Source of the DNA: Pelagibius sp. Alg239-R121
GTDB lineage: Bacteria > Pseudomonadota > Alphaproteobacteria > Kiloniellales > Kiloniellaceae
NCBI RefSeq assembly: GCF_947331435.1
Contig: NZ_CAMZOF010000013.1
Location: 1-64,000 of the forward strand
Length of the DNA: 64,000 nt
Reading direction: 5' to 3'
The notes below the pieces were generated by a model, which saw only the letters and a program-made list of their open reading frames with translations, was not told the DNA's origin and did not search any database. Position numbers and translations under genes: made by a program. Numbering within the stretch: position 1 is the first letter of the stretch; the number at the start of each line of letters is the position of its first letter. Of this stretch, positions 1 through 64,000 are shown one piece after another.

Positions 1-151
1 AGCCTCCCAAATCATTAGGAGAACTGAATCATTGACCGAAGCGGCGATCAAGAGGCCTTTTTCAACATCATCTCCGCAGTTCGGTCATTCGCAACTTCAT
101 GGATTCAAATTTCCAGCAAGGTGTGGTTCAAATGGGTATGTGGAGTTACCT

Positions 152-483
152 ATGTCTGATTGCAACTGGCTGACCGAACACCAACTTAAGCGCATCAAGT
201 CTCAGCTCCCAAGGCCTTGGGGCAGACCCCGTGTAGACGATCGGCAGGTCATCAGTGGAGTAATACGCGTTGTCCGGAACGGATGAAGTGGCGGAATGCA
301 CCGAAAGTCGATGACCCGCACAAGGCCCTGTTCCAAAATCTTGTTCAAACGGCGCCGCAAGATCGAGAACAAGTCTGCAATGTTCAAAGATTGGCGATGC
401 ATAGCAACTAGATACGAGCGATGCGCACAAACATTCATGTCGGCAATCTGTAACGCTCCCACCGTCATCTTCTGGACCACACC
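152..483 (+). pseudogene. Decayed IS5-family transposase remnant
   Basis: The 5' part reads as the start of an IS5-group transposase (MSDCNWLTEHQLKRIKSQLP, then GRPRVDDRQVISGVI...RNG). The next block, MKWRNAPKVDDPHKALFQN, is in another frame. The typical C-terminal end (RRRKIENKSAMFKDWR, then TRYERCAQTFMSAIC and TVIFW) follows directly in a third frame. About 150-170 central residues, including the DDE catalytic core, are missing. What is left is therefore an internally deleted, frameshifted fossil. I could not recognise terminal inverted repeats at either side. Confidence 0.75.
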
Positions 484-578
484 AGGTAAAGACAAAGAAC
501 GCTGCACGCAGTGGAAGGATGGGGTAATCTTCGCCGGGGAAGAGGGCCTTGCCGGTCCTGGTTCAGGGGGATCGAAGA

Positions 579-2081
579 GTGGTCGAACATTTGCACCAGA
601 CAGACGAACCGGGGAAAGAACCGTCGGAACACGAATTGGGGCGAGGCGGATGTCCGGCCGAATTCACCGACGAAGAGTTGGCGCAGGTTCTCGCCTCTCA
701 CGCCCTTTGGCTGGACTCGGATGGTGATCAGGGTGAGCAGGCGGATCTTCGAAATGCCTGGTTGCCGGAAGCAGAATTGATCGATGCGGATCTGCGCCGC
801 GCGCTGCTTGAAAACGCTAACCTCACCAACGCCGACCTCACCGGTGCCGATCTTCGTGACGCCGATCTTCGTGGTGCGACGCTCTCGCCGGTCAAGGGGC
901 TCCAGGTCCAACAACTTGCCGGAGCCGACCTGACGGATGCGTTGGTGGAACCGGAGGCTGCCAGGTTCGTTGGCCTGGACTACGTTGCCGAGATTTCCCG
1001 GCATGGACGCGGCGTATTTCTCGGGGTGGTGGGCGGTTGCGTGTATGCCTGGCTGGCGCTTGCGACCACGACCGATCTGGCGTTGGTGGTCAACGCCTCC
1101 TCGACACAGCTGCCAATTATTCAGACTGAAGTTCCAATAGCGGGCTTTTTCCTGGCAGCGCCTGTCGTCCTGCTGGGCATCTACATCTACCTGCATATGT
1201 ACCTGCAGCGCTTGTGGCGCGGATTGTCCAAGCTGCCCGCCTTTTTCCCGGACGCTTTTTCGTTGGATGAAAAGGCTTATCCCTGGCTGCTAACCAGCTT
1301 GCTTCGGCTTTACATGCAGCGCCTCACCGTAAACCGGCCGCCGCTCTGGTGGCTGCAGGTCGGGATCTCAGTCATTTGCGCCTGGGTGCTGGTCCCCTTG
1401 ACGGTGTTTCTGTTTTGGCTCCGTTATCTGCCCAAGCATGATTGGATCGGCAGCTTCGGCCTCTCCATTCTCGTGGTTCTGGCCTTCTGGACGGGGTGCT
1501 CCATGTACCGGATCACCAAAGCCACGTTGCTTGGTGAACGTGCGCGATGGCGGCCTTCTGAGCGCCTGCCGGAAATCGGCGTCGCGGTATTCATGGCAAT
1601 CATGACCTTTACGGGTTCCTACATCGCGTTAACTGCCCAGCGTCCGATCGAGGGCGTGGGCTTTCGTCTCTACGCCGATCTTCAGGGGGCCGAGTTGAAC
1701 GAAGTTGCCTTGTCCGGAATCAACCTCCGCGCGGCCAACCTGCGGAATGCAAAGCTGGAACGCGCAGATCTGAGCGCCACGCTGCTCGATGGCGCCGATC
1801 TGCGCGGCACAAATTTGCGTGCCATCAATCTTTCCTCCGCCAGTGTCGAGGGGGCCGATTTTCGCCGTGCAGATCTCTGGTACGCGGACCTGCGAAAAAG
1901 CAGCCTGCGCGGATCTGATTTCCGCCGCGCCAATCTGCAGTTTGCCCGCTTCGCCGGTGCCGATTTGAGCGCGAGTGATCTAACCGATGCGAAACAACTC
2001 GCCCAGAGCGAGCTTGAAGAGGCCTGCGGCGACGCGGCTACCAAATTACCGCCTCAAACTCTCCTCGACACCTGCGAGTAA
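579..2081 (+). CDS. Membrane pentapeptide-repeat protein
   Basis: This is about 500 aa. An N-terminal pentapeptide block (A(D/N)L-type repeats such as LIDADLRRALLENANLTNAD) is followed by a central membrane region with four or so hydrophobic helices. A second, longer block of A(D/N)LXX repeats makes up the last ~130 residues. The repeats should form right-handed quadrilateral beta helices on the cytoplasmic side. The biochemical role is unknown; pentapeptide proteins range from scaffolds to gyrase-protecting factors, and nothing here selects one. There is no ATG near the start. GTG 579 has an AGGGGG Shine-Dalgarno 8 nt upstream; TTG 549 is the alternative. The gene is convergent with the radical SAM gene. 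Confidence 0.8.
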   Translation: MVEHLHQTDEPGKEPSEHELGRGGCPAEFTDEELAQVLASHALWLDSDGDQGEQADLRNAWLPEAELIDADLRRALLENANLTNADLTGADLRDADLRGATLSPVKGLQVQQLAGADLTDALVEPEAARFVGLDYVAEISRHGRGVFLGVVGGCVYAWLALATTTDLALVVNASSTQLPIIQTEVPIAGFFLAAPVVLLGIYIYLHMYLQRLWRGLSKLPAFFPDAFSLDEKAYPWLLTSLLRLYMQRLTVNRPPLWWLQVGISVICAWVLVPLTVFLFWLRYLPKHDWIGSFGLSILVVLAFWTGCSMYRITKATLLGERARWRPSERLPEIGVAVFMAIMTFTGSYIALTAQRPIEGVGFRLYADLQGAELNEVALSGINLRAANLRNAKLERADLSATLLDGADLRGTNLRAINLSSASVEGADFRRADLWYADLRKSSLRGSDFRRANLQFARFAGADLSASDLTDAKQLAQSELEEACGDAATKLPPQTLLDTCE

Positions 2082-2152
2082 CGTCGTCTCATCTCTGCGT
2101 TATTCTCGCCCATTGCTCTTCGTTGCACCTTCGGCCGTCGGCACCCGGCGGA

Positions 2153-3235
2153 TCAAAAGAGATCGAACTGCCTTGGATCTTTTGCCGGCGGTTGAAACTT
2201 TGAACAATCGACCTTGGGCTCCTCATGGTTCAGGCCCAGGCGTTTCGTCGCCCGCTCGAAGCGGCGGGCCAGCAGGTCGGCGAACACGCCCTTGCCGGTC
2301 ATGCGTTGCCCCCACTTGCTGTCGTAGAGTTTGCCGCCGCGGGATTCGCGCAGAATGTTGAGGATACGGTTCTTGCGGTCGGGTGCATGGACGTCGAGCC
2401 AGTCGTTGAACAGCTCCTTGATCTCCAGCGGCAGCCGCAAAAGGATGTAACCGGCCCAACGCGCGCCGTTTGTCGAAGCTGCTTCGAGAATCGCTTCCAA
2501 TTCGTGGTCGTTCAGGCTTGGAATCATGGGAGCCGCTAGGACGCCGCAGGGAATGCCGGCTTCGTTCAGTGTCCGGATAGCTTCCAGGCGTTTGGCCGGC
2601 GTGCTGGCCCTGGGCTCCATGCGCCTTGCAAGGTCGCCGTCCAGGGTCGTAACCGAGAGAAAGACGCGCACCAGTCCCTCGCGTGCCATAGGTGCCAGAA
2701 TGTCGATGTCGCGGGTGACCATGTGTGATTTGGTGACGATCCCCAAAGGATGTTTGGTTTCGGCCAGGACCTGGAGAATTTGACGGGTAATCTCCAGACG
2801 GCGCTCGATCGGCTGATAGGGGTCGGTATTGGTGCCCAGCGCCATGGCCGCAGGCCGGTATGACGGCTTTCCCAACTCGGCACGCAGCAACTCCGCCGCC
2901 CTGTGTTTTGCGACCAGCTTGGTTTCAAAATCGAGGCCCGGCGACATGCCGAGATAGGCATGGGTTGGGCGGGCGAAGCAATAAACGCAGCCGTGTTCGC
3001 AACCCCGGTAAGGATTGATCGAGCGATCGAAAGGAAGATCCGGCGAGTCGTTGCGGGCGATGACCTTGCGGCTGCTATCCGGAGAGACTGTGGTGCGCAG
3101 TGGCGGAAGTTCGTCCGGGTCGGCGCTGCCCCAGCCGTCATCTACAGTCAGGCGTTCCTCTGCATCGAATCTCGGCTTCGGGTTTCCGACCGCACCCCGG
3201 CCCTTCTTCGGCTTTGCGAAAATGGCTTCGTCCAT
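2153..3235 (-). CDS. PA0069-type radical SAM protein
   Basis: A 360-aa radical SAM enzyme related to the spore photoproduct lyase-like PA0069/Rv2578c family. The [4Fe-4S]/SAM motif is GCEHGCVYCFAR, with cysteines near residues 79, 83 and 86 (CX3CX2C, as in the SPL group). It is preceded by FDRSINPYRGC, typical of this family. The substrate is not established; a DNA repair or damage-response role is inferred. I chose ATG 3235 (MDEAIFAKPKKG) because the longer start at 3277 would bury a LexA box inside the coding region. The box at 3261-3275 suggests SOS control. From memory, PA0069 itself belongs to the Pseudomonas LexA regulon. Confidence 0.85.
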   Translation of the reverse strand: MDEAIFAKPKKGRGAVGNPKPRFDAEERLTVDDGWGSADPDELPPLRTTVSPDSSRKVIARNDSPDLPFDRSINPYRGCEHGCVYCFARPTHAYLGMSPGLDFETKLVAKHRAAELLRAELGKPSYRPAAMALGTNTDPYQPIERRLEITRQILQVLAETKHPLGIVTKSHMVTRDIDILAPMAREGLVRVFLSVTTLDGDLARRMEPRASTPAKRLEAIRTLNEAGIPCGVLAAPMIPSLNDHELEAILEAASTNGARWAGYILLRLPLEIKELFNDWLDVHAPDRKNRILNILRESRGGKLYDSKWGQRMTGKGVFADLLARRFERATKRLGLNHEEPKVDCSKFQPPAKDPRQFDLF

Positions 3236-3260
3236 GTGTTCCAGAGTATCCCAAATATAG

Positions 3261-3275
3261 GAACAAAACAAGAAC
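3261..3275 (-). promoter_or_regulatory. Alphaproteobacterial LexA (SOS) box
   Basis: On the minus strand the site reads GTTC, seven bases, GTTC. This is an exact match to the direct-repeat LexA operator of Alphaproteobacteria. It lies 26 bp upstream of the radical SAM start codon, where a repressor would block the promoter; TATATT just downstream could be part of the -10. Confidence 0.75.
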
Positions 3276-3372
3276 ATTAGACTCTGTTTCGAGAACCGTC
3301 AGCGGATAAAATGCGAGAAGGATCGTTCTCGATTGAGGCGATCAAGATCAACCGGTGTCGCAGGAAAAGCGG

Positions 3373-5385
3373 TCACTCGGCTGGTGCTTTCGAACGCCAA
3401 TGGTACTCGCGCCGGTAAAACATCCGATGCGCGGTCTGGGTGATTGCGACCGCCTCTTCAGCCAGGTCCTCTGCCGGTGCCGGCAACTGGGTCGTGGTCC
3501 CGCCCTTCGGCGGCATCCGATAGCCCTTGATATCGCCGGTTGGCTCCAGCACCACGATCTGATCTTTCCTGCCGTAGGCGACGGAATAATTGTGGGCCAT
3601 GGCGATGCGGCCGCCGCCAGCCGGGACACGCCGCAGGTCGACACCGAAGAAGGGGTTGTCGTAACTCAATGACAGCAGGCCCAGTAGGGTCGGCGCTACG
3701 TCCAGGCTGGAGCCGAGCACGGCTGAGCGCTGCGGCGTTATGTGCTTTGGCGCGTAGATCAGAAGAGGAATGTGAAACCACTCGACGGGCACACGCGCCG
3801 AGCCGTTGATTTTTGGTTCGTGATCCGCCACGAAGACGAAAAGCGTGTCGTCGAACCAGGGGCGCCCACGGGCTCTTTCAATGAAGTCGCCAAAGGCCCA
3901 GTCGGCATAGCTTGCCGTGTTCTCGATCCGGCCCCGGTCTTCACGCCAGGGGACATTGTCGTGCGGAAACTTATAGGGGCGATGGTTTGAAACGGTCAGA
4001 AGAGAAAGAAGGAACGGCTTGCCTTCGCCCCGTTCGATCTGTTCCAGGCTGTGGGCATGTTCATCGAGGCGCTTCAAGGCTTCGGTGAAGAGAAACTCAT
4101 CGGCAACCCCCCAGATGGTCTTAAAGGCATCCGGATCCGCGATGTCTCTCTGATCCCACTGATGGTCGAACCCGATGCCTTTCCAGAACCTGCCCATATT
4201 GTCGAACACGTTGAGCCCGCCGTAGAGGAATGCGGAGTCGTAGCCCATATCCTTGAGCAGAAACGGGAGGGAGTTCATGCCCTCCGAGCCGGCCCGGCGT
4301 GTGGTCGAGATCCCCGGGATCGGTGTGAAAGACGTGAGAATGGCTTCGAGGCCGCGCACCGTACGGTCACCGGTCGCATAAATGTTTTCGAAAAACAGGC
4401 CGTCCTTTGCCAGGCGATCCAGGTTCGGGCTGATTGAAACGCCGCGGTCGTTGTCGAGGCTGTCAACGAAGGTCGCACCAAAAGATTCTTCGATCACGAT
4501 GACGATGTTCAGCGGTTTGAAGTCCGCAGGCCGGCCATTGTCGACCTGCCGCAGCAGGCTGCGTTTATCCGGCGGCGCCATGTTGCTGGTGTTGTCCTGG
4601 CGTACGGCGGTGCGCATGATCGGGATTGCGTCTTGTTCGGCAATGCCCGGGTAGCGGCCATCGTAGTCTTCGTCGTTGGTCAGGAAGGCGTAAAACAGGG
4701 ACCAGACCGGGTTCGATGCAATCTCGTTGACCTGGCGGTTTTCAAAGCTGGCCAACGGCCCGTTCCAGACCATGCCGGCACTGAGTGCCGTGGCTATGCC
4801 GGCAAATGCCAGAGCTCTCCGGCGCTGCCCCTTTGCTTCGGGGCGTGTCAAAGCTTGCGAGAGCAAGCGGCGCAGCGGAAGGTAGATACAGACGGCGGCG
4901 AGCCCGATGAGCGGAAGATAGAGGGAGAGATTGAAACTCTCATGCAAATTGCCGATGACTTCGCGGGGGAAGATCAGATAGCTGACGGCAATGCCGTTAA
5001 AGAGGCTGTCGAACTCGTGCCAGAAAAAGTAGGTTGCGACAGTGGTAAACAGCGCGACGAAAGCTGTCGCAATCACGAACAGGTGGGCGAACAGTTTCGG
5101 GGCGGCGCTGCGCCAGAAATCCTTCGGCAACACGAATGCCGGAAGGAAGATGACGGCCACCACAAATGTCATGGCAATATCCAGTGGCACGGCCGTCAGG
5201 ACCGCCGCGCTCAGTTCTTCCCAACTGGCTTTGGTCGTCAATGCCAGCCAGGCTGCGAGGCCGAAACGGGTGAGGCTGCCGAGCAGAGTGACCAGGAGAA
5301 CACAGCGGAGCCAAAAGCCAAACTTTGGTGACAACCCCGGCTGTCCGGAGCCGGAACTGCCTGGTTCGGGAGAGACTTCATTCAT
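3373..5385 (-). CDS. LTA synthase-like membrane phosphoglycerol transferase
   Basis: This 670-aa protein has about five N-terminal membrane helices within residues 24-205 and a large extracytoplasmic sulfatase-fold domain after residue ~290. The alkaline-phosphatase-superfamily metal site starts at NIVIVIEESFG (Glu ~300). The expected nucleophilic threonine lies in ATGDRTVRGLEAIL (Thr ~342), and VADHEPKI supplies later metal ligands. The architecture matches LtaS and the OpgB/MdoB phosphoglycerol transferases. In a Gram-negative the likely job is transfer of phosphoglycerol to periplasmic glucans or another envelope glycan. The acceptor cannot be told from the sequence. The gene is immediately downstream of the PEP-CTERM protease on the same strand. 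Confidence 0.85.
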   Translation of the reverse strand: MNEVSPEPGSSGSGQPGLSPKFGFWLRCVLLVTLLGSLTRFGLAAWLALTTKASWEELSAAVLTAVPLDIAMTFVVAVIFLPAFVLPKDFWRSAAPKLFAHLFVIATAFVALFTTVATYFFWHEFDSLFNGIAVSYLIFPREVIGNLHESFNLSLYLPLIGLAAVCIYLPLRRLLSQALTRPEAKGQRRRALAFAGIATALSAGMVWNGPLASFENRQVNEIASNPVWSLFYAFLTNDEDYDGRYPGIAEQDAIPIMRTAVRQDNTSNMAPPDKRSLLRQVDNGRPADFKPLNIVIVIEESFGATFVDSLDNDRGVSISPNLDRLAKDGLFFENIYATGDRTVRGLEAILTSFTPIPGISTTRRAGSEGMNSLPFLLKDMGYDSAFLYGGLNVFDNMGRFWKGIGFDHQWDQRDIADPDAFKTIWGVADEFLFTEALKRLDEHAHSLEQIERGEGKPFLLSLLTVSNHRPYKFPHDNVPWREDRGRIENTASYADWAFGDFIERARGRPWFDDTLFVFVADHEPKINGSARVPVEWFHIPLLIYAPKHITPQRSAVLGSSLDVAPTLLGLLSLSYDNPFFGVDLRRVPAGGGRIAMAHNYSVAYGRKDQIVVLEPTGDIKGYRMPPKGGTTTQLPAPAEDLAEEAVAITQTAHRMFYRREYHWRSKAPAE

Positions 5386-5430
5386 TTTAGGGGACAGATC
5401 CTTTTTGATCCCAACGGGCTGGAATAGGCT

Positions 5431-6441
5431 CTAGGCGCGCAGGCGCCGTCCGGCAAAGCCCGATATCACCAGCAGTCCTGCGACAAAGAGAATTGCGGTT
5501 GATGGCTCTGAAACAGCGATCTGGGGGTTTTCGAAGGACACGCCGTTCCGTGACAGAAAATCGATGGTGTCGGGCCGGGACAGCGGCGCATTGAGCTCCA
5601 GCGAGCCGTAGCGGCCGTAAGGTGTGCCTTCGTCATCGTCGGGGTGCGTGCCCGCTGAATTGATCCCGACCAGCCGGTAACCCTGGCCGAAGTCGGCGAA
5701 GACACCGCCGCCGGAATCGCCTGGAACACCGATCCCTTCCAGCGCGATTGGAAGGGGGTCGGAAATGGTCTCGTCCTCCGCAAGCTCGGCCAGGCTGCTG
5801 GAGTCTCCCGAAGGATCGTCGAAATCGGTCAGAATAACGCCACGGATCTCGGGTTCATCGGCATCCATCGGCCCGATCGCATCGGCGGTATTTTGCGCTG
5901 CCCGGCGCCGGCCGTCCTGCTCCAACTCATCAGGGTCGATGTCCGCACCCGTGCCGGTGACGCCGTACCCGACGACGGTCACGACCTTGCCGACGATGTT
6001 CGACAGGTTGATTTTGGCTGGTTCAATGTTGGTGATCGGCGTCTCAAGTGTGATCACCGCGACATCATTGGCGTTATCCACGGGGCTGTAGTACTGGGGC
6101 AGAATCTCGACCGATTTGATGCTACCCACCGCGTCGATGGCTTTGTTCACGTCGGCACCGAAGAGGATGGGCGACCCCAGCACTTCGTTGTCCAGCTTGC
6201 CGTCGCGGTTCTCGTCAACAACGTGGGCGGCTGTCAAAAGCTTGTCAGGAGCGACCAACACGGCCGAACCGCCGATGAGCGGCAGATATCCGACCGAGGT
6301 AAACTGGGCGCCTAATTTGAGGTAAAGCGCTTCCGGTGCGTCATGCCGGATTGCGACGGCCTGTGCCTGCGCGGACAGGGCTGTCACGGCGATTGAGCCG
6401 ACCGCCGCTGCAACGACGGCCGGGGGGAGGCGAAATAGCAT
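5431..6441 (-). CDS. Trypsin-like protease with PEP-CTERM anchor
   Basis: This 336-aa secreted protein has a signal peptide up to about residue 28 (ALSAQAQA) and an S1 chymotrypsin-fold domain with a complete catalytic triad. The triad is His73 in LLTAAHVVD, Asp126 in NANDVAVITLE and Ser243 in GVPGDSGGGVF. The C-terminus is a PEP-CTERM-type sorting signal: SEPST at about 311, a hydrophobic helix, then GRRLRA. Exosortase would cleave it and attach the protein to the surface; no exosortase gene lies in this window. An acidic, flexible loop sits between the Asp and Ser blocks (residues ~165-225). Confidence 0.88.
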   Translation of the reverse strand: MLFRLPPAVVAAAVGSIAVTALSAQAQAVAIRHDAPEALYLKLGAQFTSVGYLPLIGGSAVLVAPDKLLTAAHVVDENRDGKLDNEVLGSPILFGADVNKAIDAVGSIKSVEILPQYYSPVDNANDVAVITLETPITNIEPAKINLSNIVGKVVTVVGYGVTGTGADIDPDELEQDGRRRAAQNTADAIGPMDADEPEIRGVILTDFDDPSGDSSSLAELAEDETISDPLPIALEGIGVPGDSGGGVFADFGQGYRLVGINSAGTHPDDDEGTPYGRYGSLELNAPLSRPDTIDFLSRNGVSFENPQIAVSEPSTAILFVAGLLVISGFAGRRLRA

Positions 6442-6495
6442 TTTGGGTACCTGTTAATTTGAATTGAATGCTTTGGCGTAAAAATGTCTTCGGTT

Positions 6496-6951
6496 TCAGC
6501 CGGCGATCTGATGGCCGCGGTTCTCCAGGCATTTGGAGACAATGCTCTCGCGCTTGTTCCAGCTGTCGAACCCACTGTCGACCGCGGCAACGGTGGTTCC
6601 GATGACCGCACCGGCAAGGGCGCCTTCTAGGCCGCCGCCCAATGCGCCCAGCCCGGTTCCGATGACGGCGCCCGCGCCGGCTTTGGTTAAGGCATGGTCA
6701 TTGGTGTAGCTGTAGGTCCGGGCGAGTTCCTGACAGGCCGCAAGATCGCTGTCGTAGCGGGCAAGCTGCTCGGGTCCGATTGCCGGATTTTCGAGATCGA
6801 CGACGGGACGATAGTCGGCACCGGAGTTTCCACATGCCGAGAGGCTGACCGCCAGAACGGCGCTAAGCCCGACCAGTTTTAGATGTGATGCCGACTGCCG
6901 AAGCCGGTAACGGGGGAAAAGCCGGTGAGGGCGCAGAAGGTGAAGGCTCAT
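6496..6951 (-). CDS. Glycine-zipper lipoprotein
   Basis: A 151-aa protein with a hydrophobic signal ending in a lipobox (VSLSAC, Cys ~40), so it is likely lipidated and anchored in the outer membrane. The C-terminal half contains a glycine-zipper stretch (GAGAVIGTGLGALGGG followed by ALAGAVIGTTVAA), as in Rickettsia 17-kDa antigen-like lipoproteins and OmpA-associated lipoproteins. Two further cysteines (in AACQEL and SKCLENRG) could form a disulfide. The N-terminus before the hydrophobic core is long and basic (about 25 residues), so the true start could be downstream. The function is not known. It is divergent from the LytTR regulator. Confidence 0.75.
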   Translation of the reverse strand: MSLHLLRPHRLFPRYRLRQSASHLKLVGLSAVLAVSLSACGNSGADYRPVVDLENPAIGPEQLARYDSDLAACQELARTYSYTNDHALTKAGAGAVIGTGLGALGGGLEGALAGAVIGTTVAAVDSGFDSWNKRESIVSKCLENRGHQIAG

Positions 6952-7127
6952 GAGTGGGGTCTCCCAAATTTCATTTACAGTCCGGGTGGAATGCCCGTGA
7001 AACTGCAGTATTGTTTGGGTTGAGCCGGTGAGCCGGGCAAATGCCCATTCATGAAATAGTCGTAACTTGCGTGAAAACGCCCGAGCGGATAGTTACATGC
7101 AGCGCGAAACAAGCAGCTGTACGTTTC

Positions 7128-8027
7128 ATGAAGCACGAAATTGGCATAGCACCTGTCCGCAAAGGCCTGGTTTGGGCCTTCGGGATGGCGGCATTCCTGA
7201 CTTCGCTCGATTTCCTCGACGATGAAACGTCGAATTTCGAAGCCGTGGTCTACTACCCCACCGCCGTTGCCTGTGCGACCATCGCTCTCTATCTCACCGC
7301 GTATTTCATTCGGAGCAGGCCGAAATACCGGTCCTTTTCGATCTCCCGGGAGGTCTTGACGGTCATGATCGCCTGTGTTCCAGCCACGATCGTTGTTGTC
7401 ATGCTGGATCTCTATGTGAATCCGGATCTGGGGCAGGAGATCGCCGAAGCACCGGACGAAAAGACAGAACTGATTATCAGCAGCGTCATCGAAAGCTACT
7501 TCTCGTCGATACTGTTTCTTTCGGTCCTGTGGTTTTTTCTATCGAATGCCGGTCGCAAAGGCGAAGTTACCCAGGTTTCTGCGGCTGGCGAGAGGACCTC
7601 GCTGGCTGAGGCTCCGCCGGCTGAGCCTTCCCAGGCGTTGCCCGCCGATACCGAAACCGAGATCGACACGGCCATCCGGCCAGAAGTAACCGAACAGGTG
7701 GCTGCGAGCGACACGCCTTTGATTGCCCGCTTTCCGAAGCTTCAGGGACAGAAAATCCGCGCACTCGAGGCACAGGAACATTACGTCAAGGTCTACACCG
7801 ATAAGACCGAGGAGCTGGTCCTCTATCGCTTTGCCGATGCGGTGCGCGATGTCGAAGACCTGAGCGGTCTGCAGGTCCATCGTTCATTCTGGGTTGCCTG
7901 TGAAGCCGTGGTATCGGCCAAGCGCGAGGGCCGGAAGATCAAGCTGGTCCTTCACGACGGGCTGGAAGTACCGGTCAGCAAAACACACCGGCCTGCGGCA
8001 GAGGCGGCGGGCCTGATCAACTTTTGA
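7128..8027 (+). CDS. Membrane-anchored LytTR transcriptional regulator
   Basis: About 300 aa. Four predicted membrane helices cover residues ~15-135 (including FGMAAFLTSLDFL, YYPTAVACATIALYLTAYFI, VLTVMIACVPATIVVVMLDLYV and SSILFLSVLWFFLS). A linker rich in Ala, Pro and Glu follows, then a C-terminal LytTR DNA-binding domain (IRALEAQEHYVKVYT, then LVLYRFADAVRDVE, VHRSFWVAC and KLVLHDGLEVPVSKTHR). Regulators of this build sense membrane signals without a kinase. ATG 7041 gives 29 more residues but lies inside a small GGGCA/TGCCC hairpin; neither start has a strong Shine-Dalgarno. The targets are unknown. Confidence 0.82.
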   Translation: MKHEIGIAPVRKGLVWAFGMAAFLTSLDFLDDETSNFEAVVYYPTAVACATIALYLTAYFIRSRPKYRSFSISREVLTVMIACVPATIVVVMLDLYVNPDLGQEIAEAPDEKTELIISSVIESYFSSILFLSVLWFFLSNAGRKGEVTQVSAAGERTSLAEAPPAEPSQALPADTETEIDTAIRPEVTEQVAASDTPLIARFPKLQGQKIRALEAQEHYVKVYTDKTEELVLYRFADAVRDVEDLSGLQVHRSFWVACEAVVSAKREGRKIKLVLHDGLEVPVSKTHRPAAEAAGLINF

Positions 8028-8286
8028 TCCGAGCGCGCGGAGCTTCTCGATAGAACCGATAAAGAAGGCAAATCGTCTTCCAGCTATCTGAAGCGAAGCC
8101 TAATCCGCGCTTTTCACAGGATCCGTAATAAGCGTTCAGACTCAATAGCGCGATGGCTTGGGCAGCGCGGTTTAATGCCGCCGAGCGCGGTCCGGTCAGC
8201 TTGAAACTGTGCGCTGATCTGTTGGCGGGTGCTGCCGGGTCGCGCAGCAAATTCTCCGGCAAGCAACCCTGGCTGCGCTAACGCCT
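8028..8286. other. Gene-free upstream region of the ROK locus
   Basis: Together with the promoter at 8290-8333 this makes a 319-bp gap between the LytTR gene and the ROK gene. The small minus-strand open frame here has no recognisable domain or ribosome-binding site. I see no RNA gene in it. Confidence 0.5.
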
Positions 8287-8289
8287 CAC

Positions 8290-8317
8290 TTGACAGCATA
8301 CTTAGAGTTTATATTAT
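8290..8317 (+). promoter_or_regulatory. Sigma70-type promoter of the ROK/TRAP/sulfatase locus
   Basis: A perfect -35 (TTGACA, 8290-8295) is followed after 16 bp by TATTAT (8312-8317), a 5/6 match to the -10. The start codon of the ROK gene is 30 bp further on. Confidence 0.6.
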
Positions 8318-8333
8318 TAATTAACTTAATTAA
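8317..8333 (+). promoter_or_regulatory. 17-bp palindrome, candidate ROK operator
   Basis: TTAATTAA, C, TTAATTAA is a palindrome apart from its central base. It begins at the last base of the -10 element and so covers the transcription start. AT-rich palindromes in this position fit NagC/Mlc-type ROK repressors, so autoregulation by the adjacent gene is the simplest reading. Confidence 0.55.
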
Positions 8334-8346
8334 AAAATTATTGGCA

Positions 8347-9627
8347 ATGAAGATGCGAAGCATGAGCGGGGCGGGAAGCAAGCGGGGCGGCGACAGCGCG
8401 CGCGGATACAATCGTGCCAGCGTCATGAAACTGGTGCTCGAAGAGCCCGGCATCGACCGTACGCGACTGGCCGATGCAACCGGACTGACCACCGCGGCAA
8501 TGACTCGGATCGTGCAGGAACTGATCAGCGCCGGATTGCTGAAGGATGTCGGCGCGCTTGCAACGGGCAACGGCCGGGGACGCAAACGCTCGGGACTCGA
8601 AATAGTCGGGCCGGGCGGTTTCGTCCTGGGTCTGAGCATCCTCGCGTTTAACTCCAGTATCGCGCTGACAGACATGGCCGGCCGCACTATTGAGACCGTA
8701 AGGATCGACCCTACGGACATTGGAAACCCGCAGAGCACGCTCGATGAAATTGCCGCCGCAGCGCAGGCCCTGATTACAAAGCATAAACTGGATAAGGGCC
8801 GGATTTTGGGCGCCGGAGCCGCGATCGCGGGCTATCTGAACAGCAGCGGAGAAGTATGGGACCGGTCGCCGTATTTGGGCTGGCCTGCCTTTAACGTTCG
8901 CCGCAGTCTCGCCGAACGCCTGAAACTCGATGTCACGGTCGACAACGTGAACCGCTGCATAGCTGTTGCGGAAAGCCGGATGGGCTGTTGCGCAGGGACC
9001 GAGGAATTGGTGTTGATTCGGGCCGCACTCGGTTTGGGCGGTGCAATCATCAACGCAGGTGAAGTGTTGCGCGGCCACACCAATCAGGCCGGCCACATCG
9101 GCCATATCCCTGTTGATCCAGATGGACAGCTCTGTTCCTGCGGCGCGCGGGGGTGTTTGAACACTATCGCATCCGGTTGGGCGATACTCGACCGGCTGGG
9201 TCTGTCCGATGCACAGAAGGTTGGTCCGGGGACGCTGGAGAGCCAGGAGAACAGGCTTAAGAAGGTGCTGGATCTCACGGCGAAAGGCGATCCGGCGGCG
9301 GAAAATGCGGTGCGGGAGGCCGGCGAACTGCTGGCTTTGCACAGCAAACAGCTTCTGTTCTCACTCGACCCGCAGGCGGTGGTGCTCACCGGGCCGCTGG
9401 GAAGAAATGCGGTTTATTGCGAAGCGTTTCGCAAGACCCTCACGGCCTATGGCATAACGGCGCGGATTGTGACCGCGCACGACCACCAGATCACGGGTCC
9501 GGCGCCCGCCGCCGCGGCACTGGCACTTGCAACTCAGGTCTACGCGCCATCCTTTGATATTCGGCAGCTGTTTGCTGATGCTCCGGCCGCCGCCACGGCC
9601 GGGAGCGACGAGGCGCTGGTGTTGTGA
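8347..9627 (+). CDS. ROK-family transcriptional regulator
   Basis: A 426-aa NagC/XylR-type regulator. A winged helix-turn-helix occupies residues ~20-80 (IDRTRLADATGLTTAAMTRI) and a ROK sugar-kinase fold follows. The zinc motif is LCSCGARGCLNT; the usual Glu after CL is Asn. The usual catalytic Asp of the NDAN motif is shifted to DNVN, so kinase activity is unlikely and the domain should act as a ligand sensor. ATG 8347 was chosen because the longer frame would run through the promoter. The stop overlaps the GTG start of the TRAP permease, implying co-transcription and control of the transporter and sulfatases downstream. Confidence 0.88.
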   Translation: MKMRSMSGAGSKRGGDSARGYNRASVMKLVLEEPGIDRTRLADATGLTTAAMTRIVQELISAGLLKDVGALATGNGRGRKRSGLEIVGPGGFVLGLSILAFNSSIALTDMAGRTIETVRIDPTDIGNPQSTLDEIAAAAQALITKHKLDKGRILGAGAAIAGYLNSSGEVWDRSPYLGWPAFNVRRSLAERLKLDVTVDNVNRCIAVAESRMGCCAGTEELVLIRAALGLGGAIINAGEVLRGHTNQAGHIGHIPVDPDGQLCSCGARGCLNTIASGWAILDRLGLSDAQKVGPGTLESQENRLKKVLDLTAKGDPAAENAVREAGELLALHSKQLLFSLDPQAVVLTGPLGRNAVYCEAFRKTLTAYGITARIVTAHDHQITGPAPAAAALALATQVYAPSFDIRQLFADAPAAATAGSDEALVL

Positions 9628-11528
9628 ACAACACTGCGGGCACGGCTGTTGATAACCAGCTCGGCAAAGCCGTCACCGGCGTGAGTATCCTTCTGATTGC
9701 TTTCAGCCTCTATACAGCGGCGTTTGGTATCTTTCCCGACATTATTCAGCGCGGCGTCCATCTGTCCCTGGCGATCGTGCTTGTGTACCTGCAGGCTTCG
9801 ATCTCCCGATCCGGTCACATCCAGGCAATAAACAGAGTCGTAGCTTTATTGCTGGGTGTCGTCGCGTTTAGCGTCACCGGTTATCAGGTCGTTTTCTACG
9901 ATGCGGTCGTGTCGCGGTACGGTGCCATAACGGACCTGGAGATTATCATTGCCGCCGTTGCGGTCGTTCTGCTCTTGGATGCGACGCGCCGCACCATCGG
10001 CTGGTCGATGCTGGTACTGGCACTGGTATTTCTTGCCTATGCTTTTTGGGGGAACGTCCTGCCGGGCGATCTGGCGCATCGCGGCTATGACCTCAAGCGG
10101 GTTCTCAGCCAGGTTTATCTGGGGGCAGATGGGATATTCGGCACGCCGCTTGGTGTCAGCGCGACTTTCGTCATTCTGATCGTCATTCTCGGAGCCTTGT
10201 TGGAAGCTTCCGGAGCCTCGAAGGTGCTCATGGATGTTGCCGTTGCGATGACCGGCCGCTCGAGGGGCGGCCCGGCCAAGGCCGCGGTGGTGGGAAGCAG
10301 TCTGATGGGCATGATATCCGGCACGGCCGTTGCCAACGTCCTGACGACCGGAACCATATCCATTCCCTTGATGAAGCGCGGCGGTTACCGCGGCCATGTC
10401 GCAGCGGCTATCGAAGCTGTCGCCTCGACCGGCGGCCAGTTGATGCCGCCGATCATGGGGGCGGCTGCCTTCCTGATGGCGGACATCATCGAAACGCCGT
10501 ACGCCGAGATCGCCAAGTCGGCAATTATTCCCGCCGCACTTTTTTACATCGCGGTTTTCGCCGCCGTTCACCTCGAAGCCGTGAAAACCGGCCTCAAGCC
10601 GCTCGCGCAATCGGAGCTTCCGTCGGCACGGCAGGCTTTGCTCGAGAGAGGGCATGTGCTGCTCGCGATACCGGCTTTTGTCGGGTTTATCGTCAATGGC
10701 TACTCGGTGATGTATGCATCCCTCTGGGCCATCTGCACGCTGCTCGTTCTATCATTATTGCGCGGCGCAACCCGTATGGGAGCCGGGGCGCTCGCCAAAG
10801 CCTGCGTCGCCGCTACCCACGCGGTCCTGCCGGTGGCCATGGCGACCGCAACGGCGGGCATCATCATCGCCGTTGTGACCCTGACGGGCGTCGGCCTGAA
10901 ATTCAGTTCGCTGATTGTCACATTGTCGGGCGGCAATCTTGTTGTTGCGCTGATGCTGACCATGGCTACGTCCCTGATTCTGGGCATGGGTCTGCCAACG
11001 GCGGCGGCCTATATTCTGGTGGCGACATTGGCGGCGCCTGCTTTGGTCAACATGGGCGTGAACATTCTTGCGGCGCACATGTTCGTCTTCTATTCAGCAA
11101 TGCTGTCGGCGATTACGCCACCTGTTGCGCTCGCGGCTTTTGCCGCCGCTGCCCTGTCAGGTGAAAATCCGATGCGGATTGCGCTTACCGCCGTGAAATA
11201 CGGCCTCGTCGCGTTCCTGATTCCTTACTTCTTCGTTTTCGATGTCCGGTTGCTCGGGATCGGGGATTTTTCCAGCCTTGTCATTCCTGTTTCAACCGCG
11301 GCCCTCGGTGCGGTCGCGTTGGCCGGTGCCCTGCAAGGCTGGTTCGCCGATCATGCTCCCTGGCCTCTTCGCGCCCTGCTGCTGGCCGGTGCCGTCATGC
11401 TGATCGCGCCTGGCACCTACAGCGATATAGCCGGATTGCTGGCGATCGCCACTGTGATTGCCATTCAAATGCTTGCCCGCAGCAACAGCGGCAAGAAAGA
11501 AAAGACACAATTGGATGTAGGGAGTTAG
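9624..11528 (+). CDS. Fused TRAP transporter permease (DctQM type)
   Basis: A 634-aa integral membrane protein with about 18 hydrophobic segments. The first ~150 residues correspond to the small DctQ-like subunit and the rest to the large DctM-like subunit, the fused form typical of TAXI-TRAP systems. Family motifs include SSLMGMISGTAVANVLTTG, EAVASTGGQLMPPIMGAAAF and SLILGMGLPTAAAYILVA. It uses an ion gradient to import a substrate delivered by the TAXI protein encoded next. The GTG start overlaps the ROK stop (GTGA). The substrate is not known from sequence; the two sulfatases downstream suggest an organosulfate. Confidence 0.92.
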   Translation: MNNTAGTAVDNQLGKAVTGVSILLIAFSLYTAAFGIFPDIIQRGVHLSLAIVLVYLQASISRSGHIQAINRVVALLLGVVAFSVTGYQVVFYDAVVSRYGAITDLEIIIAAVAVVLLLDATRRTIGWSMLVLALVFLAYAFWGNVLPGDLAHRGYDLKRVLSQVYLGADGIFGTPLGVSATFVILIVILGALLEASGASKVLMDVAVAMTGRSRGGPAKAAVVGSSLMGMISGTAVANVLTTGTISIPLMKRGGYRGHVAAAIEAVASTGGQLMPPIMGAAAFLMADIIETPYAEIAKSAIIPAALFYIAVFAAVHLEAVKTGLKPLAQSELPSARQALLERGHVLLAIPAFVGFIVNGYSVMYASLWAICTLLVLSLLRGATRMGAGALAKACVAATHAVLPVAMATATAGIIIAVVTLTGVGLKFSSLIVTLSGGNLVVALMLTMATSLILGMGLPTAAAYILVATLAAPALVNMGVNILAAHMFVFYSAMLSAITPPVALAAFAAAALSGENPMRIALTAVKYGLVAFLIPYFFVFDVRLLGIGDFSSLVIPVSTAALGAVALAGALQGWFADHAPWPLRALLLAGAVMLIAPGTYSDIAGLLAIATVIAIQMLARSNSGKKEKTQLDVGS

Positions 11529-11584
11529 AGAGCAGAGAGCTGGTTGTGTCCCCAAAAAAACCGAATTCATATAGGGAGGGAACA

Positions 11585-12574
11585 ATGAACCTTAAAAAAA
11601 CGCTGGCAGTCGTCGCTATGGGAGGCAGTCTCTTAACGGCTGCGACCGTCCAAGCCGAGGACACGTTCGTTTCAATCGGATCCAACCCGGTCGGCAATAC
11701 AGCCTATCAATGGGCGGCCGGTATCTCGGATCTGGTCAATCGCAACGTCGAAGGTGTCAAGATGACGGCGGAAGGCACCAAAGGCTATGTCGCCAATGTG
11801 CGGCTTATGCTCGACGGCCAGATCGAGGCTGGGTTCTCCAACTCCAAGCTTGCCTACGAAGCCTATAAAGGTGAGGGCGACTACGCCGGTACCAAACCGG
11901 GCCAGATCGTCAGCTGGATATCGATCGCACCGATTGTGCAGCATGTGGTCGTTCTGGAAAGTTCCGGTATCAAGGCGCTAACCGATCTGAAAGACAAACG
12001 GATCGGCATTGGTCAACCGGGCGGAACATCCATGCTCGACGCCGAAATTCTCATGCAGACGATTGGCTTGAAACCCGGCGAAGACTTCAAGGATTTTCGA
12101 GTCAAGTTGCCGCAGATGGTCGATATGCTCTCCGACGGTCAGATCGATGCGCTCGTCTGGAACGGTTCGATCCCGCTGCCACCGATCATCAAGTTGAAGT
12201 CGCAGCGTGACGTGCGGATCCTGCCGATTCCCTCGGACGTCTCTAAGGCAATACAGGCAAAATACGGCGCTTACACCTCGGGAAACCTTCCTGCAAACAC
12301 CTATGCGGAACAGCCTGAGGAAATAGCATCCTATCGTTTGGGGAATGTTCTGTTGATCAGGGCGGACGTTCCGGAAGAAATCGTCTATCAGGCAACCAAG
12401 GTCGTTATGGAAAACCTGGACCATATGGCCGGCGTCCATCCGGCCTGGAAACGGGTCTCGTCCGCGACTGTCCTGGGCGGTTTTCAGGCACCGCTTCATC
12501 CCGGCGCCCTGCGGTATTACCGCGAAGCCGGCGTTCCGGGCATCGAGGAATTTGCCGCCCGTACCGCTCAGTAA
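11585..12574 (+). CDS. TAXI-family TRAP substrate-binding protein
   Basis: A 329-aa periplasmic protein with a signal peptide cleaved near AATVQAED (residue ~24). The TAXI fold is shown by VSIGSNPVGNTAYQWAAGI, the IGIGQPGGTSMLDAE block and QIDALVWNG. It binds the solute for the fused permease upstream. An AGGGAGGG Shine-Dalgarno precedes ATG 11585. TAXI proteins are best known with glutamate-like ligands, but specificity varies. Here the genomic link is to sulfate-ester hydrolysis. Confidence 0.92.
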   Translation: MNLKKTLAVVAMGGSLLTAATVQAEDTFVSIGSNPVGNTAYQWAAGISDLVNRNVEGVKMTAEGTKGYVANVRLMLDGQIEAGFSNSKLAYEAYKGEGDYAGTKPGQIVSWISIAPIVQHVVVLESSGIKALTDLKDKRIGIGQPGGTSMLDAEILMQTIGLKPGEDFKDFRVKLPQMVDMLSDGQIDALVWNGSIPLPPIIKLKSQRDVRILPIPSDVSKAIQAKYGAYTSGNLPANTYAEQPEEIASYRLGNVLLIRADVPEEIVYQATKVVMENLDHMAGVHPAWKRVSSATVLGGFQAPLHPGALRYYREAGVPGIEEFAARTAQ

Positions 12575-12595
12575 CAAGTCCGCGTCCATGCGGCG

Positions 12596-12645
12596 CTAGA
12601 GTCTGATCGTTTGTCGTTGAACCCGTAAAAACGATCAGACTCCAG
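12596..12645. repeat. REP-like long palindromic hairpin
   Basis: A perfect 14-bp inverted repeat (GAGTCTGATCGTTT at 12599-12612, complement at 12629-12642) encloses a 16-nt loop. The stem extends three more pairs with one mismatch (CTAGAGTC/GACTCCAG). The length and loop composition resemble dispersed intergenic palindromes common in Alphaproteobacteria. It may attenuate transcription between the transporter and sulfatase genes. I did not find a second copy in this window. Confidence 0.6.
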
Positions 12646-12692
12646 AGAAGGCCGCGCGGCCGATAACCTCGCAAGTGTAAGACATACAAACT

Positions 12693-14195
12693 ATGAAAAC
12701 AGTCTTCGTTTTCCTTGATTCGCTGAACCGCAATGCCATGGAACCCTATGGCAGTGAACAGGTTTACACGCCGAACTTCTCGCGTTTCGCCGAGCGGGCG
12801 GTGACGTTCGATAATCACTATGTGGGAAGCCTTCCCTGTATTCCTGCGCGCCGGGATCTGCACAGCGGACGGATCAATTTTCTGCATCGTAGCTGGGGTC
12901 CTCTGGAGCCCTTCGACGATTCCTTTCCTGAAATTTTGAAACAGGCAGGCACCTATACGCACATCGTTACAGATCACCATCACTACTTCGCCGATGGCGG
13001 TGCGACCTATCATCAGCGATACGCCTCCTGGGAACTCGTGCGGGGGCAGGCGATCGATCGCTGGAAAGCACATGTAAAGCCTGATTTGGAAGCGATGCGT
13101 GCAGACTATCATCCACTTCAGCATCATCGCGTGAACTACATGACCAACCGACAATATGTGACACGCGAGGAAGACTACTGCGGTCCCCAGGTATTTGGTC
13201 TCGCGCAGCAGTTTCTGGATAAAAATCACGATTGCGACGATTGGCTGCTTCAAGTCGAATGCTTTGACCCCCATGAACCTTTCCACGCGCCCCCGCGATT
13301 TCGCGAGATGTATCCGACAAGTTATGACGGTCCGATCCTCGACTGGCCGTTCTATGAAAGGGTGCGCGAAACGCCAGAGGAAATCGCGGAGCTGCGGGCA
13401 AACTATGCTGCGCTTACGAGTATGTGCGATGAGTATTTCGGGCGCCTTCTGGATTTTTTCGACGAGAAGGACTTGTGGAAGGACACCTGCCTTATCCTAA
13501 CCACCGATCATGGATTTTTGCTCGGCGAACACGACTGGTGGTCAAAGAACCGCATGCCGGTCTACGACGAGATCGCGCGCATACCGCTTATGATCTATCA
13601 CCCCGCGTGGGCAGGACAGGGGGGAACACGCCGGCAGTCCCTTACGCAGGCGACCGACATCATGCCGACGATTTTGGATCTGCATGGTCAGAACATTCCA
13701 GGAGACGTCCTCGGCAAGTCCCTGTTGCCTTTGATGGCCGGCGATCGTGCACTGCGCGAAGCGGCGATCTTCGGATACTTCGGCGCGGCCTGCAATGTCA
13801 CGGATGGCAGGTACGTCTACTTCCGCTACCCGGAGCGCTTCACCGCCGAAGACCTCTACGAATATACCTTGATGCCGACAAGAATGACGTCTCGGTTCGC
13901 CATCAGCGAGTTGGTGGGCGCGACCCTGGCCAACCCCTTTTCATTTTCCAAGGGCGTGCCGCTGCTGAAACTGCGGCCGCGCGCAGGTGAGAAAGGGAAT
14001 CCCGTCGAAGTCCAGGGTATGAATTTCGAAGATACGCAAACGCGGCTCTACGATCTTGGAGCTGATCCGCATCAGGAAAATCCGCTCGACGACCCGGAAA
14101 CGGAACAGCGTCTGATCTCTGCGATGACGCAGCTGATGAGAGAGGCAGACGCGCCGGACGAACTCTTTGCGCGTTTTAACCTGGATCCGGTCTAA
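12693..14195 (+). CDS. Type I sulfatase
   Basis: A 500-aa arylsulfatase-superfamily enzyme without a signal peptide, so cytoplasmic. The formylglycine signature CXPXR is intact (LPCIPARRDLHSGR, Cys ~50), so the enzyme needs formylglycine maturation. Metal ligands are expected in VFVFLDSLNRN at the N-terminus and in TTDHGFLLGEHDWWSKN. The substrate is not identifiable. The position after a TRAP importer suggests it hydrolyses the imported sulfate ester, releasing sulfate for assimilation or an organic product as carbon source. Confidence 0.87.
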   Translation: MKTVFVFLDSLNRNAMEPYGSEQVYTPNFSRFAERAVTFDNHYVGSLPCIPARRDLHSGRINFLHRSWGPLEPFDDSFPEILKQAGTYTHIVTDHHHYFADGGATYHQRYASWELVRGQAIDRWKAHVKPDLEAMRADYHPLQHHRVNYMTNRQYVTREEDYCGPQVFGLAQQFLDKNHDCDDWLLQVECFDPHEPFHAPPRFREMYPTSYDGPILDWPFYERVRETPEEIAELRANYAALTSMCDEYFGRLLDFFDEKDLWKDTCLILTTDHGFLLGEHDWWSKNRMPVYDEIARIPLMIYHPAWAGQGGTRRQSLTQATDIMPTILDLHGQNIPGDVLGKSLLPLMAGDRALREAAIFGYFGAACNVTDGRYVYFRYPERFTAEDLYEYTLMPTRMTSRFAISELVGATLANPFSFSKGVPLLKLRPRAGEKGNPVEVQGMNFEDTQTRLYDLGADPHQENPLDDPETEQRLISAMTQLMREADAPDELFARFNLDPV

Positions 14196-14266
14196 CCGGA
14201 ATATGCCGGCGTCAGGTTTGTTGATGCAGTAAGGCAAATGTCTTCGTTGATGGGAGAACACTCGAA

Positions 14267-15877
14267 ATGCTTCGGGAAAATCAGCCGAACATCCTGCTGA
14301 TAATGGCAGATCAACTGGCCGCTCAGGCCTTGAGCCTTTACGGCAACGGCGTTTGCAAGACTCCGAACCTTGACCGCTTGGCCACACGGGGAACCGTCTT
14401 TGAATACGCCTACTCCAATAACCCGTTGTGCGTGCCAAGCCGCGCCTCGATGCTGACGGGTTTGCTGTCGCCAAACATCGGGGTCAACGATAACGCCAAT
14501 GAACTGGCGAGCTCTGTGCCCACGATGGCGCATTACCTTCGACACTGTGGGTATTGGACCGAGCTCTGCGGTAAAATGCACTTTATCGGACCGGATCAGC
14601 TGCACGGCTTCAATGACCGCAGCGTGACCGACATTTATCCGGCCAGCTTTCAGTGGATCGCAGACTGGGCGGCAGGACCCTCCTTCGTGGCGTCGGGAAC
14701 AGCGCTCAACGGTGTGGTCGAAGCGGGCCCTTGTGTTCGCACCCTGCAGGAAGACTATGACGACGAGGTCGAGCATGCCGGCCTCCAGAGCCTCTACGAC
14801 CTGGCACGTCGGCCCGAGCGCAGTCCGTTCTTTCAGATCATCTCCTTCACCAGCCCTCATACGCCCTTCACGGTCTCCCAGGAGTACTGGGATCGCTATA
14901 CCGACGAGGAGATCGACATGCCGGCGGTTGGGGCGATTCCCTTTGAAGAGCTCGACTATCACTCGAAGGCCTTGTTCTTTGCCCATGGCCGGCATCGACA
15001 CCGCATAACCGAAGACCATCTGCGGCGTGCACGGCACGCCTACTACGGGATGATCTCCTATCTCGACGACAAGGTGGGCAGGATAATCGAAACGCTCGAA
15101 AAAACCGGGCAGCGGGATAACACGGCGATTTTCTTTGTCTCCGATCACGGTGAAATGCTGGGCGAGCGGGGAATGTGGTTCAAACATAGCTTCTGGGATT
15201 GGTCGGCACGGGTGCCTTTTATCGCTTCGATACCCGGGATGCCGGAGGGCTGCCGCTCCAGGCAGGTGGTGTCCCTGGTCGACCTGCTGCCGACATTTCT
15301 GGATCTTGCAGGAAACGGTTCCGATAGCGGCTCGGATTTGGCGCTCGACGGTAATAGTGTCCTGCCACTTGCGCGCGGAGCGGCCGAAGACTGGCCCGAT
15401 CTCGCAATCTCCGATTACCTGGCGATCGGGCCCTGTGTTCCCTGTCGAATGCTGCGCAGGGGACGGTACAAATATATCCTGACCCATGGGCACCCGCCCA
15501 TGCTTTTTGATCTGGAAACTGATCCGCTGGAATTAAACGACGTTGTGGGAGACCCGCAGCTGGCCGGGGTCGTTGCCGAACTTCACCGGATCGCCACGAA
15601 TGGGTGGGAGCCCGATGCCCTGACGGAAAAGGTTCTGCAAAGCCAACGGCGGCGCAAGCTGATTTCAGAAATGCCGGGAGACGCACCGGATTGGAACTAT
15701 TTGGCGCGTAAAGGTGACGATGGACGCTATGTGCGGGCTGACGGTGTCGACGCAACCAAAGGCCGTATGCGATTGCCGCCGGTTCCAGCCGTGCCCTGCG
15801 ACTGGCCTGTACTCGAGGCAGATGTCGTTGAGGAATTGATCGACGGCAAACGCGCGCTGAAGGACGTGCTCATTTAA
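14267..15877 (+). CDS. betC: Choline-sulfatase-like enzyme
   Basis: A 536-aa cytoplasmic sulfatase that follows choline-sulfatase along its length: NILLIMADQL, then LCVPSRASMLTG (CXPXR, Cys ~62), GKMHFIGPDQLHGF, TDIYPASF, DYDDEV, VSDHGEMLGERGMWFK, and the C-terminal QRRR...WNYLARKGDDGRYVR typical of the choline-sulfatase tail. The expected reaction is choline-O-sulfate to choline plus sulfate, feeding glycine betaine synthesis. No betA or betB is adjacent, so a related sulfate ester remains possible. Its neighbours are a second sulfatase and a TAXI-TRAP importer instead of the usual choline genes. Confidence 0.75.
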   Translation: MLRENQPNILLIMADQLAAQALSLYGNGVCKTPNLDRLATRGTVFEYAYSNNPLCVPSRASMLTGLLSPNIGVNDNANELASSVPTMAHYLRHCGYWTELCGKMHFIGPDQLHGFNDRSVTDIYPASFQWIADWAAGPSFVASGTALNGVVEAGPCVRTLQEDYDDEVEHAGLQSLYDLARRPERSPFFQIISFTSPHTPFTVSQEYWDRYTDEEIDMPAVGAIPFEELDYHSKALFFAHGRHRHRITEDHLRRARHAYYGMISYLDDKVGRIIETLEKTGQRDNTAIFFVSDHGEMLGERGMWFKHSFWDWSARVPFIASIPGMPEGCRSRQVVSLVDLLPTFLDLAGNGSDSGSDLALDGNSVLPLARGAAEDWPDLAISDYLAIGPCVPCRMLRRGRYKYILTHGHPPMLFDLETDPLELNDVVGDPQLAGVVAELHRIATNGWEPDALTEKVLQSQRRRKLISEMPGDAPDWNYLARKGDDGRYVRADGVDATKGRMRLPPVPAVPCDWPVLEADVVEELIDGKRALKDVLI

Positions 15878-15926
15878 CGCTTATGGTTCCCGATACCACG
15901 GAGGGCCGACGACCAGTGCAATCGGC

Positions 15927-15967
15927 TGCGTGAAAGCCCGGTTTTCGAGGAAGCGGGCTTTCACGCA
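15927..15967. terminator. Hairpin between convergent genes
   Basis: TGCGTGAAAGCCCG (15927-15940) is perfectly complementary to 15954-15967, giving a 14-bp GC-rich stem with a 13-nt loop. It sits between the convergent sulfatase and creatinase stop codons. There is no T-tract on either side, so termination efficiency is uncertain, but the position suits a bidirectional terminator. Confidence 0.6.
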
Positions 15968-15989
15968 TCAGCCATAGCGGCGCAGAAAA

Positions 15990-17192
15990 TCAGGCCGGCA
16001 CGATATTGTGTTCGGGGCCGAAGGGGAACTTGGTGATGTTCTCGGCGCCATCTTCCTGAATTACCAGGATGTCGTGCTCGCGGTAACCGCCGGCGCCTTC
16101 CATGCTTTCAGGCAGCATGATCATCGGCTCCATCGAGACCACCATGTTGGGTTCGAGCACGGTTTCGATGTCTTCGCGCAGTTCCAGTCCGGCTTCGCGG
16201 CCGTAATAGTGGCTGAGCGTGCCGAAAGAGTGACCGTAGCCGAAGGTCCGGTGCTGCAGGAGATCGTGCTCCTTGTAGATCTCGTTGAGCTCCAGCGCGA
16301 TATCGCAGCAGCGCGCGCCCGGCTTGATCAGCTCCAGGCCGCGCCTGTGCACCCTGCAGTTGACTTCCCAGAGCTCCAGGTGACGGTCGCTTGCATGATC
16401 CAGGAAGAGGGTCCGTTCCAGGGCCGTGTAGTACCCGGCGATCATGGGAAAACAGTTCAGGCTCAGGATGTCGCCCTTCTGGACCTTGCGTGAGGTGACG
16501 GGATTGTGTGCGCCGTCCGTATTCAGGCCGGACTGAAACCAGGTCCAGGTATCCATCAGTTCGCCGTGCGGAAAGCGCTTTGCAATCTCGCGGACCATGG
16601 CACGGGTCGAATGCAGGGCGACTTCGTACTCGGGCACGTTCTCGGCAATGGCTTCAACGCAGTGGGCGCCGCCGATATCGCCGACCTGTGCGCCGTGTTT
16701 GATCAACTCGATTTCCTCGTCCGACTTGATCATCCGCATCCGCATCGTGGGGGCGCCGACATCGGAGAAGGTGGCACCCGGCAGAGCGTCGCCGAGTTTC
16801 GCGTGGTTCTGCAGGTTGAGGTGGTCAAACTCGACGCCGATCCGCTTGCGGCCGCCGATTTCGTTCTGGACGGCCCGGAAATAGTTGTCTTTCTGCCAAT
16901 CCGTATAGACCAGATTGTCACCGACACTACGCCGGTGTGGCTGTCCGCCGTCGATGTTGGCGGAAAGTGTGATCGCCTTATCCTGGGTGACCACCAGGCC
17001 GTAGGTCCGCCCAAAAGCGCAATAGAGGAAGTCGCTGAAATAGTTGATGTTATGGATCGACGTGAACAGAACCGCTTCCAGATCCTCGCTCGCCATGTGA
17101 TCCCGGAGCATCTTCAGGCGCCGTTCTGATTCGCTTGCCGAGAAGGTGGGCGTCACCTTTGCACCGTTACGTATCTTGAGAAACTGTTCCAT
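15990..17192 (-). CDS. Creatinase (creatine amidinohydrolase)
   Basis: A 400-aa M24 pita-bread-fold enzyme that hydrolyses creatine to sarcosine and urea. It closely follows Pseudomonas creatinase: FTSIHNINYFSDFLYCAFGR, SANIDGGQP, YTDWQKDNYF, MDTWTWFQSG, NTDGAHNPVT (active-site His ~229), GYGHSFGTLSHYYGREAGLE and SMEPMIMLPE. Unlike aminopeptidase P it does not carry the full five-residue metal set, which is known for creatinase. Creatininase and sarcosine oxidase genes are not in the window. It is divergent from a LysR regulator that probably controls it. Confidence 0.93.
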   Translation of the reverse strand: MEQFLKIRNGAKVTPTFSASESERRLKMLRDHMASEDLEAVLFTSIHNINYFSDFLYCAFGRTYGLVVTQDKAITLSANIDGGQPHRRSVGDNLVYTDWQKDNYFRAVQNEIGGRKRIGVEFDHLNLQNHAKLGDALPGATFSDVGAPTMRMRMIKSDEEIELIKHGAQVGDIGGAHCVEAIAENVPEYEVALHSTRAMVREIAKRFPHGELMDTWTWFQSGLNTDGAHNPVTSRKVQKGDILSLNCFPMIAGYYTALERTLFLDHASDRHLELWEVNCRVHRRGLELIKPGARCCDIALELNEIYKEHDLLQHRTFGYGHSFGTLSHYYGREAGLELREDIETVLEPNMVVSMEPMIMLPESMEGAGGYREHDILVIQEDGAENITKFPFGPEHNIVPA

Positions 17193-17458
17193 CTTTACCT
17201 CGTTACTGAATACCGCCCGTAGCGGGCGCCCGCGGACGACCTGTCGCTCATTGCCTTGCGTCTCCGGTCCCGCCGAACGCTCTTTCGCAGCGCATTGCGA
17301 AAATCGCTGTACGGACGCAGGCGCTGCCGCTTTGCCGGTCGCTCGAGTTTCGTCTCTATTGAATGGCTTCGCATTTCGAAGCGTTACGACGTCGATATCA
17401 TGGGGATTAGAATTTGAGAAATTAATGTTTTTTATTGTTTGATTTATTTTTGTAATCG
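17193..17458. promoter_or_regulatory. Creatinase/LysR divergent regulatory region
   Basis: With the sites listed next, this forms a 319-bp gap that drops from GC-rich near the creatinase gene to very AT-rich near the LysR gene. No open frame in it is convincing. It should hold the creatinase promoter on the minus strand, but I could not assign boxes with confidence. Confidence 0.4.
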
Positions 17459-17486
17459 TATAATCTTATTTGTATACAACACAAAT
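17459..17486 (+). promoter_or_regulatory. -10 element and LysR-type inverted repeat
   Basis: TATAAT at 17459-17464 is a perfect -10; TTGTTT 18 bp upstream could serve as -35. ATTTGT (17468-17473) and ACAAAT (17481-17486) form an inverted repeat with a 7-bp spacer, just before the LysR start, fitting an autoregulatory LysR site. Confidence 0.5.
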
Positions 17487-17511
17487 GCTACCATGAGAAG
17501 TGCTTGCTTCG

Positions 17512-18414
17512 ATGCGAAAACATTTGCCCATAGAGAGCCTGCGGACCTTCGTTTCTGTCATAGAAACCGGCAGCTTCACACGCGCGGGCAGGGTTGTCGG
17601 GCGGTCGCAGTCGGCGGTTTCTCTCCAGATACAACGGTTGGAATCCCTTTGTGGCGCATCGCTTCTCATGCGCGACAGCCGGGCGCCGATTTTAACCCGG
17701 CAGGGCGAAATCCTGCTGGATACGGCGCATGAAATCCTTGCGTTGAATGACACCTGTTTCGAGGTGATGGGCGATCCCTACCTCAGCGGCTCGATCCGGG
17801 TCGGAATACCCAATGATTTTGCAACTTCGATCCTGCCCCAGGTCCTGGGCCGCTTCGCGCAGGCACACCCCAATGTGAATCTCGAAGTGACCTGCGATCT
17901 GAGCGCGACGCTGGGCGGTCATTTCGAGTCTTCGGACCTGGATGTGATGATCGGCATCAGGACCGAGCGGACCACGGCCCGGCCCTTGAAGACCTGGTCC
18001 GAACCCGTTGTATGGGTTGCCGGCGCAAACCAGAGCAGCGAAAACCGTTCACCGCTGCCGCTGGTGGTCTATCCAGAGGGCTGCCGCTACCGCGCTGCGA
18101 TCTTACGCGCGCTGGATGCCGCCAACATTCCCTCGCGCATCGCCTTTTCAAGCTCCAGCCTCTCGGGATTGCAGATGGCGGTGAAAAGCGGCCTCGGGAT
18201 CATGGCCTTATCCCGCAGCACGGTGCCTGAAGGGCTTCATCCCCTGCCGCAGTCCGTGCAACTGCCGGAACTGGGCGTGGTGAACATTGATCTGTTTGCG
18301 CGCACAGATCCCCCCAACGCCCCGGCAGAGCAGCTGGCGCGTTTTGTCAGGCAGGCGCTCGACGAACTGGCCGAACAATCAGACGGCGCCGATCAGGGGC
18401 GGATCAGGGCTTAG
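17512..18414 (+). CDS. LysR-family regulator, probably of creatinase
   Basis: A 300-aa LysR regulator. The helix-turn-helix lies at residues ~5-65 (SLRTFVSVIETGSFTRAGR, then VGRSQSAVSLQIQRLE). The effector-binding domain follows, with GSIRVGIPNDFATSILPQVL as its entry. ATG 17512 matches the usual start distance of LysR proteins; GTG 17500 is also possible. Divergent placement from creatinase is the main evidence for its target. The end faces ygfZ across a tandem-repeat region. Confidence 0.88.
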   Translation: MRKHLPIESLRTFVSVIETGSFTRAGRVVGRSQSAVSLQIQRLESLCGASLLMRDSRAPILTRQGEILLDTAHEILALNDTCFEVMGDPYLSGSIRVGIPNDFATSILPQVLGRFAQAHPNVNLEVTCDLSATLGGHFESSDLDVMIGIRTERTTARPLKTWSEPVVWVAGANQSSENRSPLPLVVYPEGCRYRAAILRALDAANIPSRIAFSSSSLSGLQMAVKSGLGIMALSRSTVPEGLHPLPQSVQLPELGVVNIDLFARTDPPNAPAEQLARFVRQALDELAEQSDGADQGRIRA

Positions 18415-18450
18415 GGCCAACCGCGTTCTGGTTGCGTTGGGCCAGCCTCC

Positions 18451-18530
18451 AATTAGGCCTGCATCCAATTAGGCCAGAATCCAATTAGGCTAGAATCCAA
18501 TCAGGCCAGAATCCAATCAGGCCTGCATCC
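18451..18530. repeat. Five-copy 16-bp tandem repeat over the ygfZ stop
   Basis: Five consecutive 16-bp units of the form AAT(T/C)AGGC(C/T)(T/A)G(C/A)ATCC fill 18451-18530, with a degenerate sixth unit inside the coding region. The last full unit contains the final codons and stop of ygfZ on the minus strand, so the array looks like serial duplication of the gene's 3' tip. It lies between convergent genes. Confidence 0.9.
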
Positions 18531-19443
18531 ATTGCGGCTTGCGGGCCGTGATCTTTGCTGTCCCGGCCTCCATTTCCAGGGGATCCGAGGCTTTTATGGC
18601 ATCCAGGCGGATGGTCGCAAGGCCGCGCGTTTCGACGGATGAGCGCATAATCCCGACTTCCTTTCCCGCACGCAGAAGAGGTGTTCCCGGATCGGGAACG
18701 GGCCCGGAGATCTCGACCGGCATCAGGCGTTTCTTGATCAGGGCACGGTACTTGGTGCGGGCGGTGAGTTCCTGGCCCATGTAGCAACCCTTGTCCCAGT
18801 CGACGCCATGCAGTTCATCAAACCCGTTTTCCAGCAAGATCGACTTGTCGACTTCCAGATCGCGGCTGCCGTCCGGAACACCGAGTGAGCTGCGCAGATG
18901 GTCGTAATCTGTGAGTGAAGCCGGCTGAAAACCGGCGTCCCGCAGACTGGCTTCTGCGTTTTCAGAAGGCAGAATCGCTCGGGCCCCCAGTTCCGGCAGG
19001 CGCGGGTCGACGAAGGCCTGACCGCCTGCGAAAGCGGCGCTTGCACCGGCCGTGTCACCGAGTTTTAAAAGTTCCAGCGTGTCTGCGCCGAACAGAACCG
19101 CCACCCGGTAGCGGTCGTGCGCGTCCTCCAGTTCCACCTGGGAGCGCAGCTTATAGAGCTTCAGACGCCGTTGGAGGTCGGCGCGGCGCTCTGTCTCGCA
19201 GTCAATCAGCAGAGCTTCTTCATGATCACTTTGTGCGCCGGAGGGGTCCGGGGTGACGAAAAATTCGTGCAGAAACTTTCCCTGGGGCGTGAGGAAGGCC
19301 GACCAGACCGCCCGTGCCGGCGACACAGATTCGATGTCATTCGACACCAGACCCTGAAGGAAAGCGACGCGATCCGGACCCGAAACCCGCAGAACGCTGC
19401 GGTGCGACAGTATGAGGGCCTTGGCTTCGGTTGGTTCAGGCAT
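18517..19443 (-). CDS. ygfZ: YgfZ/GcvT-like folate-binding protein
   Basis: A 308-aa member of the folate-dependent YgfZ family, which supports repair or assembly of certain Fe-S proteins. The family signature KGCYMGQE is present (DWDKGCYMGQELTARTKY), with Cys near residue 226. The N-terminal GcvT-fold begins SVLRVSGPDRVAFLQGLVSN. The last codons (QWMQA) lie within a 16-bp tandem repeat. It is convergent with the LysR gene and divergent from a glycosyltransferase gene. Confidence 0.92.
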   Translation of the reverse strand: MPEPTEAKALILSHRSVLRVSGPDRVAFLQGLVSNDIESVSPARAVWSAFLTPQGKFLHEFFVTPDPSGAQSDHEEALLIDCETERRADLQRRLKLYKLRSQVELEDAHDRYRVAVLFGADTLELLKLGDTAGASAAFAGGQAFVDPRLPELGARAILPSENAEASLRDAGFQPASLTDYDHLRSSLGVPDGSRDLEVDKSILLENGFDELHGVDWDKGCYMGQELTARTKYRALIKKRLMPVEISGPVPDPGTPLLRAGKEVGIMRSSVETRGLATIRLDAIKASDPLEMEAGTAKITARKPQWMQA

Positions 19444-19661
19444 AGGTGTCTTTCGATTCGTTCTGTCCGCGCCGGTTTAGAGCGCCGTTCGAGAGCAGGA
19501 ATTGGTGCCGCGGCAACAATTGCGCAAGGGCCGCTTGGCAAGCGGTTGCCCCCCTCGTATAACCGCCGCGGAGGCTGATCTCAGGCTATGCGTTTTCTTG
19601 TCGTTTCACCACTTTGTTCTGTCGCCCCTTTCGGATCGCCTTTTAGCGTGAAGCCGGACTG

Positions 19662-20714
19662 ATGCGAATTCTGAATGTCATGTCCGGCGGTAAGGCCGGC
19701 GGGGCCGAGACCTTTTTTGTTTCTCTGGTCTTGGCGCTTCACGATGCCGGCCATGAAAGCCGCGCGGTGATCCGCAGTCATCCCGAACGTGCGGCGCTGA
19801 TCGAGGCGGGAGGCGTCGTGCCGTTGGAACTGCCGTTCCGCAAGTGGTTCGATTTCACCACCAAAGCGGCCTTGAAGCGCGAAATCGCGGATTTCAGGCC
19901 GGATGTGGTCATGACCTGGATGAGCCGTGCCAGCGCGATCTGTCCGACCGGCGATTTCCTCCGCCTGGCCCGGCTCGGCGGCTATTATCCGATCAAGAAT
20001 TTCCGCAATTGCGATCATCTGATCTGCAATACGACGGATCTGGTCGACCACGTTGTAAAGAGCGGCTGGCCAAGAGAGCGGGCCGATTATCTGCCCAACT
20101 TCGCCCGGATTGAGAGCGCTCCGCCGATGGCGCGGGCCGCTTTCGATACGCCCGAAGATGTTCCTTTGCTGCTGGCGCTGGGGCGGCTGCATCCTGTCAA
20201 AGCCCTGGATGTTCTGCTGCGGGCCCTTGCGATCGAAACCCGGCCCTATCTCTGGATCGGCGGGGAAGGGGCCTTACGGACTGAACTGGAAACGCTTGCC
20301 CGTGAACTCGGCGTTGCCGACCGGGTTCGTTTTCTCGGCTGGCGCAACGACAAGGCCGCACTGTTCGGCGCCGCCGACATCTGCGCCTTTCCCTCCAGAG
20401 TGGAACCTTTCGGCAACGTTGTCCTCGACGCCTGGGGATACGGCAAACCCATTGTGGCCGCTGCGTCGACAGGGCCTGCCGAGTTACTGCGCAACGACCG
20501 GGACGGCCTGCTGGTACCCGTCGACGACCACGCGGCGCTTGCCGTGGCCCTTGCTCGGGTGATTGATGAGGAAGGCCTGGGGGCACGTCTAGTGGTGGAG
20601 GGCCGAAAACGCTTCGACGCCGAATTTACCGAGACCGCCTGCGTGCAGCGATATGTTACGCTGTTCGAGACATTGGCGCAGGAAAGACGGGCGACAAGAG
20701 GCGAGCCCGGATAA
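19662..20714 (+). CDS. GT4-family glycosyltransferase
   Basis: A 350-aa GT-B-fold glycosyltransferase. The N-terminal domain begins ILNVMSGGKAGGAETFFVSL and the nucleotide-sugar-binding domain includes LLALGRLHPVKALDVLL, YLWIGGEGALRTELE, RVRFLGWRNDKAALFGAADI and PSRVEPFGNVVLDAWGYGKP (the EX7E-type region). No membrane segment is seen, so it acts at the cytoplasmic face, probably in lipopolysaccharide or envelope glycan synthesis. The donor and acceptor are unknown. Its neighbours give no pathway clue. The start ATG 19662 follows a 218-bp gap in which I see no gene. Confidence 0.9.
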   Translation: MRILNVMSGGKAGGAETFFVSLVLALHDAGHESRAVIRSHPERAALIEAGGVVPLELPFRKWFDFTTKAALKREIADFRPDVVMTWMSRASAICPTGDFLRLARLGGYYPIKNFRNCDHLICNTTDLVDHVVKSGWPRERADYLPNFARIESAPPMARAAFDTPEDVPLLLALGRLHPVKALDVLLRALAIETRPYLWIGGEGALRTELETLARELGVADRVRFLGWRNDKAALFGAADICAFPSRVEPFGNVVLDAWGYGKPIVAAASTGPAELLRNDRDGLLVPVDDHAALAVALARVIDEEGLGARLVVEGRKRFDAEFTETACVQRYVTLFETLAQERRATRGEPG

Positions 20715-20762
20715 GCAAACCGCGGCCATCTGTGCCGTTATGAATCCAAGGACCAAAAGATC

Positions 20763-22109
20763 ATGACACAAAGCTATGACCTGGTGATCAAGGGCGGTTG
20801 CGTCGCAACACCGGCCGGTCTTGTCGAAACCGACGTTGCCGTTAAAGCTGGACGGATCGCCAGTCTGGGTGACCTGGACGCTTCCGCTGCCAAGGAGAGT
20901 TTCGACGCCGGCGGACTACATGTCCTGCCGGGGGTCATAGACAGTCAGGTGCATTTCCGCGAACCCGGGCTGGAGCACAAGGAAGATCTGGCCTGTGGGA
21001 CTGCCGCTGCGGCGCTCGGGGGCGTGGTCGCGGTGTTCGAGATGCCCAATACCATGCCGTTGACCCTGGCGACATCCGATCTGGACGACAAGTTCTCCCG
21101 CGCGGAAGGACGGGCCTGGACCGATCATGCCTTTTTCATCGGGGCCGCCGAGGAAAATGCCGATCGGCTCGGCGAGTTGGAGCGGCACCCGGGCTGCAGC
21201 GGTGTGAAGATCTTCATGGGATCCTCAACCGGCAGCCTGCTGGTCGAAGATGACGAGACGCTTCTGCGCGTGCTCAAGCACGGTACCCGCCGGGTCGCGA
21301 TCCATGCCGAGGACGAACCGCGCCTGCGTGAGCGCCTGTCGCTGGTCCGCGACGGTGCGCCGGTTTCGGATCATCCGGTCTGGCGGGATGAGGAGGTGGC
21401 GATCAAGGCCACGACCCGCATTCTGCGTCTGGCCAGGCAAGCGGGGCGGCGCATACACGTGCTCCACATCACGACCGCCGACGAAATGCCTCTCCTCGGG
21501 GCTAACAAGGATCTCGCGACCGTCGAAGTGACACCGCAGCATCTGACCCTCGCCGCGCCCGAATGTTACGAGCGTCTTGGGTCCTTCGCACAGATGAATC
21601 CGCCGATACGCGATGCGCGTCACCGCGAAGGCCTGTGGGAGGGAATTCGCCAGGGAATCGTCGATGTGATCGGCTCGGATCACGCACCGCATACCAAGGA
21701 GGAAAAGGCCCGCGATTATCCGCAGTCACCCTCGGGTATGCCCGGTGTCCAGACGCTGCTGCCGCTGATGCTGGACCATGTCAATGCCGGGCGCCTGTCG
21801 CTCGAGCGTCTGGTTGATCTGACCTCAGCGGGGCCTGCGCGAATCTACAATATTGCCGGTAAAGGCCGCATCGCGGTTGGCTACGATGCCGACTTTTCGA
21901 TCGTCGACCTCAAGGCCAGGACCGAAATCACCTCTGATTGGCTGGCTTATAAATGCGGCTGGTCGCCTTTCGAGGGCGTGACCGTCACCGGCTGGCCCGT
22001 GGCGACGGTGATCCGGGGACGCAGCGTCATGCGTGACGGCGAGTTGCTCGGCGATCCGGAAGGCCGACCTGTCCGCTTCCAGGATACTCTGCCGCCGGTC
22101 AACGGCTGA
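20763..22109 (+). CDS. pyrC: Dihydroorotase
   Basis: A 448-aa class I dihydroorotase of the amidohydrolase superfamily. Metal-binding residues lie in SQVHFREPG (residues ~60-68), the carboxylated lysine is in GVKIFMGSSTG, histidines are in VAIHAEDE and HVLHITTADE, and the catalytic aspartate is in GSDHAPHTKEEK. It would interconvert carbamoyl-aspartate and dihydroorotate in pyrimidine synthesis. Members of this group can be mistaken for allantoinase or hydantoinase. DHAPHTKEEK and SPSGMPGVQT favour dihydroorotase. No pyrB is adjacent. Confidence 0.85.
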   Translation: MTQSYDLVIKGGCVATPAGLVETDVAVKAGRIASLGDLDASAAKESFDAGGLHVLPGVIDSQVHFREPGLEHKEDLACGTAAAALGGVVAVFEMPNTMPLTLATSDLDDKFSRAEGRAWTDHAFFIGAAEENADRLGELERHPGCSGVKIFMGSSTGSLLVEDDETLLRVLKHGTRRVAIHAEDEPRLRERLSLVRDGAPVSDHPVWRDEEVAIKATTRILRLARQAGRRIHVLHITTADEMPLLGANKDLATVEVTPQHLTLAAPECYERLGSFAQMNPPIRDARHREGLWEGIRQGIVDVIGSDHAPHTKEEKARDYPQSPSGMPGVQTLLPLMLDHVNAGRLSLERLVDLTSAGPARIYNIAGKGRIAVGYDADFSIVDLKARTEITSDWLAYKCGWSPFEGVTVTGWPVATVIRGRSVMRDGELLGDPEGRPVRFQDTLPPVNG

Positions 22110-22143
22110 ACTTTCGGCAAGGTCCGATCCGGCTCCGTTTCAG

Positions 22144-22557
22144 CTATGCATGTAGCTTGGCGCCTTTGGTGATCTTGTCGACGATCTTTTTCTCTTCACG
22201 CAGGGCGATGCCCGCGAAGGCCATTTCTTCCGGCTGCTGCTGTTTGACGGCGGCCCGGTTGGCCGCGTCGTGTCCAGTGGCGAACATTTCGTCAATGTAA
22301 AGCGACAGTCTCACACCCCGGCCCATGGCGCGCTGATAGATCTTGCGCAGGCCGGAGGCATCGGCACTCAGAACGATCATGGGCTGAATAGCGAGGGGAT
22401 TGTATCTGTTGCCGGCCGCATCCTCGTAGTCCTCGCCCAGCAGATCGCCTGATTTACCGATAATGCCGCTGGTCAGAAATGCCGTGACGTTCAGCTTTTG
22501 CCAGCCGGCAAGATCGTCCCGAACGACGATCGCGATTTTGGTGTCGAATAGGGTCAT
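22144..22557 (-). CDS. DUF2000 family protein
   Basis: A 137-aa DUF2000 protein, a family with a peptidyl-tRNA hydrolase II-like fold and no established function. The family start is seen in TKIAIVVRDDLAGWQKLNVTAF and in FLTSGIIGKSGDLLGEDY. Its start codon overlaps the stop of the MarR gene by four bases, so the two are co-transcribed. Being the sole partner of the MarR repressor suggests a small detoxification or metabolite-handling unit. Confidence 0.85.
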   Translation of the reverse strand: MTLFDTKIAIVVRDDLAGWQKLNVTAFLTSGIIGKSGDLLGEDYEDAAGNRYNPLAIQPMIVLSADASGLRKIYQRAMGRGVRLSLYIDEMFATGHDAANRAAVKQQQPEEMAFAGIALREEKKIVDKITKGAKLHA

Positions 22558-22991
22558 GTCGTAAGGGCTCCTCCACCAAGTTGTCTCAAGCCCTTTAGGA
22601 CCGCGGAGGCCTGCTTCCCGAGAACTTCCCGCGCCTCGGCATTGAGCTCATCCATTGCCCGGTCCAGCGGTTTTTGAAGAGACCGGCCCCGCCTCGTCAA
22701 AAAGAGCCTGTGGATACGGCGGTCCGACGGATCGGGGCGGCGTTCCACAAGATCGGCAGCCTCCAGACGGTCAATCACACCGGTAATGGTCGCGCTGTCC
22801 ATCTGGAGCCGAGAGCCCATTTCTGAGCCGCTTTGCGGCTCATTCTCCCACAGCACCTTCATCACTGCATACTGCGTCGGGGTAACGCCGTGGGACGCCA
22901 GTTTCTCCCGTGATCGCCGTGCGATCTGTTGTGCGGCCTTGCCGATGAGAAAACTGATGCAGTCTTCCACGCGATCCATAGCTTGCCTCAT
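22554..22991 (-). CDS. MarR-family regulator
   Basis: A 145-aa winged-helix MarR protein. The core is KLASHGVTPTQYAVMKVLWE, then SGSEMGSRLQMDSATITGVI (recognition helix), the wing RRPDPSDRRIHRLFLTRRG, and a C-terminal dimerisation helix. It probably represses itself and the overlapping DUF2000 gene through the AT-rich palindrome upstream. The ligand is unknown. Confidence 0.92.
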   Translation of the reverse strand: MRQAMDRVEDCISFLIGKAAQQIARRSREKLASHGVTPTQYAVMKVLWENEPQSGSEMGSRLQMDSATITGVIDRLEAADLVERRPDPSDRRIHRLFLTRRGRSLQKPLDRAMDELNAEAREVLGKQASAVLKGLRQLGGGALTT

Positions 22992-23029
22992 AAACTTACA
23001 TGATAGACAAGTAGTATGTATATAATTAA

Positions 23030-23041
23030 CTCGTATACAAG
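23030..23041. promoter_or_regulatory. Candidate MarR operator
   Basis: CTCGTATACAAG is a 12-bp near-palindrome (one mismatched pair around GTATAC) in the AT-rich region 39 bp upstream of the MarR start. Its spacing suits promoter occlusion. Confidence 0.45.
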
Positions 23042-23116
23042 ATAATTGTACATCATGGATTTTCAGTCGATATTTCTGGCGCCTGGCGATGGATGGCTAA
23101 TTTTGTGGTGTTGCGG

Positions 23117-23515
23117 TCAAGAACAGATTTGCCGGAACAAATTTAGGTACGCGCTCAGCGCAAGATCAGGTGTGGAAATCGCGTCGACCGGATAAACCCA
23201 CTTGAATTCAGTGTGTTCACTGCCTTGAAGCGTCGGTTCGCCTTCTTCCCACGCGGTGACCGCGAAGATATGGTAATTGACCTCTGCACCCAAAGCGTTG
23301 GGGTCCGCAATGATCTGAAGAAAAGCATAATCGGTCGGGCGGATGGCGAGTTCCTCCATCAGCTCTCGTTTGAGGGCGTCTTCGATGCTTTCTCCCGCTT
23401 CGACGTGTCCTCCCGGAAAGCTCCATTTGCCGGGATAATTCCGGCGATGAGGACTCCGCTTCACGAGCAGGATCTTTTCTTTCCGAAAAACCAGTGCGTT
23501 GACGATTTCCGTCAT
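23117..23515 (-). CDS. Nudix hydrolase
   Basis: A 132-aa Nudix protein. The Nudix box is complete (GGHVEAGESIEDALKREL followed by MEEL), giving the metal-binding RE..EE core. It cleaves nucleoside diphosphates linked to another moiety; the short length and NPGKW-like NYPGKWSFPGG lead are MutT-like, but the substrate cannot be assigned. ATG 23515 has a GGAG Shine-Dalgarno six bases upstream and is preferred over ATG 23578, which adds 21 unrelated residues. Confidence 0.88.
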   Translation of the reverse strand: MTEIVNALVFRKEKILLVKRSPHRRNYPGKWSFPGGHVEAGESIEDALKRELMEELAIRPTDYAFLQIIADPNALGAEVNYHIFAVTAWEEGEPTLQGSEHTEFKWVYPVDAISTPDLALSAYLNLFRQICS

Positions 23516-23715
23516 GGTGGCTCCATCTGGTTGAAACAAGCGCTCGTCAGGCAGGGGTTCCAGCCGCCAGAGCACCATTGATTTGTAACGCGACCTGCGG
23601 ATCCTTGCGAGCCAATCGCCTCGGAGTGGTGTTTCGCCTTTGAAGGGAAAAGAAGCTCTCTCTCAGTCCTTAGGATAGTAGAACTTTGCCAGATATATGA
23701 TGTAATATTCATTTT

Positions 23716-23743
23716 AGTTGTTTATCCTGTGAGAAAAACAACT
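23716..23743. promoter_or_regulatory. Inverted repeat upstream of the PAS gene
   Basis: AGTTGTTT (23716-23723) and AAACAACT (23736-23743) form a perfect 8-bp inverted repeat 35 bp upstream of the predicted start. It could be an operator or a leader hairpin. Confidence 0.4.
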
Positions 23744-23778
23744 GAAGAGATCTGTATAAATGTTAGTATAGAGTTGAA

Positions 23779-24591
23779 ATGACAAATGTATTACTGTCTT
23801 CAGCTTTGATTGTAATTGATTGGGACCGACCGAGACAGGCGACTGGCGGGAAGCAGCATAAGGCTTACTTCCGGCGTCAAATTTTTGCCTGGGGGAACTT
23901 CATACTGCCGGCTGGAGCCTTTGTCTTTGTCCAGGCCCGCGTGCTTTCGAATTCAAGTCTGCCTTTGCGATTCCCCAAGCGACTCGGCCTGGTTCTAGAG
24001 AGGATACCTTCGTTGGTCTCGTACTATTGCCAGAACACAGCCGCGAAGGGAGCAACACTCCGAACCGAGATCTGCCGCGAATACGCGGATCACTGCTTAA
24101 GAAAATTCGATTGGCGGACATCCTTGCCGCTCAAGCAGCAGTTCGATCCGGTCGAGGTTCCGAAACTCCTGCCTTACCTTGTAATGTACGAGCTGCCGAA
24201 GAGCGGCGGAGTCCTGTTCCGCCTGGTGGGAACGAAGGTCGTCGAACGCATTGACCACGATCCGACCGGCATGAACTATCTGGATTTCGTACCCGAAAAA
24301 CGACGGGCGAAAGCCTACGGTCACCTAAAGCGCATGTGCGAGCACCCTTACGGCATGGGTGTGCTGACGCGGTTTATCCTCGATAGCGGAAAGATCAATA
24401 CGGTGGAAACGCTTGGGTTCCCCTTCTTCAATCCGCGCGACGAAAGCTATATCGTTCTCTTCGCCGGAGAACAGGTCGAAGAACCGACATACGGTGAAGA
24501 AAGCAAACAGAAGGTTGTGTATAACAACATTCTGGAGCGTTCCTTTTTCGATCTGGGAAACGGTGTGCCGCTGTTTGAAAGTTTGGACTGA
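23779..24591 (+). CDS. PAS_5-like domain protein
   Basis: Up to 270 aa. Residues ~100-245 resemble the alphaproteobacterial PAS_5 family: DPVEVPKLLPYLVMYELPK, VLFRLVGTKVVERIDHDPTG, MNYLDFVPEKRRAKAY, and a final beta hairpin VETLGFPFFNPRDESYIVLF. Such proteins are stand-alone sensory PAS modules with no output domain. The first ~95 residues have no recognisable similarity and low-complexity character, so the true start may lie downstream. It is followed after 12 bp by the ankyrin gene and is probably co-transcribed with it. Confidence 0.7.
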   Translation: MTNVLLSSALIVIDWDRPRQATGGKQHKAYFRRQIFAWGNFILPAGAFVFVQARVLSNSSLPLRFPKRLGLVLERIPSLVSYYCQNTAAKGATLRTEICREYADHCLRKFDWRTSLPLKQQFDPVEVPKLLPYLVMYELPKSGGVLFRLVGTKVVERIDHDPTGMNYLDFVPEKRRAKAYGHLKRMCEHPYGMGVLTRFILDSGKINTVETLGFPFFNPRDESYIVLFAGEQVEEPTYGEESKQKVVYNNILERSFFDLGNGVPLFESLD

Positions 24592-24603
24592 CCGGAGCCG
24601 CAA

Positions 24604-25053
24604 GTGCCCAGTAGGACAATCGTCGTTTTTCTTTTGTTTCTAGGTGCCTATCCCTTTTCCGCGTCCAGCCAGGATACGAGCGGTGCGGAATTGATCGCAG
24701 CGGCAAAATCAGGTGATCTGGCCCTTGTCGATATGTTGCTCGACAAAGGGGCCGACCCGGATTCGAAGGATAGCCATAACAACACCGCACTGATCTTTGC
24801 GGCACGCGATGGCCGAACGGCGATCGCACGCCTGTTGCTCGAACGCGGTGCGACGGTCGATTGGATTGACGGCGAGGGGGTGACGCCCTTGATACTTGCT
24901 GCGTTCAAAGGGCATGAGGAGATCGCCGTCATGCTGTTGCAGCGTGGTGCGGATACTTCGATCAGGGATCAATGGGGCCGCGACGCATTGGAATATGCCC
25001 GGCGCCGCGGAGAGAGAGACCCCATTGCCCTGCGGATACAGCTAAGTCGCTAG
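24604..25053 (+). CDS. Secreted ankyrin-repeat protein
   Basis: A 149-aa protein with a signal peptide (TIVVFLLFLGAYPFSASS) and about three and a half ankyrin repeats. These include ELIAAAKSGDLALVDMLLDK, NNTALIFAARDGRTAIARLL and GVTPLILAAFKGHEEIAVML. It should be periplasmic and act by protein binding. The GTG start follows the PAS gene by 12 bp. Similar small periplasmic ankyrin proteins are linked to oxidative stress protection in other proteobacteria, but nothing here shows that directly. Confidence 0.85.
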   Translation: MPSRTIVVFLLFLGAYPFSASSQDTSGAELIAAAKSGDLALVDMLLDKGADPDSKDSHNNTALIFAARDGRTAIARLLLERGATVDWIDGEGVTPLILAAFKGHEEIAVMLLQRGADTSIRDQWGRDALEYARRRGERDPIALRIQLSR

Positions 25054-25176
25054 GTTGGAACTCCTATTCCTTGACGATCTTGACGACAAAATTTTGATTT
25101 CTGGCAAGGAGTAAGGAGCGGAGCGATGCCAAAGCACCGTGCCACTGCCAGAATTGGATTGACGAAGCGACTCTGT

Positions 25177-25232
25177 CCAGAACGTGGATCCCAGAACGTG
25201 GTTCCCAGAACGTGGTTCCCAGAACTCATAAT
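25177..25232. repeat. 14-bp tandem repeat between convergent genes
   Basis: Three 14-bp units CCAGAACGTGG(A/T)TC occupy 25177-25218, followed by a partial fourth (CCAGAAC). It lies in the 283-bp gap between the convergent ankyrin and DUF1330 genes. The short plus-strand open frame spanning it is not convincing as a gene. Confidence 0.85.
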
Positions 25233-25336
25233 CTTGTCGCCCAAATTACGATCAAGGCCATCAAGGAATGGGAGCCCTCATCCTAGAGTCGACCGCCTTT
25301 CTCAAAAATTTTGACCGCTCAACAGCTTGCAGATGG

Positions 25337-25630
25337 TTATCCCGCAGGCGCCGTATAGCCGGTAATCACCATGTCGGCGCCTTCACGCCGCTCGCTCACC
25401 AATGACTGATAGGCATCGGATGCGTGACAGTTCTTCATGGCGTCATCGCTGGGAAATCGGAAGACCGCGATGCCTTTGTGTGGATTGAGGCCGTCCAAGG
25501 CTTCGCCCATCGGGCTCTTGAACAAAAGCTCGCCGCCGTAGGAAGCAATAACCGGTGCTGCTTTCTGTGAATAAGATGAGAGAACCGCCGGATCTTTGAC
25601 CGTAAACTGAGCCACGAAATAGGCAGTCAT
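25337..25630 (-). CDS. DUF1330 family protein
   Basis: A 97-aa ferredoxin-like alpha/beta-barrel protein of the DUF1330 family (AYFVAQFTVKDPAVLSSYSQ, GGELLFKSPMGEALDG, IAVFRFPSDDAMKNCHASDA). The function of the family is not known; the fold resembles dimeric monooxygenase/EthD-like proteins. It is divergent from a LysR regulator, with a strong inverted repeat between, and is the probable target of that regulator. Confidence 0.88.
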   Translation of the reverse strand: MTAYFVAQFTVKDPAVLSSYSQKAAPVIASYGGELLFKSPMGEALDGLNPHKGIAVFRFPSDDAMKNCHASDAYQSLVSERREGADMVITGYTAPAG

Positions 25631-25702
25631 TGTTGTTTCCCTTCGGATTGACTTTGCATGTTTCGCCGTTGCACAGACGCAAGGTTACGTATGACTAATC
25701 TA

Positions 25703-25734
25703 TGCAAAATCGCTTGAAAATATGTGATTTTGCA
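25703..25734. promoter_or_regulatory. Inverted repeat, candidate LysR operator
   Basis: TGCAAAATC (25703-25711) and GATTTTGCA (25726-25734) are a perfect 9-bp inverted repeat with a 14-bp spacer, centred in the gap between the divergent DUF1330 and LysR genes. A further half site TTTGCA lies just before the LysR start. Confidence 0.65.
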
Positions 25735-25758
25735 CTCTGACTATGATAATTTGCATGG

Positions 25759-26667
25759 ATGAAGAATTGGGACGACATTCGAATTTTCCTCGCAGTGGTG
25801 CGCGGCGGTTCGGGGGCTGCGGGGGCACGCCTGATGGGAATGGATCAAAGCACCGTCTCCCGGCGTTTAAAAAGCTTTGAAGCAAAGCTGGGCGCGCGTG
25901 TCTTCGAGCGTGGTACCGGTGGAGGCTCTAGTCTGAATGCGGCCGGGCAAAAGCTTTACGAGACCGCTTTACGCATGGAACAGGATGTCATCGAACTGGA
26001 CAGGAGGCTTGCGGGACAGGATCAACAGTTGTCGGGAACCATCCGAATTTCGATTGCCGACAGCCTCTCGAACCATTTGTTGTTTCCCGTGACCGCTTCG
26101 TTCCTGCAACGCTACCCTGGCATTAATCTGCGGATTCGAACGTCTCTCAAAACCCGCTATGACGAGATCTCGCAACGGGGTCTGGAGGCCGACGTCGTCT
26201 TGCGGACTTCAGACAATCCGCCTGAGAATCTGGTTGGCCGGCGGCTGGCGACGGCGGCATTCGCAGCCTATGCGTCACGGGCCTATCTCGAATCCTGTGA
26301 CGGCAGGACGGAACGGATGCTGTGGATGAACCTTGATGACGGGTCTGACGGTCCGGTCTGGCCCAGGCTTGCGCCCGAGATCCCGGATGCGCTCTGCCGA
26401 CTGCGGGTTGATTCCGTGCCCAGTCTCCTTGAAGCCGTGCGTCAGGGTGTCGGCGCGACGATCCTACCGTGTTTTATGGGTGATGCAGACCCGGGTCTGG
26501 CCCGGGTTCCGCCTGCTGAGATCGTCAGCCGGCGGGACTTCTGGCTGTTGACCCATGCGGATCTGCGATACACGGCCCGCATCAGGGCCTTTCTGGATCA
26601 CTTGAACGGAGCCCTGGTGCCCTTTCGGGATCTGGTTGAAGGCCGTAAGCCGCAGCCGGTCATGTGA
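25759..26667 (+). CDS. LysR-family regulator
   Basis: A 302-aa LysR protein. The helix-turn-helix is in NWDDIRIFLAVVRGGSGAAG and MGMDQSTVSRRLKSFEAKLG; the effector domain starts at SGTIRISIADSLSNHLL. It is of the subgroup that begins directly at the HTH. It likely controls the divergent DUF1330 gene via the 9-bp inverted repeat and itself. Confidence 0.9.
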   Translation: MKNWDDIRIFLAVVRGGSGAAGARLMGMDQSTVSRRLKSFEAKLGARVFERGTGGGSSLNAAGQKLYETALRMEQDVIELDRRLAGQDQQLSGTIRISIADSLSNHLLFPVTASFLQRYPGINLRIRTSLKTRYDEISQRGLEADVVLRTSDNPPENLVGRRLATAAFAAYASRAYLESCDGRTERMLWMNLDDGSDGPVWPRLAPEIPDALCRLRVDSVPSLLEAVRQGVGATILPCFMGDADPGLARVPPAEIVSRRDFWLLTHADLRYTARIRAFLDHLNGALVPFRDLVEGRKPQPVM

Positions 26668-26799
26668 GTGCTGGTAGCCTGAGATAGGCTGAACCGCAAA
26701 AGCGGCCGTCCGAGCGCCCCAATAGTATGATTTTCGGTGACTTGCCGGGGGGTAGCGATAAACTGATTCACTACTGGCTTTGTCGTCTATGGCCAGAGC

Positions 26800-26817
26800 A
26801 CCTAACGTCTGTTAGGT
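26800..26817. promoter_or_regulatory. 18-bp palindrome upstream of the thiolase operon
   Basis: ACCTAAC, GTCT, GTTAGGT is a perfect 7-bp inverted repeat about 90 bp before the thiolase start. It looks like a TetR-type operator such as those controlling acyl-CoA pathways. Its trailing TTTT would also allow a weak terminator for the LysR gene upstream. Confidence 0.5.
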
Positions 26818-26905
26818 TTTGGGCAAATTCGGATCATTGGGTACGTGCCACGGTCGCTGCAGACACACCGTCGGGAGCGTGCCTCGCTCGAAGATGGAGG
26901 AAAGC

Positions 26906-28072
26906 ATGACGGCCTGTATTGTGGGTTGGAGCCATACGCCTTTTGGCAAACACGAAGATGACGATGTCGAGTCCCTGATTGCCAAAGTCGCCCTGCAGGC
27001 ACTGGAAGACGCCGAGCTGGGTCCCGACGATGTCGATGAAATTCTGGTGGGTCACTTCAACGAAGGCTTTTCTCCTCAGGCGTTTCCCGCCTCCCTGGTC
27101 TTGCAGACCGACGATCGCTTTCGCTTCAAGCCGGCAACCCGGATTGAGAATGCCTGTGCCACCGGTTCGGCGGCGATCCATCAGGGCATCAAATCGATCG
27201 ACGCCAAGCACGCACGGGTCGTGCTGGTGGTCGGCGTCGAGAAGATGACCGCATTGGCAGGCCGGGAAATCGGCAACACTCTGCTCAAGGCCTCTTATCT
27301 GAAGGAAGACGGGGAGATTGAAGGCGGCTTTGCCGGTGTCTTCGGTTTGATCGCACAGAAGTATTTCCAGAAATACGGCGATCAGTCCGACGCCTTGGCC
27401 GCGATCGCCGCAAAGAACCACAAAAACGGCGCACTGAATCCCTGGGCGCAGATGCGCAAGGATCTGGGATACGACTTCTGCCGCAATGTCTCTGATAAGA
27501 ATCCGATAGTTGCCGGCCCCTTGAAGCGCACCGACTGTTCGCTGGTTTCCGACGGCGCGGCCGCCGTTGTTTTGACGGATGTTGAGACCGCGCTGACCAT
27601 GAAGAAGGCGGTGGTTTTCCGTTCGGCGGTTCAGGTCAACGACTTCCTGCCGCTCAGCAAACGCGATATCACCCTCTTCGAAGGCTGCAAGACCGCATGG
27701 CAGAAGAGTTTCGAGAAAGCCAAGGTCGGCCTGGACGACCTGTCGCTGGTCGAGACCCACGACTGTTTTACGATCGCCGAACTGATCGAATACGAGGCCA
27801 TGGGTTTGGCGCCGGAAGGCCAGGGCGCAATGGCGATCGCCGAAGGCTGGGTTCAAAAGGATGGAAAACTGCCGATCAACGCCTCGGGCGGTTTGAAAAG
27901 CAAAGGCCACCCGATCGGAGCGACCGGCGTATCCATGCACGTTCTCTCGGCGATGCAATTGACCAATACGGCCGGTGACATTCAGATCGACAATGCAAAA
28001 TTGGCTGGAGTCTTCAACATGGGCGGGGCAGCGGTTGCAAACTACGTGTCGATCCTGGAACCTCTGCGTTAA
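26906..28072 (+). CDS. Thiolase / acetyl-CoA acetyltransferase (SCP-x type)
   Basis: A 388-aa thiolase-fold protein. The nucleophilic cysteine lies in RIENACATGSAAIHQGI (residue ~87) and the active-site histidine in INASGGLKSKGHPIGATG. The C-terminal NMGGAAVANYVSILE lacks the second cysteine of classical degradative thiolases, which is usual in SCP-x-like members. It probably cleaves a branched or cyclic 3-ketoacyl-CoA. The start is set by GGAGG nine bases before ATG 26906; the upstream extension is not coding. It is followed by an acyl-CoA synthetase and two DUF296 genes in one operon. Confidence 0.88.
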   Translation: MTACIVGWSHTPFGKHEDDDVESLIAKVALQALEDAELGPDDVDEILVGHFNEGFSPQAFPASLVLQTDDRFRFKPATRIENACATGSAAIHQGIKSIDAKHARVVLVVGVEKMTALAGREIGNTLLKASYLKEDGEIEGGFAGVFGLIAQKYFQKYGDQSDALAAIAAKNHKNGALNPWAQMRKDLGYDFCRNVSDKNPIVAGPLKRTDCSLVSDGAAAVVLTDVETALTMKKAVVFRSAVQVNDFLPLSKRDITLFEGCKTAWQKSFEKAKVGLDDLSLVETHDCFTIAELIEYEAMGLAPEGQGAMAIAEGWVQKDGKLPINASGGLKSKGHPIGATGVSMHVLSAMQLTNTAGDIQIDNAKLAGVFNMGGAAVANYVSILEPLR

Positions 28073-28116
28073 GCGGGCCTGCCGGAGACCAGGGCTGTAT
28101 TGACGAAGGGAAACAG

Positions 28117-29724
28117 GTGAGAGAGACGAATTCCGTCATGAACCTGGGGCATTTTCTGACCCAGGCAGCGCGGCGCTACAGTGACAGGACAGCGCTGGTT
28201 TGGGGGGACGAGTCCTGGAGTTGGGCGGAGCTTGGTGCCCGCGTGGACGCTGTGGCCGCCGGACTGAGCGCGCGCGGCATCGGCAAGGGCGACGTGATTC
28301 TGGTCATCTCCCGCAATTCGAACCAGATGTTCGAATCCATGTGGGCAGCTTTCAAGCTGGGCGCGGTCTGGGTGCCATGCAACTTCAGGCTCACGCCGCC
28401 GGAAGTCGCCTATTTGGGATCGGCGAGTGGTGCCAGGGTGATGCTCTACGAGCCGATTTTCGCCGAGCATGTTGACGCTGTGCGCAGGGAGTCCTCGGGG
28501 CTTGAGCAGGTCATTTCCATCGGGTCTGCGCGCGAAGGCGAACTGGAATATGCGACGCTTGTGTCTGAAAACCTTGGGACGGCTTTTGCCGAGGCCGAGG
28601 TCGAGCATGACGACCCCTGCTGGTACTTCTTTACCTCGGGGACGACAGGACGCTCCAAGGCGGCGGTGCTGACCCACGGCCAGATGTGTTTCGTCGTCAA
28701 CAACTACCTTGCCGATCAGATGCCCGGATTGGGGCCCGATGCGGCGTCTCTCATTGTCGCACCGCTCTCGCACGGTGCGGGCGTCCATGCCATGCCACAG
28801 GTTGCCCGCGGCGCGAAGTCGGTGCTTCTGCCGGGCACCAGCTTTGACGAAGAGGTCGTCTGGCGCCTGATCGAAGAGCATCGCGTCGCAAACATGTTTA
28901 CCGTGCCGACGATTTTGACCCGCATGGTCCGGCACCCTGCCGTCGACCGCTACGACCATTCGTCCCTGCGGCATGTCATCTACGCCGGTGCGCCGATGTA
29001 CCGCGAAGACCAGGTCGCGGCGCTCAAAAAAATTGGCAAGGTCATCGTCCAATATTACGGCCTCGGCGAGGTGACGGGCAGCATCACCTATCTGCCGGCC
29101 GAAATTCATTCGATCGATGATGCGCAAATGCCGGTCGGCAGTGTCGGGTTTGCCCGCAGCGGCATGGAGATCACCATCAAGAGCCTCGAAGGCGAGATCC
29201 TGCCTGCCGATGCGCGCGGCGAAATCTGCGTGCGCGGTCCGGCGGTCTTTGCCGGGTATCTCAACAATCCCGAAGCCAACGCCAAAGTCTTCAAGGAGGG
29301 GTGGTTCCACACCGGCGATCTCGGATATCTGGATGCACGCGGATTTCTCTATCTGACGGGCCGGGCGTCCGACATGTATATTTCGGGCGGCTCGAACGTC
29401 TATCCGCGTGAAGCGGAAGAGGTGCTCCTGACCCATCCAGGCGTGGAGGAAGTCGCGGTCCTGGGGGTGCCCGATCCGAAATGGGGCGAGGCCGGTGTGG
29501 CAGTCGTGGTCAAATCGCCGGCATTTGAAACCAGGGGGCTTTCGGCGGCGGAACTTCTGGGTCATCTGGAAGGGAAGCTCTCGCGCTACAAGCTTCCGCA
29601 AACCTTCGTGTTTTGGGATGAACTGCCGAAATCCGGATACGGCAAGGTGCCCAAACACCTGATTAGAGAGCAGCTCTACGCCCGCGGAGATTTAGCTGCG
29701 GCGAACGGCGGTAAGGAACCATGA
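28117..29724 (+). CDS. Acyl-CoA synthetase / AMP-binding ligase
   Basis: A 535-aa ANL-superfamily ligase that activates a carboxylic acid with ATP and CoA. The P-loop motif is WYFFTSGTTGRSKAAVLTHG and the A5 region is VQYYGLGEVTGSITYLP. A7 is YLTGRASDMYISGGSNVYP, and the C-terminal catalytic lysine lies in LPKSGYGKVPKH. The substrate is unknown but is likely the precursor of the thiolase substrate. The GTG start at 28117 has AAGGGA upstream; ATG 28138 is an alternative. The stop overlaps the next ATG. Confidence 0.9.
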   Translation: MRETNSVMNLGHFLTQAARRYSDRTALVWGDESWSWAELGARVDAVAAGLSARGIGKGDVILVISRNSNQMFESMWAAFKLGAVWVPCNFRLTPPEVAYLGSASGARVMLYEPIFAEHVDAVRRESSGLEQVISIGSAREGELEYATLVSENLGTAFAEAEVEHDDPCWYFFTSGTTGRSKAAVLTHGQMCFVVNNYLADQMPGLGPDAASLIVAPLSHGAGVHAMPQVARGAKSVLLPGTSFDEEVVWRLIEEHRVANMFTVPTILTRMVRHPAVDRYDHSSLRHVIYAGAPMYREDQVAALKKIGKVIVQYYGLGEVTGSITYLPAEIHSIDDAQMPVGSVGFARSGMEITIKSLEGEILPADARGEICVRGPAVFAGYLNNPEANAKVFKEGWFHTGDLGYLDARGFLYLTGRASDMYISGGSNVYPREAEEVLLTHPGVEEVAVLGVPDPKWGEAGVAVVVKSPAFETRGLSAAELLGHLEGKLSRYKLPQTFVFWDELPKSGYGKVPKHLIREQLYARGDLAAANGGKEP

Positions 29725-30284
29725 CGGAATTGTCGCAGAGCATCGAAGGTAAAGCATCGCGCCGCCGCGTCACACAGCCCGGCGCTCCGCTGTCACCCCG
29801 CCGGCTCTGTGTCTGGGCGGAGACGGGGCAGGAGCTGCGGCTTATCCTTCCCGAGGGCGCCGATTTGCTCAAGGACCTCGCCGCTGCGCTGTCAGCCAGA
29901 GGCATCAAAAGCGCGGCGATACAGATGCTTTCCGGCAGCTTCGGCAGGGTAAGCTACTTTACAGGCATGATCGATGCGACAGGGGCGCGGGTCGCGACCT
30001 ATGGCGCGCCGCGTGAACTGAGCGGTCCCGTAATGCTTCTTGGGGCAAATGCCGTCTTCGGGCGCAGCGAGGCCGGCGAGCCTCTGGTTCATTGCCACGC
30101 TGTCATGGTGGATACCGAAGGCCGCGTCCATGGCGGGCACCTGCCTCTGGAGGGCTGTATTCTGGGCACCGAAGGGGCCGTGATCATGATTGCGCCTCTG
30201 GAAGGCGCTGGTTTCGAAGTTTCCTACGACAGCGAGACCAACTACAGCCTGTTTCACCCTACGGCATCGGTACCCGTAAACTGA
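29721..30284 (+). CDS. PPC/DUF296 domain protein (metal-site intact)
   Basis: A 187-aa PCC/DUF296 protein. The family core spans RLILPEGADLLKDLAAAL to VHCHAVMVDTEGRVHGGHL. The HXH plus a later His in GGHL form the presumed metal site of this trimeric family. The first ~30 residues are basic and probably disordered. The biochemical role is unknown. It overlaps the synthetase gene by four bases (ATGA), so it belongs to the acyl-CoA operon. A second, divergent copy follows. Confidence 0.85.
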   Translation: MTELSQSIEGKASRRRVTQPGAPLSPRRLCVWAETGQELRLILPEGADLLKDLAAALSARGIKSAAIQMLSGSFGRVSYFTGMIDATGARVATYGAPRELSGPVMLLGANAVFGRSEAGEPLVHCHAVMVDTEGRVHGGHLPLEGCILGTEGAVIMIAPLEGAGFEVSYDSETNYSLFHPTASVPVN

Positions 30285-30352
30285 CGGCCGCAGGCTCAAG
30301 ATGTACGCGCACCAATGCACAAAAGCCGGTGGCGCAGCTTCAGGGGAAGGAG

Positions 30353-30775
30353 ATGGAAGTGACCGCAACAAGGATCGAGCAGGGGGCTTATGGCCGTTCC
30401 GCGATCATCCGTCTGCGTCCCAACGAGGACCTGGTCGAAGGTGTCGAACAAGCTTGCAGGGAAAACGGGATACTGCACGCGGTTGTCCGTTCCGCGGTGG
30501 GAAGCCTTGTCGACGCGGTGTTGAGTTACGGTGGTGCCGACGATGAACGTACCGTCTCCGCGCGGGGGCCGGGAGTCGAGATTCTCACCCTGGCCGGCGA
30601 GATCGCCCCCGGAGCGGATGGGCATCCCCGGGCAAATCTGCGCGGCACCATTTCGACTCCGGACGCGCGTGTATTAGGAGGCCGGTTTCTCAGCGGGCAG
30701 AATTCAATCTGCATCACCCTCGAGCTGGTTTTGCAGGAATGGTTGCCTGAAACAAAGGCTGCACAACCGCAATAA
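30353..30775 (+). CDS. PPC/DUF296 domain protein (metal-site lost)
   Basis: A 140-aa second DUF296 protein: AIIRLRPNEDLVEGVEQACR, NGILHAVVRSAVGSLVDAVL, EILTLAGEIAP and DARVLGGRFLSGQN. Where the first copy has HCH and GGHL, this one reads ANLRG and GGRF, so the metal ligands are gone. GTG 30359 has AAGGAG at an ideal six-base gap; ATG 30353 is the other choice. Tandem intact and degenerate copies suggest mixed oligomers. Confidence 0.8.
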   Translation: MEVTATRIEQGAYGRSAIIRLRPNEDLVEGVEQACRENGILHAVVRSAVGSLVDAVLSYGGADDERTVSARGPGVEILTLAGEIAPGADGHPRANLRGTISTPDARVLGGRFLSGQNSICITLELVLQEWLPETKAAQPQ

Positions 30776-31072
30776 ATTTGTATACTAACGGATAATATTG
30801 CGCGAATGAACGCAGATACGTGATGTGCTAATCAAAAATTAACCATCGATGTTGTTGATTCATTAAGTTATTAATGACATCGCAGCTGTTCACCTCTGGT
30901 GGAACGGCTGCATGTCTGTGGCGGAAGGCACGGTGTGCGGTTCAAGTGAGCTCTTAAGAGCGTTAACAATACCTTTAGGCTGTTTCGTGTATTTGTATCG
31001 AATGCTTTTGGGTCCTCGTCGTCGGGGCCGTCGATTGGGGGCGAGGGTGTATCTGATGCGAGTGACTGCTTG
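30776..31072. other. Upstream region of the sensor-kinase pair
   Basis: A 297-bp AT-rich gap with no convincing gene. It contains a perfect 12-bp palindrome GCTCTTAAGAGC at 30950-30961 and GTTAAC immediately after. It probably holds the promoter of the two kinases. Confidence 0.5.
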
Positions 31073-32671
31073 ATGTCGATAATCGTCGTTATAGACGATC
31101 GCGTTACCAATCGTCGGGTTCTTGAGAAACTCGCGTCCTCGATTGGCGACAACATCACGGTAAAGGCTTTTGCCGAACCGCAGGCTGCGCTCGAGTGGTC
31201 GAAGAGCAATATCCCCGATCTCGTTGTCACTGATTTCAAGATGCCGAAGATGGACGGCGCCGAGTTCATCCGGCAGTTCAGGGAACTGCCGCCCTGTATC
31301 GATGTGCCGGTGATGGTCGTTACCGCATACGAGGATCAGGCATTTCGTTATGCCGCCCTGGAATCAGGCGCGACCGATTTCCTGCTGAGCCCTGTGGATC
31401 ATCACGAATTCCGGGCCCGCTCGCGGAATCTGCTCAGTCTTCGTGAACATCAAAAGCTCCTGAACGAACGCGCGATCACCCTTGAGCGCCGTTATGAAAA
31501 GGATACCGACCAGCTCGAACGGGCCCTGACGGAAAGTCACGAACGCCTGCTTCTGGTCATCGATGCCGTTCCGGCAATGATTTCCGCGACGACGGCGGGC
31601 GCGCGCTACGCCTTTATGAACAACTATCAGGCTCAGCTCTTCGGTGTCATTCCGGATGAAGCCGTCGGACGCACGGCGATGGAGCTCCTGAACAACGACT
31701 ATGCCCGGAATTCCATCGCTTTGGACGAGCGGGCTTTCGTGACCGGCGAAGCGCCGTCCTTGTTCGAAGAAGAGTTCGTCACGGTCAACAAGGTCAAGCG
31801 TATCTTCCTGACCTCAAAATCCCTGGTCCGGGATTCGGGCGGACAGGTCACCAACATCGTGACTGTGTCGTTCGACATCACCGAGCGGAAGGCCGCAGAA
31901 CAGCAACTGATACACGCCAAAGAACTGGCCGAGGTTGCCAACCGCAGCAAGACCGAGTTCCTGGCAAACATGAGCCACGAACTGCGGACACCTTTGAACG
32001 CCATTATCGGCTACGCCCAGGTGATCGGCACCGAGTTGCTCGGTCCGGTCGGGAACGATAAATACGGCGATTACGCGCGAAACATCGAGGAAAGTGGAAG
32101 CCTGCTGCTGCACATCATCAAGGACATCCTCGATGTCTCGATGATCGAGGCGGGAACCATTGAGCTGCATGAAGAGCCTGTCGATCTGGCGACGCTGGTG
32201 GATGACGTCTTGCGTCTTGCCGAGGAACGGGCCGCCGCTGCACGCATTGCGATCCGGACGGAAATTGAGCCGGACGTCCCGCTCCTGACCGTCGACCCGG
32301 TCAAGGTTAAGCAGATCCTGCTTAATCTTGTGGTCAATGCGCTCAAGTTCACGCTCGTAGCCGGACAGGTCACGGTGGCGGTGCGCCGGGCGGGTGACGG
32401 GGTTGAAATCGCGGTAACCGACAATGGCGTCGGCATGACATCCGAGGAAATCAAAGTTGCCGTGACCCGCTTCGGACGCTTGAGAAATTCAGAGACTCAG
32501 GCCGTTCCTGGTACTGGTCTCGGGTTGCCGCTCTCGATCGATCTGACCGAGCTGCATGGCGGCAGGTTGGAGATTGAGAGTGAAAAGGGAGTAGGCACAA
32601 CGATTATCGTTCTGTTCCCCCACGATAGAATTATGGAAGAGCCGCCGGACGAGTTGAGCGTTGGCGGCTGA
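31073..32671 (+). CDS. REC-PAS-histidine kinase
   Basis: A 532-aa soluble kinase with an N-terminal receiver domain (acidic pocket IDD at ~8, phospho-Asp ~54 in VVTDFKMPKMDG, Lys replaced around LSPVD), a coiled-coil linker, a PAS domain at ~165-275, HisKA (NMSHELRTPLNAIIGYA, His ~302) and HATPase_c (NALKF, DNGVGM, GTGLGLPLSI). The receiver lacks the conserved KP lysine, reading LLSPVDHHEF, so signalling by phosphorylation there is uncertain. The frame opens with TTG directly before ATG. It ends 13 bp before the hybrid kinase gene, so both are co-transcribed. Confidence 0.9.
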   Translation: MSIIVVIDDRVTNRRVLEKLASSIGDNITVKAFAEPQAALEWSKSNIPDLVVTDFKMPKMDGAEFIRQFRELPPCIDVPVMVVTAYEDQAFRYAALESGATDFLLSPVDHHEFRARSRNLLSLREHQKLLNERAITLERRYEKDTDQLERALTESHERLLLVIDAVPAMISATTAGARYAFMNNYQAQLFGVIPDEAVGRTAMELLNNDYARNSIALDERAFVTGEAPSLFEEEFVTVNKVKRIFLTSKSLVRDSGGQVTNIVTVSFDITERKAAEQQLIHAKELAEVANRSKTEFLANMSHELRTPLNAIIGYAQVIGTELLGPVGNDKYGDYARNIEESGSLLLHIIKDILDVSMIEAGTIELHEEPVDLATLVDDVLRLAEERAAAARIAIRTEIEPDVPLLTVDPVKVKQILLNLVVNALKFTLVAGQVTVAVRRAGDGVEIAVTDNGVGMTSEEIKVAVTRFGRLRNSETQAVPGTGLGLPLSIDLTELHGGRLEIESEKGVGTTIIVLFPHDRIMEEPPDELSVGG

Positions 32672-32684
32672 AAAAGTCCGCTAG

Positions 32685-35624
32685 ATGGCGAATGATCGCG
32701 ACATAACACGGGACCCATCGATAGGGCAGCCATCGGAACAGACGGCGGTCAAGGCTCCCGCCATGGCGGCTCCAAAGTCCTTGGATAAGCGCACCCGTAT
32801 CGCCTTCGTCGGTTTGATGGTCACGGCTTTTGCCAGTATCGCGCTGGTAGCCGGCCCACTCTGGGTCACCGGTCGGCCCCCGACCGAATGGCCGCTTGCG
32901 GCCCTCTTGCTGATCGTATTTCTGTTAGCCACACCGATTGCGCTGGCCCTGGTTTGGTGGCCGCGGCGGTATGTCGTCGATCAGGTCTTTGCCCGGCGGC
33001 CGGACAGCGAACACGAGCAGGCAACAATCCGGATGGCGCTGGGCGGCGTTGCCATGCTCTACCTCTCGGTTGCGAGTCTGTACCTCGATGCCGATGACGG
33101 GCTTCAGCAGGCGGCAACAGCCATGGCGTGGGGACTATGCGTCGGCTGGCTGGCTCTTTTGCATATCGTCGTGTCGCCAGGGCAATCGACCCCCCGCCGC
33201 GGTGCGATGGCCATGGTGGATCTGCTGACCCTCAGCTACATGCTGGCGGTCGGCGGCGGTCCCGCTTCGGTGCTGTTTCCGATCTATCTCTGGGTCACCT
33301 TCGGCAACGGTTTCCGCTACGGTGTCAGCTTCCTGGTCTTTTCGGCCGGTATCAGTGCCTTCGGCTTCGGCGGTGCCGTTTTGACCAGCAGCTATTGGTC
33401 GAGCAACAGCTTCGTCGCCTATGGCCTGCTCATTTCGTTGATCGTGCTGCCGGCTTACGTTTCGACCCTGATTAAAAAACTCAACAGAGCAAGAGCCCAG
33501 GCCGAGGAAGCAAGCCAGGCCAAGAGCCGCTTCCTCGCGACCATGAGCCACGAGCTGCGGACACCGCTCACGGCGGTTATTTCGACCGGCGACCTGTTGG
33601 AGACAACTTCTCTTGATGCCGATCAGCGCTCGATGGTTGGCACGGTCCGGGCTTCGGCGAAGGCCTTGCTGTCGCTGATCAACGAAATTCTGGACCTGTC
33701 GCGTATTGAGGCAGGTAAGCAAAACCTGGATATCGGCCATGTCGATGTCTGCGAAGTCGTCTCGTCGGTTTGGCGTATGCTGCATGCACAGGCCGAGCAA
33801 AAGGGTTTGCATCTGCGCGTTTCTCTGGATGCCCGCCTTCAGCGCGGACTGAGCGGTGACACCAAACGGCTGATGCAGATTCTGGTCAACCTGGTGGGAA
33901 ACGCCATCAAGTTTACCGGTGAGGGCGAAGTTGAAATTTCCGCCTGTCTTCTTGAGACCAAGGGGCGCCAGGACTGGGTCCTTTTCTCCGTCCGGGACAC
34001 CGGGATTGGCGTGCCGGCCGAAAAACTGGGATCGATTTTCGAAGGCTTTACTCAGGCTGACGATGCGATTAACAGGCGCTATGGCGGTACCGGACTGGGA
34101 TTGACCATCACAAAGCAGCTCGTCGAGATGATGGGCGGGGAAATTGAGGTTCTGAGCGAAGAGGGGCAGGGCAGCCAGTTTAATCTGACCATTCCGTTCG
34201 ACCTGCTGTCATCCGGCGCCGACTCGAGCAGTGAGACTGAATCCGAGAGCCCGGACGTCGCGGGTCCTGCTGCCGGGCATTTGCCGGTCGTCGTTTGTGT
34301 GCCGGCCCCCCGGCGGGCGCAAATCATGGCGGCCCTTGATAGCACGGTGACAACGGCGGCCGACGGCATAGACGAAGCTGTGTCCGCGATCGAGGCCTAC
34401 CGGGATCAGGGGCATGTGATGATCGCGGCCGATGCTGTCGAGCGCGACGGGCTCTCGGGGCAACTGCTTCGTTATCTTGAAGACCGCGGCTCGAACGATG
34501 GTATTGCCCTTGTCGAAGTCTCGTCCGGTGATCAGCAGACCGGTGTTGAACGGGTCTGGCCCGTTGATGTGGTCATTGCCAGCCCGCCAACCGAGAAAGC
34601 TTTCTCGACGGCACTGCATCAGGGCGGTCTGTTCTATTCGTCGGGATTGTCGAAGTCCGGAGAGGAAGAGGGTGCCGAAGGTGATGCGGCTTCCGAGCCG
34701 GTTCCCAGTCGCCGCATTCTGCTGGTCGACGACAACCGTACGAACCGCCGCGTGATCTCGCGTGTTCTGGAGAATGCCGGGCACGTTGTGGAGACGGCTG
34801 AAAATGGCGACGACGCTCTGGACCGCCTTGACGTCGATGCGTTCCATATTGTCCTGACCGATATCAACATGCCGGGGACCAGCGGTCTGGATTTGACCAA
34901 GATGTACCGGGTTCTTCATGCCGATGAGCCTCATATGCCCATCGTCGCCCTGACCGCTGATGCCACAGAACAGGCAAAGCAGGATTGCCGGGATGCAGGC
35001 ATGGACGGCTTTTTGACGAAGCCGGTTGAAGCGCAGCAACTCATAGCGTTGGTACGGGAGTTGACGGCTGGTGCGGTTGGCCTGGACGATGCCCAATTCC
35101 TTGAGACCCTGTCACCGGATTCACCAGATCGCACGGCGCCAGAAGAAGCGTCTCTAGGCGCGGAGGAGGCCGGCGCAAGTCAAACGCAGGCGCCGGCGCG
35201 CCCGCCGCAGCTGATAACCCCTATATCGGCGCACCCGAAGTACGGAGGGGCGTCGAACGAGCCGGTGCTCGATCCGGACTCCGTCGACGCGCTGCGTGCC
35301 CTGGACAGCGATCATGCCTTCATGGCGGAGGTGTTCGATGACTTCCTGGCCGACGCCGCGGCAACCATGGTCAATCTGAACGATGCCTTCGACAACGGCG
35401 ATCTGGCGGCGTTTCATGACGAGGCCCACGCCCTGCGCAGCAGCGCAGGCTATGTCGGCGCCAAGCGTATGGTCAGGCTGTTGCTTGATATGCGCGAGTT
35501 CGGACCCGACCGGGACAACAAGCGCACGCGCGAACTCTTGAGCGCGCTCAGTGAAGAATTCGAAATGGTGCGGGTGGCCGCGGGCCAAGAAGTTTCTGAG
35601 ACGCGCAGGGCAACGCCCTTATAG
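32685..35624 (+). CDS. rpfC: RpfC-like hybrid sensor kinase
   Basis: A 979-aa membrane hybrid kinase. Residues ~38-265 hold several membrane helices, including the RpfC-like LAVGGGPASVLFPIYLWVTF. HisKA follows (TMSHELRTPLTAV, His ~289), then HATPase_c (NLVGNAIKF, RYGGTGLGLTIT). Next come a receiver-like segment without a phospho-site (~520-640), a full receiver (ILLVDDNRTNRRV; Asp ~726 in VLTDINMPGTSG; TKP) and a C-terminal Hpt domain (AHALRSSAGYVGA, His ~914). This order matches Xanthomonas RpfC, the DSF sensor. The convergent neighbour is an rpfF-like gene. In Xanthomonas the RpfC receiver also restrains RpfF; whether that holds here is inference. Confidence 0.82.
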   Translation: MANDRDITRDPSIGQPSEQTAVKAPAMAAPKSLDKRTRIAFVGLMVTAFASIALVAGPLWVTGRPPTEWPLAALLLIVFLLATPIALALVWWPRRYVVDQVFARRPDSEHEQATIRMALGGVAMLYLSVASLYLDADDGLQQAATAMAWGLCVGWLALLHIVVSPGQSTPRRGAMAMVDLLTLSYMLAVGGGPASVLFPIYLWVTFGNGFRYGVSFLVFSAGISAFGFGGAVLTSSYWSSNSFVAYGLLISLIVLPAYVSTLIKKLNRARAQAEEASQAKSRFLATMSHELRTPLTAVISTGDLLETTSLDADQRSMVGTVRASAKALLSLINEILDLSRIEAGKQNLDIGHVDVCEVVSSVWRMLHAQAEQKGLHLRVSLDARLQRGLSGDTKRLMQILVNLVGNAIKFTGEGEVEISACLLETKGRQDWVLFSVRDTGIGVPAEKLGSIFEGFTQADDAINRRYGGTGLGLTITKQLVEMMGGEIEVLSEEGQGSQFNLTIPFDLLSSGADSSSETESESPDVAGPAAGHLPVVVCVPAPRRAQIMAALDSTVTTAADGIDEAVSAIEAYRDQGHVMIAADAVERDGLSGQLLRYLEDRGSNDGIALVEVSSGDQQTGVERVWPVDVVIASPPTEKAFSTALHQGGLFYSSGLSKSGEEEGAEGDAASEPVPSRRILLVDDNRTNRRVISRVLENAGHVVETAENGDDALDRLDVDAFHIVLTDINMPGTSGLDLTKMYRVLHADEPHMPIVALTADATEQAKQDCRDAGMDGFLTKPVEAQQLIALVRELTAGAVGLDDAQFLETLSPDSPDRTAPEEASLGAEEAGASQTQAPARPPQLITPISAHPKYGGASNEPVLDPDSVDALRALDSDHAFMAEVFDDFLADAAATMVNLNDAFDNGDLAAFHDEAHALRSSAGYVGAKRMVRLLLDMREFGPDRDNKRTRELLSALSEEFEMVRVAAGQEVSETRRATPL

Positions 35625-35654
35625 CGCTGACGCCCTTATCGCGCTGACGCCCTT
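35613..35654. repeat. 17-bp tandem repeat over the rpfC-like stop
   Basis: ACGCCCTTATAGCGCTG is followed by ACGCCCTTATCGCGCTG and by a third partial copy ACGCCCTTG. The first unit contains the last codons and stop (TAG) of the kinase gene. Confidence 0.8.
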
Positions 35655-35690
35655 GATTGGCTCATCCTTTCGTTTTTCCCGTCTTCCAAC

Positions 35691-35742
35691 AGAAACAGCT
35701 CCGAAGTCATCGCATACGCGTTGCGCTTCGGAGCTGTTCCGT
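35691..35742. terminator. Long hairpin between convergent rpfC-like and rpfF genes
   Basis: AACAGCTCCGAAG (35694-35706) pairs perfectly with CTTCGGAGCTGTT (35726-35738). The stem extends outward (CAAC/GTTG) with a small bulge, and the loop is 19 nt. It lies midway between the two convergent stop codons and is a likely bidirectional terminator, though it lacks a clear T-tract. Confidence 0.6.
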
Positions 35743-35809
35743 TGTCTCGAAGAGGCCTGCTATGGAGAGACAGACTCTTTCTCAAAAATATCCCGCTGCC
35801 GCTGCGTCG

Positions 35810-36823
35810 TCAGGCAGACTTCAGAACCCGGTTTCGGCGTCGGTCCTGAGCCGAGACCAGACGGCCCATTTTCTTCAGATCGGCTTCGTCCAGCGTCATG
35901 GCCGTTTCGACCCAAAGATCGGTGATATCCATCATCTCTTTCAGGGTCACCGGATTGATGCGCTGACGGGCCTGGAAGATCGCACGGTGCGCTGCGTGCC
36001 GCCGCTCGTTCTTGGCAACATACTGATGAAGAGCTTCTTCGCCGTGGCCGTCATCGGCCAATACGTCGACGACACCCATCTCGTATAGCTCTTCGGCGGT
36101 GTAGAGGCGTCCAGACATGATCATGCGTTCAGCGCGGCCGGGTGCAATCCGGCGTGACAGAAAGCTGTAGGCGCCCATTCCGGGGAAGAGACTAAAGAGG
36201 ATTTCCGGCAAACCGAACTTTGCACTGCGCTCAGCCACGATCACGTTGCTCGAGAGTGCGGCTTCGAACCCGCCGCCCAGGGCATCGCCTTGAATTAGGG
36301 CAACTGTGATGATGGGAACGTTCAGGCTGGTCCAGTTGGCGTAGCCTTCACGAACCACCCGATAGGCATACTCGCGCAGCTTCTCGCGCTCCTGGTTCTG
36401 GATCAGCTGAGAAAACAGACTCAGATCGCCACCCAGGTTCCACACGCCCGGCATCCGCGAGCCCCAGACAAGATACTTCAGCTTGCTGCTGCGTCCGTTG
36501 GATTTCTCGTACCACGAGCGAATGCTTTGCTGGACCTTGCCAATGTCGTTCAGCAGGGCGGGGGTAAAGCTTGGGCGGTCTTCGAAGTCGAACCAGCAGG
36601 TGCAAATCTCATCCCGCCCGGAAAAAACCACATCGATTTCATCAAGGTTCAGACTGGCGAGTTCATCCTTGATATCCGTCGACCGATCCGCCATCGCGCG
36701 CTTAACAGCGGTGCGGGCTTTTTCCGTGGCCGACGATGACAACGAGGATCGGTGGTCAAAGAGTGAGTTTGGTGAGACGTCTTTCTCTACAGTTTCAGCT
36801 GCCGTGCTAAGCTGTTCGAGCAT
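35810..36823 (-). CDS. rpfF: RpfF-like DSF synthase (crotonase family)
   Basis: A 337-aa crotonase. RpfF makes cis-2-unsaturated fatty acid signals by dehydration and thioester cleavage of 3-hydroxyacyl-ACP. Family blocks are LVWGSRMPGVWNLGGDLSLF, LIQGDALGGGFEAALSS and FGLPEILFSLFPGMGAYSF, plus a C-terminal LKEMMDITDLWVETAM. The two glutamates corresponding to RpfF Glu141 and Glu161 are present as Glu187 and Glu207 with the same 20-residue spacing. An N-terminal extension of about 50 Ser-rich residues is unlike classical RpfF (~289 aa). ATG 36823 has GGAG upstream. Other crotonases (enoyl-CoA hydratase) are the alternative. Confidence 0.85.
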   Translation of the reverse strand: MLEQLSTAAETVEKDVSPNSLFDHRSSLSSSATEKARTAVKRAMADRSTDIKDELASLNLDEIDVVFSGRDEICTCWFDFEDRPSFTPALLNDIGKVQQSIRSWYEKSNGRSSKLKYLVWGSRMPGVWNLGGDLSLFSQLIQNQEREKLREYAYRVVREGYANWTSLNVPIITVALIQGDALGGGFEAALSSNVIVAERSAKFGLPEILFSLFPGMGAYSFLSRRIAPGRAERMIMSGRLYTAEELYEMGVVDVLADDGHGEEALHQYVAKNERRHAAHRAIFQARQRINPVTLKEMMDITDLWVETAMTLDEADLKKMGRLVSAQDRRRNRVLKSA

Positions 36824-37795
36824 TCCTGTTCTCCATATCAAAATTCAAGCGGTCTACCGGGTCTCGCCAACCGGCATACTCGCGGCGGGTTAGTTTCCAC
36901 CCCGACCAGCATACCTTGCACTACATGCTGCCCTTTTTTCCTCGGGAATGGAAAAACTAGATTCAAATTTTATCAAATTATAACACTTCATTTTAGGATT
37001 TTTTTCCGTTAAGTGTTAACGCCTCAGTGTTGGTTGATCAGATCGCTTTACGGTTAACCAAATTAGTTCATCTCTTCTCTCTTACGCATAAGCATTTGGA
37101 ATTGCGCTAAATCCTGTTAACCATTTGCCCAATCTACAGAAATATATCTGAATTCCTAGTCGGGGAATACGCGTATTGCGAGTTGTTGCGGGATCTCCAA
37201 AGCGATGAAATGGGATAAGATTCATCTTTTGTCCGATTCTGCGAGTCTCGTTCGCATGCGATAAGATAAAGTTCCTGTGTTGTGCGGCCTTTTTTGCGGT
37301 TATTTCGTCTGAACACAAACGAGTATGTAAAGAGAGTCTTAAATTTTAGTAAATATTTCGTTAATTATTAGGGTTAATGGCCGAGTATTTTTGTGTCATC
37401 GCTGCGCGGCATGGTCGTATGACCAAAAAACACTGGATACTTTAGTCGAATTTCCTTTTACGCGTTATTTGGAAATATAAAACGCCTTAAAGGTGCATGT
37501 TTTCCCTGGAATTTAGTTCGAGAAGTTAGCTTGCTGATAGAAGCTGATGAGTGCGGGAGTTTCTCATATTTACATAAAAGATTTGTATTGAAATAATTTA
37601 CTACATGATTAAATGTACAATATGAGATTTGCACAAAGCATTGTGTGAAATAGGCTCTGCGCAGGCGTAGGCTGCACATTAAGCGTCTTCCGGCTTTGAG
37701 GAGGTGCTTTTTTCAGACAGCCGGCCGAGGGGTTAAAACCGGCGTCCAATGGACGCGAAACTGGATGACGAGATGATGGTCGGGGTCGAATTGAA
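36824..37795. other. 972-bp AT-rich intergenic region
   Basis: This is the longest gene-free stretch, between the divergent rpfF and cysG genes and strikingly AT-rich for this genome. Open frames in it are short and lack domain signals. Visible structure: CGTTAA, GTG, TTAACG (37007-37021), a nearby GGTTAACC, and several other TTAAC motifs. Closer to cysG is the small hairpin GCGTCCAATGGACGC in a purine-rich leader. It should carry both promoters and might encode a small RNA, which I cannot show. Confidence 0.55.
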
Positions 37796-39250
37796 ATGAG
37801 GTACTTCCCAACCTTTCTCCGGCTGTCGGAGCGGCCCTGCCTCGTGGTTGGCGGCGGTGAGACAGCTCTTCGCAAGGTCCGCCTGCTACGCAAGGCACAG
37901 GCAGCCGTCACAGTTGTGGCCGACGCCATCGATCCGCGTGACATCGCAACAGAACTCCTTACCCTGGAGCGCGACGCAGCCATCCGCCTGGAGCGGCGCG
38001 GGTTCCGCCCAGAGGACGTTGAAGGCCAGGCCGTCGTGATCTCTGCGACGGAGATGCCTGCCCGTGACGAGCTTGTCGCCTTGACCGCCCGTCGGGCGGG
38101 GCGCCCCGTCAATGTCGTTGATCGGCCGGATCTCTCCGATTTCATCACCCCGGCGATCGTGGACCGGGATCCCGTGACCATTGCGATTTCGAGCGCTGGA
38201 ACTGCGCCTGTTTTGGCCCGCCGCCTACGCGCGCAGATAGAAGCGCTTCTGCCGAACCGGCTGGGCGCACTGGCTTCCTTCGCCGACAGCTTCCGCCGTG
38301 CGGTCAAGGTTAACATCCATGATGGCCGGGCACGCCTTCGCTTTTGGGATCGTTTCTTCGATGGCCCCGTTGCCGCATCGGTGATCGCCGGTGACGAGAC
38401 CGCAGCCCGCGAGAAAATGCTCACCCTGGTCAATGCCGCGTCTGCCAGGGAGAATCCTCAAGGCCGGGTGTCAATCGTTGGGGCCGGGCCGGGAGATCCC
38501 GATCTTTTGACCTTTAAGGCCATGCGGGCGCTCCAGCATGCCGATGTCGTGGTTTACGACAAGCTGGTCGGCCCTGAGATCCTGGACTATGCGCGCCGTG
38601 ATGCCGAACGCATTTACGTCGGCAAAACCCGCGGCAACCACACCCGCACCCAGGATGAAATCAATGGGATCCTGGTTGAGGAAGCGCGCCTGGGCAAACA
38701 GGTGGTCCGTCTTAAAGGCGGCGACCCGTTCATCTTTGGGCGGGGCGGCGAGGAGCAGGATTACCTGGTCCAGCACGGCATCGCCGTTGAAGTTGTCCCC
38801 GGCATTACGGCAGCGGCCGGCTGTGCGGCGTCGAGCGGCATTCCGCTGACCCATCGCGACCATGCGCAGGCTGTCACCTTTGTGACCGGCCACGCCAAGG
38901 ACGGCGAACCCGACCTAGACTGGTCTGCGTTGGCAAACCTAAAACAGACCCTGGTCATTTACATGGGCGTTTCGACGATCGCCCGTAGCTGCGAACGTTT
39001 GGTTCAGCATGGTCTGGATCCCCAGACACCAGCGGCTGTGATTGAAAACGGAACTCTGCCCGAACAGCGCACCGTGACCGGCACACTTACCGATCTGGCT
39101 TCCCTTGTTGCCGCGAACGGCATCAAGGGGCCGGGGCTCTTTATCGTTGGAGACGTCGTTTCCGCTGCGGGTGGCGCGGCTGCTCTTGCCGGATCCGCAG
39201 GCATCGGCCTTGGTGCGCAGACTGAACCTCTGCACCGATTGGCGGTTTAA
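37796..39250 (+). CDS. cysG: Siroheme synthase
   Basis: A 484-aa trifunctional CysG that turns uroporphyrinogen III into siroheme for sulfite reductase. The N-terminal Met8-like dehydrogenase/ferrochelatase begins MRYFPTFLRLSERPCLVVGG (NAD site GGGETALRK). The C-terminal SUMT methyltransferase contains VSIVGAGPGDPDLLTFKAMR, VVVYDKLV, RLKGGDPFIFGRGGEE and PGITAAAGCAASSGIPLTHR. It is the first gene of the sulfate-assimilation operon. The Shine-Dalgarno is weak. Confidence 0.95.
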   Translation: MRYFPTFLRLSERPCLVVGGGETALRKVRLLRKAQAAVTVVADAIDPRDIATELLTLERDAAIRLERRGFRPEDVEGQAVVISATEMPARDELVALTARRAGRPVNVVDRPDLSDFITPAIVDRDPVTIAISSAGTAPVLARRLRAQIEALLPNRLGALASFADSFRRAVKVNIHDGRARLRFWDRFFDGPVAASVIAGDETAAREKMLTLVNAASARENPQGRVSIVGAGPGDPDLLTFKAMRALQHADVVVYDKLVGPEILDYARRDAERIYVGKTRGNHTRTQDEINGILVEEARLGKQVVRLKGGDPFIFGRGGEEQDYLVQHGIAVEVVPGITAAAGCAASSGIPLTHRDHAQAVTFVTGHAKDGEPDLDWSALANLKQTLVIYMGVSTIARSCERLVQHGLDPQTPAAVIENGTLPEQRTVTGTLTDLASLVAANGIKGPGLFIVGDVVSAAGGAAALAGSAGIGLGAQTEPLHRLAV

Positions 39251-39258
39251 AGGAAGAT

Positions 39259-39582
39259 ATGAAGATGACTGTGCAAATTTTGACCGCAAATCGCCTCGGC
39301 GACGGAGCTGTCGTCTATCGCTCGCAGGCGGGCGAATGGACTGCGCGACTGGGTGAGAGCCGTGTCCTGGCAACGGCGGAAGATGCCGCCCGGATCCTGG
39401 CGGAAGCGGAGACACCGGCCGCCGCCCTGGAAGTGGTCGGTCCTTATTTGATGCCGGTCGACAATGCCGCCGGTGAGATCCGCCCGGTCGAGATGCGGGA
39501 ATTCATTCGTGCAAAAGGGCCCAGCAACCGGACAGACCTCGGTTATCAGGCCGAAAACAATTCACCCTCCTTAGTGGGATAA
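39259..39582 (+). CDS. DUF2849 family protein
   Basis: A 107-aa protein of the DUF2849 family, found almost only between cysG and cysI in Alphaproteobacteria (VQILTANRLGDGAVVYRS, WTARLGESRVLATAEDAARI, IREFIRAKGPSNRTDLGYQ-like tail). Its role in sulfite reduction is unknown. The gaps to its neighbours are 8 and 7 bp, so it is translated as part of the operon. Confidence 0.88.
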   Translation: MKMTVQILTANRLGDGAVVYRSQAGEWTARLGESRVLATAEDAARILAEAETPAAALEVVGPYLMPVDNAAGEIRPVEMREFIRAKGPSNRTDLGYQAENNSPSLVG

Positions 39583-39589
39583 GTAAGTC

Positions 39590-41245
39590 ATGTACAGGTA
39601 CGACGAGTTCGACCACACCTTGGTCAGCGAGCGTGTTCACCAATTCCGAGATCAGGTCGAGCGGCGTCTCGCTGGCGAGCTGACCGAAGACCAATTCAAG
39701 CCGCTGCGTTTGATGAACGGCCTTTACCTGCAGCTGCATGCCTACATGCTGCGCGTTGCAGTTCCTTATGGCACCCTGTCGTCCACGCAAATGCGCAAGC
39801 TGGCCTTTGTCGCGCGCCGTTACGACAAAGGCTATGGGCACTTCACTACGCGCCAGAACATTCAGTTCAACTGGCCAAAGCTTGAAGAGACACCCGATAT
39901 CCTGGCGGAACTGGCCGAAGTCGAGATGCACGCCATCCAGACCAGCGGCAACTGTATCCGCAATACCACCTCGGACCAGTTTGCCGGTGCCGCCGCAGAC
40001 GAGATCGAGGATCCGCGCGTCTATTGCGAAATCATTCGGCAATGGTCGACCCTGCATCCGGAATTCACCTTCCTGCCGCGCAAGTTCAAGATCGCCGTAA
40101 CCGGTGCCGATCATGATCGTGCCGCCGTGCGCGTGCACGACATCGGACTGCAGATGTGCCGCAACGAAGCCGGCGAAGTGGGCTTTGAGGTCATCGTCGG
40201 TGGCGGTCTTGGCCGTACGCCGGTAATCGGTCAGACTATCCGCGAATTTCTGCCGAAGCAGCATCTACTGTCCTATCTCGAGGCGATCCTGCGGGTCTAC
40301 AATCAGCTCGGCCGCCGAGACAACCTTTACAAGGCGCGGATCAAGATTCTGGTGCGTAGTGAGGGCATTGAGAGCTTCTCCCGCATGGTTGAGGAAGAGT
40401 GGTCGCACATCAAGGATTCGGCGCTTCAGCTTCCGCTGGACGAAATCGCGCGCATCGAAAACTACTTCGCCGCACCCCGCTACGAGCATCTCGACGACAA
40501 CGTCCGGGAATTCGAGGTCAAGCGCTTCGAGGACCGGGAGTTCGCCAGCTGGGTGCGGACCAATGTGACAGCGCACAAGCAGCCGGGTTATGCGGTTGCC
40601 ACGATTTCTTTGAAGCCCGTCGGCAAGCCGCCCGGAGATGCCAGCGCCTGGCAAATGGATGCGGTCGCAGACCTTGCCGAGAGCTATTCCTTTAGCGAGA
40701 TCCGGGTGACGCATGAGCAGAATCTGGTTCTGGCGCATGTGAAGAAAGCCGATCTCTATGCATTGTGGCTGGGCCTGCGGGACTTGGAGCTGGCAACGCC
40801 CAATGCGGGCCTGCTTTCAGACATGATCGCCTGTCCGGGCCTGGATTACTGCAATCTGGCCAATGCCCGTTCCATCCCGGTCGCGCAACGCATCTCCGAG
40901 CGCTTCAGCGATCTGGAACGCCAGCACGATATCGGTGCTCTGAAAATCAAGATCTCCGGCTGCATCAATGCCTGCGGGCATCATCACGTAGGCCATATCG
41001 GCCTGCTGGGCGTCGATAAAAAGGGTGAAGAGTTCTATCAGATCACCCTGGGCGGCAGTGCCGACGAAAACACCGCGATCGGCAAGATTGTCGGGCCGGC
41101 CTTTTCCTACGACGACGTTGTTGGCGCGGTCGAGGACATCGTCGACACCTATCTGGAATACCGAACAGACGGCGAAGAATTCAACGATACCTACCGGCGG
41201 GTCGGACTGGCACCATTCAAGGAGAAGCTCTATGCCGCTCATTAA
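39590..41245 (+). CDS. cysI: Sulfite reductase hemoprotein subunit
   Basis: A 551-aa nitrite/sulfite reductase reducing sulfite to sulfide with six electrons. Duplicated ferredoxin-like and siroheme domains are present (RYDKGYGHFTTRQNIQFNW, SGNCIRNTTSDQFAG). The [4Fe-4S]-siroheme ligands are in ACPGLDYCNLANARS-like ACPG..YC and SGCINACGHHHVGHIG (the CX5C and CX3C pairs). The sulfate-operon context with cysG, cysH and DUF934 supports sulfite rather than nitrite. No cysJ flavoprotein is adjacent; the ferredoxin at the end of the operon could be the electron donor. Confidence 0.93.
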   Translation: MYRYDEFDHTLVSERVHQFRDQVERRLAGELTEDQFKPLRLMNGLYLQLHAYMLRVAVPYGTLSSTQMRKLAFVARRYDKGYGHFTTRQNIQFNWPKLEETPDILAELAEVEMHAIQTSGNCIRNTTSDQFAGAAADEIEDPRVYCEIIRQWSTLHPEFTFLPRKFKIAVTGADHDRAAVRVHDIGLQMCRNEAGEVGFEVIVGGGLGRTPVIGQTIREFLPKQHLLSYLEAILRVYNQLGRRDNLYKARIKILVRSEGIESFSRMVEEEWSHIKDSALQLPLDEIARIENYFAAPRYEHLDDNVREFEVKRFEDREFASWVRTNVTAHKQPGYAVATISLKPVGKPPGDASAWQMDAVADLAESYSFSEIRVTHEQNLVLAHVKKADLYALWLGLRDLELATPNAGLLSDMIACPGLDYCNLANARSIPVAQRISERFSDLERQHDIGALKIKISGCINACGHHHVGHIGLLGVDKKGEEFYQITLGGSADENTAIGKIVGPAFSYDDVVGAVEDIVDTYLEYRTDGEEFNDTYRRVGLAPFKEKLYAAH

Positions 41246-41732
41246 GGAAGGCGTGCTGGCCGAGGACAACTGGCAGTCCCTCGCCGACGAAGACAATCTG
41301 GTTGACGGCCCGATTGTCGTCAGCCTCGAGCGCTGGCAGGAAGAGCGCGAGAGCCTGCTGGCCCGCAATACACCGCTCGGGCTGCGCCTGAGAAGCGATC
41401 AGTCTCCGGCATTGGTTGTCGATGACCTGGAACGTTTCTCGGTTGTTGCTCTGGAGTTTCCGAAGTTCGCTGACGGCCGGGCCTATTCCTATGCCCGTCT
41501 GCTGCGTGACCGTTACGGCTTCAAAGGCGAAGTCCGTGCCGTCGGTCATGTGTTTCGGGATCAGTTTCTGCTGATGCAGCGTTGCGGCTTCGATGCGTTC
41601 GAGGTTGCCGATCCGGCAGCTGTGGAGGCATGGGAGCAGGCGGTCTCGGAGATCTCCGTGACCTATCAGCCGGGCGCTGATGCCCGGCGGCCAGCCCTGG
41701 CGCTCCGCCGCAGCCGACCGGCCGTGGCCTAG
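41232..41732 (+). CDS. DUF934 family protein
   Basis: A 166-aa DUF934 protein, a standard companion of ferredoxin-type sulfite reductase. Family features are the ALEFPKFADGRAYSYARLLR and GHVFRDQFLLMQRCGFDAFE blocks. The start overlaps the end of cysI by 14 bases. Its exact activity is not settled; association with sulfite reduction is by gene neighbourhood. Confidence 0.9.
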   Translation: MPLIKEGVLAEDNWQSLADEDNLVDGPIVVSLERWQEERESLLARNTPLGLRLRSDQSPALVVDDLERFSVVALEFPKFADGRAYSYARLLRDRYGFKGEVRAVGHVFRDQFLLMQRCGFDAFEVADPAAVEAWEQAVSEISVTYQPGADARRPALALRRSRPAVA

Positions 41733-41742
41733 GCCCGGACAC

Positions 41743-42492
41743 ATGGTGCAACAGATTGAAGTTGCGCCGGAGAGCCTGGTGAAGCGTTACCAGGATCTGC
41801 CGGACAGGGACCTGCTGCGCGTTGCGATCGGGGAAGCCTTTCCCGGCCGGATCGCGGTGGTGTCGTCCTTTGGCGCGGAATCTGCGATTGTTCTGAGCCT
41901 TGTGGCACAGATCGACCCCTCGGTTCCGGTGATTTTCCTGGATACCGGAAAGCATTTTCCCGAGACCCTGGACTACCGGGATCAGCTGATCGATCGCTTC
42001 GGCCTGACCGATGTGCGGTCGATCGAGCCTGCCGCTGCCGATCTGGCGGCTGAAGATCCGGACGGGACGCTCTGGCAGCGTAATACGGTCCGCTGCTGCG
42101 AACTGCGAAAGGTCGCGCCGCTGGCGCGCGCGCTCGAGGGCTTCGACGCCTGGGTGACGGGCCGAAAGCGTTTCCACGGCGCACTCAGATCCTATCTGCC
42201 CCGGATCGAGTTCGACGGCGAGCGTTACAAGGTCAATCCAATAGTCGATTGGTCGGCCGAGAAGATTGAGGCGGCTTTTGACGATTTGAACCTGCCGCGG
42301 CATCCCCTGACCGATGATGGCTTCCTGTCGATCGGTTGTGCGCCCTGCACCCAGGCGCCGCTTGATGACAACGCCGTGCGGTCCGGCCGCTGGGCGGGGT
42401 CGGGGAAAACCGAGTGCGGGATCCATAACCGTCCGGCGCCGCCTGCCGCTTCTGCGATGAGACGTCCCGGCGCACCTTTGCCGGGATGCTGA
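41743..42492 (+). CDS. cysH: APS/PAPS reductase
   Basis: A 249-aa reductase. The PP-loop-like region is VVSSFGAESAIVLSL and the substrate region is FLDTGKHFPETLDYRD. The four cysteines of an APS reductase [4Fe-4S] cluster are present as RCCELRKVAPL and IGCAPCTQAP. The catalytic cysteine is in GKTECGIH. These cluster cysteines favour adenylyl-sulfate (APS) over PAPS as substrate. The longer start at 41680 overlaps DUF934 coding, so ATG 41743 is preferred. Confidence 0.93.
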   Translation: MVQQIEVAPESLVKRYQDLPDRDLLRVAIGEAFPGRIAVVSSFGAESAIVLSLVAQIDPSVPVIFLDTGKHFPETLDYRDQLIDRFGLTDVRSIEPAAADLAAEDPDGTLWQRNTVRCCELRKVAPLARALEGFDAWVTGRKRFHGALRSYLPRIEFDGERYKVNPIVDWSAEKIEAAFDDLNLPRHPLTDDGFLSIGCAPCTQAPLDDNAVRSGRWAGSGKTECGIHNRPAPPAASAMRRPGAPLPGC

Positions 42493-42554
42493 GCAGGATC
42501 TGAAAGACCGGCCTCTCGCAGAATTTCAATTCCAGAAGATAATAGAGAAGATTG

Positions 42555-42866
42555 ATGAGCTATATCGTTGTGACCGACCGTGAAGGCGCCGAACACCACT
42601 TGGAGGCCGTCGAAGGCTGGCGGGTGATGGAAATCATCCGGGACCATGGATTGCCGATCAAGGCCGAGTGCGGCGGTGCCTGCAGCTGCGCCACCTGCCA
42701 TGTCTATGTCGCGCCCGAGTGGCAGGAGCGTTTGTATCAAGCCACGGATGAAGAAGTCGATATGCTCGACGAAGCCTTCGAAGTCGAAGAGGAGTCCCGC
42801 CTGAGCTGCCAGATCCTTTTTTCCCAAGAACTGGCGGGCCTGAAGCTGCAGCTCGCCCCGCAATAG
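42555..42866 (+). CDS. [2Fe-2S] ferredoxin
   Basis: A 103-aa adrenodoxin-type ferredoxin. Cluster ligands are CGGACSCATC (CX5CX2C) and a distant cysteine in LSCQI, the vertebrate/FdxB spacing. Its place 62 bp after cysH in the same direction suggests it donates electrons to the sulfite reductase, though these ferredoxins also serve Fe-S assembly and P450 systems. ATG 42555 follows an in-frame TTG. Confidence 0.88.
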   Translation: MSYIVVTDREGAEHHLEAVEGWRVMEIIRDHGLPIKAECGGACSCATCHVYVAPEWQERLYQATDEEVDMLDEAFEVEEESRLSCQILFSQELAGLKLQLAPQ

Positions 42867-43027
42867 TCGCGGCGGCGATCGGAGCGCTTAGGTCGCCTGC
42901 AGGGGGCAATATAGCGGTTGCCGTGCCCGGCGGAATTTCTATGCTAACCGGCTAAGTCATTCTCCAGCAGATCGCGGCGATAGAATCTGGCGCTTGATCT
43001 GCGCTTCCCGGTTTTCAGTGAGGTTCC

Positions 43028-44152
43028 GTGCAGATCAACAGCAGTTTCGACGGTGGCAACATAGAGGTCGTTGACCTCTCCAACGCCGCAAATCCCAAGG
43101 TCCGGATTTGCAAGGACAACGAATCCGACTTTTTGCAGTGGTTCTACTTCCGGCTGATCGATCGTCGCGGTACAGATATCGCCGTGGACGTCGTCAATGC
43201 CGGCGAAGTCACCTATGCCGGCGGGTTCGAAGGATATCGGGCCGTCGCCTCCTACGATCGGGAAACCTGGTTCAGGGTCGATACATCCTTCGACGGCAAG
43301 GTCATGACCCTGCGGCATACGCTTGAGCAGGACGCGATCTACTTCGCTTATTTTGCACCCTTTTCCATGGAACGTCATGCGGACCTGGTGGCGAGTGCGG
43401 CCGAAGCTTCCAATGTCTCGCTGGATGTTCTGGGCGAGACCCTGGACGGCCAGGCAATGGACCTCCTGACCATCGGAACTCCCGGCGAGGACCGCTTGCC
43501 CTGCTGGGTTATCGGACGCCAGCATCCCGGCGAGACGATGGCCGAATGGTGGATGGAAGGTTTTCTGGACCGCATGACCGACCCGCACGACCCGGTTGTC
43601 CGCGCGCTATTGGAGAAGACAGTCTTCTACGTGGTTCCCAACATGAATCCGGACGGCAGCCGCCGCGGGCACCTGCGGACCAATGCCAGGGGCGTGAACC
43701 TGAACCGGGAATGGGAGAACGCGTCGATGGAGCGCAGCCCGGAGGTTTTTCTGGTGCGCGAGCGTATGCATCAGACCGGGGTGAGGCTTTGTCTGGACGT
43801 CCATGGCGACGAGGCCCTGCCTTATAACTTCATCGCGGGCTTCAACGGGATCCCCTCGATGACCGACGCCCAGATCACGCTCTACCGTGATTTCAGGGAA
43901 AAGCTTGCGGCAATCTCGCCGGACTTCCAAACCAAGTTCGGCTACCCCGAGACCCAGCCGGGTAAGGCCAGTCTCGCGATGTGCACCAATTACACGGCGG
44001 AAACCTTCGGCTCTCTCTCCATGACCCTGGAGCAGCCTTTCAAGGACACCGTCGACTCGCCCGACGAATTCTTCGGCTGGTCGCCGGCGCGCTGCGGCCG
44101 TTTGGCTTCGTCCTGTATCGACACCATCTATTCCGTCGTCGACCGTCTATAG
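43028..44152 (+). CDS. M14-family zinc carboxypeptidase
   Basis: A 374-aa protein with an N-terminal beta-sandwich (to ~120) and a C-terminal M14 peptidase domain, as in cytosolic carboxypeptidase-like proteins. Zinc ligands are RQHPGETMAEWWMEG (HXXE) and LDVHGDEALPYNF (His). The arginine region is RTNARGVNLNREW and the catalytic Glu lies in SMTLEQPF. There is no signal peptide, so cytoplasmic. It would trim C-terminal residues from imported peptides or modified proteins. The start is GTG 43028. It heads a run of genes for an exporter and a peptide importer. Confidence 0.88.
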   Translation: MQINSSFDGGNIEVVDLSNAANPKVRICKDNESDFLQWFYFRLIDRRGTDIAVDVVNAGEVTYAGGFEGYRAVASYDRETWFRVDTSFDGKVMTLRHTLEQDAIYFAYFAPFSMERHADLVASAAEASNVSLDVLGETLDGQAMDLLTIGTPGEDRLPCWVIGRQHPGETMAEWWMEGFLDRMTDPHDPVVRALLEKTVFYVVPNMNPDGSRRGHLRTNARGVNLNREWENASMERSPEVFLVRERMHQTGVRLCLDVHGDEALPYNFIAGFNGIPSMTDAQITLYRDFREKLAAISPDFQTKFGYPETQPGKASLAMCTNYTAETFGSLSMTLEQPFKDTVDSPDEFFGWSPARCGRLASSCIDTIYSVVDRL

Positions 44153-44156
44153 GTTG

Positions 44157-45092
44157 ATGACCGCTTTATCCTCGGTTTCACCATCCGCGCCTCCCATCGG
44201 GTGGCGTGACCATGGGCGCATGCTGATTGCCACGATGCTGATTGCAACGTCCTTTCCTGTCGTCGCGGCGATCGCCGATGGACTGGACGCGCTGGTTCTC
44301 ACGTTCCTGAGGTTCCTGATCGCGGCTGTACTGTTTCTGCCGATTGTAATCCTGAAGTACGGACTCACGTTGCCGGGCCTGCGCGACCTTGCCCGCTATG
44401 CGGCGATCAGTGCCTGTATGGTTGGATTTTTCTGGTGCATGTTTGAGGCCCTGCGGACCACCACTGCCCTCAACACGGGCGCGCTTTTTACCTTCATCCC
44501 CAGCATCGCCGCGCTCGTTTCAGCCGTTCTCCTCAAGGATCGTCTGGACCGGAAGAAGCTGATCGCGCTGGTGCTTGGTTCGGTTGGGGCACTGTGGGTG
44601 GTCTTCCGCGGTGATCCCAGCCGTCTGCTGGGGCTGGAACTCAATCATGGCGATCTGATTTTCTTTCTCGGCTGCATTTTCTTCGGCTTCTATACCCCTT
44701 TGGTGAAGTTCTTTCATAAGGGCGAAGCGATGCCGGTCATGACCTTCTGGACCCTGGCAACCGGCGCGCTCTGGCTGTTTCTTCTCTCGATCCCGAGGCT
44801 CATTGAAATCGACTGGCCCGCGATCGAACCGAAGGTTTATCTGGGCACCGCATATCTGGCAATTTTCACGACCCTGATCACCTTTTTCCTGACGCAGTAT
44901 TCGACGGTGCGACTCGGGCCGACAAGAGTCATGGCCTACAGCTACATGAATCCGGCGCTGGTTCTGGCTTTGACCTGGGCTCTTGGCCAGACACCGCCGA
45001 GCCTCATGATTTTACCCGGCGTTTTCATTGTTCTCGGTGCGACCGTCGTGCTGCAGGGCTGGCTGCGCCTGGGTGGGCGCTCATCTACCTGA
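44157..45092 (+). CDS. DMT-family (EamA) transporter
   Basis: A 311-aa protein with ten predicted membrane helices in two EamA repeats (MLIATMLIATSFPVVAAIAD, ALRTTTALNTGALFTFIPSI, FFLGCIFFGFYTPLVKFFHK, VMAYSYMNPALVLALTWALG). Such proteins usually export small metabolites or amino acids. ATG 44157 follows the carboxypeptidase stop by four bases. Export of surplus amino acids released by the peptidase is a reasonable inference. Confidence 0.9.
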   Translation: MTALSSVSPSAPPIGWRDHGRMLIATMLIATSFPVVAAIADGLDALVLTFLRFLIAAVLFLPIVILKYGLTLPGLRDLARYAAISACMVGFFWCMFEALRTTTALNTGALFTFIPSIAALVSAVLLKDRLDRKKLIALVLGSVGALWVVFRGDPSRLLGLELNHGDLIFFLGCIFFGFYTPLVKFFHKGEAMPVMTFWTLATGALWLFLLSIPRLIEIDWPAIEPKVYLGTAYLAIFTTLITFFLTQYSTVRLGPTRVMAYSYMNPALVLALTWALGQTPPSLMILPGVFIVLGATVVLQGWLRLGGRSST

Positions 45093-45237
45093 GGTAAACT
45101 TGATATCGTGGACAGCCTTCCGCCGATAGGGCATGCTTTCCGGCAATAGCCCGCAAACGATTGCGGCAAAGTGCAGATTTGGCGCTCGGAGTCCCATCCG
45201 GGCGCGCACAAATTAATAACATCAGGAGGTCAGGAAT

Positions 45238-46824
45238 ATGCGAAGACTATTGGGGGCGGTTGCGATTGCCGCTATGGCTTGGACGACTCCGGCGGCGTTC
45301 GCGGAGACGCCGAAAGATACGCTCGTGATGGCCAATGCCATCGACGATATCATCACTTTGGATCCGGCGGAGATTTTCGAGTTTTCCGGTGCCGAGTATG
45401 CCGGCAACACCTATGACCGTTTAATTGGTTATGAAATTGAAGACGTCTCCAAGATCTACGGCGTCGCCGCCGAGAGCTGGAGCATTTCCGACGACGGCAA
45501 GACTTACACCTTCAAAATGCGCCCGGGCATCAAGTTCATTTCGGGCAATCCGCTGACCGCTGAAGACGCCGCTTTCTCTCTGCAGCGCGCGATCATTCTC
45601 GACAAGTCGCCAGCCTTTATCCTCACCCAGTTCGGCTTCACTCCGGAGAACGTGAAAGACAAGATCAGGGCGACCGACGACTCCACACTGGTGATCGAAA
45701 CCGATCAGGCTTATGCGCCGACCTTTTTGCTTTACTGCCTGACTGCGACGATCAGTTCCGTGGTCGACAAAAAAGAAGTCATGGCCCACGAGCAGGACGG
45801 CGATCTGGGACACAAGTGGCTGCGCACAAATTTCGCCGGCTCCAGCACTTTCAAGCTGCGTCAGTGGAAGGCCAATGAAGTTCTGGTGCTCGACCGGAAT
45901 GACGATTACTGGGGCGAACTTCCGGCCATGAAACGCGTGGTCATCCGTCACATCGCGGAACCCGCTACCCAACGTCTTTTGCTGGAAAAAGGCGACATCG
46001 ACATCGCGCGCAAGCTTGGCGCCGACCAGTTGGCGGGCCTTGAAGGCAACGCCGATATTCGTGCGCGCCAGGGCGAGAAGGGGGCTGTCTACTATCTCGG
46101 ACTGAGCCAGAAAAACGAATTCCTGAGTAAGCCGCAGGTGCGTCAGGCACTGAAGTATCTGGTCGATTACAAAGGCATCGAACAGACCATCATGAAGGGC
46201 AAGGCCACCGTGCATCAGGCCTTCCTGCCCAAGGGTTTCCTCGGCGCCCTGACCGAAACACCTTTCAGCCTCGACGTCGAAAAGGCCAAGGCTCTGTTGG
46301 CCGAAGCTGGTCTGGCAGACGGCTTCAGCCTGACCATGGATACGCGCAACACGGCTGAGATCACCGAGATGGCGCAGTCGATTCAATCGACCTTCGCCCA
46401 GGCCGGCATCAAGCTGGAAATCATTCCCGGTGACGGCAAGCAGACGTTGACCAAGTACCGTGCCCGCAACCACGACATCTACATCGGCCGCTGGGGCCCG
46501 GATTATCAGGATCCGCACACCAATGCCGATACCTTCGCACGGAACCCGGATAATTCCGACGACGCCAAGTCCAAGCCGCTGGCATGGCGGAATTCCTGGG
46601 ATATTCCTGCGATGACCAAGCAGGCCGATGCCGCCGTACTGGAACGCGACGCCGCCAAGCGTGCCGAGATGTATCTGGCTCTGCAGCGTGAGCACCAGCA
46701 GGTCTCGCCCTTCGTCGTGATGCTTCAGGATATCGAAGTCATCGCGGAGCGCGCCAACACCAAGGGCTTCATTATCGGCCCTGCGTTCGACGACAACCGC
46801 TATCACAAAGTGACCAAGGACTGA
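45238..46824 (+). CDS. Peptide ABC transporter substrate-binding protein
   Basis: A 528-aa SBP_bac_5 periplasmic protein with a signal peptide ending near AAFAET (residue ~22). Family marks are LVMANAIDDIITLDPAEIFE, SWSISDDGKTYTFKMRPGIK, LTAEDAAFSLQRAI and the C-terminal YIGRWGPDYQDPHTNADTFA. A good Shine-Dalgarno (CAGGAGG) precedes it. It binds peptides or similar solutes for the two permeases and two ATPases downstream. The ligand cannot be determined. Confidence 0.92.
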   Translation: MRRLLGAVAIAAMAWTTPAAFAETPKDTLVMANAIDDIITLDPAEIFEFSGAEYAGNTYDRLIGYEIEDVSKIYGVAAESWSISDDGKTYTFKMRPGIKFISGNPLTAEDAAFSLQRAIILDKSPAFILTQFGFTPENVKDKIRATDDSTLVIETDQAYAPTFLLYCLTATISSVVDKKEVMAHEQDGDLGHKWLRTNFAGSSTFKLRQWKANEVLVLDRNDDYWGELPAMKRVVIRHIAEPATQRLLLEKGDIDIARKLGADQLAGLEGNADIRARQGEKGAVYYLGLSQKNEFLSKPQVRQALKYLVDYKGIEQTIMKGKATVHQAFLPKGFLGALTETPFSLDVEKAKALLAEAGLADGFSLTMDTRNTAEITEMAQSIQSTFAQAGIKLEIIPGDGKQTLTKYRARNHDIYIGRWGPDYQDPHTNADTFARNPDNSDDAKSKPLAWRNSWDIPAMTKQADAAVLERDAAKRAEMYLALQREHQQVSPFVVMLQDIEVIAERANTKGFIIGPAFDDNRYHKVTKD

Positions 46825-46840
46825 TCGGTCTGGACATTTT

Positions 46841-47911
46841 GTGACAAACGGTTCGCATAACGCGGCAACCGGCGAAGTAAATTCGACTCGCTTTCGGTTG
46901 CCGCAGCCCGTCAAGGTGGTCCTGGGGTTGGTGACAACCCTGGGACTGACCTTTCTGGGTCTTCTCGTGGTCACCTTTTTCATTGGCCGGGTGGTTCCGA
47001 TCGATCCGGTGCTGGCGGCAGTCGGGGATCACGCTTCGGCTTCAGCCTATGAAAAGGCCAAAATTGAACTGGGACTTCATCTGCCTCTCTGGCAGCAGTT
47101 TCTGGTCTACGTGAAGAACGTGGCCGTCGGTGATTTCGGCGAGTCGGTTCTCACGGCCAATCCCGTCATCGACGACATTAAACGGGTCTTTCCGGCAACC
47201 CTCGAGCTGGCCAGCATGGGGACCATCTTCGGAGTGGTTCTGGGCATTCCGATGGGGGTGATTGCTGCAGTTCACAAAGGCCGCTGGCCCGATCAGCTGG
47301 TTCGGGTCTTTGGTTTGCTGGGCTACTCCGTGCCGGTGTTCTGGCTCGGCCTGGTCGGATTGCTGCTGTTTTATGCAAAGCTCGACTGGGTGGCGGGTCC
47401 GGGCCGTCTCGACATCGCTTACGAATATCTGGTCGATCCCGTCACCGGCATGCTTCTGGTCGATAGCCTGATTGCCGGAGAGATCGACGTCTTCTTCAAT
47501 GCCTTCAGTCATATTGCCCTGCCTGCCATCATCCTCGGCTACTTCAGCCTCGCCTATATCAGCCGCATGACGCGCTCCTTCATGCTGGAGCAGCTCAGCC
47601 AGGAATACATCATCACTGCCCGGGTCAAGGGCCTCAGCGAAACCCGGATCATCTGGCGCCATGCGCTGGGCAACGTCATGGTGCCCCTGGTGACGGTGAT
47701 TGCGCTGTCCTACGCCAATCTGCTGGAGGGTTCGGTCCTGACCGAAATCGTCTTTGCCTGGCCCGGTCTTGGACAGTACATCACCAATTCCCTTTTACAG
47801 GCTGACATGAACGCGGTTCTTGGTGGGACCGTCGTGGTGGGCAGCGTTTTCATCAGTCTGAACCTTCTGTCCGATATTCTCTATCGGCTGCTGGACCCGC
47901 GTGCCAAATGA
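46841..47911 (+). CDS. Peptide ABC permease, DppB type
   Basis: A 356-aa inner-membrane permease with six helices and an EAA loop (QEYIITARVKGLSETRIIWRHALGN). The first helix is preceded by an unusually long cytoplasmic N-terminus of about 25 residues. The start is GTG 46841, 16 bp after the binding-protein gene. The stop overlaps the next permease by four bases. Confidence 0.92.
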   Translation: MTNGSHNAATGEVNSTRFRLPQPVKVVLGLVTTLGLTFLGLLVVTFFIGRVVPIDPVLAAVGDHASASAYEKAKIELGLHLPLWQQFLVYVKNVAVGDFGESVLTANPVIDDIKRVFPATLELASMGTIFGVVLGIPMGVIAAVHKGRWPDQLVRVFGLLGYSVPVFWLGLVGLLLFYAKLDWVAGPGRLDIAYEYLVDPVTGMLLVDSLIAGEIDVFFNAFSHIALPAIILGYFSLAYISRMTRSFMLEQLSQEYIITARVKGLSETRIIWRHALGNVMVPLVTVIALSYANLLEGSVLTEIVFAWPGLGQYITNSLLQADMNAVLGGTVVVGSVFISLNLLSDILYRLLDPRAK

Positions 47912-48831
47912 CCGATCTTTCAACGCGCTCTCCCACGGGTCTCAAAGCCTGGCTGACCAATGAAAATCCCGAGTCCCATCTCCAGGCAAGTTGCGGGCGC
48001 GCCTACTACGCCTGGCTCGACTTTGCGGCCAACCGCCTGGCGCTGCTGGGGTTGATCATTGTCGGCCTTCTGGTTCTCGTCGCAGCTCTGGCGCCGCTTC
48101 TTGCCACCGCGTCGCCCATCGCGCCCGATCTGCAGAGCCGCCTGCTGCCGCCGAGCGCCGACTATTGGTTCGGCACGGATGAGCTGGGCAGGGATATTTA
48201 CAGCCGCATCGTCTACGGCACCCGCCTGACTCTCTATGTGGTCGTTCTGGTGGCCATCATCGCCGCACCCGTCGGCCTGCTGGTGGGAACCTCAGCCGGA
48301 TATTTCGGCGGCTGGATCGACAAGGTTCTGATGCGGATCACCGACATATTTTTGGCCTTTCCACGCCTGATCCTGGCGTTGGCTTTCGTATCGGCACTTG
48401 GCCCGGGGATCGAAAACGCCATCTTCGCCATCGCGATCACCTCCTGGCCGCCCTATGCCCGTATTGCCCGTGCCGAAACCCTCACCATCCGCCGCGCCGA
48501 CTACATAGCCGCCATCCGCCTGCAGGGCGCGTCGGCGGGCCGGGTGATCTGGGGCCATGTCGTGCCGCTCTGTACCTCCTCGATCATCGTGCGCGTTACT
48601 CTGGATATGGCCGGGATCATCTTGACGGCGGCTGGACTTGGGTTCCTGGGACTGGGCGCACAGCCGCCGCTGCCCGAGTGGGGGGCCATGATTTCTTCCG
48701 GCCGCAAGTTCCTGCTGGACCAGTGGTGGCTGGCGTCGATCCCGGGGATCGCAATCTTCGTGGTCAGCCTCGGCTTCAATCTGCTTGGCGACGGTTTGCG
48801 CGACGTGCTCGATCCAAAGAGTGGGGATTGA
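47908..48831 (+). CDS. Peptide ABC permease, DppC type
   Basis: A 307-aa permease partner. The family start (FAANRLALLGLIIVGLLVLV) is followed by DYWFGTDELGRDIYSRIVYG, the hallmark of DppC/OppC. The EAA loop is ADYIAAIRLQGASAGRVIWG. It forms the heterodimeric channel with the DppB-type protein. Start ATGA overlaps the upstream stop. Confidence 0.93.
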   Translation: MTDLSTRSPTGLKAWLTNENPESHLQASCGRAYYAWLDFAANRLALLGLIIVGLLVLVAALAPLLATASPIAPDLQSRLLPPSADYWFGTDELGRDIYSRIVYGTRLTLYVVVLVAIIAAPVGLLVGTSAGYFGGWIDKVLMRITDIFLAFPRLILALAFVSALGPGIENAIFAIAITSWPPYARIARAETLTIRRADYIAAIRLQGASAGRVIWGHVVPLCTSSIIVRVTLDMAGIILTAAGLGFLGLGAQPPLPEWGAMISSGRKFLLDQWWLASIPGIAIFVVSLGFNLLGDGLRDVLDPKSGD

Positions 48832-48832
48832 G

Positions 48833-49669
48833 ATGAGTGACCACCTGCTTTCGGTTCGCGATCTCTCCGTCTCTTTTGATACCCGCAAGGGGTTGGTTGA
48901 GGCGGTGCGCGGCGTAAGTTTTAATCTTGGCCGGGAAAAACTGGGGATCGTCGGCGAATCCGGATCCGGCAAGTCCCAGACCGGGCGTGCCTTGCTCCGC
49001 CTGACTCCACCGCCGGGACGCGTAACCGCGTCAACTATGACCTTTGACGGTATCGACCTGCTCGCGGCTTCCGACCGGCAACTACGTGATCTGCGCGGCG
49101 GGCGCATTTCCATGGTGATGCAGGATCCGAAATATTCGCTCAATCCCGTAATGACCGTCGGCCGCCAGATATCCGAAGCCTACCGGGCGCATGCCAAAGC
49201 CTCTAAGGCCGTTGCCAAAGCCAAGTCGCTGGAAATGCTGGAGGCGGTGCGGATCCGCGATCCGGAACGGGTTTACCGCGCCTATCCCCACGAGGTCTCG
49301 GGTGGTATGGGCCAGCGCATTATGATTGCCATGATGCTGATCACCGATCCCGACCTTCTGATCGCGGACGAACCGACCTCGGCCCTCGACGTTACGGTCC
49401 AGCTTCAGGTTCTCGCGATCCTGGACGATTTGGTGACGACTCGCGGGCTAGGGCTCATCTTCATCAGTCATGATCTAAACCTGGTGGCCTCCTTCTGTGA
49501 CCGTATTCTGGTGATGTATGGCGGTCAGGTCATGGAGGAGCTCGCTGCCGCCGAACTTCATCAGGCGCAGCATCCCTACACAAAGGGACTGTTGAACTGC
49601 TTGCCGCAGATCGATGCGCGGCATGCGGCGCTGCCGGTGCTCACCCGCGATCCGGCCTGGCTCCTATGA
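48833..49669 (+). CDS. Peptide ABC ATPase, DppD type
   Basis: A 278-aa ABC ATPase: Walker A GESGSGKSQTGRA, signature VSGGMGQRIMIAM, Walker B LLIADEPTSALDV. The C-terminal oligopeptide-transporter extension is short (ends at LTRDPAWLL), so it is smaller than typical DppD. The ATG follows the permease stop by one base. The stop overlaps the next ATPase start. Confidence 0.92.
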   Translation: MSDHLLSVRDLSVSFDTRKGLVEAVRGVSFNLGREKLGIVGESGSGKSQTGRALLRLTPPPGRVTASTMTFDGIDLLAASDRQLRDLRGGRISMVMQDPKYSLNPVMTVGRQISEAYRAHAKASKAVAKAKSLEMLEAVRIRDPERVYRAYPHEVSGGMGQRIMIAMMLITDPDLLIADEPTSALDVTVQLQVLAILDDLVTTRGLGLIFISHDLNLVASFCDRILVMYGGQVMEELAAAELHQAQHPYTKGLLNCLPQIDARHAALPVLTRDPAWLL

Positions 49670-50448
49670 TCGATATTCAGGATCTCAACGTTACCTTTTC
49701 CACCGGCGCTGATCTGGTGCATGCCGTCAAGAACGTGAGTTGCCGGATCACCGCCGGCGAATCCTTCGGTCTCGTAGGGGAATCCGGTTCTGGCAAATCG
49801 ACGGTTCTGCGCGCGCTCTGTGGTCTGGCGACGGACTGGAGCGGTCGTGTCTCCATCGACGGCGAGGCTCTGGAGCCGACGGCGCGCCGCTCGGATTCCT
49901 TCTACAAGACTGTGCAGATGGTCTTTCAGGATCCCTACGGTTCGCTCCATCCGCGCCACACGGTCAACCGCATCCTGTCCGAACCGATCGCGATCCAGGG
50001 ATTGGACAAACCGGGGCCGCGGGTGGAAGAGGCGCTGGAGCAGGTTGGTCTCGGCCATGGTTTTCGCTTCCGCTTTCCGCATCAGCTTTCCGGCGGACAG
50101 CGACAGCGTGTCGCCATTGCCCGTGCCTTAATCTTAAAACCGAAAATTCTGTTGCTTGACGAGCCGACTTCGGCGCTCGACGTCTCGGTCCAGGCGGAAG
50201 TGCTGAACCTGCTGATGCGCTTACGCGAAGAGCTGTCGCTGACCTTCGTGCTGGTCAGTCACGACCTGGCTGTGGTCTCGCATATCTGCGATCGCATTGC
50301 GGTGATGCGCAATGGCGAGGTGGTCGAAGAAGTCACGGCCGATGAATTGGCACGCGGCGAACCCGGCCAGCGCTATACCCGTCAGCTGCTGGTGGCGAGC
50401 AGGGGTTATGATCGAGAAGCCATCGATCAGTTCGAGGACTTTGGCTGA
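49666..50448 (+). CDS. Peptide ABC ATPase, DppF type
   Basis: A 260-aa ABC ATPase: Walker A GESGSGKSTVLRA, Q-loop VQMVFQDPYGSLHPRHTVNR typical of DppF/OppF, signature LSGGQRQRVAIARAL, Walker B LLLDEPTSALDVS. It pairs with the DppD-type ATPase; overlapping ATGA implies coupled translation. Last gene of the importer operon. Confidence 0.93.
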   Translation: MIDIQDLNVTFSTGADLVHAVKNVSCRITAGESFGLVGESGSGKSTVLRALCGLATDWSGRVSIDGEALEPTARRSDSFYKTVQMVFQDPYGSLHPRHTVNRILSEPIAIQGLDKPGPRVEEALEQVGLGHGFRFRFPHQLSGGQRQRVAIARALILKPKILLLDEPTSALDVSVQAEVLNLLMRLREELSLTFVLVSHDLAVVSHICDRIAVMRNGEVVEEVTADELARGEPGQRYTRQLLVASRGYDREAIDQFEDFG

Positions 50449-50537
50449 TAGGTCTGCGCACTTTAGGTGGCAGGACCTCCAAAAATACCGAAACCCTCCC
50501 CACCTTGTCCGACCGGCGAAGAGGGTTCCTCGGAGTG

Positions 50538-50565
50538 GTGGATCCGGATGTTCGTCCGGATCCAC
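50538..50565. terminator. Hairpin between convergent genes
   Basis: GTGGATCCGGA (50538-50548) pairs perfectly with TCCGGATCCAC (50555-50565), giving an 11-bp stem with a six-base loop, 13 nt past the DM13 stop codon and 90 nt past the ABC operon. No T-tract is visible. Confidence 0.6.
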
Positions 50566-50578
50566 GTGAATGACCGCG

Positions 50579-50983
50579 TTACTTGACTTTGGCAACGCCC
50601 AGGGCGACGTCGAACTTTTCGCACCAGACCCAGACTTCATTGTAGTCGTCAGGATTGATGCTGGCCGGCAGCTTGTAGACCTGCTTGCCCTTGAGGTTGT
50701 TCAGCTTGCTGAAGATCGTGCCTTTGACATAGCCGTTCTTGCCGAATGCCAGTTTGGGATCCGGCGCGCCGTCCAGCTCGAAGTCGTCGCTCAGGGTCAG
50801 GGTGTAGCCGCCATCGGTCTTAACGATTTCGAAAGAACCCGCAACGGTGTGCTTGTTCTTGCCGGTGAAGCTGCCGGTGATGCCGTGTCCGTCAGCGAGG
50901 GCCACGTTTCCACCCACGGTGATTGCAGCGGTTGCGAGGACAGCGGCGGCAAAGGCGGCACGAAGAAACTGGAAAGCTTTCAT
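50579..50983 (-). CDS. Periplasmic DM13-domain protein
   Basis: A 134-aa protein with a signal peptide (cleavage near NVALADG, ~31) and one DM13 domain: GKNKHTVAGSFEIVKTDGGY, LTLSDDFELDGAPDPKLAFG and the terminal EVWVWCEKFDVALGVAKV with the conserved cysteine. DM13 domains have been proposed to take part in redox or electron-transfer reactions at the cell surface. AAGGAG lies upstream of ATG 50983. It shares an upstream region with a TetR gene, which probably represses it. Confidence 0.85.
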   Translation of the reverse strand: MKAFQFLRAAFAAAVLATAAITVGGNVALADGHGITGSFTGKNKHTVAGSFEIVKTDGGYTLTLSDDFELDGAPDPKLAFGKNGYVKGTIFSKLNNLKGKQVYKLPASINPDDYNEVWVWCEKFDVALGVAKVK

Positions 50984-51145
50984 GATCTTATTCTCCTTGA
51001 GTTACTCTTTTAATCAGTCCGACCGGGAGGCGAGGGCACCCGCTATTTTGTGCAGTTCGTACGCGGAAAAGCGATTTCCCCTCCTAAATCTGCGCCGCAC
51101 TGACGGCTAATCCCCCTAAAATTCGAAAAGGACCTCTTGTTTTTT

Positions 51146-51159
51146 TGACTGATCGGTCA
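51146..51159. promoter_or_regulatory. TetR operator, site 1
   Basis: TGACTGATCGGTCA is a near-perfect 14-bp palindrome (TGAC...GTCA around GATC), typical of TetR/NemR-type operators. It lies between the divergent DM13 and TetR genes. Confidence 0.65.
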
Positions 51160-51214
51160 CAAATTATCGAAAGAACAGGTTTTGCCTTGGTCATGAGAGA
51201 TAAGATGATATTTT

Positions 51215-51228
51215 TGACCGTACAGTCA
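51215..51228. promoter_or_regulatory. TetR operator, site 2
   Basis: TGACCGTACAGTCA repeats the TGAC...GTCA palindrome around GTAC, 20 bp before the TetR start codon, placed for autoregulation. The two sites are 69 bp apart centre to centre. Confidence 0.65.
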
Positions 51229-51247
51229 ATAAGTGAGTTGATCACAG

Positions 51248-51874
51248 ATGAGTGAAGTCACAGCTATCGGGCGGCCGAGGAAGTTCGAGGAACAAACCGT
51301 TCTTGCCGCCGTCATGGATATTTTTTGGGAAAAAGGCTTCGAAGGTACCGCCATGAGCGACCTGGTAGAGGCGACCGGCTTGCAGAAGGGGAGCCTTTAC
51401 GGCGCCTTCGGCGACAAGCGGACTCTCTATCTCAAAGCGCTCGCTTTTTACGACGAAACCGAAGTTGCTTTGGCGGTTGATCTCTTGAGCGGCAAGTGTG
51501 GCGGCTATGAATTGGAAGCGCCGGATGCCGGCTATCTTCGTATTGCCGCCCTGTTGCAGGCGGTCATCGATGCGGTGTCGGTGAAAGGCGACCGCCGGGG
51601 GTGCCTGCTCTGCAACGCTGCGGTCGATCAGGCGCCGTTGGATTCGGCCACCGAGCGAAGCGTGACCGCGAGCCTGGAATGCATGGAAGAGGCCTTCCTT
51701 GAAGCCGTGCGGGCCATACCCGACTTTGTGGCTTCGGTGTCGGAAGGCCGCCGCACCGCGCGGCATCTTCTCTCGGTCTACTTCGGGATGCGGGTTCTCG
51801 CAAAATCAGGCGCGCCGGTCGCCATCATGGATGATGCTAAATCAGGTGCTCTGAAGGGATTGCATCCGCTCTAA
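51248..51874 (+). CDS. TetR-family regulator
   Basis: A 208-aa TetR protein. The HTH is in VLAAVMDIFWEKGFEGTAMS and DLVEATGLQKGSLYGAFGDK. The ligand domain contains DRRGCLLCNAAVD with two cysteines, as in redox- or electrophile-sensing NemR-like members. It likely represses itself and the divergent DM13 gene. Its stop overlaps the stop of the convergent fusion gene by four bases. Confidence 0.9.
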   Translation: MSEVTAIGRPRKFEEQTVLAAVMDIFWEKGFEGTAMSDLVEATGLQKGSLYGAFGDKRTLYLKALAFYDETEVALAVDLLSGKCGGYELEAPDAGYLRIAALLQAVIDAVSVKGDRRGCLLCNAAVDQAPLDSATERSVTASLECMEEAFLEAVRAIPDFVASVSEGRRTARHLLSVYFGMRVLAKSGAPVAIMDDAKSGALKGLHPL

Positions 51875-54800
51875 TCGACGACGTCCCCGAATGCCTGGTC
51901 AAGAACCTCCAGCAAAAGACTTGCATGCTCTCGGGAAAAGGTCATGGCGGGCCGCATCTTGATCACATTGTCATAGGGACCATCGGTTCCCGCGAGAACG
52001 CCCCGCGCCTTCATTCGTTCCACCACACGCCCTGCGGTATCACTGTCGTGTGCTTTGCTTGTCCGGTCCGAAACGATGTCCAGGCCAAAGAACAGGCCTT
52101 CACCCCGAACGTCACCGATTGCATCGTATTTCTGCTGTAGTTGGCGAAAGCCCGACAGCAGGTAGTCGCCGATGATCCGGGCATTCTCCAGCAGATTTTC
52201 CTGTTCCAGCGCGTCGAGCACAGCAAGCCCGACAGCGCAGGACACGCTGTTGCCGCCGAAGGTATTGAAGTATTCCATGCCGCTGTCGAATGAAGCCGCA
52301 ATCTCCGGTGTCGTGACCAGCGCGGCCATGGGATGACCGTTGCCGATCGGTTTGCCCATGGTGACGATATCGGGCACGACATCGTGTCCCTGGAAAGCCC
52401 ACATATGCCTGCCATTGCGGCCAAATCCGACCTGGACTTCGTCGGCGATACAGACCGCACCGGCTTCTCGCGCATGGCCATAGGCGGCCGAAAGGTAATC
52501 CCGGGGCAGGAAAACCTGGCCGCCGACGCTGGGGATTGTCTCGGCGATGAAGGCCGCCGGGCTCTTGTTCCGGCAGGCCAGCATCTGCGCGATGGATCTG
52601 ACCGGTTCGGCGTAACGGCGCCCTAACTCTTCGGAGGGCCAGTCATCCGGCGCGCGGTAGGTTTCAGGTAGGGGGACCTCGTGAACATGTTCCGGCTGCC
52701 CATGGCCGCCCTTGCGTTTGTATTTGTAGGGGCTGACTTCGATCAGCGGAGCCAGATGGCCGTGGTAGGCCCAATCGACTACGATGACGTCGCTTTGCCT
52801 GGTGTGGGCGCGGGCCATACGCAGGGCCAGGTCGTTGGCCTCGCTGCCGCTGCAGACAAAGTAACATACGCTCAGGGGATCGGGGAGTGTGCTCGTCAGA
52901 CGTTCCGCATAGTCGATAAGGCCATCCTGCAGATAACGCGTGTTGGTGTTCAGTTTCGCCGCCTGTTCGCTCAACGCACCAACGACACCCGGATGTGCGT
53001 GCCCCAGATGCGCAACGTTATTGTAACAGTCCAGATAAGCGCGGCCCTGATCATCGATCAGCCAGACGTCTTCACCCCGGACGATTTTCAAAGGATTATC
53101 TTTGTAGGAAACACTCAAATTGCTGCCCAGACGCTTTCGACGCTGCTCGAGCAGTTCTTCCGCCGAGCGGCCGCTGCGGCGGAAGGTTTCCGGCGGCAAA
53201 CCTGCAAGCGTCGAGGGATCGGGATAGAACTGCCGCCAGACGTCCATGAAGCGTGCCTCGCCGGCGCCGGGGACGTCACGGGCGTCGGTCACGGGGTGGG
53301 TGACGATCTGCAGGTGCAAATGCGGGATCCATCCGCCGTTTTCATTTGGGGCGCCCAGTTCGATAAATGCGTCACCCTTGACGAGTTTCTGTCCTACTTT
53401 GAGCGCTTTCACCGGAGCATGAGCCTGATGGCCCCAGAGGGTATGGAAAACGACTCCCGGTACGGGTTCATGCTTGAGCAGAACGACCCCGCCGTAATCC
53501 TGGTGATCAGGGATGATCCGGCAGTCGACCACTTCGGCATCCAATGGCGTCATAATGGCTGTGCCGGCAGGCGCAAAGAGATCCAGCCCCAGGTGAACGT
53601 CACGCCGGTCGCCCTCACAGAGTTTCGACTTGAACATATCGACGGTGTAGACGACCCGGCGTTCGCCCCACAGGCCAATGCCCAGATCGAAGGCTTGTTC
53701 GTCCTTGACCTCGTTCCAGATCTTGTCGGCGAGATTGATATCCGTCGTGGACATGGCGCGGGTGAAAGGGAGATCCGGGTTGCTTGCTTCCAGTACCCGC
53801 TTCGCCTGCATCGACGCCCTCGGGTCGATGACCGGTGCCAGGTGCCGACGGTTTTCGTCGATCCATTCCGTAACCGCGCTGGCGCCCGGCACGGCGTCAT
53901 AGCCGCAGGCCGTGCGGAATATTGCGCGTGCGATCAGGGGATCGATGGCGTCCAGGCGTTCCAGCAGGTCCCAGGCGGGCCGCTCGCTGACGGCGAGATA
54001 AGGTTCGTCGGTGACGCGGTCCCGGCGCGAGGCCGACATGGTCACGCTGGTACAGAGGCGGCCGATGATCAGGTCGAACAGCAGGTCCAGCTCGATTTCT
54101 TCGAGCGGATAGCTTGCATGGTACCCGCGCAGGACGTCTGCTGCGGCCTCTAGCGGTGAGGCCTGGTCGAGCATGGCGTAGGCACAGGCAATGGCCAGTT
54201 CGGCGATAATGATGGAGTGGGTCACGTCGCCCAAGTCGATCAGTCCCGAGATCCTACCCTCGTTGTCGACCAGAATGTTCCAGTCGTTGGCGTCGTTATG
54301 AATGATGCCTGATCGCAGCCGGTTCAAATGAGGCCCGACGTTTTCTTCGAAGCGATCCAGAAAGCCGGATACAAGGGCGCGCTGTGCGTCGTTGGTGATA
54401 AAGTGCAGACGTCCGCGGGAGCGCAGAGCGGTGCGCAAATCCCAGTCGAAGGCCGCATGTGCGGCGGGGTGACCGAACCCGCGCAGTGTATGATCCACCC
54501 GCCCAAGCAAAGCTCCCAGTTCCGTCAGAACCGCCGGCGATTTTTCGACTTCCGCCAGGGGCGTTCCCGGAAGATAGCTGACGACGCGCAGAGCGTTCGC
54601 GGCGTCGCGATTTTCGTGCCTCTTGATTGAAGCGGAAGTCTCGCCGTTTCGAGTCGGAAGTACGCGGGGCAGGGGTAGAGTGGCATCAACCTCCTGCAGA
54701 TGTTTGAGTATCTGAATCTGCAAGTCCAGCCGTTGAAGGTCCTCACCGGCGTTTGCGATCTTGACGATATGGCACATGCCGTCAGCACCGGTCAGCCTGA

Positions 54801-54921
54801 AGTTCTGGTCTCTTTCACTCGGCAAAGGGTCCAAGGCACCGGTCAGCCCAAAGTGAAGGAAAAGAGCTTCGGCCACTTGCGTGGTCGAATAGCTGGGCAC
54901 AGGCGTGGTAAGACTGGACAA
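51871..54921 (-). CDS. Kinase / M23 / class III aminotransferase triple fusion
   Basis: About 1016 aa. Residues ~20-330 form an APH-type small-molecule kinase ([14 protein letters not shown] near 205, GLIDLGD). Residues ~430-560 form an M23/LytM-like domain with intact metal residues ([18 protein letters not shown]). Residues ~590-1010 form a class III PLP enzyme ([36 protein letters not shown] with the PLP lysine). The outer domains resemble hydroxylysine kinase and the phospholyases for phosphohydroxylysine or phosphoethanolamine, known to be fused in some bacteria. The middle domain's role is unclear. TTG 54921 has GGGGAG upstream; GTG 55002 is the longer option. An Lrp-type regulator is divergent. 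Confidence 0.85.
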
Positions 54922-55028
54922 GATAGGAACTCCCCAATGGGTTTGCAGGGAAATGATGTCACTTCGTCCCGGCGGTCGCGACCGCCATTCTGACCGGTTC
55001 ACCCGGCACTTTGACGGTTGGGCGATCG

Positions 55029-55460
55029 ATGCGCGCGCTTGATGACAAGGACCGGCAGATCCTGGATCTGCTCAACAAGGATGCCCGCATGCCTTTGAAA
55101 ACCATCGCCGGGCATGTCGGCCTCGCGCGATCGTCTCTGCGTGAACGTGTCTCGCGATTGGAGGCCCAGGGTGTGATCAAGGGTTACCGGGTCGAAATCG
55201 ATTATGCCGCCGCCGAAGCCGCGCCCGTTTCGGCGTTTCTGCTCCTGCGCTTAAAGAAGACGCCCGACTATGAACTGGTCGCGCGTATCGCTGCTTTTGA
55301 CGAAGTCCGGCGTTGCGCGTCCCTCGCCGGTGAGATCGACATCCTGGTGGAGCTCTCCGCACCTCAGATGTCGGGCTTGAACGCGGCCCGCGATCGAATT
55401 GCAACACTTGATGGCGTGCGGGACGCCACGACTCTCCTGGTGCTCGATGACATCTGTTGA
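55029..55460 (+). CDS. Lrp/AsnC-family regulator
   Basis: A 143-aa Lrp/AsnC protein: HTH in LDDKDRQILDLLNKDARMPL and GLARSSLRERVSRLEAQGVI, then a RAM/AsnC ligand domain (APVSAFLLLRLKKTPDYELV, GEIDILVEL). It probably senses an amino acid and controls the divergent triple-fusion gene about 107 bp away. ATG 55029 is the usual family start; TTG 55011 is less likely. Confidence 0.9.
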   Translation: MRALDDKDRQILDLLNKDARMPLKTIAGHVGLARSSLRERVSRLEAQGVIKGYRVEIDYAAAEAAPVSAFLLLRLKKTPDYELVARIAAFDEVRRCASLAGEIDILVELSAPQMSGLNAARDRIATLDGVRDATTLLVLDDIC

Positions 55461-55489
55461 CGGCCGCCATGTGGATTGGGGTTTGATTT

Positions 55490-56116
55490 ATGCCAGGTCT
55501 TAAGCTTCACGCTGCGCCTTACAGCGTTTACAGCCGAATTGCGAGACTGGTCCTCGAGGAATGCGCGCTTTCATATGACTTTGTCGAGATCGATATCTTC
55601 GACAAGGAGGGGTTGCCGCATGACTATCCGCAGCGCCATCCCTTCAGCAAGATTCCGGCCTTGGAACACGGCGATTTCCGCCTCTACGAAACCGACGCCA
55701 TCGCGCAGTACCTTATCACCGCTTTTGACGGCGATCGCCTGCTTCCGGCTGCAGCAGAGCAGCGGGCACGTTGCCTCCAGATCATGCGGATCTGCGACAA
55801 CTACGCTTATCCCAAATTGGTCTGGGGGATCTTCGTCGAGGAAAGAGAGCGCGAACGACCGCTGCCCGCCGAAGCCGTCACGGAGGCAGGGCACGTCCTT
55901 GCTGTGATCGAAGCGTTTGTCCAGGGCCCGTATTTTCTGGGCAAAGAGATGACACTGGCGGACCTCTGGGCCTTGCCGATGATCAGCTATCTGAGGCTGG
56001 CGCCGAGCGGTCCGGGCCTGTTGTCCGATTGCCCCAGGCTCACCGCCTGGTTCGACGTTATGGCCGAGCGCGCCTCGGTGCAGGCAACGCGCTTTCCTCC
56101 CGAGCTGGAGAGCTAA
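55490..56116 (+). CDS. Glutathione S-transferase
   Basis: A 208-aa GST. The thioredoxin-like N-terminal domain contains LHAAPYSVYSRIARLVLEE and the cis-proline FSKIPALEHGDFRLYETDAI. The all-alpha C-terminal domain ends with FLGKEMTLADLWALPMISYL, the hydrophobic staple/N-cap motif. The catalytic Ser or Tyr near residue 12 (SVYS) is plausible. The substrate is unknown. It follows the Lrp gene by 29 bp and may be co-transcribed. Confidence 0.88.
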   Translation: MPGLKLHAAPYSVYSRIARLVLEECALSYDFVEIDIFDKEGLPHDYPQRHPFSKIPALEHGDFRLYETDAIAQYLITAFDGDRLLPAAAEQRARCLQIMRICDNYAYPKLVWGIFVEERERERPLPAEAVTEAGHVLAVIEAFVQGPYFLGKEMTLADLWALPMISYLRLAPSGPGLLSDCPRLTAWFDVMAERASVQATRFPPELES

Positions 56117-56155
56117 CAGCGTGATCAGGCTGCGCGGCGCGGGATTTTCTACAGC

Positions 56156-57007
56156 TTACTGTTCGTTCTCAAGTGCCCAATCGATCTGTTCGGCAAACTC
56201 GCTGATCAGTTCATAGCAGAGCGTGATGCCGCGGGTTTCGGTGTCGTAAAAGGCGTTTGCCTCCTCGCAGCCGGTCAGTGTGACCGTCACTGCCGCCGGC
56301 GTCGCGAAGGCGCTGTTGAAGCCGGCGATCGCCTGCTCCAGGAGATCCGATCCGGCGAGCAGCTTGGCCGCCTGCTTGTTTTCATCGCTCGACGGTGTCT
56401 TGCGGATCAGCGTTACGCCCTGTGTGAATGCGCTGTCCATCTCTTTGTCCATACTGTCGAAGACGTTGCTCCAGGCACGTTCGGCCTGTGCGCGCTCGTC
56501 GATGCAGAGATCGCGGCGCTCGTCCGGCAGTTCCATGTCGTCCGCCATCGTTTCGAGCTCGTCCGGCTCGCCCCCGTAGTAAAGGCAGATGATGCTGTAA
56601 AAGCGCTGTGCGTCGAGGGAATGCTCGTCCCAAAAGGCGAATTCCTCGCCGCCCTGTGCCGCCCATTCGTCTGAAATGGCAAAGCTCTCGGCAGCGGAAG
56701 CGATCATGGCGTCGGCGGCTTCGGGCGCATGTCCCTGACTGCTGAGTAAAACTGCCAGGGCGTCGACGGCGTCTTCTTCCTTACCCAGGACAGGGACTTC
56801 CAGCAAATCGATCAGGGCGTGCCCCAACTCGTGATAGAAGGTGAAGACTAGGTTCTCGGCGACGAACGCGCGGCGTTCGAGCTCCTTGTCCAGTTTCCCC
56901 GTCTCGGCGCCGGCAGCCAAAGCGTATGAGGCGGCGAGACCGCACATCAGGCCGAGGGCAGAGATCAGGGCAGCCGGCCGTAAGAATTGGGAAAGCAGGC
57001 GGGGCAC
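56156..57007 (-). CDS. DUF4344 metallopeptidase-like protein
   Basis: A 283-aa exported protein with a signal peptide (ALISALGLMCGLAASYALAA) and a DUF4344 domain. The zinc-peptidase-like motif HEXXH appears as FYHELGHALIDLLEVPVLGK, followed by EEDAVDALAVLLSSQ and WDEHSLDAQRFY. Proteolysis has not been shown for the family. The start is GTG 57007, directly after the stop codon of the upstream gene with no gap, so translation is coupled. Confidence 0.85.
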   Translation of the reverse strand: MPRLLSQFLRPAALISALGLMCGLAASYALAAGAETGKLDKELERRAFVAENLVFTFYHELGHALIDLLEVPVLGKEEDAVDALAVLLSSQGHAPEAADAMIASAAESFAISDEWAAQGGEEFAFWDEHSLDAQRFYSIICLYYGGEPDELETMADDMELPDERRDLCIDERAQAERAWSNVFDSMDKEMDSAFTQGVTLIRKTPSSDENKQAAKLLAGSDLLEQAIAGFNSAFATPAAVTVTLTGCEEANAFYDTETRGITLCYELISEFAEQIDWALENEQ

Positions 57008-57625
57008 TTAGTACATCCGGATCCGCTGTGATTCCTCGATCACCTCGTCCGCATCGCCCTGGTTCACGCCATCGATTTGATCCGAGAGGATTTTCCCCAA
57101 AGAAGGAAAACTCTTACGTTCGATCTGGCTTTGCGGAGCCCAGAGTTTCGAACGCATCAGGGCTTTGGCGCATTGCAGGAAGGCCTGGTCGATCGTGACA
57201 AGCAAAGCGGTACGAGGTGGTTTTCCGTTGACTGCCATGGGGGCCAGGACGTCCGGATCCCTGGTGAGCACCGCGGTGCCGGCGAGCCTGAGCGTCTCGT
57301 TCATACCCGGAACGAAGAACAACAGGCCGATGTTGGGGTTTTCGACCAGGTTTTTCAGGCTGTCCAGACGATTGTTGCCGGCGCGATCGGGGATCAGCAG
57401 GTGCTTGTCGTCGACGATCTGCACAAATCCCGGCGCGTCGCCGCGTGGCGAGGCATCGGCGGCGCCGGAGGCTGCGGCCGTGGCGATTACGACAAAGGGC
57501 GAAAGCTCGATGAACCGGCGGCAGTGCTGATCGAGCGCGGTCAGTTCCTTGTTCACCGCCAGATCGCCGGGCGGGCCGTAATGCGCCTGGAGCTCTGCGA
57601 CGCTGTCGATGATTTGCTGATCCAT
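57008..57625 (-). CDS. Pyridoxamine 5'-phosphate oxidase-like flavin protein
   Basis: A 205-aa split-barrel protein of the MSMEG_1061-like PNPOx group: FVVIATAAASGAADASPRGD, LLIPDRAGNNRLDSLKNLVE, NPNIGLLFFVPGMNETLRLA and the C-terminal CAKALMRSKLW. These bind FMN or F420 and reduce unidentified substrates; pyridoxine activity is not implied. The next gene begins at the base after its stop. Confidence 0.88.
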   Translation of the reverse strand: MDQQIIDSVAELQAHYGPPGDLAVNKELTALDQHCRRFIELSPFVVIATAAASGAADASPRGDAPGFVQIVDDKHLLIPDRAGNNRLDSLKNLVENPNIGLLFFVPGMNETLRLAGTAVLTRDPDVLAPMAVNGKPPRTALLVTIDQAFLQCAKALMRSKLWAPQSQIERKSFPSLGKILSDQIDGVNQGDADEVIEESQRIRMY

Positions 57626-57842
57626 AATCCTCTCGCAGTCGAAGGCTGATCGAGCGTCGGCCCGGGTTTAAGCCTGCCGGCCCATAAAAGCGCTTTAGGG
57701 TTAACGGCGTTTTTTGTTGGACTTGGGAACCGAAGTTCTTACGTTATCACAGGAGAGCCGTCCAGCGGTCTGGCTGGCCCGTCGCGACACTTGTGACGGA
57801 GCGGCACAAAAATGAAACACTAATGCATTGATTTTGCGCAAT

Positions 57843-57869
57843 GATTCGGGCGATGATAGAACCCGAATC
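57843..57869 (+). promoter_or_regulatory. Leader hairpin before cysE
   Basis: GATTCGGG (57843-57850) pairs with CCCGAATC (57862-57869), an 8-bp stem with an 11-nt loop in the presumed cysE leader, ending 33 bp before the start codon. The rest of the 277-bp gap (57626-57902) holds no convincing gene. Confidence 0.4.
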
Positions 57870-57902
57870 AGGTCTAGGCACCACGCGAAAGAGGAAACAT
57901 CG

Positions 57903-58706
57903 ATGTCACGTACGGCTGAGAGGTTTGCCACCTGCGATCCGGTCTGGTCGCATATCCGTCAAGAAGCGATCGAGATGGTGGAGCAGGAACCCGCTTTGGC
58001 CGGTTACCTTCATTCCACGCTGCTGAACCATCAGCGCCTGGAAGAGGCCTTGAGCTTCCATCTCGCCCAAAAGCTTGGCAGCACCGAAATGCCGCCCATG
58101 CTGCTGCGCCAGGTGTTCGACGGGGCCTTTACGGCCGATCCGGACATCGGTGCCGCCATAAGGGCTGACATCATGGCGGTTCTCGATCGTGATCCCGCTT
58201 GCACCAGCCATCTGGAACCCTTGTTGTATTTCAAAGGTTTCCATGCGCTGCAGTGCTATCGTCTCAGTCATTGGCTCTGGAACAACGACCGGCGTCCCAT
58301 GGCGTTGTTTCTGCAGAACCGGATCTCCGAAGTCTTCGGTCTGGATATTCACCCTGCGGCCAGGATTGGCCGGGGCATCATGATCGACCACGGTACGGGC
58401 GTGGTGATCGGTGAGACCACGGTGATCGAAGACGACGTGTCCCTGCTGCAGAACGTGACCCTTGGCGGCACCGGCAAGGACAGCGGGGATCGTCATCCCA
58501 AGGTCCGCCGCGGCGCCTTGATCTGTGCCGGCGCCAAGATCCTGGGCAATATCGAAATCGGCGAATGCGCCAAGGTCGGCGCTGCGTCCGTGGTACTGAT
58601 CAACGTCCCGCCGCGCTGCACGGTCGTTGGCGTGCCCGGCAAAATCGTCGGCACCTGCTGCGATCAGCCTGCCCGCCAGATGGACCAGAGCCTGCCCGAC
58701 GTTTAA
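57903..58706 (+). CDS. cysE: Serine O-acetyltransferase
   Basis: A 267-aa acetyltransferase making O-acetylserine, the carbon acceptor for sulfide. The N-terminal SATase helical domain (WSHIRQEAIEMVEQEPALAG) is followed by left-handed beta-helix hexapeptides: DIHPAARIGRGIMIDHGTGV, VIGETTVIEDDVSLLQNVTL, KVRRGALICAGAKILGNIEI. The catalytic His lies in MIDHGTG. ATG 57903 has AGAGGAAA upstream. It is unlinked to the cysG operon but serves the same pathway. Confidence 0.95.
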   Translation: MSRTAERFATCDPVWSHIRQEAIEMVEQEPALAGYLHSTLLNHQRLEEALSFHLAQKLGSTEMPPMLLRQVFDGAFTADPDIGAAIRADIMAVLDRDPACTSHLEPLLYFKGFHALQCYRLSHWLWNNDRRPMALFLQNRISEVFGLDIHPAARIGRGIMIDHGTGVVIGETTVIEDDVSLLQNVTLGGTGKDSGDRHPKVRRGALICAGAKILGNIEIGECAKVGAASVVLINVPPRCTVVGVPGKIVGTCCDQPARQMDQSLPDV

Positions 58707-58739
58707 AGGGCTGTACTGGCTTTTGTTTCCCCTAAGACA

Positions 58740-59837
58740 CTACGCCCGGAAAGGCCGCAGCTTTTCCCAGTCGAAGGTCACGCCGGTTCCCGGAGTATCG
58801 GGCGCAACTGCCCGGCAGTTTTCTACGACCAGAGGCCGGGTGGTGTATTGATCGATCGGAAAGCTGTGCACTTCCAGCCAACCGGCATTTTTCTGCCCGG
58901 CCAGCAGACTGACGTGCAGCTCCTGCATGCCGTGGCTGCAGACGGGAATGCCGTGCCGCTCGGCGAGCTTGGCGACGCGTAGCCAGCCGGTAATTCCGCC
59001 ACAGTTTGAGGCGTCCGGCTGGATAAAGGATAGCTTAGACTGTGCGAAGGCAAATTCGAACTCGTACAGGGTGTGGAGATTTTCGCCCATGGCAAGTGGC
59101 ACCCCCGTAGCCTCGGCGATACGGGCATAGCCCTGATAGTCGTCAGGGACGATGGGTTCCTCAAACCAATAGATGTCAAAAGCTTGAAAGGCTTTGGCGG
59201 CGGCGATCGCCTCTGCGACCGTCATGGAGTAGTTGGCGTCGACCATAAAGGTGACGTTGGGGCCGATGAGTTTGCGCACGGCTTCAATCCGGGCCAGATC
59301 CTCGGTGAGATCCGGCAGGCCGATCTTGATCTTTACAGCGTTAAAGCCTCGGTCCAGGTAGCCCTGGACGCTTGCGAGCAGTTTTTCCTGGGAAAAGCCT
59401 AAATCAATCCCGCCGCAGTAGGCCTTCGCCGTCGTCCCGGCGCCACCTGCCATCTTCGAGAGCGGCAGTCCCTGCGTTTTGCCAAGCAAATCCCATAGCG
59501 CGATATCGATTGCCGAATTCGCGAAGGAGGCAATACCACCCCGTCCGACATAGTGGATGTAGCTCTCCAACTCTTCATAAATCCGCTCGATCCCACCGGC
59601 ATCGCGTCCCATTATCTGAGGTGCCAAGTCATGTTCGATCATCGCCAGGACAGCGTGACCGCCCCGGCCGCCGGTATAGCTGTAGCCGGTGCCTTCCGTA
59701 CCGTTCGCGAGCTTGACGGTCACAGTGATCAGGTGGAAATGGCTGTGATCGCCGTGTTTGGCGTCACTGAGCACTTCAGCTAAGGGAATGGCAAAAAGCT
59801 TTGCCTCGACGGCTGTGATCACCGTTTCGTTCGCCAT
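58740..59837 (-). CDS. Mandelate racemase/enolase-superfamily enzyme
   Basis: A 365-aa enolase-superfamily enzyme. The KXK motif is in [11 protein letters not shown] (~167-169). Metal ligands are in [16 protein letters not shown] and AMGENL. The general base histidine is in [11 protein letters not shown], with a final Glu in GWLEVHSF. This set fits the mandelate racemase subgroup (racemases and acid-sugar dehydratases). The substrate is not identifiable. It stands alone, convergent with cysE, with a long AT-rich upstream region. Confidence 0.88.
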
Positions 59838-60299
59838 AAAGGGGCCTTTGTGTTGGCGTCGCCAGAGCGAAAGCGGCGCTGTCGAGATGATTCTAAGTTG
59901 ATTGATAAGTATATTCTAACGGTGATTTGAGAAAAGCAGGGAATTTTCAATAATATTTTCTCGAATTTGATATAGAGCCGATTTTCTCAATAGAATATTC
60001 CTGTATATTTTGAACTGTTCCAAATAGAAATTCTTAATGTGTAAAATTTTATGTAAATAAACAACGCGTTATTGTCTTAGATGTTTTCAATAGTAACGCC
60101 TTCTTAAGAGCTAAGTTCTACCATCCTATCGTAATCCGATTGTGATGTACCGGACCCTGTGGTTCAGGGGCGATCCCGGCGCGTCGCAGCGGCGAATTTC
60201 GGCGGAATCAGGAGTTCCGGCTTTGTCACTGATAGACAGGGTTTGGGAACAAGCCAGCGGACCTGAAGCGGGTCTGCGCGAAATAGGAGCGTGATATCA
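59838..60299. other. AT-rich region between the enolase-family and parA genes
   Basis: A 462-bp divergent gap, very AT-rich at 59890-60130, then GC-rich. No gene is convincing. It should contain both promoters. I looked for parS-like palindromes for the adjacent ParA and saw none. Confidence 0.5.
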
Positions 60300-60992
60300 A
60301 TGCGGGTGTTGGCGATTTCCTCCCAGAAGGGCGGCTCTGGCAAGACGACCTTGGCGGGTCATATTGCTGTTCAGGCCGAAAGGATGGGCGCCGGTCCAGT
60401 GGCACTGGTCGATACCGATCCCCAGGGCAGCTTGGCCGATTGGTGGAACGAGAGACAGGCTGAAACGCCAGTCTTCGTGAGCACCTTCGTGTCCCGTTTG
60501 GCACAGGATGTTGAACGGATGCGTGACGCCGGAATCAAGCTGCTGGTCATCGACACGCCGCCGGCGATTACGGACACGATCGCAGACGTTGTTCAGGTTT
60601 CCGACCTGATCGTCATTCCGACTCGGCCGAGCCCACACGATCTGCGGGCTGCGGGTGCGACGGTCGAACTTGTCGAAAATCTAGGTAAACCTCTGGTTTT
60701 TGTGATCAACGGTGCGACCCCACGGGCACGTCTGACCACGGAAGCTGCCTTTGCCCTGTCGCAACATGGCACGGTGGCCCCTTCGATCATTCATCACCGG
60801 ACAGACTTCGCGGCGTCGATGATCGATGGACGTACGGTCATGGAAATTCCCAAGGCCGGACGCTCGGCCGAGGAGATCACGAAGCTTTGGGATTATCTCG
60901 ACGGACGCTTGGGTTCGGGACAACGCAAAACGATTATGCCGTCCAGCACTGCAGCGCAGGGACAAAAACAAGTCTTCAACGTTGGCGCATAA
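60300..60992 (+). CDS. Orphan ParA-family ATPase
   Basis: A 230-aa ParA/MinD-superfamily ATPase. The deviant Walker A is SSQKGGSGKTTLAGH with the signature lysine; the switch regions are LVDTDPQGSLADWW and LVIDTPPAITDT. It lacks an N-terminal HTH, so it is the small ParA type that positions plasmids, chemoreceptor clusters or carboxysomes on the nucleoid. No parB or parS is nearby. The next two genes are likely partners. ATG 60300 has GGAG ten bases upstream; GTG 60291 is an alternative. Confidence 0.9.
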   Translation: MRVLAISSQKGGSGKTTLAGHIAVQAERMGAGPVALVDTDPQGSLADWWNERQAETPVFVSTFVSRLAQDVERMRDAGIKLLVIDTPPAITDTIADVVQVSDLIVIPTRPSPHDLRAAGATVELVENLGKPLVFVINGATPRARLTTEAAFALSQHGTVAPSIIHHRTDFAASMIDGRTVMEIPKAGRSAEEITKLWDYLDGRLGSGQRKTIMPSSTAAQGQKQVFNVGA

Positions 60993-61009
60993 AATAGGGT
61001 GGACGGGAT

Positions 61010-61570
61010 ATGATAATGAAAGCGGCTTCGCTGACTTCCTCGCTTTTGGCTCCCAAAGGGGCTGCAGCTCCGTCGGGAATTGCGCCACCGGTTCAGGCTG
61101 CCGGCGATGATCAGGTCCAATTGGCGCCAGAGCATCTCGAACACGATCAGAAAACCTTGCGGCAGCAGGTTGCCGCCCTGACGACATCCTTTGGGCGGGA
61201 GAGCGCTGCCGATAAAGACGCAGCAGAGGCAAATACGCCGGCCTCCAGAGTTTCCGATGTCGTGAAGCGTGCCGCGCCGCAGCGCAAGAGGACAAGCGCC
61301 AAGCGCGCCAGAGGCAAGCGGGCCGCAAGCCCTAAGCTCGATGACCTTGGCCGTATCAAGATGTCTCTGCGGCTCGACGAGAAGCGGCACTTGATGCTGA
61401 AACTCGCTGCGGCACATTTGAACAAGTCTGCGCAGGAGCTTCTTGTCGAAGCCCTCGACGGACACCTGAATAAGCTTGCCGGTGATATCAGCTGTTCTCA
61501 GTTTTCGGCGCTGGTCAAGGGTGGCGCGGGACATGTCCACGACAGCAGCTGCTGGGCCAAGAAGGCCTGA
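61010..61570 (+). CDS. Ribbon-helix-helix-like ParA partner
   Basis: A 186-aa protein. The N-terminal ~115 residues are low-complexity, with AASLTSS at residues 5-11 and a basic stretch (KRAAPQRKRTSAKRARGKR). The C-terminal part, IKMSLRLDEKRHLMLKLAAA then HLNKSAQELLVEALDGHL, looks like a ribbon-helix-helix DNA-binding domain as in ParG-type partners. It follows parA by 17 bp. DNA binding and ParA stimulation are inferred. Confidence 0.75.
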   Translation: MIMKAASLTSSLLAPKGAAAPSGIAPPVQAAGDDQVQLAPEHLEHDQKTLRQQVAALTTSFGRESAADKDAAEANTPASRVSDVVKRAAPQRKRTSAKRARGKRAASPKLDDLGRIKMSLRLDEKRHLMLKLAAAHLNKSAQELLVEALDGHLNKLAGDISCSQFSALVKGGAGHVHDSSCWAKKA

Positions 61571-61651
61571 CGGCGGTTTGGGTATAAAAAGACACCTGGG
61601 AAACCAGGATTTCAGGCAAGACGGGCGGGAGTTCTCGAGGGAATGAATCCA

Positions 61652-62818
61652 ATGACAGAGGATCTGCCTCAAGGCAGTGCTGCCGAGACGGTGCGGCCAG
61701 CGGCTTCGCTGACCAGCAGCATGATCAAGCGCCGTCGGCCGGTTCGCGTTGCGACACCGGAGGACGCTGCGTCACCGCAGGCCGATGCACCCGTCAAGGC
61801 GGCAAAGGAATTGGCGGCGAGGGTCGAGGCGGCGTTCTCGGAAGAGGCGCCAACCAGGTCGCCCGAAACCGCTAAACCTCCCGAAACCGATAGGTCGCCG
61901 GAAGCAGGCAGGCCTCCCCAGCCAGTTTCTGCGCCGGTTGCAGAAAGTCCGGCCGCGCAAAACGAGGCGCTGCAGGCCCGCCAGCAGGAATTGCGGCGTC
62001 TGGCTGCCGAACGGGCAGAGGCACAGCGGCGCCCGTTGGGTTCGCAGGATCAGCCTGCAAAGACCGAAACGAAACCTCAATACCCCAATATTCGCCGCTC
62101 GAGCACGAGTGAAAGTGCGCCCAATGGCGCTGCGGAAAAACCTCAGGCGCGTCAGGCCGAAGCGCCAAAGGCCCCGCAAGCCCAGACCTCCCAAACTCAG
62201 GCCCCGACGCGGCAAAACCCGCCGGTTGATGCCAGTGATATCCACAGTATCGATCCGCTGCGGAACGGGCAGGCGCCTGCGCGAGAGGCGCCGGGCGGCC
62301 GCCGGCGGAGTTTGGTTCAGGGCGGAATGACTGCGCTGGAGCGCCGCCGGGCAGCTCTGGAGCAGCATCGAAAACTGACCGAAGCTCAAAGTCAGCAGGC
62401 GAACAACCAGCCACGCGACATTGCGACCTATTGGGATGAATTACGGCGCGGTCGTCAGGTGCCCTCCTTGATCGAGATCGATCCGAAGGCAGTCGCGCAG
62501 CATTGGCCGAATTCGCTCCTCATCAGCTGTGACGACCTGAACGGCGCTGCCACTTTGGAGCGTTCCTTCGCAGAGGTGATGCGTGGTGCCCGCGAGAAGG
62601 CCTCGTCGCAAGGTGAAGTCGTTGTCGAATACACCCCAATGGTGACCGAATGGATCATGACCGTCGGCCGGGAAGTGGCCCGCGCCGGCAGACCGATCCA
62701 GGATATCGAGGTTTTCCCGACATCGCTGGGCAACGTCAGCTACCGTGTCATCGCTCTGCCTCTCAGTGGAGAACGATTGGGCACGGTACACGCGCTCTGC
62801 TACATCTCTCACGCTTAA
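61652..62818 (+). CDS. Disordered protein with C-terminal PAS_5-like domain
   Basis: A 388-aa protein. The first ~240 residues are rich in Pro, Ala, Gln and Glu and probably disordered. Near the start is PAASLTSSMIKRRRPVRVA, which shares AASLTSS with the preceding protein. The last ~150 residues are folded (DIATYWDELRRGRQVPSLIE, then VTEWIMTVGREVARAGRPIQ and SYRVIALPLSGERLGTVHAL), weakly like PAS_5. GAGGGA is nine bases before ATG 61652; ATG 61643 would be too close. It is probably the third gene of the parA operon and a cargo adaptor, by inference. Confidence 0.72.
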   Translation: MTEDLPQGSAAETVRPAASLTSSMIKRRRPVRVATPEDAASPQADAPVKAAKELAARVEAAFSEEAPTRSPETAKPPETDRSPEAGRPPQPVSAPVAESPAAQNEALQARQQELRRLAAERAEAQRRPLGSQDQPAKTETKPQYPNIRRSSTSESAPNGAAEKPQARQAEAPKAPQAQTSQTQAPTRQNPPVDASDIHSIDPLRNGQAPAREAPGGRRRSLVQGGMTALERRRAALEQHRKLTEAQSQQANNQPRDIATYWDELRRGRQVPSLIEIDPKAVAQHWPNSLLISCDDLNGAATLERSFAEVMRGAREKASSQGEVVVEYTPMVTEWIMTVGREVARAGRPIQDIEVFPTSLGNVSYRVIALPLSGERLGTVHALCYISHA

Positions 62819-63019
62819 ACGCACCTTCACCTCGTTACTGACTGGGGGGCTGCCAACTCGGGGCTGTTGCGGCTGCGTTAAGAGCGGCCGCAGCGATCTC
62901 TTCGCAGTCCTGCCTAACTGTCAAATTAACCTTTGCAGACCGGCCATTGTCGCGCTCGCTTTTTGGTGCGACCCTGCCGGCGTGGTGGGCGATTCCCCAC
63001 TTGGTCACGAGAGGAATGC

Positions 63020-63802
63020 ATGACGGTGGAAGCGCCTTTGTCAGGTCGTGTCGCACTGGTTTACGGCGGCACCGGGGGAATAGGGCTCGCATGTGCCAGA
63101 GGGTTCCTGGAAGCGGGCGCCGAGGCTTTGGTCTTGATTGGCCGTACGGAGACACGCGGAGAGCAGGCCGCTGAGTCTTTGCGGTCTCTGGGCCACGATT
63201 GCGATGTCCGCTATGTTCAAGGTGATGCCGCAAGTGTCACGGGCGCGGAAGCTGGCGTGCGCCGAACCGTCGAGGCATTCGGCCGGGTTGATATCATGCT
63301 GAGCTCCGCCGGCGGGTCGCCGGTCCCCTCGATCCTCCATCGCATTCCCCTGGACCAGGTGCAGCCGACCATTGACGGGCTTTTAATGGGAGCTGTTTTG
63401 CCGTCGCGCGCAGTGCTGCCGGTCATGATGGAACAGCAGGGCGGGGTCATCCTGACGGTCGCATCGGATGCCGCCAAGATTGCGACGCCGGGCGAATCGA
63501 TCATCGGTGCGGCAATGGCAGGCATTGTGATGTTTACGCGCGGGCTGGCGATCGAGGCTAAGCGGTCGGGGGTCAGGGCAAACTGTTTAACGCCGTCGAT
63601 TGTGCGCGGGACACCTCAGTACGATGTCCTGATGGCAGATCCCTTTTCTGCAAAGCTGTTTAAAAAGGCGGAATCCATGGCGTCGCTTGGTGTCGTCGAG
63701 CCGCAGGATCTCGCCGCGCTGGCCGTGTTTCTGGCAAGTCCGGCAGCCACTAAGATTACCGGTCAGGCGATCAGCGCCAATGGCGGCATTTCAGCCGCGT
63801 AA
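63020..63802 (+). CDS. Short-chain dehydrogenase/reductase
   Basis: A 260-aa classical SDR: cofactor motif VALVYGGTGGIGLACARGF (TGXXXGXG variant GGTGGIG), NNAG replaced by LSSAGGS, the C-terminal block AKITGQAISANGGISA. The usual catalytic YXXXK is not evident: the position reads IIGAAMAGIVMFTRGLAIE. Canonical oxidoreductase activity is therefore doubtful. GAGAGGA lies upstream of ATG 63020. The substrate is unknown. Confidence 0.85.
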   Translation: MTVEAPLSGRVALVYGGTGGIGLACARGFLEAGAEALVLIGRTETRGEQAAESLRSLGHDCDVRYVQGDAASVTGAEAGVRRTVEAFGRVDIMLSSAGGSPVPSILHRIPLDQVQPTIDGLLMGAVLPSRAVLPVMMEQQGGVILTVASDAAKIATPGESIIGAAMAGIVMFTRGLAIEAKRSGVRANCLTPSIVRGTPQYDVLMADPFSAKLFKKAESMASLGVVEPQDLAALAVFLASPAATKITGQAISANGGISAA

Positions 63803-63838
63803 CTGAAGTCAAAGAGTTTGAACGGGAGGCCGCGGCAC

Positions 63839-64000
63839 TTAGTGCGAGGCGTCGATGATCTCACCGAGGAGAGAGACAGAGGGTTCGCCTGTTACCGGCA
63901 GACCCATGTTGCTCTCAAAGGAGCGGATCGCAGCTTTGGACTCGACGGCCTTGTTTCTGCTGGCGCGTTCGCCGGAATAGCCCAGCGATTCTAGCAGGCT
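63839..64000 (-). CDS. C-terminal end of a peptidoglycan-binding-domain protein (partial)
   Basis: The last 53 codons of a gene continuing beyond the window: LLESLGYSGERASRNKAVES, then AAIRSFESNMGLPVTGEPS and SLLGEIIDASH, stop TAA. The LLxxLGY...AIRxFxxxxGLPVTGE pattern is that of a PG_binding_1 domain, usually attached to a cell-wall hydrolase or envelope protein. Nothing of the rest can be seen. It is convergent with the SDR gene. Confidence 0.75.
   Translation of the reverse strand, partial: SLLESLGYSGERASRNKAVESKAAIRSFESNMGLPVTGEPSVSLLGEIIDASH

Follow-up and report, generated by a model that had tools for sequence, protein, structure and literature searches.

Which output does the DSF-type quorum-sensing locus of Pelagibius sp. 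Alg239-R121 serve? In the outline given by one review (PMC4504480), both core DSF pathways lead to a c-di-GMP protein, either RpfG or RpfR. We analysed the window, that is, the whole stretch of 64,000 nucleotides, in which a sequence-only reading had proposed that an rpfC-like kinase gene facing rpfF forms a self-contained unit of signal and sensor. Its observation was confirmed and, within its interpretation, the RpfF clade, the RpfC layout and the conserved pair stood, whereas the two-gene unit and the argument from glutamate spacing did not. Judged from sequence, this is a DSF-type locus by its synthase and sensor and a new variant by its effector: the enzyme of onward DSF signalling appears to have given way to a second signalling kinase whose input switch is altered. 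On balance, we favour a three-gene DSF-type autoinduction module ending in a kinase effector with an RpfG-like receiver.

Table 1. Features of the locus, in window coordinates.
Feature	Coordinates	Strand	Evidence
Effector 'RK': REC-helix-PAS_4-HisKA-HATPase_c, predicted hybrid response regulator/kinase	31073..32671	+	Pfam, AlphaFold, slot position, REC homology to RpfG
RpfG-like receiver	31082..31420	+	retains the acidic pair, D54 (phospho-acceptor) and T84
Ser106 (codon AGC), at the receiver lysine position	31388..31390	+	alignments, receiver control, codon check
Effector PAS_4	31562..31891	+	Pfam PF08448
Effector HisKA + HATPase_c kinase core (residues 293-362, 409-519, numbered from 31070)	31946..32626	+	Pfam
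RpfC-like hybrid sensor kinase, 979 aa	32685..35624	+	Pfam; REC match to 3m6m_D; convergent with rpfF
Two predicted helices (residues 35-62, 70-103) preceding the sensor motif	32787..32993	+	AlphaFold model
DSF-sensor motif RPDSEHEQ (residues 105-112)	32997..33020	+	alignment, codon check
Membrane input region common to xanthomonad-type RpfC (~residues 109-262)	33009..33470	+	tblastn, model
RpfC receiver domain	34716..35054	+	Pfam
RpfC Hpt domain	35328..35573	+	Pfam, E 7.9e-9
RpfF-class crotonase, predicted DSF-family signal synthase	35810..36823	-	NF006452 score, PDB matches, tree
Crotonase catalytic E187	codon 36265-36263	-	codon check
Crotonase catalytic E207	codon 36205-36203	-	codon check

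Firstly, we assigned the crotonase. Its open reading frame (35810-36841, reverse strand) encodes 343 aa from a TTG, or 337 aa if started at the ATG at 36823, and carries the Pfam domain ECH_1. The protein reaches 358.0 bits against NCBIfam NF006452, above the cut-off of 177; in a survey of this class, scores drop from 266.8 to 105.2 bits with none listed in between. Against the RpfF equivalog NF053515 (SgnlFctrSynRpfF) it scores 244.4 bits and, unlike the Xanthomonas RpfF, remains under the cut-off of 550, a strict threshold reached in 3 of the 398 genomes of a phylum sample. Two of its best three solved-structure matches are named RpfF (PDB). A tree built by a quick method splits 121 RpfF-class sequences from 11 hydratases (support 95) and places the window crotonase with the RpfF of xanthomonad-type loci, apart from the hydratases; three source genomes of its reference RpfFs pass the NF053515 cut-off. 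The PGMG block is found in 121/121 RpfF versus 1/11 hydratases and the GGDL-type block in 119/121 versus 0/11, while E187 and E207 are invariant across 27 aligned crotonase sequences. The sequence-only reading had pointed to RpfF blocks, to both glutamates and to the 20-residue spacing of the latter, which we rejected as an RpfF marker: it occurs in 111/121 RpfF (by pattern) and also in 7/11 ordinary hydratases (3 by pattern, 4 by eye in alignment rows), and is therefore not diagnostic. An RpfF-class enzyme rather than a housekeeping hydratase is thus supported by profile, structure matches and phylogeny, the last being among the checks that the reading had proposed.

Secondly, we examined the convergent neighbour, in which the complete RpfC layout had been recognized. 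Pfam confirms HisKA, HATPase_c, Response_reg and Hpt, the model supplies the membrane helices, and the receiver matches the RpfC chain 3m6m_D at 81.1 bits; RpfC is a DSF-binding protein whose receiver also binds RpfF and restrains it. The input region is 28-37% identical to that of loci L202-L209 (tblastn), which carry REC-HD-GYP, RpfC and convergent RpfF genes in the same order as the window; a fold search with this region returned nothing at E 0.001. R105, D107, S108, E109 and Q112 correspond to R15, D17, S18, E19 and Q22 of X. campestris RpfC, all five being identical, and these are reported as essential for DSF sensing (PMC5391125). The locus therefore resembles Xanthomonas in its RpfF-class crotonase and in a convergent RpfC with homologous membrane input and HisKA-HATPase-REC core; it differs in that two extra predicted helices lengthen the RpfC N terminus, and in many relatives the sensor motif lies closer to that terminus.

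Thirdly, we turned to the gene upstream of rpfC. The reading's coordinates do coincide with open reading frames, but its text left this third gene, within its own range, undescribed. The frame starts at TTG 31070 or ATG 31073 and ends at 32671 on the forward strand. Like RpfG in Xanthomonas, the product carries an RpfG-like receiver; unlike RpfG, it has PAS_4-HisKA-HATPase in place of HD-GYP, which Pfam does not find in it, and a serine for the receiver lysine, and no rpfH-like gene separates the effector gene from rpfC. In the AlphaFold model, the REC is followed by a helix (110-165), the PAS (168-268) and the kinase core (mean pLDDT 83.8); the domain arrangement is unsure, since pTM is 0.43. 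The receiver is 38-45% identical to those of the REC-HD-GYP proteins in L202-L209. With the L202 RpfG receiver as query, the window effector ranks first among the genome's 78 receiver matches (113.2 bits, 41% identity), although the runner-up, at 96.6 bits, shows 43% identity. In a receiver tree (quick method, 34 of the 54 GGDEF-EAL receivers omitted), the HD-GYP, HisKA, HisKA_2 and 20 GGDEF-EAL receivers of this slot, together with one further receiver of the host genome, form one group (support 97), to which neither the 15 RpfC receivers nor 7 other host receivers belong.

The third gene bears on the proposal of a two-gene unit. Near-identical loci (11) were merged before counting, from 132 to 121, and 82 distinct loci were then selected for having an effector with this receiver: GGDEF-EAL in 54, a HisKA kinase in 25 and a HisKA_2 kinase in 3. 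Effector, RpfC and RpfF families are present in 81, 81 and 80 of them, and the largest gene cluster outside these reaches 11 loci; clusters of 72, 66, 62, 57, 31, 23, 17 and 12 loci overlie the three genes almost wholly, as shadow frames. No fourth conserved gene, such as a cognate response regulator, emerged across the 82. Most RpfC-bearing loci thus have a third gene, here the putative effector at the rpfG position, which argues against a self-contained pair. Exceptions run both ways: L072 has the effector and no RpfC found nearby, while L036, L038, L211 and L212 have RpfC and RpfF and no such effector beside RpfC; L093 was tallied as lacking an effector, yet a kinase effector truncated by the contig end is present. 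Conservation of the pair itself was borne out: the convergent rpfC/rpfF arrangement recurs in distant families and is hence more than chance. The gene cluster is absent from all 19 other genomes of the host's family. The same reading took DSF signalling to be much less established in Alphaproteobacteria; as genes, it is not limited to a few members, an RpfF-class crotonase above the NF006452 cut-off occurring in 24 of 385 sampled genomes. Named loci include those of Skermanella, Inquilinus, Roseomonas, Gluconacetobacter, Microvirga, Pseudovibrio, Sphingomonas and others. In the open-access literature, judged by title or abstract opening, no DSF locus of this kind in alphaproteobacteria appeared among the matches listed. 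Scans for promoters (2 found, 2.5 expected) and terminators (11 found, 7.2 expected, sd 3.4) were not used as evidence.

Sensor residues, read per locus from an alignment column, are incomplete in the RpfC taken at 4 of 25 HisKA-type loci. The position of Gln22 is Q in 24/25 HisKA, 7/7 HD-GYP, 2/2 HisKA_2 loci with RpfC and 3/54 GGDEF-EAL loci, the other 51 of the latter having Met, Ile or Leu. Coupling of this residue to the output was rejected: on the RpfF tree Q needs one change and the output four, and an independent-pairs test had too few pairs, so that we treat the residue state, from these sequences, as a clade marker.

The altered switch lies in the effector receiver. The lysine position holds S, T or A in all 84 aligned receivers of the kinase type, the GGDEF-EAL type and two unclear slots, versus a lysine in the best-scoring 30 of the 107 receivers of the host genome; it is kept in 6 of 7 HD-GYP RpfG receivers (L123, a mis-called frame, was excluded). 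This loss could end phosphorylation signalling by the slot receiver. Of the 6 kinase-type effectors scanned, Pfam detects PAS_4 in 5 (those of the window, L071, L072, L093 and L094; the exception is L167), and it does so in 5 of 5 GGDEF-EAL effectors scanned. Such data would also suit a DSF module whose effector receiver works independently of phosphorylation, as a lysine-less docking platform for RpfC, with PAS_4 as the true input binding intracellular DSF, as reported for RpfS. RpfS of Xanthomonas campestris is described in the review as a soluble, accessory kinase whose N-terminal PAS_4 binds DSF (PMC4504480). We regard this alternative as unlikely, though deserving of some weight. The acidic pair and D54, which phospho-independence would not need, are kept in all 91 aligned slot receivers (T84 being T or S); a PAS is missing from L167 according to Pfam and from L141 according to the alignment; and among solved structures the effector PAS gave at most weak sequence matches, the best being BvgS, and none to a PAS known to bind DSF. 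By its description, RpfS (XC_2579) resembles the window effector as a histidine kinase with PAS_4; it differs in having PAS_4 at its N terminus, whereas the effector carries a receiver before the PAS and its gene lies inside a conserved unit.

Under the three-gene module that we favour, RpfF would make a cis-2-unsaturated fatty acid, as its family and catalytic residues suggest. RpfC may sense it beside the first core membrane helix through R-x-D-S-E-x-x-Q and would relay phosphate from HisKA through REC to Hpt, in keeping with its domains. Homology and position make the RpfG-like receiver of 31073-32671 the candidate acceptor. With its serine for lysine, this receiver would control the PAS_4-HisKA-HATPase kinase, which may in turn phosphorylate a response regulator elsewhere. 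Several results count against this module: the equivalog score below its cut-off, the lost receiver lysine, the lack of a conserved cognate response regulator and of a PDB match to a DSF-binding PAS, the incomplete sensor residues at four HisKA-type loci, the exceptional loci named above and the absence of the cluster from the 19 other genomes of the family. The closest mechanistic model would be found among hybrid response regulators, for example Leptospira LvrB (PDB 8vc9), which a fold search with the effector returned along with diverse kinases, although its superposition with the effector is poor (TM <0.4, rmsd ~38). LvrB, whose partner is LvrA, is likewise a histidine kinase with an N-terminal receiver; we know of no link of LvrB to RpfF. 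REC-PAS_4-GGDEF-EAL effectors of other alphaproteobacterial-type loci share the lysine-less receiver and the RpfC and RpfF neighbours, but have c-di-GMP domains instead of a kinase. Tentatively, and with considerable doubt, we extend this to the family: alphaproteobacterial DSF signalling may run through its own effector family, with an RpfG-derived receiver, the lysine fixed as S/T, mostly joined to PAS_4, and interchangeable outputs (HisKA, HisKA_2, GGDEF-EAL). Loss of the lysine would prolong or redirect the phosphorylated state, and intracellular DSF would bind to PAS_4; a single effector would thereby integrate the signal from outside and inside, and the window would hold a two-kinase relay derived from a c-di-GMP pathway.

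It is improbable that the crotonase gives another acyl product or serves lipid metabolism while the kinases sense something else. The score below the equivalog cut-off would allow it, RpfF-class genes also adjoin unrelated genes (glutamine synthetase in L114 and L140), and an acyl-CoA ligase and a thiolase lie near the locus in the host genus, which is that of Denitrobaculum; but a relative of that ligase is near only 6 of the 82 loci, the crotonase is linked to an RpfC with DSF-sensor residues, and the tree groups it with xanthomonad-type RpfF, apart from the hydratases. A plain xanthomonad-type system, with c-di-GMP output through a separate protein and an incidental upstream kinase, is very improbable: the genome does encode one HD_5 protein (734-aa frame, another contig) and a second, GGDEF-fused RpfG-type receiver that keeps its lysine and adjoins another hybrid kinase, but across families the kinase gene is conserved together with rpfC and rpfF, and no RpfG-receiver match of the genome outscores its receiver.

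The Burkholderia/Cronobacter RpfF/RpfR system also pairs an RpfF-class synthase with a linked receptor and has a PAS in its effector. RpfR, given in the review as PAS-GGDEF-EAL (PMC4504480), differs from the window, where rpfF is linked to an RpfC-like sensor and to a receiver-bearing kinase as effector; no RpfR-type gene linked to rpfF was among the genes scanned on either side, all being of other kinds. In the window, a modified RpfG-type receiver connects a comparable receptor and synthase to a kinase; in sister loci the connection is to GGDEF-EAL. If this is true, the conserved part of these effectors would be the receiver and not the output, DSF-type signalling would reach many alphaproteobacteria, and these loci would offer a natural test of how a lysine-less receiver functions.

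Three genes lie side by side at 31073-36823, where the sequence-only reading had named two, an RpfC-like kinase facing an RpfF-class crotonase. The first gene, which occupies the rpfG position upstream of rpfC (hereafter the slot), is the main finding of our analysis.

Genes of the locus, with domains assigned by Pfam
Feature	Coordinates	Strand	Source
Receiver-PAS-kinase protein (first gene)	31073-32671		Pfam
Hybrid sensor kinase (middle gene)	32685-35624		Pfam
Crotonase (last gene)	35810-36823	minus	Pfam

Several observations bear on the origin of this slot effector. Firstly, in the xanthomonad-type comparison loci L202-L209, the gene order is REC-HD-GYP, RpfC, then convergent RpfF (the L202 effector carries HD_5 and Response_reg in Pfam), and their RpfG receivers are 38-45% identical to that of the window effector. 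Secondly, we searched the L202 RpfG receiver against the window's genome and found that the top hit among 78 matches is the slot effector (113.2 bits, 41% identity), followed by a REC-GGDEF protein on another contig (96.6 bits, 43% identity). Thirdly, a tree was built from 78 receiver rows (135 columns, with many unresolved inner forks). In it, the slot receivers (25 HisKA, 3 HisKA_2, 20 GGDEF-EAL and 7 HD-GYP) cluster with the REC-GGDEF runner-up in a single starred group, outside which stand 15 RpfC receivers and 7 further receivers encoded in the window's genome. Given its gene position, the L202 search and the receiver tree, the first gene looks as though it was built on an RpfG-type receiver joined to another output. 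The runner-up itself, a 321-aa protein that retains the receiver lysine, is encoded behind an 892-aa hybrid kinase (contig C4 of the window's genome, L231:3211-6874).

We aligned 91 slot receivers (25 HisKA, 3 HisKA_2, 54 GGDEF-EAL, 2 unclear and 7 HD-GYP). All 91 keep the acidic pair and the phospho-acceptor aspartate, and 90 keep the conserved threonine, the exception being one HD-GYP row with Ser. At the lysine position, the 84 non-HD-GYP receivers carry S (78), T (5) or A (1), and the seven HD-GYP receivers K (6) or R (1). As a control, K was found in 30/30 of the best-scoring among 107 Response_reg matches in the window's genome, a set that includes the window RpfC receiver, leaves out the effector and, being picked by score, favours canonical receivers. 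By analogy with CheY-type receivers, loss of this lysine would be expected to alter phosphoryl lifetime or coupling.

We then asked how general the third gene is. Merging RpfF at 97% identity reduced 132 loci to 121, a biased set since 80 loci were drawn from a best-80 list, and their slot effectors are GGDEF-EAL (54), HisKA kinase (25), HD-GYP (7), HisKA_2 kinase (3), unclear (3) or not found (29). Five of these 29 do have RpfC: in L093 a kinase effector is present, cut by the contig end, and upstream of RpfC in L036, L038, L211 and L212 lie an HK-REC protein, a histidine phosphatase, NnrS and an iron-sulfur assembly protein. An even sample of the class gave 25 RpfF loci, 16 with a HisKA kinase (the window and the same-genus genome G003 counted), one with HisKA_2, one with GGDEF-EAL and seven with none seen, three of which (L069, L086, L090) stop at contig ends. 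When all frames around rpfF were clustered for the 82 loci whose effector is of the kinase or GGDEF-EAL type, the effector was recovered in 81, RpfC in 81 and RpfF in 80; no fourth recurrent gene appeared in these loci, the largest cluster outside the three genes covering 11 loci and the remaining large clusters being shadow frames overlying the three genes. Because the 82 loci were picked for having an effector, they are better evidence for the absence of a fourth gene than for the frequency of the third. Some named loci carry labels of other groups (for example L119, a Burkholderiales MAG, and L121, Mycobacterium sp.), hence we term the set alphaproteobacterial-type.

Judged by its sequence, the middle gene is RpfC-like. 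Its membrane input region shares 28-37% identity with those of L202-L209, the L208 alignment covering residues 161-262 only. A passage of PMC5391125 describes R15, D17, S18, E19 and Q22 of X. campestris RpfC, sited before the first membrane helix, as required for DSF sensing. All five have counterparts in the window protein, R105, D107, S108, E109 and Q112, within the string RPDSEHEQ. The full set is found in the RpfC chosen for 21/25 distinct HisKA-kinase loci (Thr in L141 counted as Ser), the others being L070, L085, L097 and L106; L085 encodes another RpfC, in which the motif reads RPDTEHQQ. In a structure predicted for the input region, with a mean pLDDT of 82.7 and residues 1-16 unsure, the motif stands directly ahead of helix 109-133, with two further helices before it; a fold search of solved structures gave no match at E 0.001. 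In 51/54 GGDEF-EAL loci (for example L153, L107 and L164), Met, Ile or Leu takes the place of Gln22, a change throughout the clade at a position used for DSF sensing, perhaps pointing to a different ligand. A 910-aa RpfC frame at L202:6100-8832 (likewise in L203 and L204) apparently has two input regions in succession, with one sensor motif each in L202 (RPDSEHGQ and REDSEHAQ). Additional short ORFs resembling the input region alone, sensor motif included (L101:13671-15663, L112:4142-5053, L121:14594-15436), are reminiscent of rpfH.

The crotonase scores 358.0 bits against NF006452 (cut-off 177, passed) and 244.4 bits against the RpfF equivalog NF053515, below its cut-off of 550. Its top solved-structure match is 7zq7 (E 6.6e-58, recorded as a crotonase/enoyl-CoA hydratase family protein), followed by the RpfF structures 3m6m (E 2e-56) and 6dgn (E 4.8e-47); after 5fus, a fourth match of this kind, E falls to 2.6e-15. 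In a tree made by a quick method, with L089, L091 and L215 flagged as long branches, a starred branch separates 121 RpfF-class proteins from 11 ordinary hydratases, and the crotonase groups with the former, in line with the sequence-only reading. By these homologies, the crotonase is RpfF-class. Across 385 alphaproteobacterial genomes, 25 matches in 24 genomes pass the NF006452 cut-off, and after these, scores fall from 266.8 straight to 105.2 bits. Among the 41 nearest relatives, the crotonase is present in 4/4 genomes of the genus (E < 1e-190), without counterpart in 19/19 other genomes of the family (best E 5.4e-15, the level of an ordinary hydratase) and has one in 5/18 genomes from other families of the order; the locus is thus fixed in the sampled genus and patchy around it. 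Elsewhere, RpfF-class crotonases are convergent with glutamine synthetase, with no RpfC found nearby (L114:10007-12538 and L140:2695-5366), and an alphaproteobacterial RpfF-class gene is convergent with a PAS_7-GGDEF-EAL protein in an RpfR-like arrangement (L220:7018-10410).

GC content by 4-kb bin is 0.593 (28001-32000), 0.601 (32001-36000) and 0.558 (from 36001), within a range of 0.558-0.604 over all window bins, and ARAGORN found no tRNA in the window. Upstream, at 26819-30775, lie a thiolase, an acyl-CoA ligase (841 bits against NF005676) and a tandem pair of PPC-domain proteins, a block whose synteny holds in the three same-genus genomes compared; relatives of the ligase are near only 6 of the 82 loci used for the frame clustering. 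At 51871-55002, APH, Peptidase_M23 and class-III aminotransferase domains are joined in one 1043-aa protein.

Among the open-access papers listed, judged by title and the start of the abstract, none deals with an alphaproteobacterial RpfC/RpfF locus or with a kinase in the rpfG slot. Part of a paper on acidophiles (PMC9040811) describes the DSF systems of Leptospirillum and Acidithiobacillus as complete and reports none in Acidiphilium; the Acidiphilium record among our loci, L170, has RpfC and a GGDEF-EAL effector. The two core DSF pathways named in a portion of PMC4504480 are RpfC/RpfG and RpfR, and the same portion describes RpfS, a soluble kinase that binds DSF via PAS_4. Since PAS_4 and a kinase are joined to an RpfG-type receiver in the window effector, direct DSF binding by its PAS is plausible, by analogy, as a second input. 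Comparison of this PAS with solved structures found no relative known to bind DSF, and of the hits in the effector's fold search, Leptospira LvrB (8vc9) comes closest in architecture, with poor overall superposition. The scheme we propose starts from the genes, domains, residues, homologies and co-conservation observed here. RpfF would make a cis-2-enoic acid; RpfC would sense it and hand phosphate on, by way of its REC and Hpt domains, to the receiver of the effector, and the effector kinase would then act on a response regulator. As predicted from its genes, the window locus is by its effector not an RpfG system, while by its synthase and sensor it is DSF-type.
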